Below are positions 1 to 64,000 of a stretch of 64,000 bases of DNA, piece after piece. This stretch comes from Siniperca chuatsi (lineage: Eukaryota; Chordata; Actinopteri; Centrarchiformes; Sinipercidae), in assembly GCF_020085105.1 (NCBI RefSeq), contig NC_058055.1, positions 7,638,822-7,702,821 on the forward strand, written 5' to 3'. The translations under genes and the position numbers were made by a program. The number at the start of each line of letters is the position of its first letter. Within the stretch, counting starts at the first letter, position 1. The notes under the pieces were generated by a model. It searched no databases, had not been told where the DNA came from, and saw only the letters and a program-made list of their open reading frames with translations.

Positions 1-335
1 TCTACTATTTTAAAAATTCTAGGTGGTATTTGCATTGTGCCTCCCCCCTCCCAAAACCTCTTTCTAAACCTCTCTCTCTCTCAAAACCTAACACGGCAGC
101 GGCGGATGGCCGCCCACCATTGAGTCTGGTTCTGTCCAAGGTTTCTGCCTCTTAAAGGAAGTTTTTTCTTGCCACTGTCGCCAAATGCTTGCTCATGGTG
201 GGATTTGTTGGGTCCATGTAAATAATAATATAAAGAGTACGGTCTAGACCTGCTCTATAGGAAAAGTACAATGAGATAACTTCTGTTATGAATTAGTGCT
301 ATATAAATAAAATTTTATTTAATTGAATAGAATTA
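1..335 (+). mobile_element. 3' tail of an L2-like fish LINE
   Basis: From about position 60 the sequence resembles the 3' untranslated tail of a common teleost L2-type LINE. It has a stretch about fast, Ser/Cys-poor non-coding DNA with the words 'ggtttctgcctcttaaagg' and 'agtacggtctagacctgctc', then a terminal 'gctatataaataaaattt' run and a short 'aattgaatag' tail near 325. No reverse-transcriptase reading frame is present, so the copy is 5' truncated or starts left of the window. The family assignment is from recall. Confidence 0.65.
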
Positions 336-2014
336 AGAAAAAGCTTATGTGCATGCTGGCAGAATTTGGACAACTTGACCACTTGAAGTTCTTAGTATTT
401 CTGTACAAATCACCTGCTGTTACAATCACAGGGATTGGACCAGCAGTTAGCAGGTGTGGTGGTCTGTGTGTGTGTGTATTCATGCGCAAACTTGGTCTGG
501 ATAAAAAAAAATATTAGAGAGCACAAATGAACCATGCTTCTGGAATCTGTTTCTTAATATTCTGTCAAGATTTCTAGGAAAACTGTGCTCATCAGTGTTA
601 TCATCACATCTTCCCACTGCCAAACCGGCATGAGTGTAATTTCAGCTTTCAGTCAGACAGACAGCTTTTCAAACAGGATTATCTGTTTTTCTTCAAACTT
701 AGAAAAACTATTATCAGGACATAATAATTTTGTCTTTTTTGTCTAACCATATTTAATTTGTGTGTTTTTGTAAATGACTGCCTCTGAATGATCACGCTCT
801 TCCTTTGTTGGACACTGAGGGGAAAAGAAATATTTTGTAGAATGGATGAGTCGTTGCTGTGTGATTAAATGTGAGCTGGTGGATGGAAGGAAAAGTTAAC
901 TTTGGTTCCTTAACAAGATGGCTTTTTATTATTGTAAAGTTACTTGAAATTCAGCACTCAAAGTTTAGCACTGATGAAATTCAACATGTATAATTCTATT
1001 ATACAGCTATTGGTTTTCAGTCATTCTTTAAAGCTGTCAGTAGTCAGTTTGGGTCTAAGGATGTTGGTCTGTTGGTTGGTCCAGACATTCATGTCCCTCG
1101 CAGGATTATTTGTAATTACTTTCCTCTGACTTTCATATAGTGTCATCATCAGTTTAAAATTTCAATTTGTCCAATACTTTGGTTTATGACTAAATACCTG
1201 CAAAACTCCCATCAGCCTCAGCTGTTTAATTAGCAAATGTTAGCATGCTAACAAGCTAAACTAAGATGATGAACATGGTAATACCTACTCATGCTATACA
1301 TCAGCATGTTAGCATTTGTCGTGTTTAATAACAGAAATTTGATTCAGTTTATTATACAGAAATATATGCTCAATATAGCAACCTGTTGTTTTGTAAGTAG
1401 CTTTATGATCAACATGTTCTCTTAGGATGCACTGAATGAATTTAGGATGTTTTAGTCTTTGCAAAGATGAATTGCTGAAAAGAAAATACTGGAAGCACCC
1501 TGGATGCGTGTAGAGGAACCGTTGATTTCCATTGCTACAGTCTCCCTTCCCTCCAACATTTACACACCAGCCCAGCTGCTGACATCATTCTAACTCCCAC
1601 AACCCCTCCACCACCACATTCAAATATAATTACCCCCCTTCTCATACACTTGTCTTGCTACATTCACAATGTGCTGTACACATTTTCATACACTAAAATT
1701 CTAATCAGATTGTTTCTAACCAGTCCAATTAAAACTCAACAATAGAAGGAGTGGCTGCTGAAAAATGTTGGCAGTAGGTGTTTGTAAGGCAGCAAAGAGA
1801 GTAACAGTATAACAACTCTTTAGTGACTGGCCCACTTTGTGCAATCCAAATGGTCTGTCTCACTGACTCTCATGTAGGTCTGTCTTTCAACAGATTTATT
1901 TTTTTAAAAATCTCAGTGGATAAACTGATGACAGGCCATGAGTCAGAGAAATATATGACAAATTCACAGTGACTGCTCATCTTTATATCAAGAGTTGTTT
2001 TCTCTCTACTACAG
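336..2014. other. non-coding stretch with one dispersed repeat
   Basis: No coding exon could be supported here. Short open frames are isolated and have no splice-site support. The segment around 1010-1330 is a copy of a dispersed repeat listed separately. The rest is AT-rich sequence that could be intron of the unidentified gene whose possible last exons lie at 2015-2103 and 3366-3382. Confidence 0.5.
1010..1330 (+). repeat. dispersed repeat carrying a TTAGCATGCTAA palindrome, copy 1
   Basis: The end of this segment contains 'cccatcagcctcagctgt' followed by 'aaatgttagcatgctaac', and matches the block at about 26990-27110 almost word for word. Related pieces occur at 2985-3065 and 59160-59355. 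A repeated block of this kind is a typical teleost interspersed repeat. It has no coding capacity, and its class (DNA-type or SINE-like) cannot be settled from the sequence alone. Confidence 0.6.
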
Positions 2015-3382
2015 ATCCAGTGGAGTGTTCACTTTTAATAATTTGAGACTTGAGCGGTGCTCTGATATTGTCGACAAAACCATCGTGATCAAACACCTCA
2101 AAGGTAGGTGGTGCTGACACATCACTTTAATGGTTCATCTCCCTGCGCTCTGACTGAACAATTCCATTACACTGATCAAATCATTGTCATCAGCTGTGCT
2201 AAAAACAACTGTATTTCCATGGTTTTGGCTCCCATCCTTTTCTCTCTACACTTCCCATGAAGGAGCAGAATGTGTGGTGGACATACAGTATCTAAACAAA
2301 TAAACAGGGTTTTAGCATGATAGATGTCTTTGGTGTTAACGGTACTTTGACATTGAACGGTCATGTGCAATTTAAGCTTGGTTAAGCAAGGCCTACCAGA
2401 GCCACTGGGTGAGGCGAGTCACAGATGGCTCACTAACTCTCAGACAGCTGCTGGACATTACATCAAACCAGAGAGTTCACAGATCATAGCCAGCAAAGCT
2501 GTGCATTTCCCCCTGTCCTATATAGGAAGATAAACAACAGCGCTATCAGTGTAATAACCATGGATCAATAGAATCTACCACTATTCTTAATCTTCACACA
2601 TAGGCAGCAATTGTGGTGAGGGATCTGCTAAACAGGGCTCAAACTGTTCGTCAGCAGTGTTTCAGAGGCAGAAACAGCCAGCAGTGGGCCGAGGATGCTG
2701 ATAGGTCAGGATCTGATTTTATCTGGTTTCCAGAGAGTGAGTCAGTACACACCTTGAACAACAGCATAGTAAGACTTCTCTGTCTTATTCTGTCTCTGTG
2801 AAACAAAAAACAATCTTTGGAAACAATGATTGGCTTCCATACCACTGTACTTGCAAAGTTAAGAAGCTTTCAAGTTCAGTGCTCAGCAGCTAGATACAGA
2901 GATAGAAAATGTGATTCATCTGGCCTAATAAACGCTAACACAGCAGCAAATACAATGTTCTTTTTGGTGAGCTTCAGGAAATCCTGCGTGCATGTTAGCA
3001 TGCTGATGTTAGCATTTAGCTCAAAGCATCACTGTGTCTACAGCCTTAGCTGCTAGCGTGGCTTGTTATTATGACCTCAGTGACTAGATGACAATGGTTG
3101 GAGAGTCACTGATGATGCCCTGCACCAGATCAAAGTGTCTCACCCAACTGTTCTTATTGTGTTTTATTTATGTTCTATTCTGTCAATCAATTACAGTTGG
3201 CGTGGACCCCACTCTGTGACACCCTACCCAAGGTTTCTAACATTTCTTTGTCCATCATGAGAGCTTCAAGGGAGCTTTATCTCATACTCACTGAGGATCT
3301 CCGCACACATTCACTCCCAGAGCACTTGACCAGAGCACTTGATCCTTGCCTGCATGTCTTCACAGGTGAAGCTCCACTGTAA
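2015..3382 (+). CDS. possible last two coding exons of an unidentified gene
   Basis: An 89-nt exon at 2015-2103 has a clean 'ctactacag' acceptor and a 'gtaggt' donor, and only one of its frames is open. It encodes 29 whole residues including FTFNNLRLERC and TIVIKHLK. Its last base joins in phase to a second exon at 3366 after a 'cttcacag' acceptor, which adds GEAPL and a stop at 3380-3382. An AATAAA lies at 3548-3553. The C-terminus would read ...IKHLKGEAPL. I do not recognise the protein, and no upstream exons were found in the window. The fit of splice sites, phase and polyadenylation signal is suggestive, but two short exons could arise by chance. Confidence 0.35.
2985..3065 (+). repeat. 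dispersed TTAGCATGCT repeat, short copy 2
   Basis: A fragment with 'catgttagcatgctgatg' and 'agcatttagctcaaagca' matches the 3' portion of the repeat at 27060-27150 and 59270-59350, including the following 'ctagcgtggct' word. It is truncated at its left end. Confidence 0.55.
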
Positions 3383-3547
3383 ACACCAGGTGTCCCCTGT
3401 CTTTATTTCACAGAAAGGACGGGGACAAAATTTCTCTTCTTTTTTTTTTTTTACCTGCAGAGCTGTATCTTCACTTTCTGTCTGTCATTACAAGAAATCT
3501 GGATAACTGAACGTTACTCGATCTGGTCACTATGCGCTTTGGATTTG

Positions 3548-3553
3548 AATAAA
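3548..3553 (+). terminator. candidate polyadenylation signal
   Basis: AATAAA lies 166 nt after the stop of the tentative terminal exon at 3366-3382, a normal distance for a short 3' UTR. Its meaning depends on that exon being real. Confidence 0.35.
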
Positions 3554-4257
3554 GCCATGCTGGGGCTTCTTCCTAAATGGCTGAAGATGTTTATGGGATT
3601 TTTTTCAGTCTTAAACGGCAGGAGGACCGAATAATAAGGCTGATAGGGAGTGAATCCTAGGTGGAATATAACACATTTTAGCTGATTAATACAAACTTTG
3701 CGGAATTCTCTGCTGGGAAAATGCGCTGCTCAGAGTAATAGTATACAGCAGGCATCTGTCAAAGAAATTATTCCTTAGAAAATGCTGGTGTCTTTTCTCT
3801 GTCAGCCAATCAATGTCTGTGTATGAGTGAGTGGGAGAGAGAGTCTGGTAGTCAGACAAAAAGCACCTCACCACCAACCATTCATTTTTATTCTTTGTTA
3901 ATAATTTTCTGTGAAAATGCAGCTCTGTCTATTTGTTACACCAAATGAAACACAAGGAAAGAATTTTGCACAAATACACTTTATATGCAGACCTGAGATA
4001 TGACATTTGTGCAGCATTGATGTTTTCTGTTTTTTCTCCCACTTTCCTGACCGAGCTCAGTGACGAGGACAGTCTAAGTGCTCCAGACCTCTCAGTCTTT
4101 TATAGAATTACAGGGTCCAAAATTAAATAGAGGCATGTGCAAAGGTTGGAAGGCCAGGGAGGAGTCACACAGGGCTGAGGTAATGTCACTGTGTTTCTGA
4201 TCTTTATTGGAAACGACACAGACTATGTAGCAAGTACAAGTACACAAACACACACTG

Positions 4258-4260
<3 letters not shown>

Positions 4261-4303
<43 letters not shown>
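4261..4303. repeat. (CA)n microsatellite
   Basis: About 21 uninterrupted CA units. The Val/Cys-rich open frame that crosses it on the minus strand is an artefact of the dinucleotide repeat. Confidence 0.95.
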
Positions 4304-4306
<3 letters not shown>

Positions 4307-5208
4307 AGTGCATTTCCTTGTATTGATTAGTTGAGAAAAAAGGGTTGAGGTCAGCAGGCATATGTCTGAATTTCTTTCTCTCTGTCTCTCACACTCCATT
4401 TATCTCTGTCTGATTCAATACTCTCCTTCCCCCATCAGGGGGCCATACTTCATCCATATATCTGCGACTCCCCTCCCCTGACCGGCTCTCACACTCTGGG
4501 TTTTTTTTTTGTCTGTCTCTTTGCCCTTCACTTGACATACATAAATCAATCAGTCAGTCCAATTTCATTCAGAGCAAAACCTGATGGATTTGCTTCTGAG
4601 CCACCGTCCTGATAAAGTAACAGGATCCACAGTGTAATTACATTCCAAATGAAATGATGTGGTTATGACCATGGATTTGATTTTGCTTCATTTTCAGTTA
4701 TCACACACAAAAGTACAAGAGGAACAACAAATACAGTCAGAAAGAAAAACGTAGCTGAAGCACACCCTTGAAATGGGGTAACCACAGTAGCGTGCATCCT
4801 GGAGACTGGGACCCCTAGAGGGGTGCTAGATTGTTTCAGGTACTCGAGATGATTATGGAACAAGAATAAAACACACTTCTAATTTATAAATGTATTGTAC
4901 ATTTTATTTTTTTCAGATATTTCCTCTCAGATAAATGCTGATTGTTTTCACTGGTTCAAAACTCTTCACACAGCAGTACAACAGGGCTTTATGTGCACCA
5001 AACAATTAATTATTTTTTCCATTGTTTTGACTCTAAAATGCATTCAGCTCATTCAAATGAGTTCACTCAACAATATTTGCATTCTCTCTTTTTAAAAATA
5101 GATGCACATCAGCTCAAATCCAAGCCTTGAAAAAGCTTTTCAATTGCATTGACATAGTATGGCTGTACCATTCCTAGTGTTCCTGTCTGTCTGTCCCCTA
5201 TTGGTCTC

Positions 5209-5210
<2 letters not shown>

Positions 5211-5240
<30 letters not shown>
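5211..5240. repeat. (TG)n microsatellite
   Basis: Fifteen TG units directly abut the left edge of the GC-rich block beginning at 5242, which looks like an LTR inserted at the microsatellite edge. Confidence 0.9.
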
Positions 5241-5241
<1 letters not shown>

Positions 5242-5244
<3 letters not shown>

Positions 5245-5755
5245 GGGGCGCGGCCTCCGAGGTACTGCCAATCAGCAACTGACACACCTGCAAACCATCT
5301 ACTGCTGCTCACCTGTTCCCCATCCACAATCACACCTGACAGTATATCTTCCCGGCTCTTCTCACCAGTCTTCGCCTGATCGTCTGTTTACTTCAGGGAT
5401 ATAACGTGTCGGCTCTTGTCGGGCCCTGCTAAGTAATTACCTGCATGCTATCAGAACGTCTGATTAACCTGTTTAACTTCCTGTCACCTGCCTCCGCATT
5501 GCCCACCGGCTTTCCCGGAGGAAAAGCGCTCACCACAGCGCTCACCTGCCTTGCTTCGGACCGCGTTCCTGCCTCAGCCTGCCTGCTCTCCTCAGCCTCG
5601 TGGCGGTCTGCTGACTGCCTCCAGTCCACCGGCTTCCAGCCTTACCTCCACACTCCTGGTTCCTCATTGTGTGTTCTTCTAAATAAACGGAACCTACTAC
5701 TGTACACTCGCTGTCCTGGTCATGCTTTTGGGCCCAGCCCCGGTATACCATAACA
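5242..5755 (+). mobile_element. probable solo LTR, Gypsy-like
   Basis: This block is about 510 bp and clearly more GC-rich than its surroundings. It starts with TGTGGGG, ends with CCATAACA (the TG...CA ends of an LTR), and has an AATAAA near 5681 some 70 bp before its right edge, like an R/U5 boundary. Its C/T-rich right part resembles LTRs of fish Ty3/Gypsy elements known to me. No internal gag or pol region is adjacent, so it would be a solo LTR, an old fossil. Flanking duplication is weak (tgc on both sides). The open frames across it are probably meaningless. Confidence 0.5.
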
Positions 5756-8700
5756 TGCATGTCCATCTATAAAAGAAGGGACATCTTTTGAGTGATTTTA
5801 TTCGTTTTTATTTGCTCTATGTGGCATGTCCATGATTTGTTCTTGTTCCATATACTCTGATATTCTACACACGGAAGATGTGCCATTATGTTTTGTAATG
5901 GAAAGTTTGTTGAAAGACACTTTTAATGCTATCAACAATAAAATCACCATTCATCATTAGCATAAACATGAACTGTAACAAAGTGTGTTTTACATGAAAT
6001 TAACTGGTGTGCAAAACTGGTGTAGACAGTAGCAAAAACAATTTTGGAAACAAGAACTGGTTATTGTAAAATTAAACAAATTTAACTGAAACCTCAGTTT
6101 AAAATCCAATAATTTTTACACGTTTTACACACCAAAGTAACCCAAGTAAGCAACAGCCACCACAGACTGGATTTTCAGCGCCCCTCTGATTTAGGGCCAT
6201 TCCCTTTACAGTAACATCAGTTAACCGTTTCATTATACAAGCCATGCCTGTATCTTAACGGTTTCCCTCACAGATAGAGCTGATCAATAGTTACCAGACT
6301 CAATCAATTAATGCCCCCCCGCCCAACCCGACAACCTCTCCGGTCACTTCAGACCCAGCTGCCTCAGCTCCAGGGCTGATTAATTCTCCATTGCCTCTGT
6401 CATTTGTCTTTAGATTTCCCTTCCATCTGATAGCTCCAGTGCTTTTCCAATGCCCTTTCCACATGTCCTTACCTCCTGTCAGTGATTTATATGTGTCCCT
6501 GGTCGTCACTGAGGACAAGTCCATGCTCATTTGCACAGTCATTTTAGTCTCATATTTATTTTTTCTCAAAGAAGTCGAACAACTTGCCACTGAGAGGATC
6601 CCACATTGAGTTGTTTAAGTGCTGTTTAAATAATTGCCTATACACAGAAATGTCTTGTAACAAGGGGGGATGAGACTGATTTGCTCTTGCACTAATGCAA
6701 GCAAATTAATTGTTAAATATAACTTTATTAAAAGAATTTGAGCAAGTTAATTAATTTGTAAATGTGAGGAAGGATTTTTACACTCAATGCTGCATTTAAC
6801 AACTTTTTATTTCATTTCATGCAGCATAATTAGATTCAGCGCTTTAGATCTAGTAAGAGGTACAGAACATCTCTGACTCCTTCCTTTGTAGCTGTTTTTT
6901 CTTCGGCTTTTTCGTTTTCTCATTTTACTCTCATTGCTTTCCTCCACAGGCAATTCACATGTGCAGTGAACTGTGAAGCAAAAGATTTGTACTCTCATTC
7001 TCAAATACATGCATGGTCATTTGCACACTCAAGCATACATGCATACTGTAAAGACAAAAAGTCATTATTATGCATGAAAAGGCAGCAGCATGCACCTCGA
7101 TGTCATTACCATGCATTTAAAAATTGCTTGTCAAAGCAGGATTGAGAGCTATTGTGGCTGCCATGTGCAAGCTGGGAAGTCCCAACTTTTTAAAGCAGCG
7201 GCTCTGAATTATTGTAACACTGTTGATATCTGTCAGGGATTTTTATGCCAAGGTTTTCATGACAGTCGTTTCCTACATTTACAGTCCCTTACTATCTATC
7301 TCTTTGCATCCATTTAGATTTACATTTATGACATTTGGTGGACATTCTGCACCAGACCGACTCAAAATGCTGCTCATTATAAAGACAACACCAAAAGATA
7401 AAATGAAGACACAGATTTTGCTGCAATCAAATCATCCCAGTGATCTGCTGATTAAAAGTGCAAGAAAAACTACACTGCTCCTCTATGACATCTGTTCTTC
7501 TTCTTTGTTCTTTTACTACTTTTGATTAAGTCATTGCAGTAATTCACAAGCTTATGATCATAGGCCCTTGCGATCATTGATCATCTATAAGATCCACACA
7601 TACACATAGAAGATCAATAATCTATATCTGCAATAACTACATTTTGGTGTCTGTTCTGCTGATGAAAGGTTGATATCTTTATCTGCACAGCCATTGCTGA
7701 CTGGTGAATGATTGAACCCAGCATTCTGTGTACTTTTGGTAATAGCCAACACTTTATTGGCTGTCAGTTTGTACACCATCTGCTGACCAAATACACTAAC
7801 TGCAATGTGACTCAAGCAAAACAGGGCGCTTTTTTTGCTGCTGTCTTGCATGGCAAAAATGTTTACGTGCGACACTGAATAAAAAACTGAAAAGCATGAC
7901 AGTTTTATCACTTTGATGCCTCTCCTCCACACTACTGCACATAGATGTTATTTGCTACCTTGGATGAATACACAAAAATATATATATATTCATTCTTCAT
8001 GTTACATATTATATATAGTAGATGCTCATAAATTTAAAAAATCTGGTTTTGAAGGTTACTTACCTATACCATGCATCTGTTCTTATACTTACTTTTGCCC
8101 GTGTGATCACTCATTAAGTTTATCTTATTTACATTCATTTGATCAAATGTTTTCAAAATAAAGAGAGGCTTTAGGTTATCGTTATTAAATCCAGCTTTGC
8201 TGAAACTTCACAGCAAAAAGGGACCAGGAATACCAGATATACAAAGTAGCTTTAAAGAAAAGTCAACTAGTTTTAGTTTTAATATCTGTGTTGGATTATA
8301 ATTTAATTATAGAATTATCTTTATGTCTATGGTTGTCAAATGTGCCTAAAGTCTAGATGTAAAGTATGTTTTATGCAAAGTAATGAACATTTAAATGTGT
8401 GTAAATCATAAGGTAGCTCCCACTAGAATCATGGAGTGAGAATCTGATACAAGAGAGACATGTTGTGTGGTGGATAAAGAAGTAGGCTGTTCCTTGTAAA
8501 TAGACCACCTTTTAGTCCTAAATCTCTCTCTGGATACACAATGTACAAAAGATTGAAGGTTGTGATTCTAGGAGAAACTGGAGCACATACTGTATATATG
8601 AGGTCACATATTATGTTAATTCATATAATTCACATGTCAGAGTATGTCTTGCACAGACAGTTTGGATGCTATTAGGCACCTGTGTATGTAAAATAAAAAA

Positions 8701-8999
8701 GAGCCTCCTCCATTACAGCATGAAGCGGCATACTTTTGCCTTTTTCACACTGATTTGGGATATGCAGTTAACAAGAGAAGAAGAAAAAAATAAAATGGCG
8801 GCGTGAAGATGATAAACAAACAGCTACTTGCCTACATTACACATTTAGCTAAATCGTGCGCCATATGTCTAATGAGTATTTTTTTTATAGTTGTCACTTG
8901 TATACATATACTACGAATTACCTAAATTTAAAAAAATCGGCGATTATAAAAAGGAATCTAAAGGGACGTGCACTCCGGCTCAGTAGATGGCAGAACGCT

Positions 9000-9202
9000 C
9001 CTGTCGGTTTTCTTATAAAAACACACGAAGAAGACGCAGAAGCGGAAGAGACGTGGCACATAAACAGAGAGAGGACGGAACCAGCTAGCTGCAGTCAAGT
9101 TTACTGATGACAGCTCCTGGGGTGAATTGACAAGGAAGCTTAAATGACAGTTGTGCAACATTACCTGAAACGAACGGGACTTGAGTAAAGTCTGTTTGAC
9201 AG
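9000..9202 (+). promoter_or_regulatory. zfpl1: zfpl1 promoter and 5' non-coding exon region
   Basis: A likely leader exon ends at 9202 at an 'ag|gtaaca' donor, and the first coding exon lies 1.27 kb downstream at 10481. The area is locally richer in CpG than the flanks. The transcription start cannot be placed from sequence alone. Confidence 0.4.
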
Positions 9203-10201
9203 GTAACACAGGTATTTATTATTTGCGTTGTAACTTCCTCAAGTCCACCAGCTAGCTAAATTAGCTTGCTAACGTTACCTTACCTGATAACTTCCAGCTA
9301 GGGTAGCAGCTAATGTTAGCTCAGATAAATGTGGGGTGCAAAAAGTGCCAAAAGGTGATATCGCTGACAAAACGTGTTAGTCGGTGTTGAAACATGAAGT
9401 TAGAGCGGAGAAACTGACTCATGACTTCCCGAAATGTGTACGATAACTTAGGTCAAGTTCGCAAAAACCAAAACAGTCGATGTGCTGCCAGTTACAGTTA
9501 AAGAAGTAACCTTAAAAAAATCACGTCCACAGACAATATGAGTAGCATCTAGTGCTGGGGGCCATTGGTAACCAGCTAAGTCAATTATATTAAAGGTTAA
9601 CCCAATAGCCTGTCGATATCGATAATGTGGCGATGATTTGACTGTCAAAATTGCTGCTCTTACAACATTAAAATTGACTAGTGCTGTTAGCCTCGTTTGG
9701 CTTATAAGTGCTCCACCCACTATTTGTGCCTGTGACATGACAATGGGGTAACATTAGTATAGTAGATATGATGAACACGCATGAAAAGGCCTTCGTAATT
9801 AATTTCACCTAGCTAGAACAAAAACTAGCAAACAGAAAATGTCACTTAAGTGGGGGTAAGATGATTTTCCTGAGCTTATTTAATTCTGTAAGCTCAGGAA
9901 AAGACAATATACTGTATACCATATCACAATGAACAAAATCCCAGGAGGTAGTAACATTGGAGTGAGCAATATGGCTAAAATCCTCAGCACAGTATATGTA
10001 ATTTTGAAATCGCAATATTGCAGTATAACAAGATGAGGTCAGTTCTTTGGAAAAATCAATTGAGAAACTGTTAATTGGATAAAATAGCCAGACATGAATG
10101 CCAGTATTTGGCTAAACCAGCAAATGAAATACATGACAAAAAATAAAGATACCTTATCACACTGATTCATTCAGAATATAAGGAAAGTGAGGAAGCTCAC
10201 A

Positions 10202-10218
10202 ACAACAACAACAACAAC
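10202..10218. repeat. short (CAA)n run
   Basis: Five to six CAA units inside the first intron of zfpl1. No function is suggested. Confidence 0.8.
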
Positions 10219-10435
10219 TATTGTGTTGCTCTAGTCTAAATTCAAGAGAACATTAGCCACACGATACATAGATGTAAGGCAAACCTTTTAATGTCACATG
10301 CTTTTGCTTGTAAATTTTAAGACATATTCTTCTTGCTTCAAGCTTCTGCTCATACCAAACAGACGGGCTATAATTAACAGAATGATGAGAACTAGGATGC
10401 TCAGTCTGAGGAATTTTTGTTGTACAGATCCGTAA

Positions 10436-12329
<1,894 letters not shown>

Positions 12330-15300
12330 TAACAAGCATTGATTTCTTCTCTTACATTCTGTGTTACACAATATAAGCCTGTGTATAACAAGCTGAAATG
12401 GGACTTTCCAATACATGGTTAGCCCAACAGAGGGAGCCGTTTACTCAACTTGAATGGAAAAGAGAAAGAGACGCTGCACCTCTTTAGAATGGAGGCAATC
12501 TCTGGCTCCATTCATTTACATCAGGCAGTAGGAACGTGCCAGGGCCCTTCACAGACCATAAAAAAATCTCACAACATTTAGGAGCTTTCCTGTGATCCAA
12601 GCAAAGCAACCCACAAACTCCAAAGGTGACCAAGGCCTGGTGCATATAGAGGAATGATCCAGTAATTATTGCTTTGAAAAGCTAATGATGAAGAGGGGGT
12701 ATTTATATTTACAATTCCAGCTAACATTTGTCAGTGATCTCTTAAGTTGATTTTTTTTTTTTTTTTAAGTTCAGTAGAAACTAAATAAACACTGTCGATG
12801 TTGGAAAAAAAACATATTTTGCTGGCAGACAAGTCAAAATGTATATAATCAGCAATGAAACATTCAACATTCACGTTTATAAACTGATTCCACTTGTTGA
12901 TTTGATTTGAGTGGACTTTCACAGTGCATTTCTCCTGTAGAGAAGATGTGGCCTTCAGAACTGAAATCAAATATACCCCAAACATAATTAATACATAACT
13001 ATTTATGGATGTCTGCATTACTTCTGAAATTGAGTGCATTGCTTTTAGATTTGCCATACATAATGTATGTACATTTTCCTGATGTTTTTTGACTGTCTAT
13101 TAAATGGGGATAAGTATTATAATGTTTTTGTGTTTTTGAAGTCAATGACCATTATCTACTGCTCTGCATAGGCAAAATTTAAGAGTGAAGAATTTCTGAA
13201 AAGTCACTTGTGTTATGCATTTTCAATGAGAATGAATAATATGTCTTTAAACATTAAAATATATATTACTATTGCACATGTGAGTGCAGAAGCGCAGACA
13301 AAAATGTTATTCCATCGCCCAGTTCTCATGAAGCAGCATATTGATGCTATCACAGACCAGTGATAAGAGTAAATAAGATCCCAGACAATAGATGCAGTGT
13401 TGGGCTCTCTGTGTCCTACACTGCAAGTTGTTGCACTTCTTTTCGAAGTAATATTTGCACCAAAGTGACAACATTTATGAATAATTTAAAAAAACAGAAC
13501 AGAAGGGGAGACAGCAAATAACCACTCACTTTCCATTACAGTTTCTCACTGTGGCAAGACACCACGTGTATGTCTTCAAAAATAGTTTACTTTCAAAGAT
13601 AATTCAGTTTGTAACTTATTTAAACAAGTGGCAGGTAAAAGTAAAGGTTTCACACTGATGCATTAAGCTCAGACCACCTTTGAATAACTACAATGCTGTG
13701 CTGTAAATACGAGCTCATACAGTCAGGTGTTGTGGTGGGATACATTTCATAATGATCAATTTGTTGTCAAGTTCTGTTTATTTTGTGAAAGGGCAGCCCC
13801 ACTTGCATTTCAGACTTCATCAAAATGTTTTTTTTAGAAAATTCAGATTGCCGACATTGTCAAAAGATGCAGTGGTGAAATTCAGAAGGCAAAGGGGAAA
13901 ATAAGATAAAAGCCTGTTTTTTGTGCAGACAACAAACTTCATTGAAAGTTTATTTTGTGCATAATGTCATTGTGTATCCTAGATGTAAACAATTCTTGCG
14001 CAAATGGTGAGAAATGGACTCTAAATAAAGAAAAATGTCTCATGTCCAATTATTTTTTGGAGGAGAAATTGGATATTAGATACTCCAACCTTGTGCTGAA
14101 CATCATGTACTTGGACTCTGAGGAAGAGCAGGCAGACCTACCCCTTGGATAAACCCTGATAAATGGACTCACTGTGGTGAGCAGCCACGTCACTACTCTT
14201 AAAATATTTTGCACACTACTCCCCCTCGTGGTGCATCCAGCTCAGGACTTCCCCAGTAATGTCTTGTGGCAGTCAGTGAGCTCAGTGATAGGACAGAGAC
14301 CAGGGTCCTGTCTGTGGACAGGCTGTTTTCAGAACTATCGCTGCTGCTTCAGTGCCTTTGAAGGGCTGCGGTTCCCAGTGAGATTCTATACTCTGCACTA
14401 CACACATAAAAACGTATTCATATTAAACTTCCGTTGATGACATTGATTTCATTGTTTGTCAATTAGAACTTACAATGGCTATATACTGTGCTTATACTAA
14501 GATAATTAGGTCAGGAGTTGGGCCTTTAAATTAGCAGCCAAAATTATATTTTACTAATTATTCACTAATTCTTCGTCTTATACTGTATTCATTCTATTAG
14601 AAATAGAATAATCTTTCTGCATACTACTCAACATGCATGAGTTAGCTCTCCAGAAAAACAATCTTTCTTGTGGTTGAGTTTTAGATTTTATTTTTGTGTT
14701 TTTATTCATAGTCATTGCCCATTAGTTTTTTCTCTTTTGCTTGGTGTTTTCTGCCTTCTTTTTGTAATATAGTATTGGTTGGTATGTTTTGGTGACACAT
14801 GGAAAACTGGCATTTAAAACCTCACAGGTCAACAAATTAATAGCATTACCTTACCTTAAACCCTTTACTACTTCAGTCAATTTACAATTTAAATTCAAAT
14901 TCACTATGGAAAGTTTGTGGTTTTTAGCGGTGTATGGGTCTGTACTGCATGTATGACGCACTACAGCAGAGGGGGGCTGCGTGTTGATCTGTTCAAAAGT
15001 CTTGTCATCACATCACAGTTCTCAATGACTCAATGAGTGACGCTGGATTGTCCAGATCTGACGTACCAAGTGAACTTCCTGAAAGTAAAGCGGTGAGGAG
15101 GTGATGTTCCTTCACCTGGAACAGAGTTGGTGTTCATGTAGAGGTCATATTTCCTCCTCACAAAGTTTAAGTTATACTGAAAGCTATAACAATTAGTTGC
15201 ATGTGAAAAATGCATTCAGTGAATAATTCCACAGGACAATAGCAGTGTGTCAGTGTTTCAGCATTATTGGGCCTATGATGACATCTTGTGTAATGTAACT

Positions 15301-16550
15301 TTGTCACATGCTGTCCTTGGGAATCCTCGTAATAACCCTGCCAAGTGTAGATATCGTTGTTATAAATATTCACCAATCACGTGTTTGCATGTGAGCATTA
15401 GTTGCCTCGTCTAACTTTCCATTGTGTTTGCCAAACAGTCACAGCAGTGTAGGTTTGCCATTGATTGTCAGTGGATCTGAGCCGTGTTACATTGATTCAG
15501 GGAAAGCTGCCGGCGGCAATGAGGATACATGCTGAAAAATTACAACGAGGATGACAGATCTGGCACTTGTATTCACCACAAAGCTGTGGTTTGTATTGTC
15601 TGTCATATTTCTTGACACATGAAAATGGCAGTAAAGTCCTGAGTGGTTTAATATAATGTCCTGATGTCTTGTGATGTGTAATTGCCTTTGTCGCTCTATT
15701 GGAGTTCAATGTATTTCTCAGTAACTGAGTTATTAGATTGCCCATTGCACTGACATAATAAGGACATCCTGATCAATAACTTGACACTTTGTAGTTAACA
15801 TGCATACTGTAAGCAGCACAGTTTTCTGTAACCCTGCTCATGAGAGAGTATTTTAGAGTATGTGAATATTCTAAAAACTTAAGTAATATAAGAATATAGT
15901 GGGTGACATCTGACCCCCACCCACCACCATACAGGCTCATTTCAACAGCAGAGTTTACCTCTGCCATTTTTTCATCTGCTGTTACTACCTTTGATGTTTC
16001 ACACTGAAGGGACCCCTGTACAGTTTGAGGATTGAATGCTACAAGCTAGTGTGTTTTGGCTGGTACAGTGACTCAGATCCTAAGACATCCATATATCACT
16101 ATGTGGTCGGGGCATCTCCAAATATAAATATCACTGAGATGTGCTGAGATACTCTGGAAAGCCAAACTGCAAAAAACAAAAAACAAAAACAAAAACAAAA
16201 AAAACTGTTATTACATTAATGTTTGGCAGTTTGATAGTTGAATATCTTAAAATATTCTTGAGTGGATTTGATTAAATATTTGGGATAACTATTACTTTGA
16301 TGTCTTTAATCTTGCTACCATTGTCAGAAAAGCGATGAAAAGAAATCCAAATTGTTTTTGTTTTTTTATTGATCATCTGTTGTGTTTGAAGTTCTACTGT
16401 ATATGTACAGTATAGTATGTTACTCATTCATGCTGGTATCTTTGAAATACATGCATAAGTCATCACATACAGAATAGTATAAAGTTTAATAGTTAATACA
16501 GTTCAAAGTAGCTGCGTGCAACAACTGGCCCTTCTGTCATTGGATGGCAC
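12330..16550. other. zfpl1 3' UTR and intergenic DNA
   Basis: The first AATAAA after the zfpl1 stop is at 12784-12789, so the 3' UTR may be about 460 nt. Beyond it to 16550 there is AT-rich sequence with short unsupported open frames. An A-rich CAAAAA-type run sits at 16170-16205. I see no exon, RNA gene or recognisable mobile element in this stretch. Confidence 0.5.
12784..12789 (+). terminator. zfpl1: candidate zfpl1 polyadenylation signal
   Basis: AATAAA 455 nt downstream of the zfpl1 stop codon, the first perfect hexamer on this strand. A second lies near 14024. Confidence 0.4.
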
Positions 16551-16554
16551 AGGA

Positions 16555-16684
16555 GTATATATTGATGTGTGAGTGTGTGTGGGTTTTGCATGTGCTTCAC
16601 AGTTCAATTAGAAGGTGCATCACTGAGAGAGAGTCATTGTGTTTCAATGAACACACTGCCTGAGTCCTGAGCTTCTTTGAGAAC
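16555..16684 (+). promoter_or_regulatory. candidate promoter and leader exon of the His-rich gene
   Basis: A TATA-like 'gtatatatt' lies at 16555-16563, and a consensus donor 'gaac|gtaagt' follows at 16684. A non-coding first exon of roughly 95-100 nt would fit. The next acceptor, 'ttccccag' ending at 17204, starts the exon that holds the putative start codon. No transcript evidence is available. Confidence 0.35.
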
Positions 16685-16833
16685 GTAAGTACAGATTTTG
16701 ACTGTATAGTAGATTACAGACAAATATTTGAATTAACTTCACTGTAGCAGCTCTCTGAATTACAGTTAACTTGCATTAGAAACCTAGAACTTGTTTTATA
16801 ATTTAATGTTTTAGAGTGTTACCTGTAACTTTG

Positions 16834-16862
16834 TATATATATATATATATAAATAGAAAACG

Positions 16863-16904
<42 letters not shown>

Positions 16905-16920
16905 CGTTTTCTATTTATAC
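16834..16920. repeat. AT palindrome with a TA-repeat core
   Basis: Two arms that are reverse complements, about 19 bp around 'atagaaaacgtattt' (16853-16867) and 'aaatacgttttctat' (16899-16914), flank a (TA)n run. Another TA run sits outside the left arm. The whole could fold into a hairpin or cruciform. It lies in the first intron of the His-rich gene. Confidence 0.8.
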
Positions 16921-17324
16921 TTACGTAGTTAGCAGTTTGGAAATGATGTGCATAAAACTGATCAGCAATGTTACTTCTGTAGTAAACCAGTATAGTTTAG
17001 TAAGTAGTAATTATTAATCAAATAATATGTAATGACATTTTCATCATAACCATGTTTTTTCAAATTTACTGCAATAATACTATGAATTAAAATTAAAACA
17101 ACATTTTCTATTTTTGTGGGAATTTTGTAAATGGATATTAAAATAATAGTCACTGCACACTGAATTATGTAACAAAGTTGTAAAAAAGGAAAATATTTCC
17201 CCAGGGATTACCATTGCCAGTTTCTAAGGATGACTCTCAGCTGCAGCACCAGTTGATGAAAAACTATTTCAGACCTTAACATCTTCGTCAGAACACCAGA
17301 GGCATCAAAGATCATAAGTTTGAA

Positions 17325-20300
17325 ATGTGTGATCCTCAAGAAAAAGACCACAAGCACAGAAAGACTGCTAACTCAAAATCTCATCAAATGAAGCACCATC
17401 ACCAAAACCAAGGCCATCTTCATCACCATGACCAGCAAAAGTTACATCAGTCAGATGACAATGATAGTCATGAGTAAGTTTAGACATTGTTTCCACAGTT
17501 ACATGCCTGTTCTTATGTATGGAGTCTGTGCTTAATTTTAAAATATATTGTTTGTTGTAATATGTTTAACAAAGTACTACTAATTAGAACTAAACCAAAG
17601 TACAGCTTAGGCTGATGGGAATGTCTTTAGTTTCGCAGGTATTTGGTCATTAATCACTGTATTGGACAAATTTTATATTTTGACCTGATGACACCGCTAG
17701 ATGAAAAGTTATTACAATTTGATAACAATCCATCTAATAGTTGTCGAGACATTTCACTGAAAATCACAAATGTCAACCTCAAAGTCACAGAATCACCAAA
17801 GTCAGTAGGCTTTATCCTCCAGGGAACATGAATGTCAATGGAATTTTGATTCATAAATTTGCTCTGCTATTACAAAAGTAATTATCATTATCATTAGCTT
17901 GTATTGGTATCCAGTGTGTCTTTAACACCTATTTTCTTTTTAAAATAGCACCAATTCAACAGCGGAGGACAGTATTTTCAGCGATCATCACCCCGACCAT
18001 CGACATCAGTGTGATAATGACAAGACTCATCATTCCCACTGTCACCATTACCATCGCAAGCAAAACCATGTTTCTCATCCCAAAACTCCCTTGAGTGATT
18101 CAACTGGTTCCTCTTCATCCTCCTCTTCTTCTTCATCCTCTTCATCAACATCCTCCTCCTCTACCTCTTCCTCCTCCTCTTCCTTTTCTTCCTCCTCTTC
18201 AACGTCTTCCTCTAGCCTGTCCTCTGAGACCAGCAGTGAGTGTTTAGATAGTGTTCCACTTAAGAAGCCCCAGCATTCACAGTCCTGTACTGACATTTCC
18301 AGGAAACATAGATACTTTGAAGAAGGAGACGACACAGCCCCTTTGATAGATAAAAAGGGTTATCTAAACAGGCTCCCTGCCAAACAGGAACGAGAGAAAG
18401 GCAAGTCCTCCCACAGGGGCCCTACTCAGGGCACCCTGAAGAACACACAGAGGATTACAAGAGGCTCGGGAAATGATGGAAATTTCCGCAAAGCCAAATC
18501 AATGGAGGCTCTCACTAGACCCAAAGAAAGTGAATGGCATGGAAATGAAGATGAAAATGAATCAGAGAGGAGCAAAGGGGAAGCCAGGAAGAATTTAATG
18601 AAGGAAAAAATGAAGTTCTCTGCCTTCCTTAATGAGATCACTCGGCAGGTGCTCAGCCCGATGAGACTCACCACTCTTGGGGTTACAGAGGCTCAAAGAC
18701 CCTGCAGTCCAGGGCAGGCCTCTGTTAGATCCAGTAAAGTAGACAGCAGCACTGAGAAACTCAGACAGCAGAGGAGTCGGCCTGCCAGTGCAGACTCAAT
18801 TAGCTCCAGCAAGTACTCCCATACCAGCAAGCACTCTTCTCAACTTTCTCACTCTAAATCTTTCCACCACCATCATAGCCACTGTTCTGCAGACTCACCC
18901 CATCACATGTATCACAGGCCCAGAAGCAGCACTGATGTTAGCTGTTTGAAAAGAGGTCACTCCCATTCGCCTTCTCATAAGCACCATCACCACCGTCACC
19001 AAGGAGACCATCGCACTTTTAGTCGTCATCATCACCATGGTGACCGCAACAGCCCAAGGAATCTCCATCACCACAGAGACCACCACAGTCCTGTCTATCA
19101 TCATGGAGGTCACAATAGCCCCACTTATTCCCATGGTGACCAACACAACATTTCTCATCACCACAGAGACCATGACAGCACAACCCATCAAGATCACTAT
19201 GGAGACTATCATCGTGGAGACCAATGCAGCCCAACTCACCACCATGGAGAGCACTGCAGTGAAACTCATCATCATCACCATGGAGACTATCATAGCCCTG
19301 CTCGTCACCATCACCATGGAGAGCACCATGGCCATGCTCATCACCATCGTCATGGAGACCACCATGGCCATGCTTATCACCATCGTCATGGAGACCACCA
19401 TGGCCATGCTCATCACCATAGGGATCATCCTATTACAACTCATCATCACCATGGAGACCACCACAACCCAACTCACCATTGTGAAGGTCAACACACCCCA
19501 ACACATCACCATGGAGACCATCACAGTTCAGGTCACCACCGCCATAGCACACACCCAAACATTGAACGCCCTACTACACCACGTCACCATGGACTCCACA
19601 GCCTAACCAATGACTGTGGAGATCACCAAAGCCCAACAATTCATCATCACCATAGTGACCACCACAACCCAACACATCACCATCACCATGGAGACCACCA
19701 CAGTCCAGGCCATCACCATCACCATGGAGACCACCATAGTCCAGGCCATCGCCATCACCATGGAGACCACCACAGTGAATCTCATCAGCATCACCATGGA
19801 GACCACCACAGTCCAGACCATCACCATCATCATGGAGACCACCACAGTGAATCTCATCAGCATCGCCATGGAGACCACCACAGTCCAGACCATCAGCATC
19901 ACCATGGAGACCACCACAGTCCAGACCCTCAGCATCACCATGGAGACCACCAATGTGAATCGCATCAGCATCATCATAAAGACCACAACAGTGAATCGCA
20001 TCAGCATCATCATAAAGACCACCACAGTGAATCTCATCAGCAGCAGCATGGAGACCACCACAGCAAAGCTCATCGGCATCACCATGGAGACCACCACAGT
20101 GAATCACAACATCATCAGCATGGAGACCACCACAGTCCAAGCCATGAGCAACGCCATGGAGACCACCACAGTCCAGGACATCAGCACCAACATGGAGACC
20201 ACCACAGTATAGCTCATCGGCATCACCATGGAGACCACCACAGTGAATCTCAACATCATCAGCATGGAGATCACCACAGTTCAGACCATCAGCATCACCA

Positions 20301-23300
20301 CAGAGATTACTATAGTACATGTCATCACAAAGGACATCACCCTGAATCACAGCTCAACCAGCCCCACTCCAAAAACAATGATATTGACCATGATGACATT
20401 GATGACCACAACACTAATTTAAAGGGGTATTCTGCTGGCAGTCCGCCTTCACACAGGAAGCTGGAGTCTCTTTCCAACAAGGCAGATTCACCCAGGAACA
20501 CCAGCAGCTCCTCCAGTCAGGAAGAGGAACATACAAGCTTCACTGGCTCATCATTACATAAAGTATGAGATTTCTCTTGGGGGATTCATTCATGAAATTC
20601 TGTATTACAGTATGTCCATAAAGTAATTATTGGCAAGTCAATAGTTGCCTGTGTTATACATGCTTGATTAATTGGTTATGTAATAATGTTCCACTAATTT
20701 GCTTGCCTATTGATTTGGGCACCAATGTGCATGTCACTGTGGACACTAGATTAGTTATTATAGAACAATAGATTAGTTATCATGCACAAACTAATGGTAA
20801 TCAAATTGACATTTGAAATTGTTCTTTGTTCTTCTTTGTTCTTGTACTTTATTCTTTGGGCATCATTAATATTATTTCTGAATGTCATTTTTCTTGTCAA
20901 AGTAATTTTGTTTGCTTTAATACAGGAAAAGCCACATGAGCTGGGTAGAATCATGTAAGTGTGATTTGGGTTTGTTAACTGATAAAAGTTATAATCCAAG
21001 TGACAACCATGGCCGTGATATTGTATATAGATTAATTAGTTTCACACTCTAATTATTGTGAATGTCATAGAAAACACTGACCTGTGTAATTTTACACCCA
21101 ATGTGTAACATGAGAGTAATGAGAGTGATGACAGAATGTGTTCTTAAATAAATTCATCAAACGCTCATGTACTTTGACTCACTCAATTTCATTTCTCTGT
21201 CTATCCTGACAGGATACTACAGGAGCAGAATGAAGGTCTGCATCAAAGTTTGCTGAAGACAGCAGTGAGGATGGAGTGTTTAGGAGAGGAGTTCATGAGC
21301 AGCCAAAAGCTTTTGGAGGCAGAACTCCAGAGGACACGTGTGGAGCTTAGCAACCTCACAGAGAGGTTTAAGAGGTAAAGAATGCACAGAAAGCACTTTT
21401 TGTTTAACCTCCTCCTCCTCCTCCAATATGCTCAAAGCTTGTGAGCCAAAAGCTTGACTCAGAAAATGAAGCTGCATAAAAAAGATTACATCAAATTCCT
21501 TTTATGTTTTAATAGGGGAATATCAACTTATGCTCTTTAATAGACAGTTTAGGATTCCACATGCTATACTTACTAGCCTGTCAAATTAATTTATTCCTCA
21601 ATCAATTAACCTGTTAAACATAAAGTTGGGCTCATGCAACGTAAACGTTTTTCAACGTGCAGTTAGTCAGGAAATGTAACACAATGGGTACTATGGGTTT
21701 GATACCTATGTTTGATAGGCACTGAAAGCAAGTGAATGAAATGCACTGCAACTCTCTGTGATGTATTGTTGTTGTACCTGAATGTATTTATCTATACAAT
21801 GGAAATATATACAATTTCAGAGATCTGAAAGTTGTCCTCAGAAATAGCTTTGAAATGAGATTTGATCTCTGTTTTTACTATCTGTCTCAAGTTTTAGACC
21901 TGAGATGATAGTTGTGAATGATGCATAGCTACTGTATATTACTTAATCTCAAACAATGTGGGATATTGCATGTATACTGCAATGCATTGTACTATTGTTG
22001 AGTAACTTCTCTCTCTCTCTCTCTCTGCCATATTTTAGACTACACGACAAGTGCTCCTCCACACAACAGACTAATAATTTTCTAGAGCACAAGCTTCATT
22101 CAGTGGTGAGATTGGAAGCATTTCTATGTTATTTGTGCTTAACCCTAAATTATTAGAAACTTGGTTATAAATGGTTATAACAGACTGAGCAGTTATTTAA
22201 ACTCTTGGGAGGGGATACCGTGACATAAGTTCGCCACTTACTGAAGGTCAGTGATGGAATGTAACTAGTACTATACTCAAGTACAAATTTGAGGTACTCG
22301 TACTTTACGTGAGTATTTCCATTTTATGCTACTTTATACTTCTGCTCCACTACATCTCAGAGGCAAATATTGTACTTTTTACTTCATTACATTTGTCTGA
22401 CAGCTTTGGTTACTAGATACTTTTCAGCTTACAAATCTTCATACCCTTCCTGTCCAATGAAAACCATGTATCTCCAAATTTGGTGATTTTAAATTAGAAT
22501 TTTTCTGATGAACTGAAGGATGAAGTGTTCCTTTATGGGTTGAGAAAATTCGCATGCTTAGTTAAATAAACTATTTAAACCCCCCGTTGGATTAGCTGGA
22601 AAATGAGGCTGTTTTTCTGAACTCATGAAAAGTTGACTTTTTAGAGATACATGATTCTCACAGGACAGTGACGCTACAAACATATGATGATCTTATAGAA
22701 TGTGATGCATTATTGTAGATTAAACTACCCAACAGTATATAAAGTTGTTAAAATTAGCTCAACCTTAAACATCTACAGCAGTAAAATGCAACATACACAT
22801 TAATTCAGCAGTAATAATAATCCCAAAACATCATATATAATAGTAAAACACTGACAGGGAACATTTACTGCAGAATGAGTACTTTTAATTTTGATACTTT
22901 AAGTACATTTAACTAACAATACTTACATATTTACACTTAAGTACAATTTTGAATGCATTACTTTTACTTGTAGTGGGAGTATTTTTACAGTGTTATATTA
23001 ATACTTTTACTTAAGTAAAGGATCTGAATACTTCTTCTGCCACTGCTGAAGGTTTATTTGTTATTATTTTGTGCTCCCGGTGCTTTCTGTGTCAGGCTCA
23101 GAGTATGGAAGACGAACGTGAGAGGTTGAACCGGCGTATTTCAGCACTGACGGAGAAGCTTGCTGATGCAAAATTTGCCAACAGTCTGGAAACATTCAAT
23201 GTAAGATCTTTACCTCCCTCTTAAATTCTAGGCAGACAGTGGCAAACACATTGAGAGGCAGGGGAGGAAAACTGGAAAAGGGCAACGCCACAATGACTGA

Positions 23301-24268
23301 AAAATATTCTGGTATTCCTCATGATTCCTATTACGGGCAAGAAAAGACAGGCCAAGAAATACAAATGAAATACTCATAAGCCTCTGTGAAATTGTTTAGT
23401 GCACATGCAGCATTCAGCACGCTTTTTTTATTCATACAAAAACCTCTACTTACTACTGTAGGTAACATCAGTGCTACACAGAACCGACCTCCATTTTCAG
23501 TCAGATGATGCCATTAATCAGGTGGTTCTCCCCATCACTCCCCCTCCGGCTCAGTTCATGGACGGGCAAAACTATGGAAAGTCCAAAGCCGGCGGGCAGG
23601 AGCAACCTCTAGGGTCAGTTCCAGAGGAGGAGGAATCTGACTGGTCAGAGATGGGAGAAGAGACCCCACGATTTATACTGACAGGATCAGACAGAGGTCA
23701 AGCGTGGAGACACCGGGAAGGAGACGTGGACAAAGACAGCGAGTCAGGGGTCGAGGAAATTGTCAGACGACACTCTCCACGCGCCCCCCAGATACCTCAT
23801 CTCCAGTTCACCATTCACAATGAGAATCTGTCTGATGGCATGAGAGGTGAGGGCACTTACAGGATCACCACAAGTCCAAGCCTTGGCTCGGCCACCCTCA
23901 TCCGGTCAGCTAGCCTGGAGGAAATCCCTCTAGCACGCCATCACATGCAGAAGGAGCTAAGAGGCACAGAGGCCATGATGGACCTCCACCACCAAGGGGA
24001 CGAAGCTATTGAGGATTTAGATAATGAGATCATTCATCACTGGAGAACAAGCAACGCCAGGGATGCAGCTATTGGGAGGCCGATAGAAAGCAGGACGTCA
24101 GAGACAGATAGCAGCCTGACCAGCCTGCAGTCAGCTGAGCTGATGCTAAACCACTTCATATGTGAACCGCAGCCGGGTGAAGGAAAAGGTCAGGGCAGGG
24201 CTGAGGTGCACGGCTGGACAGGAGGGATTCCAGACAAGGTGTTGAGAGGGGAGCGAACACAGCTGTGA
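17325..24268 (+). CDS. large Ser/His-rich protein with a TJAP1/BEGAIN-like coiled coil
   Basis: Predicted exons: 17205-17473 (ATG at 17325), 17949-20562, 20926-20954, 21213-21374, 22039-22105, 23096-23200, 23462-24268. All join in phase and give 1310 residues. Residues 1-100 are His-rich, a poly-Ser block spans about 101-148, and a conserved-looking helix KFSAFLNEITRQVLSP lies at 272-287. A His tract of 12-residue repeats (HHHHHGDHHSP type) covers about 356-848. A coiled coil follows at about 930-1042 (LQEQNEGL, FKRLHDKC, QQTNNFLEHKL, LTEKLADAK), then an acidic, Ser-rich tail. The coil aligns by eye with TJAP1 and BEGAIN, junctional/synaptic scaffold proteins. No signal peptide or membrane segment is seen. 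Function is unknown; metal binding or condensate formation by the His tract is inference. The start codon is less certain than the rest. Confidence 0.75.
18105..18228 (+). repeat. coding poly-Ser pyrimidine-rich tract
   Basis: A run of TCC/TCT/TCA codons encodes nearly unbroken serine with a few Thr and Phe. The coding strand is almost all pyrimidine. It lies inside the large exon and keeps the reading frame. The acidic open frame on the opposite strand is its shadow. Confidence 0.9.
18860..20345 (+). repeat. coding minisatellite, 36-bp unit, His-rich
   Basis: Degenerate tandem units centred on 'catggagaccaccacagt' repeat through the large exon. The clearest period is 36 bp (12 residues) at 19670-20280, and shorter 10-12-codon variants lie upstream. 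Units end alternately in SPD/SPG or SES. About half of the residues in the best-preserved part (near 19700) are His. The frame is never broken in about 1.5 kb, so the array is translated and selected to remain open. Long open frames in other frames and on the minus strand come from the 3-bp periodicity. Confidence 0.92.
22249..23045. mobile_element. non-autonomous hAT-type element with 8-bp target duplication
   Basis: The element begins CAGTGATGGAATG and ends (read on the minus strand) CAGTGGCAGAAG, giving short imperfect inverted ends. Both ends carry the 'actttactcaagtac'-like words of a common fish family. The 8 bases CTGAAGGT flank it on both sides (22241-22248 and 23046-23053), the target-site length of hAT transposons. 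It has no transposase frame. It lies in the intron before the exon at 23096 of the His-rich gene, with its right duplication 43 bp from that acceptor. Confidence 0.85.
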
Positions 24269-25295
24269 GAGAAACAAGTGCACTGTTCACTGTGTCTGAA
24301 ATCATAATTTACTGTGAGCTTTATTTACTCGGAAAAGTTCAATGGAGCTCTTTTTCAGTGGCTCAGTGGTTCAGCCTCAGTACTTAACATGTGGTTTGAG
24401 GAGACTTTGAATTCAAACTGTAAGACTTACTGGATTTACTTGCCTGTCTCTAACTGACACTTTTCAGACAGCACATTGGGCTCCCTCATTTGTTTCTTAA
24501 TAAAAATCTACACTTAAATAAATAATCATATTACATGCATTCAACACACGTTTGCAGTTTTAACCAAGCCTATAAAAAATGAGATCAATACACTTAACAT
24601 TTGCCAAGTGGAATTGGAGACAGATGAATAATATATGTATTTAAACATAAACTATATTTTTCTGTACCTTGAAACATCCTCTACGGCTTAGATTTGGTCA
24701 TTTAATGGTAAAATGTAGATGTGTATTTTTGTTATAAATGCAGATATAGCCATTTCCTTTTTCTGTTCTTTCATCTCTGTGAAATACAAAAGGTAGTTAT
24801 TCTGTTTATCTGTTTGCTTTATTGCATGAAACATCATATATTCATATAAGGTGTACTTCTTGAGTAGGTAGCCACAATTATGCATTGTTGAATGCATGGT
24901 TTAATGCCATATACTGCAATCTAAAAACATCCTAAAATATTTTTTTTTCAGTGTTTTCCTGTTAATCAATTTACCTGTTAGTCTTAGTAGGCATATACTA
25001 TATAACATAATGAATACTTACAGTCACAATACAGTTTTGAAATAGCTTTAAATATGTTTATAATGAAAAACTATTGTCCTGTCTCTGTGTAAAACATTTA
25101 TTTCCTCTGGTTGCAATAATTATCCTGCCAAAGTAAATGCTTACTTACTATTGAACAAATTTCCCAAGCTTGTGTAAATACCATCCATGTAACTCTGTCT
25201 TTGTAACAATTAATAAACCAAATGAAGAAACAATGAGACATAACTCCAACTGTCTACATTTGTTTTATTACTGATCAGCTTTCCTTCAAAAGGAA
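24269..25295. other. 3' UTR of the His-rich gene and intergenic DNA
   Basis: An AATAAA at 24499-24504 lies 231 nt after the stop at 24268 and is the likely polyadenylation signal. A second hexamer lies near 25211. The remainder is AT-rich, with no supportable gene. Confidence 0.5.
24499..24504 (+). terminator. candidate polyadenylation signal of the His-rich gene
   Basis: AATAAA 231 nt after the stop codon at 24268, in an AT-rich 3' flank. Confidence 0.5.
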
Positions 25296-25299
25296 TAGA

Positions 25300-26175
25300 T
25301 ACAGATGAAGACAGATAACAATGATAATAATAACTGCTAACTAGCACCTTTCAAAACAAAGTTACAAAGTGCTTTACAATAAAAGCATATTATAAAAGCA
25401 AATAAGATCCAGAACTTAAGATATAAACATGATAAAATAATTTAAATAATTACAACAAATACCATCAGATTGAGAAAAAGCCATACGATAAAAGTGAGTC
25501 TTAAGACGAAATTTAAAGGAGGATACTGTGGTTGCCTTCCAGGCAGGGAGTTCCACAGAGGGGCCCAGACCACAAACGCCTGGTCACCTGGACAAGGCGA
25601 GATTTTGGAACCATGAATAGAACCCTGCCAGGGGATCTCAAGCAGCGATCAGGCTCATAGGGAGTCAGTAGATCACAGATATAGGCAGGAGCCAGACCAT
25701 TCAAGGCTTTAAAAACAAGCAGTAAAATCTTAAAATCAATTCTAAAACTCACAGGTAACCAGTGAAGGGCAGCAAGGATCGGTGCGATGTAGTTGCTTCT
25801 CTTAGTCCGCGTTAAAAGCCTGGCAGCAGCGTTTTGTATCGGCTGCAAACTTTGGATATTTTGCCTGCTGATACTGAATAAAGTGCGTTGCAAAAGTCAA
25901 GTCTGGAAGAGATAAAGCATGGATGACCTTTTCTAAGTCTAGAGGAAAGGAATGACCTAATATTGATTAGCTGTCTCAGCTGTGCAAAGCAGGACTGCAC
26001 CACTTTAGTCACCTGAGCATCAAAGGACAATTCTGAATCAAAAATGACACCTAGGTTGAGGGCCTCTTTTCAAACATTACTAGATAAGGCACCCAGGCTA
26101 GAGGAGAGATTATTTATGCTGCTAGTACGGGGGCCACATAGATCTAGGGAGGAGTTGCTCTGAGTTTAACAGGGC
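25300..26175 (-). mobile_element. 5'-truncated L2/CR1-like LINE, C-terminal reverse transcriptase part
   Basis: Read on the minus strand, the segment encodes recognisable pieces of a LINE ORF2 end: LNLGVIFDSELSFDAQVTKV near 26060-26000, then SCFAQLRQL, NAAARLLTRT and ALHWLPVSFRIDFKILLL near 25830-25710, then the NGLAPAYICDLLTPYEP block. The pieces lie in different frames, and at least one stop and frameshifts are visible, so it is dead. The 3' end carries 'gcacctttcaaaacaaagtt' (read on the + strand) and an ATAATAATA-type tail near 25320. The 5' end is lost near 26175, as usual for LINE copies. Confidence 0.85.
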
Positions 26176-26644
26176 CACTGTTAGAAAGAGGAGGAGATAT
26201 TTTGCTGAACTAAACTTGCCAGTTGTTCTATGAGACATGTTTTGTTGATGACAGGCTGTAGAAATATAGTTGACATGACTAGACACCTCACTTGTTCAGC
26301 AGGCAGAACTGAACAGTCTGAAAAGTCTGAGCCCATCTCCTTAAAGGAGGTCATTGAGATTGTAGCTGGGTTGGATGTCAGGATTTTTCCAGCCACAGGA
26401 CTGGAAATTATCCAGGTTTCAGAGCAGCTCCAGCTCTTTGCTGTTTCACAGTTAATCAAGGGGTCAAGAGAGTTGGCTACTCTTTTATGCATGTGTTTTA
26501 TGAAATTTGACATCATGTACATGAACATAGCAATGCAATTATTATTGAAATATATTCTTAATGTACTGATAAGTCATTGTTCAAACCAAAAACTATGCCC
26601 CTGTGACAATTTGCATGTTTTTCCACACTGCAAGTAAGTATTTA

Positions 26645-27180
26645 GCCCTTGTTGGCGGTGTGGCTTTGTGGATGGCAATGTCTGTCGGTCGGTCGGTTTG
26701 GGCCACCACTTTGGTCCCCATTGAAATATCTCAACAACTATTGGATGATGGAATGCCATGAAATGTTGTACATTCATGATGTCCAGAGGATGAATCCTTA
26801 TGACGTTGGTAATCCCCTGGCTTTTCCTCTAGTGCCACCATGAGGTTCACATTTGTGGTTAAAATTGAAATATCACAATAACTCTCGGATGAATTGTTAT
26901 GAAAATTGGTACAGACATTCATGGTCCCCTCAATATGAATTGTAATAACTTTGTTGATCCCTTAATTTTTCACCTAGCACCATCATCAGGTCAAACATTC
27001 CCATCAGCCTCAGCTGTAATTTGTACTAATTAGCAAATGTTAGCATGCTAACACGCTAAACTAAGATAGTAAACATGGTAAACATTAAACCTGCTCAACA
27101 TGCTAAAGTTAGTATTTAGTTCAAAGCACAGCTGTGCCTAAGTACAGCCTCACAGAGGCATGGCTGTAGACTCTTAGTCT
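26645..27180 (+). repeat. dispersed repeat with TTAGCATGCTAA core, longest copy
   Basis: This is the most complete copy in the window. It runs from 'tgtctgtcggtcggtcggtt' near 26680, through 'gaaatatctcaacaactatt' and 'atgttagcatgctaacacgc', to 'aagtacagcctcacagaggc'. Shorter copies share its right half at 1010-1330, 2985-3065 and 59160-59355. It has no coding capacity. The open frames across it are incidental. Confidence 0.65.
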
Positions 27181-27711
27181 TGTTCGAGTATATATATACT
27201 AAAAATTGTAGTGTAGTTAGAAAAAAGTTTAATTCTACCCATAACAGAATACTTACAATGTACTGGCGTACCAAGTGCTGTAAAGTGTACTCTATAAGTA
27301 CTAAATAGACTAACTAAACTTTTTTCTACTTGAGTGGTTAGAAGCTCTGGCTAGTGAAATATTTGAAATGAACTCATAGTTAGAAGTGTTCAGTACATGT
27401 TGGAACAAAGAGTCTTCAAAAAAGGCAAAAAGTGAATGAACTACAAAAATCAGTGACTACAAATCTGAATTAAACTGATGGAATTGATTTGAATCAGCAA
27501 AGTGAACATGATTTTCACCTCTACTCACAGTGCTCCAGTGACTCTGGGTCAGATACAAGACATGGACTACATCGCCCAGCTGGCCTCAGCGGGCTAAAGG
27601 AAGCTGCCCTGTTGTTGCCCTGACCTGGATAAGGAGGAAGAATATGAAATGATGGATCATGTACCCGGCTGTGTAGGTAGTGTCAGTTTCAGGGTGGCAG
27701 AAATACCCTCT

Positions 27712-27775
27712 TCCTGCTGTCTTGATTTTGCCTGAAACTTCTCTTACTGCTGTCTTGATTTTGCCTGAAACTTCC
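27712..27775. repeat. short tandem duplication, about 30 bp twice
   Basis: The words 'ctgctgtcttgattttgcct' and 'gaaacttc' occur twice in a row with only a few changes. It lies about 1 kb upstream of the rom1 start codon. Confidence 0.8.
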
Positions 27776-28731
27776 TGAAATTCTGCAGACAACCCAATCC
27801 CTCTGAGATCCTCGAGGGGTATAGGAGCATTTCGTTAATGTTGATTTTATTTATTTCACTGACCACAGACAGTAATGTTTTTTTTTTCTTTCAACTCTTC
27901 CTGTAAAATTCACACATACTTGAAATGGGAAATAAATAAAATAATTGACATTAAAGTCATTCTGGTGAAATATTTATATAAATTATTTATTTATCTGGAT
28001 ACATATCTCTTTTCTGTCTCTAGTCTCATTTTCTTTTAATCTCAAATTTATTCCAGTTTTTGTGTGCATTTGAAGTTGTGTCGTGAGGATGAGTATTACA
28101 CAGTTAATGCCTCATAATAATATCCATCTCCCTGTCAGGTTCAATTTGTTTTGTCATCCATGTCCCTCTGTATGAGTAATGGGTGCTGAGCAGACAATGG
28201 CCTGGATTCACAGACCAGTTTAATAGGATAGGTAAGCATTAGTGGTAAGACACTCCCGGCATCCAGGTTTGCCAAATCCAGTGTGCCAAATCCACTGTGT
28301 GGCACACTGGACGGTATACAGTGGTCGGTGGAGATAACTGGACTTTTTTCAGCACTCTTTGGGGAATAAAATAAGGTGAACTTTGATGCACTATCATCTG
28401 TTTTATTAGAGATGCACCACTTGAGATGTGAAGATCTAAAACTCTCGAAGGATTTTGCACTAACCTCTCTTGACTGTTCATTTTTGGATAAAAGTTTGCT
28501 CTCACAAAGCTTTTTCAGTGTGTTTTTAATTGTGCTTGCTCTGTTGCCACTGGTTTATATTTCAAATTCAGTGTTGAATTTCATTTTCGTGATCTTCATC
28601 TCTGAGCCTTCAGAGTCATGCCTCTCACCTCTCCTTCTTCCTCACAGACAAAGCACAGCATCGTCCCTCGTTGCCTCGTCGTTCTCCTTCCCCTATTCCC
28701 CCGGTAAGACTGAGATTCCTTCGCTGCAACC

Positions 28732-31700
28732 ATGGTGGTGATGAAGATGAAGTTCCCCTTTCAGAAAAGGGTGAAGCTAGCCCAGGGACTGTGGCTCCTC
28801 TCCTGGTGTGCCACAGTGGCTGGGGCTCTCACCTTCAGCCTGGGGTGCATCCTCAAGATAGAGCTCAGCAGGAGGGCAGAGGTACTTTTCAACTTTTACA
28901 TGCTAAGACTTTGAAGCTTAGTTCATAATTCCGAAGCTTTGTTGTTTTTGACTATTTTTTTTGTAAGTTAACAACAAACTACAACAATCAACAGTGTAAT
29001 TACTTATAGTTTAATTGCAAAAGTGAGTGGCATGTAATGACGTCTCTCAGTGTAACCATATAGTAGTATGTGTCGTCCAACTGTGTTCATACTGGGAAGA
29101 AAATCAATACGCCTCGTTGCCACAGAGAAAACAGATAAAGTATAAATTGCTAACAATGATTCTGAACTCTAAGTTGTAAGGTGATACAGTTGATTACACA
29201 TACCATCTGTGCCTGTCTTACTTTCAAACTGTTGGCACAATCTTTTTGGGAGAAAACGTGAAAATGGGAAAAAGTGTCTTGAAAAGATAAATTAAATGTG
29301 ATAGCGTCAAAGAAATGTCCTTGACCAACAAGAGGTAGATACACCTGTGACCCAGTTTGGATCCTGACTCATCATTTAATAAACCAGGCTCTGTCAGTCT
29401 TAATCACCCTAATCCCTACTTCTGAAGGCTGCCATCACAGCTCTTTATTATTAACAAACCTACATAGTTTTTAGCTAATTTGGATGTTTCATTATTTGCA
29501 GCCTCAAAAACATCATATTTGCACAACTATGCTATTACAGCTATTGCTATGTTATTCACACTATTTCAGGTATTTCTAAAAGTACCAAAATACTGTATTA
29601 ATTTTTATTTATAAGAATTTCATGGCAAAAAGAGTTCTTTTTGACCTGTTTTGATTGTTTCATTCTTTGATAGCTGTGGTTATGACAGTATTCTGTTTGC
29701 ATGGCTGTAAAATGTACATATGATGAATGGGAAAAGAAAAAAGAAAATGAAAGACATACAATAAGTAAACAAATAAATCACAGAATATATGAGGCTTGCA
29801 CAATTTTTATCATGCCATGTCTCTATGTATATTACATTGTTGTTTACACTACTGATTTTCATCCCATCATTTTACTCTGGAGGAAAATCAATGTAATTGG
29901 ATAAAAGCCCATCAGATTCTGTGGAATACTTTGGGTGTCTTCCCTACAACAAAAAGGGCTTTTTCACAAATGCTTAACTATGCAAACTTATTCAACTATT
30001 GTCTTCTTACTGAAATCAAGCACTTTAGATGTCACTTTGTAAGAGAATTTCTGGCTTGTGCAAAGATCCTCTGCATAAACCATTGGAATATGTTAGTTTA
30101 CCATAGACTTGCGTACACAATACAGAGTCTCATATACTCTATGATCTCACTGGCCAATACTACATTTAACAGGGGACAGGTCATAACTGTGTTTTCATAT
30201 ATTTTGGTTTATGTACTTGCTTGTACAAACATGTTTTTGAACAGTGTGGATATGAATCCTGCTGGCAAAATTCGGACTGAGTGAGTGAAGGACATGTGCT
30301 CTACCCCTCCTCAGCAACTGCAGTTAGTGTAGGTGCCCTTGAGCAACACAGCTGAGCCTCAACAGCTTAAAGTGAGCTGCTCAGTGCTTAGTAGACTCTG
30401 ATTAAACTGAGATGCTCTTAATTGTGAATTATTATGTGACTGACCAAAATAATGGTGATGACAATCATTATATATGCATTTAGGAGATCGCCCCTTTATG
30501 AATAAAGGGTGAACTCTTAACCCTTCACATGTTGCATGGTCAAGCATTGTTCAAACCCACAGAACTTTAACTTTAAATTCAAGACTGTAAAGTCCGGCTG
30601 AATTAGTTGGATATGTTTATAAAATGAGGCACAAAACATTACGGCTACATTACTTCTGTCAGGTACTATATTTTCTGATACAGCATATTTTCATCCATTT
30701 GCTGAAAGATTATGCAGCATTTTTAACAAGGTATATTCTGATGTACTGCATGTTCCCTTGCTTCCTTACAGCAAACAAATAGAATTTAAAATGAGTATAT
30801 TATTGTGTGACTTACTTACAGGTAATGGATAACGCAGACATTCATGTTGTGCCCAATACCCTCATGATTGTTGGTCTGGCCTCCTTGGGTATCAACTACT
30901 TTGCTTCAAAGATCTGTCAGGATGCTCTGGATGCCGGGCGATTTCCTCGCTGGAAAAACTTCCTGAAGCCCTATTTTGCCATCTCTTGTTTCTTCACTGT
31001 CCTCATGCTGCTAGCTGTCATCATGAGCTATGCAATGACGGGCACTCTGGAGTCTTCTCTGAAGGCTGGCCTGAGGAACGGCATCCGCTTCTACAAGGAC
31101 ACAGACACCCCAGGCCGCTGCTTCCAGAAACAGAACATCGATCGCCTGCAGATGGAGTTTCAGTGTTGTGGAAACAATGACTTCAGGGACTGGTTTGAAG
31201 TCCAGTGGATCAGCAACCGCTACCTTGATTTCAACTCTAAGGAAGTGAAAGAGTAAGCTGAGGACAATATTATAGCGTGTAGTGGGGTGGGTTTCCCATC
31301 TGTGAATATTTATGGTTACAGTACTGCATCTAAAGATGAACAATCATAAAGTAACATGTTAGCAATCTGAAACATGTCTTTCACTTGCTTCCTTAGCCGC
31401 ATCAAGAGCAACGTGGATGGCCGTTACTTGGTAGATGGAGTCCCGTTCAGCTGCTGCAACCCCAGCTCTCCACGGCCATGCATCCAGTATCAGCTCACCA
31501 ACGACTCAGCGCACTATAACTATGAATACCAAACAGAGGAGCTCAACATCTACCTCCGAGGCTGCAGAGAGGCTCTGGTCAACTACTACATGGGCCTGAT
31601 GAACACCATTGGGGCTGGAGTACTGTCAGTCTTCCTCTTACAGGTATACTATGAGAAGAATTGCAGTGGTTTTACAGGGATTTCAGGCAAAGCTGGTGGT

Positions 31701-32343
31701 GCTAAGGTGAGCTTTTAATTTGGAGAATGGTCAAGGCATACCATTGGCTCTTTAGGGATTTGTACAGCTGCCAAGTTGTTATTAAACAACACTAAATTTA
31801 ACATTGTGTTATGTCTGTACAAGCACATGAAAAATTGTGCTGCAATATCCCACCATTCTGTAAGCTATACACAGCAAGCGCAAGGCTGGAGGCAAACTTA
31901 ACCAATTCTTGCAGTTGTATAACTCAAAGATTTCATTATTGAGAATCCTGACTTGATTGAGAGTGAACATTGATTCCTCATTCATTTGCTGTGTCTGATG
32001 TGAACAACTGATGCAATATCCATCAATCACCACTTCCCTTTGGTAGTCTATGTGGATCCTTGAAGATGCTCTCCAACGGAATCTGCTGTACATCTAACTT
32101 GCTCCCCCATTTCTCCACCTCCCTCCTTCCCAGGGCTCTGTGCTGGTGAGCTTGCGGTTCCTGCAGACCTCCATGGAGGCAGTGGAAGGGAAGGAAAACA
32201 CAGAGATTGAGACAGAAGGGTACCTGCTGGAGAAAGGAGTGAAAGAGACCATCATGGAGTACATCGACCCTTTGCTGAAGCTCCTCCTGCTTACAAACCA
32301 GGTGGAGGAGGGCACCCCAGCTGCTGCCCCAGCTACCACCTAA
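28732..32343 (+). CDS. rom1: photoreceptor disc-rim tetraspanin, rom1 / peripherin-2 family
   Basis: Exons 28732-28881, 30822-31252, 31397-31643 and 32134-32343 join in phase to 345 residues; human PRPH2 has 346 and ROM1 351. Four membrane segments and the large second extracellular loop are visible. The loop holds the CCG motif (C165-C166-G167), the NPSSPRPC block and C150, the family's intermolecular disulphide cysteine. N229 in an N-D-S sequon matches the PRPH2 glycosylation site. R172 is kept. The start [20 protein letters not shown], in a good initiation context (accATGG), resembles fish Rom1 as I recall it, and the 11q-type neighbours favour rom1. The loop, however, is closer to PRPH2 than mammalian ROM1 is, so a peripherin-2-like name remains possible. 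The protein shapes outer-segment disc rims as homo- and hetero-oligomers. Confidence 0.88.
28882..30821. other. intron 1 of rom1
   Basis: A 1.94-kb phase-0 intron between codons 50 and 51 of rom1. Apart from short unsupported open frames, nothing was recognised in it. Its position has no counterpart in mammalian PRPH2/ROM1 as I recall them. Confidence 0.75.
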
Positions 32344-34090
32344 ACCACAAATGACGTACACACATGTAAATAATTTTTACACAGAAAGGGCAACTAATGG
32401 ATGATTATTTAAATTTGAAAAATATATAACCACAAATTTCTGAATTTCACAGATTTAGGATAGTATTTTTTATTGTCAGATGACTATCACAGGTAAAGTA
32501 AATGTCTACTATATATAACTGTGCTTTTCCATTCAAATTCATATGTTGAACTGATACCCACGACCCGTTAACCACATACTGTATAACATCAGAAAAGAAC
32601 CCACAGTTATTGTAAACCTGTGATTTCTATTGTTTTTCAGATACTTTTCAATACTCCTTAAAGTGAATAATATGCTCATAATCACTATTTCTTATTATTT
32701 CTCAGTTTTATGTTTTCCTGTCGAGGCAGTGTACAAAAATGATTTTTTGTCTTACAAAAACAAGGATGTAAAGCTGACTGTAGAGAGGCATGAGGCACAA
32801 TGCTCTGCTGTGCAACAGGACTATGACACAATATAACTGATGACGTATTAAGTTACTAATTGCCTTATGGAGTGGAGTCACTTATTGCTTGTTTTTCTAA
32901 TGCAATAACAGTACATGCAGACATTACAACACTTCACATGTCAGATGTCACCCTCCATAACAGGTGCTCCAAGTTGCTAATTTCTTTTGCCTCTCTTCAC
33001 CCTGTCAGTGGAAGGAATAGGATTATGAAGATTGATTAATCGATGTAATTAATGCAGTGAAAGCTATTAAGTGTGTCCTCTGTTCTGACACCTTTGTTAA
33101 AGCTTTTAATCCCATTTGTTAATACTCAACCTGCTGCCCCTGCAGTTAGACACCTGCGTCAGGTGGATGTAAGATGCAGAGTGAACTATGTCAAGGCTCT
33201 GTTTGCTTATAAAAATCTAAATACTGAACAATAATAATAATACTACTGAGATGTAACTTTTCAAAAACAAATACAGTGTCAAGAGTTTGTGTTCTTCACC
33301 CAAGTCTCTGGGCAGTTCATTAATTATAAAAGAGAATAATTCTACACCCTCTTTATTGCCAGAAACAAAAGATTGGTTCATATCGGGAATCTATTTGTAA
33401 TGTCAACCCATGTGAATAGCTTTATTAAAGGTCCTTTTAAAAACATGCCTGTGTGTTGAGTGATTTTCTGGGGCTAGGCAAACCTCTTCTGACTCAAAAC
33501 AAGCAGCACTTCTATGTAGAATTAAACTGAACATATCTGGGTCTAGAATCACTAATGATCGCAGAGGCTTCCCATGTATTCCTATTGCAAAAGCTCCAAT
33601 CTGTACATCTTAATAATGCAATTGTAATAATCAATGTTGGTTAGCTTCTTGGGTCTCTGGTTTGTAATTGCTGTTATTCATGCATTATCTTGTCCTTTTT
33701 TGAAGGCGTACTGTTTATGCTCACCACTAGATGTCCAATATTTCCACCATATCATTTGGTTATACTGTACATAATACAGTGTAAGTTGTTCATTACTGTT
33801 CAAAACTGATATCAGACTTGGCCATTGTATTCTATTTGCAAATGGTGGCAGGTTATAAACCTGTCGATCAATATTACAATAAACCTACTATAAGTCAGAG
33901 CCATTCAATAAATGTTACTTTTACTTTAGTGAAGCAGAGAGGGAATCGGTTTATTGACAATTTCATATTCAAATTTGAATAAAAACATGCTTTAACTTTG
34001 ACTGCAAATCAGCCTACTGTTTGTGAATGAATATATCAGAAACAAGCTAAAGCAGATAAATAAAATTAATCTGCTGCCTGAATGGAACAG
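32344..34090. other. rom1 3' flank and intergenic DNA
   Basis: No canonical AATAAA occurs in the first kilobase after the rom1 stop. The first good hexamer seen is at 33878-33883. No gene or recognisable repeat was seen otherwise. Confidence 0.4.
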
Positions 34091-34578
34091 ATGCGATGAC
34101 GTTTTGGTCACGTGACGAGACGACGACGCGCTCTCTGATATTCGAATCATTCTTCGACTCAGTCTCACGATCAGACCTTTTTGAACCTGTCCCGTGTAAA
34201 ACCGTTCAAAATGTATCGAGCCTGTCAGTCAATGTTCTTTCACGTGATCTGCCGACCACTTTGGAATATTTGCTCTTAGCTGTTTTAATGGCCCCTTCAC
34301 GCACGAAAACCTCATGTAAAGTGGTGTTTCAAATCTTCCAGAGTGACTGTCACACCCAGTAAAGAGTGGTTCAGAATAAGCGAATCATTCACCAATCACA
34401 CACTTTAACTGTTGCAGCTGCCCGGAAAGCTAGTTTCAGACAACTGGCTAGCCGTAGCCAGGGGAATATCAGGGAATAGTTGACTAGCTAATGTATTTAG
34501 CTACAGTATTTACAAAATTAGCAGGATCCCATTCAGAGCATAAGCAGCAAGTGGAGGAACATTTACCAGAAGTGGCAG
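34091..34578 (+). promoter_or_regulatory. frmd8: frmd8 promoter and leader exon region
   Basis: A CpG-richer patch begins near 34091, with 'gatgacgtttt' (CRE-like) and the perfect palindrome GTCACGTGAC at 34107-34116, an E-box of the USF/TFE3 type. A likely non-coding exon ends at 34578 at 'ggcag|gtaggt', 1.1 kb before the coding start at 35697, which lies 7 nt after a 'tgtttcag' acceptor. Factor binding is inference. Confidence 0.45.
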
Positions 34579-35696
34579 GTAGGTGGACAACAGATACATT
34601 TTGTTCCTTCACTTTCTATGAAGAACATGTTGGGCAAAACACCAAAAGGTAGCTAACTAACTAAGCACTTTTAGTTAGCATAAGTGACAAAATCGATGTC
34701 AACTGATGACTGGAAATATATTTAAGTGTCACTAAAGTGACGTTTAGTGACACTTAGCTAGCACTGTCGATTCTCCTGCCTTTTAGCTAACGAAATTAAA
34801 TTTAGTGGCGTTGAATAGTTCCCTGGGATATTTCAACCATTGTTTGGGATTGTTTGGGCATGCATAGGACAATCCTGTTAAACTTGGGTAGCTAGCTAGC
34901 TAGCCTTTTCCAACGGGCCTCGGGATATTGACGTTATGTCTCTGCATTTACTTCCTCTCTGTATTTAGGCTATTATATCAATGCTCGAAGCCCTCTTAAA
35001 TATCATATAAATGGGGCTGAATAACAGTGACATGTTTGTGCAAAACGATAATTCTAGTTTAGCAGGGTGAGGTCAACAGTAGTCGACTGGGATGTTCTGG
35101 TTTTACAGGGTCTATTCCAGTCTAATACCACATGGTGGCGCTGGTTCATAGTGAGACCTGGACTAAATTAGCCTGATTACTTGTTTATTGAAACATGACT
35201 AAAGGAGGTGGATGAAGTGGCATATGTCAGTGAGGAAGGCCCACCCACTGATATTGCTATCTCTGAAGCAGTTACTAGGTCTTTATTTGAAGGTATATGA
35301 GACAAGTGTTGGTATGAGCACCACATACACCCCTTTACTGGCTACTCCGGTTTGCCAGCTGTACATAGATAACTTGTTGACAAAATACCACATTTCTGTA
35401 GTTGTCCCATCCCATCACACATGTAAGGTTAGATCAAAGGAGACCCTCCAGCATGGCTAGATAGGAGGGAGCTGTAGACATGCCGCCAATGTTGGCATTT
35501 GTGCATCTTATACTTTAAGTGACAGCCGAATACTGTCACATATGTGGAGTTTCCCCTTGAAATATATGTCAGCTTTGAATACTTTTCTAGCCCAGGCCAT
35601 TTCTGAAATATGTTGTGACTTGTGATGTGCGTGTTATGTCGCTGTGTATATATTTTTGACTGATTTTGAGTTTGGTCATTGTGTTTCAGATTAGAA

Positions 35697-38600
35697 ATGG
35701 AAGGAGATGACTGCAGTTTTCTTCCAGATTCATCGGATGATCACTCGCAAAGAGGAAGTGTTGCTTCTTCTGCAACACTTTCCCGTGGTACGGTGCAGCA
35801 AATATTCTCATGCAGGATAAAATCACCCCTCACTGTTTCCTAACATGCACTATTTTTATTTGTAGCACAGTTTAAATTTTGATGCGGTGTTGTTTGTCAT
35901 TGGCTGTCTTGTCTTTGTAATTTTGTATTATTTTGTATATTTGTTTGTTCACACAGCTCAAGATGTGCTTATATACATGTTTGGTGACAGTGCAGTGCAC
36001 TTATCAGTAGAAGGGCTTGGCAGTATCACTGTGCAGGAGTTGGGCCGCAGTGTTCGTGAGGCTCTCCATATTCCTGAGTCTTCACAGGAGGCTTTTGCCT
36101 TCTGGCTTTGTTCTCCACTGCTCGGTGAGAACGTTTTTCCCTGCACTTTTTACACTCATAAATGCTGTCACTCTTCATCTGGGAATGCTATGATATAAGA
36201 ATGTTGACATGTATATGGATGCTTCTTTCTTTAAAAAAAAAATCATAGTCTGGCCACAAAATATTAAATAATATATGATATTTTTGGCAGGATGTTAGGC
36301 AGGATATGTGTTTAGATGCCTGAATGATATAGCCTTCAAACAGTACTGTGCTGCTTGAATTAGGAATGAAATGGTACAAGCATGGTTCAGCAATGGTTTA
36401 ATACAGTATATTTAATTTATGTAGTCAACTGTTACAGCAGGAAAAATTAAGTTTTGAAAATTAGGTCAGTCACAGAAAATTAATTGCTTTTGCTTTGTGA
36501 CTTTTCCTTTTGAAATGGCCATTTACTCTTTAAAATGATTGTAACTTCCAAGCAGCTCCGGTATCACGATAGCAAATGGCACAAGAATCAGAGCAGGAAA
36601 ACAGACACATCTCACTGTGTTACATTTGCCTCCTCCTTACTTCTCAGATTTGCAGTTAAAAGCAAGGCATCAACCATACAAACTGTGCCGGCAGTGGCAG
36701 GACTTGCTGTATCGCTTCACTGAGGCTTCAGAGGAAGACATTTCACAAGGTGAGAGTTTGGTCTGTATGTTGCTGTGCTTACATGCACTAATTAACTGCA
36801 TTATTGTCAGCTTTCCTCAATAAGGGTTTTTTTTTTTTTTTGGGAAGTCGTCTGAACAAGAAACCTGGTTTCTTTAATCGAGGTAAGGATTAGAGGACTT
36901 TGTTTATAAAACCAGATTTCTGCTTGAGAAACATGATCTCTTGGCTATTTATACTCTTAACCTGGTTTCTCTCTGAGTTCTGACAAGAGCACTTGTGAGA
37001 ACAAGTCACCAAACCATCAGTTCTTTTTCCAAAATTTTACAGTTAATTAATTTAAGTAGAACTGAAACAATCTGTCAATAAACTAATTAGTTGATCAACA
37101 GAAAATTATTTGGCAAGTATTTTGATAAATGATTAATCGTTTCAGTCATTTTTCAAGCGAAATTACCAAAAATAACCCACATCCAACTTCTCGGATTTGT
37201 TTTTTCTTTGTCTTATGTGATTGAATGTCTTGGATTTTGGACTGATGGTTGGACTAAACAAGCAATTTGAAGATGTTACCTTGGACTTTAGAAGATTTTT
37301 TTTAACCACTATATAGTACAATTAATCAAGAAAATGATCAGCAGATTAATTACAGCGAAACAATTTTTTGTTGCTATAATTGTTCCTCCTGTTCATACTG
37401 GCTGTGAAAACATTCCCTCCTAATGTGATTCCAATGTAACTGACACAGTCCTAAAACTGCTTTCTGAAGTTGAGCTTAAGCTAATATGATGCTTCTAACT
37501 TTCTGTTAGACAAATCAAGTGGGTATCTTCCAAAATCTATTTAGTGCAAAATTCCCTCTTTCTGTTACTATCCCTCCACCACAGCTCCACCAGGAAACAC
37601 TGGTTGAGGAAACACAGACTGAATTTTGTACGAAGAGGACCTATCCTTTAAGTGTGTTGCAGCTTACATGAATCTTGTATCTCTAAAGTGTTGTATATAC
37701 ATAATCCATTCAATTGCATGCATAATGCATTATTGGGGTTTACTACAAACCTTCATAATGTGTTATTGTGTCATATAACAGTCGTAAAGCATTACAATGG
37801 ACATTACATTAATGGACTTCTGGTGAACTGTAACACTGTTTTAATAAGTTGTAAATGAGGGTCAGGCACTCACTCAAAGTCTGGTGTTATTTGTCAGCCC
37901 ACACCTGTATGTTTGTGGTGTGGCAGGTCCTTTTAGAAGAACTGGCGACACTGCTGCAAAGTGCATTGCAAAACCCCCCCCAAAAAAACCCCACACTGAC
38001 AAAACGAAAAAAACCGACAGCTTACCATTAATTCAACAAAAAAGTATCACAACACAAATGTATTGCATAATCACTTAAATGCTGTTATGTTTTTTTTGTG
38101 GAGTAGATGGGTCTTCCACCCACAGTACAGGACGATGAGCCGGAGCAGAGTGGGTTGGAGGAGGCTTGAGTGGTAGATACCACAGTCTGTGTCTCTATAC
38201 CCTGACACCCCCACTCTGGGCAGTGGGGCTGAATCTCACCCAGTGACAATGGGACAAAGTGAAAATACAGATGGTCGTCTGACCCTAATGTGTCATTGTC
38301 CTCTGCTCTTTCCTCAGATGAACCATATCTCCAGTTCCGTCGGAACGTGTTTTATCCTAAATCTAAAGAGCTGCAGGTACTACTAACCCTAATTCTCTGC
38401 AATAACATTCATTAGACATTGTCGTACATCACTTTAATAAACCTGTTGAGTCACAAAATGCTGAGTGGGCTTTAATGAAGATTTTTGGTTAATGTCTGAA
38501 AGTTCTGTTCCTTTTCTATTCAGATAAGATATCAGACTAACTCTGAGCTAATTTCCGTGATAACTGTTGGATAACTGTTGTCATCGTCTCACTCCTGAGC

Positions 38601-41600
38601 AGATAGATGACGAGGGAGTGTTGAGGCTTCTGTATGAGGAGGCCAGGAACAACATTCTCACGGGTCGATACCCCTGCGATCCCGAGCACTGGACGGGTCT
38701 TGGAGCCTTGTCTCTTGCTCTTGATGAGGGAACTGGTCTTGACGACCAAAAATGTACTACTACTATCAGGTAAGTTAGAAAGCTTGGTTAAATACATGTT
38801 TGACCAAATTCTGGATGCAGGTTTTAAATGCTCTTCTAATTTTTTATTCTATAGAGGATTGCTTTGCTGACTTTTCAGTTTCTCTTAAAGGAATAGTTCG
38901 ATATTTTGGGAAATGCGCTTATTCACTTTCTTACCAAGAGGTAGCTGAGAATATCAATACCACTCAATGGAAGGCTACAGCCAGGAGATGGTTAGCTTAG
39001 CCAAAAGAATGGAAACCGGGGTAAACAGCTAGCCTGGCTTTGTCCTATTGGTTAAAAAAAATAAAATAAAATAAATAAATAAATTCTGTCTACCAGCACC
39101 TCTAAAGCTTACAAGATATCACATATCACACGTTAGTTTTTGTTTGTTTAATTAACTAAAGTATAGAACGTATAGAAACACAGTGACTTCCTTTAATCTC
39201 CACTGGTTGCAGTGCAAACCTCATAGTATCGACCCTAAGAAGTCACTGCACATGCACAAGAAATATTCCAGCACATAACCCCCTGTAAAACCAGAACATG
39301 GCGTTTTTCCTCCTTGGTTTTTGTACAGATTAAATGGTAGGCGGATTTGTTTTTACCTTTGGTGACAGCCAAACTATCGGTTTCCCCCGGCTTCCAGTCT
39401 TTATGCTAAGCTGAGCTGACCATCTCCTGGCTGTAGCTTCCTGTTTAATGGGCAGACACCTTAAAACAATTTAGCCTATTTTGAAGTAAATTACAGATTA
39501 TATCTAAAGTTGGCAGCAACCTATTATGGAAATAGAAACAGGAATTAACTGTAACTGTGGTGTAACCATATGCCATACACTGATGTTGACTTGAAAGCGA
39601 GCCAGTTGTGTGCTCAGGATAACAAGACACTTTGAATTTGTTTGTCAGCACATGATCCTACTTGGTTTTCTGTACTTTGGCTTCAGCATTTGCGTAAATG
39701 AACACTTTGTGAAATTCACAGTTGACTCAGTTTTAGTTCACCTTTTTAGAAAATAAAGAAGTATGTAATGGCCCCTGCTGTTAATTTTGTCATAATGGTA
39801 AGATGACGTCTCGCTTCAGCTTAATGTACTAGAAAAAACTGACACTGTAACCAAACTCTTGTCCCTCAACCCACATATTCTAAAGGGCAACTGGTAGATT
39901 AAGAGCTTCAGGTACTTCTGCACAATCAGCGTTGCAATTTGATGAAAATCTGCATTGTGAAAAAGGTCAACAGTGCTTTGTCTATTTGCATGTGTTTTCT
40001 TAAGTTGCAGTGCGTTTTCTCTTGTCGGCCACCGTATGATTGTGATTAAAGGGCTGAGAAGTCCTATATATCACTGCAATCACTGTTCTTATTTTAGGTA
40101 TTCATGACACACGTTAGGCTGCCTACAGTTAGTAGCAACATACTTCTGAATAGACATTTATGAGGAAGTCTCTATTTGTTTGCTTACAGTGATCAATGTC
40201 TTAGTTTGTGTCTGTGGTTTGTGTCTGTTGTGTCTACTTCCCTTTAACTGTTTTACAGCTTCTTGCTGTAAAAATATCTTTCTTTATTTGTTGTTTGATA
40301 ATTATTAAATCGGAAATAGACTATTTGAGGTCTGCACTGCATCAAAACGAACATTAGGAGTTTATCCCAAAAATCACTTCTTGTTTTCTATCTTTTTCTC
40401 TAACCATGAAACTGAACATAATGTTCCAAATCTTCCCAACAATAGAGGAGACACTTAAAGACACATAAATAACATGATGTCTGACATGTCCTAAATACAA
40501 TCGACTCTAATCCTTCAAGATATGACGTGATTGGACCATTGAGGAGGAGAAAAACGCAGCTATTAGTGTGATAATCTTTATCTACTGATGGAATCGTGCT
40601 TTTTATTATAATCACTGTTTGCAAATTATATTTTAGACCAAGAGGTTCTTTTCAGAGGTTCACTAGGTAATATTCAGTTGATGTCTTTTATGACGCTGAA
40701 GAAAAGAAGCTGTCCCACTTACAGACATTTTTTTCTGTCAGTAGTAGAGTGGTAGTAATTGAGAAAAGGAGTTCAAAACTCCAGCAACACTTGTACTATA
40801 AAGAACTTTTATTAGATCAACGTGTTTCGGCTTGTGGCCTTCACCAGGGTCATCAAACATATTATGACGGACATTTAAATGGGATGAGCATGAATGGAAA
40901 AAAAATATGTTAATTGAGTGACTGAGGAGACGTAAGAATCTGTAGCATGGCAACACCTGCAAGAGTGAAGAAAACAGGATTTAAGGAGCAATGTATTACA
41001 GTGCAAACCGTACAGTACAGTAGCACAAGAGAGTAGATTGACACAATAGATTGTTTCAGCATCCTGTTAATCATACAGACAAAGCAACCGAAGCAAAGGA
41101 CAACATGAATTGCACTGTTAAGATGGACTATATGCATAATACAAACTTCTCTTATCTGCTTTCCACAGAGAGAAGAAGCTGTCTTCGTTTCTGCCTGCAC
41201 ATGTTGCCATGGGGAGTGGAGGTTTGCTCTCCACTCTGAGAGGGAAGTCGAGCCGTCAGACAGGACTGGAACAGAACCTCTTGGAGGCGTACAGAAAGAT
41301 CAGCGCATCTGCTGGAAACTCTCCTGAGCCCACACAGCTCCTACACCAGTACCTCAACACATGTCACACTCTGCCTTATTATGGGTAAGGATTTGGGTAA
41401 TGAGCCATTTATACTCTATATTTGTCTACAAAACTTTTACCTCAAATAATTCACATACCTCAAATCACCTCATATTTATTAGGTTTTAATTAACATCTAC
41501 TACACAAACAGGTGCGCTTTTTTCCTTGGAGAGATTGACAAACCAGCGCAAGGGCTTCTCCAAAGGGGAAAACGCAAAGCTGTCAACGTTGGGATCTGCC

Positions 41601-43121
41601 TGGAGGGAGTTTATGTGATGGATGTCAAAGAGAAGGTGAGCACTGGATTGTCTTTGGCTGACAGCTCTGTAAAACAACGACATGAGGTTTCTCACTTTGT
41701 GTGTGCGTGTGCATACTTGTATGCTTGCACTGTATAATCGTCGCACACACCGCAGAAATGTTGAAGTTGATTTCTCTTGTTGAACACATTGTCTTGCAGC
41801 ACGTGCTGCTTGGTCTGCGTTTCAGTGAGCTCTCCTGGGACCACAGCTACCCTGAGGAGGAGGGGGACTCACACATTCTGTGGCTGGAGTTTGATGGAGA
41901 GGAAGACGGCACTCCTGTCAACAAGTTGCTAAAGATCTACTCAAAACAAGTAAGAAAATGTTTGTGAAATTTGATTAAATTCACACATCATCTGATATGA
42001 TAATACACCTGTACATACATTATCATCTGTATGGTAGAGTGTCATGGACCAGCACATATACTATGACTTTAGACTGCCTCAGAAGTGTGTTGTGTTATGT
42101 TGATTGGCAGTTTTTGGGTTGCACCTGTCGTGGTTGACAACTCTGCCGTCTCTGCTCTGCAACCTCAATTTAAGAATGTCTTGCTGCTGGAGAGGGTGAC
42201 AGATGTAGTCCTCTTATGTGTGTCTCACTTCAAATGTTTTCAACAAGGAGAAGGGATATGCAGTCATCTCTAGAGAGCGCACTGCACCTGGTGTTTTTGA
42301 GAGCTTCAGGAACGGGTGCAGCTGCCATGCCCATTTGTTCTTAGAGGAGCATAACTCTTGATATTAGTGTTGAAAACTAATAGATTCTAAATAATTTTCT
42401 GCACTCACATGTATATCATCCTTACTCAGTGATTGTTAGGTTGAAAAGGACTATCTCAGCCACCAGATGAAGAGATGTTACATAAGGGTAGAGGCAGTAA
42501 TACATAATCATACCAGGCCCTAATCCAAGGCTGGCAATGTGACCCTTTATATTCCTGTGGTTCACTAATGGACCATCAAAAAGTAAAGTACAGCTGTTTA
42601 TTATGTATTCTTCTAAGGATCAGACTTAATAATTTGTCTGGGTTTTTTCTGTCAACCAGGCAGAGCTAATGAGCGGCTTCATTGAGTTCTGTGTGGAGCT
42701 GAAGTCTGCGTCTGAGGGAGGAGCTGGAGCTGACATGGACGGGGAGGTGAGTCTGTCTCAGCCTGCTGGGCAAGATGGCAGCAACAAGAACGGACGCGGA
42801 GGGCGGCGCGGGATGCTGCAGAGGCAAAGCAGTGTTGTGTGCAACCGGGTCCATTCACTTAACACTATCAGCTATGTGGACAATGGTGAGTCTAATGGTT
42901 ACACTTAGTAGTCCTAGCCTACTAACAGTATAATCTTTCTTGAGTGAGTTACTGCAAGTAACTTCAATCGGAGTAATTTTTCAATATTCGTCCATTGTTG
43001 TCTTTCAGGAAAAGAAATCAAACGCTTGAAGCCGAAAAGAGCTGCATCCTTTTTCACCCGACAGGTGTCTGCACCCACATACTCTGCTGTGCAAGTGACC
43101 GAGAGTCTGGAGCAGGGTTAA
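35697..43121 (+). CDS. frmd8: FERM domain-containing protein 8 (iRhom-binding)
   Basis: Coding exons: 35697-35787, 35957-36124, 36648-36749, 38318-38376, 38603-38769, 41169-41384, 41512-41635, 41800-41949, 42660-42885, 43009-43121. All join in phase and give 471 residues; human FRMD8 has about 464. The FERM-like domain covers about residues 31-380. Blocks shared with the human protein include [77 protein letters not shown] and SLEQG at the C-terminus. A low-complexity Gly/Arg stretch and the basic [12 protein letters not shown] motif precede the end. FRMD8 binds the cytoplasmic part of iRhoms and stabilises the iRhom/ADAM17 sheddase complex at the cell surface. The start was chosen for its position just after an acceptor and its Ser-rich, human-like N-terminus. 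Confidence 0.93.
37035..37375. repeat. AT-rich inverted-end repeat in frmd8 intron
   Basis: The segment has 'aaactaattagttgatcaac' near its left end and 'atgatcagcagattaattac' near its right end, which are roughly inverted. It resembles a widespread fish MITE family with 'cgattaatcg' ends. No coding capacity is seen. Exact borders and target duplication are unclear. Confidence 0.5.
38885..39464. mobile_element. TTAA-flanked fish MITE, copy 1
   Basis: It starts TTAAAGGAATAGTTCGATAT and shares with the copy at 56592 the words 'attttgggaaat', 'cagcacctctaaagctta', 'ccagtctttatgctaagct' and 'ggctgtagctt'. The matching inverted right end is missing, so this copy is truncated; a TTAA occurs at 39461. 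It lies in the intron between the frmd8 exons at 38603 and 41169. Confidence 0.7.
40740..40870 (-). repeat. short interspersed repeat fragment
   Basis: Contains 'caacgtgtttcggcttgtgg' and 'ccttcaccagggtcatcaaa', a phrase found repeatedly in vertebrate genomes as part of an interspersed repeat, next to 'aaggagttcaaaactccagc'. Family and orientation are uncertain. It lies in the same frmd8 intron as the TTAA element. Confidence 0.4.
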
Positions 43122-46100
43122 ACTCCGTGATGAGCTCTGCCCCAATGCCTCTCAAAGACCAAACCTGAACATTTATCACTGAGATTAAAAGAAAAGACAT
43201 TTAACTGATAATATATGAACATGCAAAGGACCAAGCGAGGGATCTAAGTGAGTGACAATATTTATCTTTTGAAGTTGTGTACATTAAGAGAGTACAGTAA
43301 TGTGAAAAACTAAATGATCTATTAACAGCAATGCTTTCAAGGTTCAACTGAAGTGGCTATACATTAGATGGCCGTACATAAAGAAAGTAGTTCTTCTCTG
43401 AGCACCATATAATGGACCTGTCTGAGTCTGAGACAAGCCTTAGAGAAATCCTCAAACAGTGACTCCAATCGATGACTGTATGATATCTCGTGACCTTTTT
43501 GACCTTTCTGCAGCGCTCAGGAGCTGTGTTTACTGCAATTGTTAAAAAATGTTAAACCTCATTAGAGTATAACCACTGCATTACCTCTTTTTACTTTAAC
43601 CCTTATTGCATCGTAATATATCCCGATATAACATTTTCTAACTCCTCCTCAAAACTGAAAGAGTTATCGCAAACTCTTTACAGTCAGCATGACAAACATT
43701 TCAGGGGACGATCTAAGGGCGTGTTGCCACTATTCTGCTTTTTCAAACTGCCAGTGCCTTGTTCTCATGAAAGGGTGAAGACACTGTAGAAACATTTAGT
43801 GGTTACTGATCATAAAGAGTCCGTATGGGAGCACATTTTCTGTGTTGTGGAAGTTTCTTGTAAGTACATGTTTTCAAGAGTTTGACATGATTAATATTTG
43901 CTGATATTTGCAGCTGTTTTTTGTGGATAGAGAGCGCAGTTGGCATATCCCACTTTTTTATTTGTAAAATAAAATGTGAATGTAGTCTAAACATGAAAAA
44001 TAACAGGATAAAATGTTTTACAGCATCCAGTTGTAGAAGCTAAAATTACACACAGTATCAAGTCCTCGTTGGGGAGCCTGAATTGGTTTGCACCAATAAA
44101 AGAATCAAATTTGAGTCAAAAGAATACAGTAAGTTAGTAAAAAGAAGTCAAAATGTATCTAATAAAAGCATCCTAGGCAATGAATGCACCACACCGCGCT
44201 GTTATTCCTGAATGGTCTCCATTTATTGATGAGTTAGCATGTTGTATTCGTTGTTTAACTTCCAAATCGACACCATCGGTACAAATGACATCCATGCAAA
44301 GGTCTTGACTTGACTATTACTTGCTTTGTCAGACCTGATTAGCAAAGTAAAACTGATGCAATACCACGAGAGAGACTAAAATAAAGAAAACTTCCTGTTT
44401 AGCCGTTATCAGCACTAATTTAACCTACTCTCATAAACAACTCTGACAAATTCAAACTGCTACCTGCTGCCTAACTTCTGTTAGCCATATGAAAGGATTG
44501 TTTTTGCAAACAAAGTCATGGTTGACATTATTTGAAAGAAGAAGGAGAATACTATCTTTGTATAAAAGTGTCGTCGAAGCCGGTTTTCAGCCTTGTGACA
44601 ATGCATTTTTGAATACTCTGTTTAATGAGTTTATTAATGGGTTATTTAGTTTAAAAATAAGAATTCTCAACCCATAAAGGAACACTAAATGCTTCAGTGT
44701 ATCTGAAAACCAAGAAATTCTGAGAAACATGGTTTTCACTGGACAGCGACTATATGCTCTGTGCATATGGCGCAGACCAACTGACCAAGACCTTTTGACT
44801 ATGCTGTTGAAGTCTCAGTCTGTACACCAAAGCAAGCCTATCTAACATGCTGCAACACAGTATGCTACCTTAACGCTCCAGAGTCAGACTCCAGTCTCCA
44901 CCACGTGGCAGAGTCCTCCAGGTGTCTCTCTGAACTTCACCCTAATGCTGACACAGGCACTTCCTGTCTTTGCTGTACATTTGACAAACAAGCTCACCTC
45001 ACTAATGGCCATGAGAGAAGGTATACATCTTTATGATACTGCCTTCCACTTGAACGTATGTCCTGATTTGAGATGTGTCGGCATCTTGTATTCTTCCTGA
45101 TTCTCCTGAGCATGCAAACTGCAGAATGTTTTTACTTTTCTATGCGTTGACTTATTATATGTCAGCTGCTGTCTGTAACCTAACTGCAGAAGTCCAATAT
45201 ATTGTTGCTAACTTACACTATGCATGTCACATTGTAGAATAGGCATTCCGACAGACTACACATCATGTGATACTGCACTATTAATACTAATACACTGTTT
45301 ATAAATCTTTTACATCCGCAGATGTTTTTGTATTGTTTGTTAGCTTTCATGAGAGAATATTTTTACTTTCATTTTCATATACTTGTCAGTGTTGTACACA
45401 AGAATGAAATGAAGAAATAGGTCATTTTAAGCATTATCTTCTCAAACAATCACTTTGCAGAAGCATTAAGTGCCTTTTTGTTTGTGTGAGTTGACATCTG
45501 AATGACTGTTGTGGTGCTTGGAAACCAGGAATGGACATTTTTTGTTATTGCTATAGTTTAGAAATTGAATTGTGTTTTGTAATATATTTCCCCACATTTT
45601 TGACTAGACAATGCATTTCTCCTTTCCTAGCTGATGTGAGTATATTGATATACTGGATAACTACACTGGCCTGCTGTTGAACAGTGTGTTGTGGTTCCTC
45701 TCAGTGGGGTGGTCTGTTCTGCCTTCATTACAATACGTCTGATATGCTTTTTTAATAAACACATGCAAAGTGGGCCCATTTCTCTGAATATCTGTTAACA
45801 AGAGTGCTTACTACTTCACTACCTACGGCCTAAGCGTATTGAAGCCATACTTATTTTCACTAACACAAACTGTTACCTTGTGTGTGATTTTAGGTTTTTA
45901 TTTGGCAATGCATGCTTTGTGCCTCTATACATTTTGACCTGTTCTACTCACCGTTTAGCCAACCTCTTTTTCCTGCAACTCTTTATTTAGCCACGTGTAC
46001 TGCTCAGATACTGTAGATTTATTTGACAATGAAAGCAACAACTCACTGCTTAGACCTCCTGTAACATTTCAACTAGGTGTAATCAGGGTTGAAAATGCAT

Positions 46101-46950
46101 TCTAGTGTTATATTTAATATTGGTTATATAATGTGTAGGGATGTAAAAGGAATATAACACTGTTAATGCATATTCAGACAGTTCCTTTGTGATTACTCCT
46201 ATGGAAATGGTTTTAAATGCACCTAAAAACTCTTATAAATTATTACTAATAGCTTTCAAATACCTGAAGCGAGTCACACGTTAGTATTCCACTGTTACAG
46301 TATTGTCTATGTGAATCAATATAGATTTTGAATCTTTGACCAATAAAATGAAAAGTGTTTTCTCTGAATATGAAACCTGCTGCACTTTAGCACTTTTCTG
46401 GCTTCAAATGTCTTCTTTTCTTGATTCCTCTTCAGCATTTCAGCCTGAGGTTTTTGTCTTTTAAGGCAAAAACACATCTGTGTCTTATTTCAGCCACAAT
46501 TTAGCCTCAGGAATTCATGGTTGATTTTCAACAGCAGTCAAGAAGATCAGACTAAATATGTAAAACTTTCCTGGTTTCAGCAGTTTTCAGTAGTGTTGAT
46601 TTTTTTTATGTTCTTCCTTTTTTAAAACAGTCCTCTACCATTGTTATGGCAGCATGACAGCATTGTGCAACCCATCCCCCACATTCATCAAGGAAGAAAT
46701 GTCCAAATCATTAAGTGGCAAGATGTTAACTTTTTTCAATTTATTTCAAACGTGAATGAAATGAGATTTTATTATTGTTATTTTGTGGCACATCATCATG
46801 CACACATGAGAAATTAAGTTTGTTAATTTCATTGGAACAGTATCAGTTCTGACAATCTATAGAAATGTCCATATTTAAATATCCATATTTATTTAATAAA
46901 TGCATTTATATCTGTACTCATGGTTCAGTTAACTACTGAAAATAATATGA
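43122..46950. other. frmd8 3' UTR and intergenic DNA
   Basis: Candidate AATAAA signals lie at 43968-43973 and 45754-45759, so the frmd8 3' UTR could be about 0.85 or 2.6 kb. No other gene, RNA gene or recognised mobile element was seen in this stretch. Confidence 0.45.
43968..43973 (+). terminator. frmd8: candidate frmd8 polyadenylation signal
   Basis: AATAAA 847 nt after the frmd8 stop at 43121. A further hexamer at 45754-45759 could end a longer transcript. Confidence 0.35.
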
Positions 46951-46959
46951 CATGCGCAG

Positions 46960-47310
46960 TAGTGCACTTCCGAACAGTCAGACCAGAGCTACAACATTTC
47001 TGATGTAAGTCAATAGTCAATTCTCTTGACTACAAACACTCTTTGATGACGAAGCGCTGGATAGGCTGCACACCCGGAAACAGTAACGTTTTCAAGCTAG
47101 CTGCTTGTGTTTTAGGAGAAATAACATTTTCTAATGACTTATTTTGAAAAGCCTTCAGACTAAGTGCAGACAGCTAAGCTACACTAGCTTTAGAGCAAAA
47201 CATTTAACGTTTTCAGGCAGTGGTTGTCAGTTTTCTCGTGCCAGCTGAACGCTCGTCATCTTTGGTTATCGTCATTTTATTTGTACATTCTCAGCTGGCC
47301 GGCGTACAGG
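46960..47310 (+). promoter_or_regulatory. vps51: vps51 promoter and 5' UTR
   Basis: A CpG-containing stretch with 'cacccggaaac' (ETS-like) near 47070 precedes the vps51 start at 47311. No TATA box is seen at a fitting distance, as expected of a housekeeping gene. The transcription start cannot be fixed. Confidence 0.35.
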
Positions 47311-50300
47311 ATGGACGGTGAGGCGGACGACACGGTGTCGGTGTCGGAGGACTCCGGCCCCGGCAGGAGGCGTAGGGTGCACGGCATGCTGAAGCTCTAC
47401 TACGGAATGAACGAGGAAGGAAAGGCCGAGGAGCAGCCGGAGTCCCTGGATCCTTGCGACATCAACGGGCCGCATTTTGACCCCGAGCACTTCCTCAACA
47501 AGGTTTGGGACCACTGCTGTCATGTGAACTGTTTCCACAGTGATACAACACATAATGGCTTCTGCACTGCATGCTACTAACGCTGCTGTCAGTATCAGTG
47601 TTATCTGGAGCTGCTAAATGTATAGGCCTAGTAACAGGTCTGTTGATAAATAAGATATTTAGAATATAAATTAAACTTTTTTTTCTCGATTCGACATGTG
47701 TTTAGAAAAAAAAAAAAAAATTTAAATGAAAGGAAATTTGAGTGTCTAGCATCTGACGATCATCAGCAGTGAAGTGATGACACACTAGAAAGCACCCTTC
47801 AGTGTGCCAGGGAATATGGACCCCAGTAAAAATGCAGGCAGTTGTGATTTGATATGAGGTCTTGGAATAAAGGATAAATTACCACAAAACCAACTGGGAA
47901 TATAATTCAGTTTTCATTACCAAGCAATGCATAAATTAACCAGTGCTCATTCAACTGACATTACATCTCATGGAAATGGTAAAGAATTAAGTGGACTGAA
48001 CATTTTAACCACATTATACAACAAATTACCATAATGGCTTCTGCACTGCATGCTACTAACGCTGCTGTCAGTATCAGTGTTATCTGGAGCTGCTAAATGT
48101 ATAGGCCTAGTAACAGGTCTGTTGATAAATAAGATATTTAGAATATAAATTAAACTTTTTTTTCTCGATTCGACATGTGTTTAGAAAAAAAAAAAAAATT
48201 TAAATGAAAGGAAATTTGAGTGTCTAGCATCTGACGATCATCAGCAGTGAAGTGATGACACACTAGAAAGCACCCTTCAGTGTGCCAGGGAATATGGACC
48301 CCAGTAAAAATGCAGGCAGTTGTGATTTGATATGAGGTCTTGGAATAAAGGATAAATTACCACAAAACCAACTGGGAATATAATTCAGTTTTCATTACCA
48401 AGCAATGCATAAATTAACCAGTGCTCATTCAACTGACATTACATCTCATGGAAATGGTAAAGAATTAAGTGGACTGAACATTTTAACCACATTATACAAC
48501 AAATTACCAGTAAACATACAGTAACATCTATACACATATTTGACTGTGGGGAAATGGTAGTGATTGAATGTACACACATTTACTGGCAGTGGATAATAAT
48601 TTAACACTGCTTTGGTTAAAGCAGTTATGAGGAAAGCTGCTTCATAAATAACAAAGATATACTCAATAGTGTGTCAATTGACCTTGTATTTTATATGTAC
48701 TGTTTTTAAGTCTGACTGTGACCATTGTGTGTTTTGTATCCAAATGCAGCTCAGAAGGGAGTGCTCCCTTGCAGAGTTGATGGACCAGGAGACCTGCATG
48801 GTTAAGCAGATCCGCTCTTTGGACAGTGACATGCAGACACTGGTGTATGAAAACTACAACAAGTTCATATCCGCTACAGGTGACGGAACTTCTCACTCTC
48901 TGTTAAATTACTGCTGAAATGTTGTCAGGTTTTGTTGAATTGTGCATCTCTGGATAGTTGAACCGTCTTTCCATGTTTTTTCCAGACACCATAAGAAAGA
49001 TGAAGAATGATTTCAAAAAGATGGAGGATGAAATGGATTGCCTGTCTGCTAACATGGCAGCAATCACTGAGTTCAGTGCTCGTATCAGTGGTACTCTTCA
49101 AGACCAGCACGCACAGATTACAAAACTCTCAGGTGAGACCTAAACTGGCAGCTTGTTTTGTTGAGTCACTTGTGGGGGACTTCATGATGGTTATTTTCAC
49201 ATTTTTGTCTTGCCATGTTCCTCTCCAGGGGTTCACACTCTGTTAAGGAAGCTGCAGTTTCTGTTTGAACTGCCTGCTAGATTAAATAAGTGTCTGGAGC
49301 TGCAGGCCTACGCTCAGGCAGTGAGATCTCACCGCCGTGCCCGCTGTGTGCTGCAGCAGTACAGCCACCTGCCCTCCTTCAAGGGAATTCAGGACGACTG
49401 TCACGCCATCATGGACAAGCTGGCTCAGGAGCTTCGACAGAAGTTCAGGTGGGAATCTCCCAACCTACATTCAGATTAGAGACGCCACATAGAAATAAAT
49501 TAGGATTAAATATAATAGAATTAAATACATTGAAAATGACAAATCCTCATATTGTTCCTTCATACTGTTGCCATTATTTTGTCCTGATTTAAATCAAACT
49601 AATATTTCAAATTTGCTATATTGCATGCTGATCATCTAAAAAGTCAATTAAGAAAGCATTTGCCGTAATGCAGATGTTTTGTCATTATTGAACGTTGCCT
49701 GTACAAAATCCTTTTTGCAGTTAGAATTTCAAAATGTTTAAGGAGAGATTTATTTGTGTCTAATTTTTTTGTTGTTGTCTTATAGGGATGGTGGGTCAAG
49801 CGCCAAAGATTTATCTGAGTGTGTGGAGCTGCTGCTACAGTTAGATGAGCCAGCGGAAGAGCTCTGTGATAAATTCCTGAGCCACGCGCGGTCTCGACTT
49901 GAGTCGGACCTCCAGGGTCTGGAGGCAGAGATAAGACCGTACCCGTCTGCCTCAGCCATGAAAGATGCTTCTGCACGCAGGTTGTCATCTACTGCAGCCG
50001 CCGGATCTCCGACTGATAACTCCCCTAAAACGAGCGCTATACCTTCTCCCACCTCAAACACTGACATCCTGGAATTCATTGACAGAGGCTGCAATGAATT
50101 TGTCAGCAGCTTATGTTTAGTAATTACATCCTATCAAGAATTATTTATCAACCATTCTCAGACAGGCGACCTAGCATCCAAAAATATTCCTCAGATGGCA
50201 AATGCTAAGTTGCATGCCTTTGTGGATGATCTGGCTGCTCGGTATTTCTCGCTGGTGGAGCGGAGGATACAAGAGGAGAAAGGGGTTGCAGATAACTCCC

Positions 50301-52819
50301 TCCTGGTCCGCGCACTCGACCGCTTCCACCGTAGACTTCAGGCCGTGTCCAAACTGCTGCCAGGCTCTGCCGTGCAAAACCAGGGGACTGAGATTGTGAT
50401 GCGGGCAGCAACAGAGAGAGTCAAGCAGTACCTCTCTGCTCTGCAGAGCTTCTACATGGACAGTTTGACAGACGTGAGGCAGGCCCTGGCGACACCTCGG
50501 CTCTCTGTGGCCAGTGCTTCAGTGGCTGGAGGCGGCGCTCATCTAGGGGGGCCGGCCTCCTGCAGAGATGCCCCGACCAGCCTGCCAGAGCTGCTCTCCT
50601 CTCTGTCAGCCTCTATTCTCAATCAGATTAAGTCAGTATTGGCATCGGTGCATCTCTTCACAGCTAAGGACATTACTTTCTCCAACAAGCCGTACTTCAA
50701 GGTGAATAGTTTTTCTGTTTATTTGCCAGTAAATTGACAGTTTTCCCCCAAAAAATCATTTTTTACTCTACTCCACATAGTAGCTAATAGCACTACTGCA
50801 CACACAGGGAGTGATTAAATAATGACTGAGTTTTCATATTGGCTATTGAACTATTCCTTTTAATTGGTGACATCCTGCGTAATTGTAAGTGACAGCTGTT
50901 TCTGTCTGTAGGGGGAATTCTGCAGCCAGGGTGTACGCGAGAGGCTGGTGGTGAGCTTTATAAAGTTTGTGTGCCAGTCTTCTCGGCAGTTTTGTGAGAG
51001 TGCAGGAGACAAGGGAGGTTCGACTCCTCCGGCTCTTCTCTTGCTGCTGTCTCGCCTCTGCTTGGACTATGAAACCTCTACTATCTCCTACATACTCACT
51101 CTGACAGATGAACAGTTCCTTGTGCAGGTAAATGGCTTGCCACCTTTATAAATGCAGCAGCATGCACAAAAGACCATATTACACTGTAAAAATACAGTAT
51201 TTAACTTCAGATAGATGTTTGAAAGTTGCATTTTAGTGCATCAGTCCTGAGAAATATAACTAATCCGTAATGTTTTTGAATGTATTTTTTAAACCTGTTC
51301 TACTGCCAACTAAATACACGTCATCTTCTTTTTTTTTAACTTTCTCAGCACCACAGTCCCGTAACACCCGTCACAGCTTTATGTGCAGAAGCCAGGGAGG
51401 CGGCACAGAAACTACTCAATCATTATGTAAAGGTAGGTTTTCACCTACAGCATTCACTGAGTTACTTTTCTTACTGAGGGGAAACAGAAACACCTGTGCA
51501 GGAAAATACTTTTCTCACAAATTCTGTTGCTTGTTTTTGCAGGTTCAGGGCCTGATTATCTCCCAAATGTTAAGAAAGAGTGTCGAAACACGAGACTGGG
51601 TTAACACCATCGAGCCACGAAATGTCCGTGCTGTGATGAAGAGAGTGGTAGAGGACACCACCTCGATCGACGTGCAGGTCACAGTTTGAATAATCACAAT
51701 ATCGGCATCAGCATTATGTCCTCAAGTCCTCTCATTGTGCTTCCACCACCATGTATGAGTAGGCTGTCTTGTGAACCTTCTGTGCTCTTCCGTAGGTTGG
51801 TCTTTTGTATGAAGAAGGTGTGAGGAAAGCACACAGCAGTGACTCCAGCAAAAGGACTTTCTCTGTCTACAGCAGCTCAAGGCAGCAAGCCCGCTATGCT
51901 GCCAGCTACACTCCAAGGTACATTAGCTGCAAACAGACTGGCGAAGTGCAGTCCTCTAGTGGTTTTGGTTTAATGACAGCATTCTAATATATTTACAACA
52001 AATCATACTCTGTCGGGGATAGAATGAACACGTCTTGGATGTGTAAGACGCATAATTTCCTCAAACTAAAGCCAAGATCCATCACTACACACTCTTGACA
52101 CTGTCACCACTTACACATATACACCATTAATTCTTCTGCACAGGGAGAATTACGGTATTCAATGCCAGAGTAAAGTAATGCCATACTGTCCATATATGAG
52201 TGGCTTGGTAAGATATTGTGTGTGACAGGCATACAAACAGATGCAGGCAGCTAATTTATATTACCTCCTTCACTTCCACTGCGGGGGGGCGATTGTTACT
52301 GAGTTGTCTTTAATCAAAAGAATAAGGTTATTGTTTTAATTATGGATTTACTTGAGTGATTTGTCTTTTGTCTGTCTGCAGTGCTCCCATGGATACTAAT
52401 CTACTGAGCAACATACACAAGCTGTTTTCTGAGAGGATTGACATCTTCAGTTCAGTGGAGTTCAACAAGGTGAGTGCAGGTCTTTGTTATGCTGTAGTGT
52501 AGTCTTCATTGAAAAACATCTCTCACACGCACGCTCACACACCCCTCCACTGTCCCAGGTCTCTGTGATAACAGGAATTATCAAAATCAGTTTAAAGACA
52601 TTCCTGGAGTGTGTCCGCCTGCGCACCTTTGGCCGTTACGGGCTGCAGCAGATCCAGGTTGACTGCCATTACCTGCAGATGTACCTGTGGCGATTCGTCT
52701 CTGATGAGAACCTTGTACACTTCCTGCTGGATGAGATAGTGGGGAGCTCCGCCCACCGCTGCCTGGATCCTGCCCCGATGGAGCAGAGTGTGATTGAAGT
52801 CATCTGTGAACGAGGTTAA
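47311..52819 (+). CDS. vps51: VPS51 subunit of GARP and EARP tethering complexes
   Basis: Exons: 47311-47502, 48750-48879, 48986-49132, 49229-49448, 49786-50701, 50912-51127, 51349-51432, 51543-51677, 51796-51917, 52382-52469, 52559-52819. They join in phase to 836 residues; human VPS51 has 782. The N-terminus holds the family motif LKLYYGM and, after it, the [11 protein letters not shown] and [17 protein letters not shown] blocks. A coiled-coil Vps51 region spans about residues 60-200. The large 916-nt exon carries [22 protein letters not shown] and a Ser/Thr-rich insert. The last exon ends ...[15 protein letters not shown]51 joins VPS52 and VPS53 with VPS54 (GARP) or VPS50 (EARP) to tether endosome-derived vesicles at the trans-Golgi network or recycling endosomes. 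The ATG lies just upstream of the conserved acidic leader. Confidence 0.94.
47552..48508. repeat. tandem duplication, 479 + 478 bp, nearly identical
   Basis: Copy 1 (47552-48030) and copy 2 (48031-48508) match base for base by eye, except one fewer A in the A-run (15 against 14). They lie wholly in vps51 intron 1, and the left edge is 49 bp after the exon 1 donor. The unit contains no exon and no recognised element. Confidence 0.95.
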
Positions 52820-53700
52820 AGAAAAGAAAAGGAATTACAATATACACTGGAATCATGCATCCAAATTTAAACACTCTTTCTTCAATCACTGTTAAAATGT
52901 TACATTTATTGATCCAAATTCAAATTATACTGTAAAAATGTTGTTGTGCACAAATGGTAAACATAAACATTTGTGAAGATCTAAATACTCCTCACAAGTC
53001 AGCTAAACCCCAATAATTACGAACCTCAATGAAAAAATGATGAAACTCTCTGCATTAACAGTCTATTCTCTTGTGTTTGAGGTACAGGGACAGCACTTTT
53101 ACTACTGTAAACATATTAAAACTCCCAACACTAAAGAAAACCAAACAACACTGTTATGTTGTAAAGAAGATTAAGTCACTGACTGACAGTGAATTTGGGG
53201 CTGATCTACATTACATTCTCGACACTTCCCATACAAAGTGCCCATTAGCCTTTAGTACTTAGAATCCGAAAGACTTAAGAAAAACGTTCTGTCCAGTGGA
53301 AATCTCATGTATTAATAAATCCTTTTAGGGGTCTTTTGCTGAATAATTTGCAGTCTGAATGTCATCTGGTTATGTAATCCATGTCTAACACTAAAGTAAC
53401 TACAGCAGATTTATGGTATCTCTTGCCTTCAGGTTGGTTGATTCTCTGTTTTCTGTGCATGTCTTCCACAGATAAACAGTATGTTTAGGAATGATTTAAA
53501 TGTGTATGTGTGTCTACAGTAAAAGGCTATGAATGTGAGACTCAAAATGTGTCTTCCTTTACAAAATTGTGTCTTCCTTTACTCAATGTTGACAGACATG
53601 TTTCAGAAGTCGCTTACCTCAACAATATAGCTATATATTAATGTAATTCAGGTGTATTTCGCAACATCTGCCACCCGTTCCCCACTGTAGTACGCAGCTG
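52820..53700. other. vps51 3' UTR and spacer to tm7sf2
   Basis: An AATAAA at 53314-53319 lies about 500 nt after the vps51 stop. The spacer up to the tm7sf2 promoter is AT-rich, without a supported gene. Confidence 0.5.
53314..53319 (+). terminator. vps51: candidate vps51 polyadenylation signal
   Basis: AATAAA about 495 nt after the vps51 stop at 52819, in the short spacer before tm7sf2. Confidence 0.45.
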
Positions 53701-53719
53701 ACTGTCGCCACCTGATAAG

Positions 53720-53903
53720 CTCATTTGATTGGCTTAATCCTCTTCTCTCCACCCTCTTCTGATGACCCCGGAGCGATCTGATTGGCTGAAAGGCAGCTTC
53801 GTGCTGTTAAACGTATTTCGGGGGCGTTTCCATGTGGAGGCTGCTTGATCGATGCACTACAATATCATTACAGTCCCGCCTACACCTCCCATGCTTTACA
53901 CCG
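53720..53903 (+). promoter_or_regulatory. tm7sf2: tm7sf2 promoter with two inverted CCAAT boxes and leader exon
   Basis: Two ATTGG words (inverted CCAAT, the NF-Y site) lie at 53728-53732 and 53781-53785, 53 bp apart. A weak SRE-like 'atgaccccgg' lies between them near 53762. NF-Y together with SREBP is the usual arrangement in cholesterol-synthesis promoters, but the SRE match here is poor. A leader exon probably ends at 53903 at 'ccg|gtaaga'. Confidence 0.45.
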
Positions 53904-54381
53904 GTAAGACGCTGTATTTATTGTGTTTCAAGACAACAGCTTTATGCTCTTTACTTATTTCTGCAAAGCCTCAGTTTCTCTCGCGTTTAGATCATTTTAG
54001 CATCTGCAGGTGATGGGACGGCAACCAAACTGCCTTTCGCTTCACGTTTCATAATAGAAATGTTACTGCATGGACACACAGGAACTAATTGCAGTTTCAC
54101 CTGAACTTTGTCTCGGTGAGTTATTACAGCAGTCGCAATAATACAACAGTAGTATATAAAATAACAGCAATTTAAAGTATTTCACACAATGTTTAAAAAT
54201 ACCGACATACTTTTTGTTGACACTGAAACATCACATCTCTGATTATCTTGCCCTTCTTTCAAAATTCCCAGTTATTTGTCATTTGTTTGACCGGTCATTT
54301 GTGATCAACTGTATTTGGATTTCCCTGCTCAGAGATGCCCACTTCTGAAAGGTCTGTGAGAGAATAATTGTCTCCACTGAC

Positions 54382-54830
54382 CAGTGGTGGAAGACGTACT
54401 CACATCTTTTACTTGAGTAAAACTAGAAATACCATTATGTAAACATACCATTCAAAATTCAGCTAAAGCAAATGTACACAAAGTATCTAAAGTAAAAGCC
54501 CTGAAAGTGGCAGAATGGCACCTTTCAGAGTGTTACATATATTAAATGAGTGGATTATTATTACTAATGGTTAAAAGCTATGCAGCATTTTAATGTAGCT
54601 GGTTGAGTGAAGCTACTGTGAATCATTTTATAACCTGTTGGGTTGGCCTAATTAGCTGCTATTATGTAGGCATTAATCTATAATAATGCATCATATTATA
54701 TTGTAAAAATTGATCATATGATGTGTATGTAAAATCAAAGTCACTGATAACTATAGCTGTTAGATAAATGTAGTAAAAAGTACATAGTAACATAAATTGG
54801 AAATACCTAAGTAAAGTACAAATACCTCAT
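54382..54830 (+). mobile_element. hAT-type MITE, left end present, right end lost
   Basis: It begins CAGTGGTGGAAGACGTACTC and continues with 'cttttacttgagtaaaa', like the element at 22249. It is AT-rich, with 'aagtaaagtacaaatacctc' near 54815, but the matching inverted right end is absent. It lies in the first intron of tm7sf2. Confidence 0.7.
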
Positions 54831-55129
54831 GGCTGTAAGCACACAGCTAACCCAGTTTAAAAAGGGACACTGGGTGTTAATATATGCGTTTTACTGCAGA
54901 TTATACTGAGGATTATTGTAATTGTTGGATACGGTTCACTCTAGAAAATGTATTTAGCTGTTACAAATAAAATTCAGCATCACAATCAGAAGGTTCTGTT
55001 ACTTTGGTATTACTCCTGTCATTTTTACTAATTGGCATTACCATCTAATTACTGCTATTAACTTGTTCCTCAAATGTCTTTATTTTGACTGAAATATGTC
55101 TACCTTAATATTTTCACAGGAGACCAATA

Positions 55130-63196
<8,067 letters not shown>

Positions 63197-64000
63197 GTAA
63201 GACAGCTTAAAAGCCACCGCAGGGCTCGTTTTGAATTAGAAAATGTGGATGAAGTCATAGATAAGAGGTTAATGTCAGGCTAAGTATTAATCATATCCTG
63301 CCATATTTATCATTAGAACAGATAGATGGGTTTGATCTAAAACTCATTTCAAAAGCAGCGCTGCACATTTTTATCTGACATGTATCATCACTTCATTCTG
63401 ATTAGTACCTGCAATCCAACTTGACTACAACACAATTTGAGAAGTGTACATGCACCTCTGTGTGGATCCTAGTGTCACTACTCTCCATCTGTGCAGTGGG
63501 TGGACAGAATAACAGAAACAACTGCAATACAATCCTGTAGCCCTGCAGTAAATACCAGTAAAGCTTGGTGAAGCTAGTAATGTTAAGTTTTTGTCAGACG
63601 TGTTGATTCATCTAAATGTTCAGTTTAAAGACTTTAAGTTTATAGTATTATTAAATACAGTACATTTTCTGTCAAGTGTCTTTTAGTCAGTTTTGGTTCC
63701 TCTTTATTAATACAGCTTTACTAATGCCATATTGTTACAAAAACAATGTACTAAATAGCTTTTTCTACAAAACCCTTTTTTATTTAACAAAAGGAGCTCA
63801 AGTTCTCAAATGTTACATGTTGTCTAAAAAAGTGCAGCTGTTCAAGAACTTAATAATAACATAAAATAGCCTAAAACTGGCTAAATGTTTTATTTAAACC
63901 TGCAAACCTTGATTTTTTTAGTCTCCTGGGGGCAACAGAAACAAGCTGTGAACGCATCACCGACATAACTATCACCTTGATATGGCAAAGTTGTTAGCAA
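63197..64000. other. tm7sf2: tm7sf2 intron to window end
   Basis: The exon ending at 63196 stops with CG in mid-codon, so at least one more coding exon is needed. No sequence resembling the expected C-terminus of the enzyme was found in the remaining 800 bases. Confidence 0.6.

Follow-up and report, generated by a model that had tools for sequence, protein, structure and literature searches.

A predicted His-rich third member of the TJAP1/BEGAIN coiled-coil family in Siniperca chuatsi

Analysis of a stretch of 64,000 nucleotides (C14:7638822-7702821, here called the window) of the 719-Mb Siniperca chuatsi genome revealed a gene at positions 17325-24268 of the forward strand, in which a long front part rich in histidine and serine is joined to a coiled coil of the TJAP1/BEGAIN type. 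It is very probably a real protein-coding vertebrate gene with an unusual front part and a variant of this known family. Judged from its sequence, it can be assigned to neither TJAP1 nor BEGAIN and represents a third paralogue in the coiled-coil family. The gene model was rebuilt from the sequence and consists of seven exons:

17325..17473, + strand: exon 1, His-rich, with a predicted start codon, an in-frame stop upstream at 17277 and a phase-2 donor
17949..20562, + strand: exon 2 (2614 bp), with a short His cluster, a Ser tract, a conserved motif block, a His repeat array and a phase-0 donor
20926..20954, + strand: exon 3 (29 bp), in length and phase as exon 3 of tjap1
21213..21374, + strand: exon 4 (162 bp), first part of the coiled coil
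22039..22105, + strand: exon 5 (67 bp), middle of the coiled coil
23096..23200, + strand: exon 6 (105 bp), end of the coiled coil
23462..24268, + strand: exon 7, C-terminal tail of 268 aa

All six introns have GT-AG borders, and the exons join in phase to a coding sequence of 3933 nt with a single open frame (1310 aa plus stop). An earlier note, made from the letters of this DNA, had described seven exons joining in phase with good splice sites, which was borne out after small adjustments of the borders. The frame of exon 2 is open for 874 aa, and the longest open reading frame in 200 base shuffles had a mean of 125 and a maximum of 276 aa, so that the long frame is not an effect of composition.

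With a query of 76 aa from the coiled coil, a genome-wide search at E ≤ 0.001 retrieved the gene itself and one further locus, C11:29618161 (E 1.5e-5, 38%). In searches of the C11 locus alone, the coil matched with 42.6% over 54 aa (E 2e-10 and 7e-10, which are small-search values). About 14 kb beyond the C11 coil, a Pilt domain (Pfam PF15453) was detected with 199 bits in one search and 202 in another, and the frame upstream contains MTSAAPARKPYRKAPPQHRETR, including KPYRKAPPQHRETR, which is close to KPYRKAPPEHRELR, the Mint-binding N-terminal peptide of human TJAP1 (PMC10820826, in excerpt). Because of the Pilt domain and the upstream MTSAAPARKPYRKAPPQHRETR, the C11 locus was identified as tjap1. 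Genome-wide, its coil also matched C16:19927783 (E 1e-11) and C15:16754844 (E 2e-9). The C16 gene ends in SRKDSLTKAQLYGTLLN, and the C-terminal peptide of mouse BEGAIN, as given in the consulted part of PMC5066261, has the same 17 residues; on the basis of this identity the C16 gene was identified as begain, and the C15 gene is taken as its duplicate. A second tjap1 copy was not found in the genome search with the tjap1 coil, which is no proof of absence because the same search missed the coil of a further relative at C8 (described below).

Exon lengths within the coil are conserved among these genes. Exon 3 has 29 bp in both genes in which it was examined (window gene and tjap1), and exon 4 has 162 bp in four of five genes (the window gene, tjap1 and begain on both C16 and C15), while that of C8, with 129 bp, is 11 codons shorter. 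The length of exon 5 is 67 bp in all five (C8 by eye), and exon 6, covered in four genes only, has 105 bp in the window gene and one codon more (108 bp) in the other three (tjap1, begain C16 and C8). The phases of the coil exons are equal wherever they were read. Both the homologous coil and the conserved exon borders of the TJAP1/BEGAIN family are therefore present in the window gene, and the kinship that the earlier note had proposed by eye is supported by the genome-wide match and by the agreement with tjap1 and begain in exon lengths and phases. The note had also named a better match of the coil to an unrelated family as possible counter-evidence. A PDB search with the coil gave stathmin-4 as the best match (E 0.1), and the 19 Pfam matches at E ≤ 1 were all under the cut-offs, with Leu_zip as the best (E 6.5e-4); an unrelated family as the source of the coil was rejected on these matches.

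The window gene has coil homology and the pattern of exons 3 to 6 in common with TJAP1, in which exon 6 is one codon longer, and coil homology and the lengths and phases of exons 4 and 5 in common with BEGAIN. It differs from both in other parts. In its coil and tail, no Pilt domain was detected (Pfam, E ≤ 1), and the Mint-binding motif KPYRKAPP was absent from the protein on reading. The protein ends in RGERTQL and lacks the BEGAIN ending described above; likewise, the BEGAIN/TJAP1-type ending RKDSLT..AQ..GTLL is absent from the exon 7 tail, for which no match was detected in the C8, tjap1 and begain loci. As tjap1 (C11) and begain (C16 and C15) lie elsewhere in the same genome, the window gene would represent a third kind of member.

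Furthermore, a gene on the minus strand of C8, upstream of the C8 peripherin-type tetraspanin gene, has a coil exon that matches the window coil with 48% over 54 columns (E 1.4e-9 in a search of the 10-kb locus). This coil was missed in the genome-wide coil searches and detected only in the search of its own locus. In a long upstream frame of 657 aa, a His cluster with 14 His in 50 aa is followed by a Ser run and then by PQHSLSC, KGILKN, RKAKSMEVL and KLQFSAFLDEITKQVISP, after which come a stretch weakly rich in His and DSPR. Pairwise comparison of this frame with exon 2 of the window gene yielded two aligned blocks, one of 118 columns with 36% (E 3e-17) and one of 28 columns with 43% (E 7e-5). 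This long exon is directly preceded by a frame rich in His (HHHHHPLHHHRDPQSHR; 13 of its 98 aa are His). Read by eye, this frame has a phase-2 GT donor as in exon 1 of the window gene, and the acceptor that follows leads on into the long frame. The C8 gene is a predicted paralogue with the layout of the window gene, comprising a His-rich first exon, a His cluster, a Ser tract, the KSME/FLDEIT block and the coil. Since the order is the same in both, the front layout seems to be older than the separation of the C14 and C8 copies, and the array of 12-aa repeats belongs to the window copy.

The window protein contains 258 His and 179 Ser residues. In steps of 50 residues, His is high at 1-100 and 351-850, Ser is high at 101-150, and the composition of 151-350 is mixed. 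The following features were located in the part encoded by exon 2:

18103..18232, + strand: Ser tract, aa ~102-145, with a longest pure run of 13 Ser
18265..18687, + strand: conserved block, aa 156-296, with PQHSxSC, LKN, RKAKSME and KFSAFLNEITRQVLSP
18847..20350, + strand: His-rich region, aa ~350-850
19641-20300, + strand: array of 36-bp repeats, 19 units, with the consensus 12-aa unit GDHHSPAHQHHH

The description of the first ~920 residues as low-complexity Ser and His consequently needs correction for residues ~150-345, which are mixed in composition and harbor conserved motifs. When the 12-aa unit was searched genome-wide (110 candidates scored), all four matches at E ≤ 0.001 were inside exon 2. 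The array seems to have expanded within an older long exon, and its unit occurs nowhere else in the Siniperca chuatsi genome at this threshold, so that the unit was rejected as a genome-wide repeat. Between the 36-bp units, the coding frame had a pN/pS of 0.44, whereas the five other frames gave 1.26, 1.91, 1.68, 4.13, and 1.18. Of 102 changes in the array, 24 were silent compared to 15.9 ± 3.0 upon random placement, and 24 silent changes were reached in 17 of 2000 random-placement trials. This control gives moderate support for constraint on the coding frame of the array.

Long frames upstream of the coil were also found in other members of the family. Upstream of its coil exon, at a distance of about 5.6 kb, the tjap1 locus has a stop-to-stop frame of 486 aa with KSILK, RKSKSVELL and VRFSNFLDEITCQVMSP, so that the KSVELL and FLDEIT motifs are a likeness between fish tjap1 and the window gene. 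The conserved block of the window gene matches this frame with 50% over 40 aa (E 0.002 genome-wide and 6e-9 in a search of the locus alone). At the begain locus on C16, a frame of 348 aa with VKFSQFLDEVTSNVLDP lies 16 kb upstream of the coil; the case for the weak FLDEVT motif there rests on its position, because the genome-wide E value is only 0.61. At begain C15, the FLDEIT block had no match at E ≤ 10 in the genome-wide search. In total, the FLDEIT motif is found in four of the five loci, in begain C16 weakly, and a phase-0 GT donor is available in all four long frames (window gene, C8, tjap1, and begain C16; by eye). Their His contents differ strongly, with 26% in the window gene versus 9.1% in C8, 5.4% in tjap1 and 2.4% in begain C16. 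To our knowledge, human TJAP1 and BEGAIN have no such His tract, and we know of no KSME...FLDEIT block in the short TJAP1/BEGAIN forms.

These frames bear on the proposal that attachment of a His/Ser tract to such a coil would be a new architecture. While the predicted joining of the His/Ser exon to the coil stands, tjap1 already has a long exon with the FLDEIT motif, and since tjap1 and, weakly, begain C16 hold a long upstream frame, the His tract of the window gene was not newly attached to the coil. The long upstream exon seems to be older than the His array. Within the conserved block, RKAKSME presumably resembles a GK phospho-site. As an idea, RKAKSME and RSASLEEI could be candidate phospho-sites for a Dlg-type guanylate kinase domain. 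BEGAIN is given as a GK partner in the consulted part of PMC6989407, and binding of the guanylate kinase domain of Dlg/PSD-95 would be a further mark of the TJAP1/BEGAIN family.

Other explanations of the locus and its His array were considered. The locus could give rise to two transcripts, one for a His/Ser-rich protein that ends in exon 2 and one for a shorter TJAP1-like product, or to alternative forms of one gene. Human TJAP1 begins with a short exon, and long and short forms could on this ground coexist in the TJAP1 family; moreover, the unspliced frame of exon 2 ends at 20568, two codons past the donor. However, every exon border fits in phase, no AATAAA or ATTAAA is present in 20563-20925 versus four in 24269-25400, and in both C8 and tjap1 a long frame offering a phase-0 donor likewise precedes the coil, which makes this reading very unlikely. 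It is also unlikely that the His arm directs the protein to nuclear speckles or condensates, so that the protein would act partly in the nucleus. The consulted part of PMC2644819 reports that pure runs of at least six His send GFP to speckles and that His repeats are often gained in one of several gene duplicates, shifting the protein to another compartment. DYRK1A, FAM76B, and POU4F2, as presented there, resemble the window gene in that one duplicate of a set carries a His repeat; theirs are pure His runs associated with nuclear speckles, whereas the window repeat is a 12-aa unit. A pure run of at least six His, the criterion for speckle proteins, is absent from the window gene, in which the longest runs have five His (four runs of this length), and GFP-5xHis was no different from GFP (PMC2644819, in excerpt).

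A less probable explanation is that the His array arose when a disordered linker expanded almost neutrally, and that it does nothing by itself. In favor of this, the repeats are in tandem, restricted to the window copy in this genome and absent from C8, tjap1, and begain C16. On the other hand, the open frame is held over 2.6 kb, the constraint on the repeats is confined to the coding frame, and a His cluster and a Ser tract are also kept in C8.

Returning to the origin of the proposed third paralogue, the window gene has the following neighbor:

30804..31718, + strand: peripherin/ROM1-type tetraspanin gene with two exons

Six peripherin-type loci are present in the genome (C14, C8, C11, C20, C15, and C16). 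The window and C8 copies each adjoin a tetraspanin that groups with ROM1 in a tree, tjap1 lies 0.27 Mb from the C11 peripherin-type gene (PRPH2 group in the tree without outgroup), and begain lies ~9 Mb from such a gene on C16 and ~2.5 Mb on C15. The tree comprised six fish rows, with partial sequences for C8, C11 and C16, and two human rows, and was run with and without TSPAN15 as outgroup. Without outgroup, C14, C8, and human ROM1 were set apart from the other five rows with 92/99, which is below the 95/80 star; human PRPH2, C11, and C20 grouped with 91/90, likewise unstarred, and C15 and C16 with 99/99. With TSPAN15, the values were 85/99 for C14, C8, and human ROM1 and 90/99 for C15 and C16, no branch was starred, and the PRPH2 group was not resolved. 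Human ROM1 has a long branch and an odd composition in this tree. The window tetraspanin scored 314 bits against human PRPH2 and 170 against ROM1, and direct scores place every one of the six fish rows nearer to human PRPH2 than to ROM1. Three old copies, some of them doubled in teleosts, would be the simplest reading. Most likely, the window gene would be a ROM1-linked third ohnologue beside PRPH2-linked TJAP1 and BEGAIN, which we infer to date from the early vertebrate genome duplications, with two teleost copies (C14 and C8).

As a whole, the explanation that we favor, and consider reasonably probable, is a third paralogue of early-vertebrate origin with two teleost copies that would encode a coil scaffold with a metal- or pH-responsive arm. 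The mechanism itself is put forward tentatively and by analogy. As in TJAP1/BEGAIN, the coil would dimerize and tether its protein to a membrane or junction-type complex, while the short conserved motifs RKAKSME and KFSxFLDEIT in the disordered front part would bind partners. The expanded His repeat would be a multivalent arm whose response to Zn/Cu or pH may alter clustering or localization. Disorder, dimer, partners, localization, and the metal or pH role are thus properties that we infer for this protein. A metal or pH response appears plausible because of the 73 overlapping H.H and 106 HH pairs in the window protein. For the gain of a His repeat by a single duplicate, PMC2644819 provides a precedent. 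For TJAP1, the coil is predicted to form a homodimer, and binding of ARF6 and Dlg-2 was found in two-hybrid assays (PMC10820826, in excerpt); its location at the Golgi is stated in the consulted part of PMC13305319. In a bolder and rather improbable scenario, vertebrates would have started with three TJAP1-family genes, one per early peripherin/ROM1 copy and each with a long disordered front exon carrying KSME...FLDEIT, and in the ROM1-linked member this exon would have become a huge His arm, yielding a junction or synapse scaffold switched by metal or pH.

The window gene adds a third branch to a small and poorly understood scaffold family. Its KSME/FLDEIT front block, common to tjap1 and perhaps begain, offers a concrete target for partner searches, and a front part with 26% His is unusual for a TJAP1/BEGAIN-type scaffold and makes a metal or pH response directly testable. 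Among the matches listed in a search of the open-licence literature, no title or abstract opening described a His-rich third TJAP1/BEGAIN relative; predicted orthologues may already be deposited in databases under names that say little. Elsewhere in the window, a putative VPS51 was recognized by eye at 47-50 kb, where a PDB search gave no match. An FRMD8-type match was found at 41.7 kb (25.9 bits, weak, cut-off 29) and one to ERG4_ERG24 at 58.3 kb, with 27.6 bits against a cut-off of 27, two neighbors that we take to fit human 11q13.

In the tjap1 locus of S. chuatsi on chromosome C11, a stop-to-stop frame of 486 amino acids was identified (locus piece L008, 6546-8003). The conserved FLDEIT block, found in exon 2 of the window gene, lies within this frame and is reached from MTSAAPARKPYRKAPP, which is likely the start. 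The frame is longer than the short N terminus of human TJAP1. A tjap1 intron (L009, 5690-7220) harbors a long, degenerate tandem array of the CTCGGCTGTGA type. On C16, the begain coil exon is preceded, at a distance of 16 kb, by a frame of 348 amino acids (L039, 979-2022) that contains FSQFLDEVT and is possibly a long begain exon.

The likely first exon of the window gene's paralogue on C8 is a His-rich frame containing HHHHHPLHHH and ending in a phase-2 GT donor (L024, 4089-4383, minus strand). Its coil exon (L023, 9069-9197) is 11 codons shorter than that of the window copy, with the frame kept.

Within the window, an open reading frame at 25513-25896 (minus strand) resembles by eye the terminal part of a reverse transcriptase from a non-LTR retrotransposon; its Pfam search yielded no match at E ≤ 0.01. 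Intron 5 of the window gene carries a stretch with ACTTAAGTA-type motifs (22200-23080) that looks by eye like a dispersed repeat.
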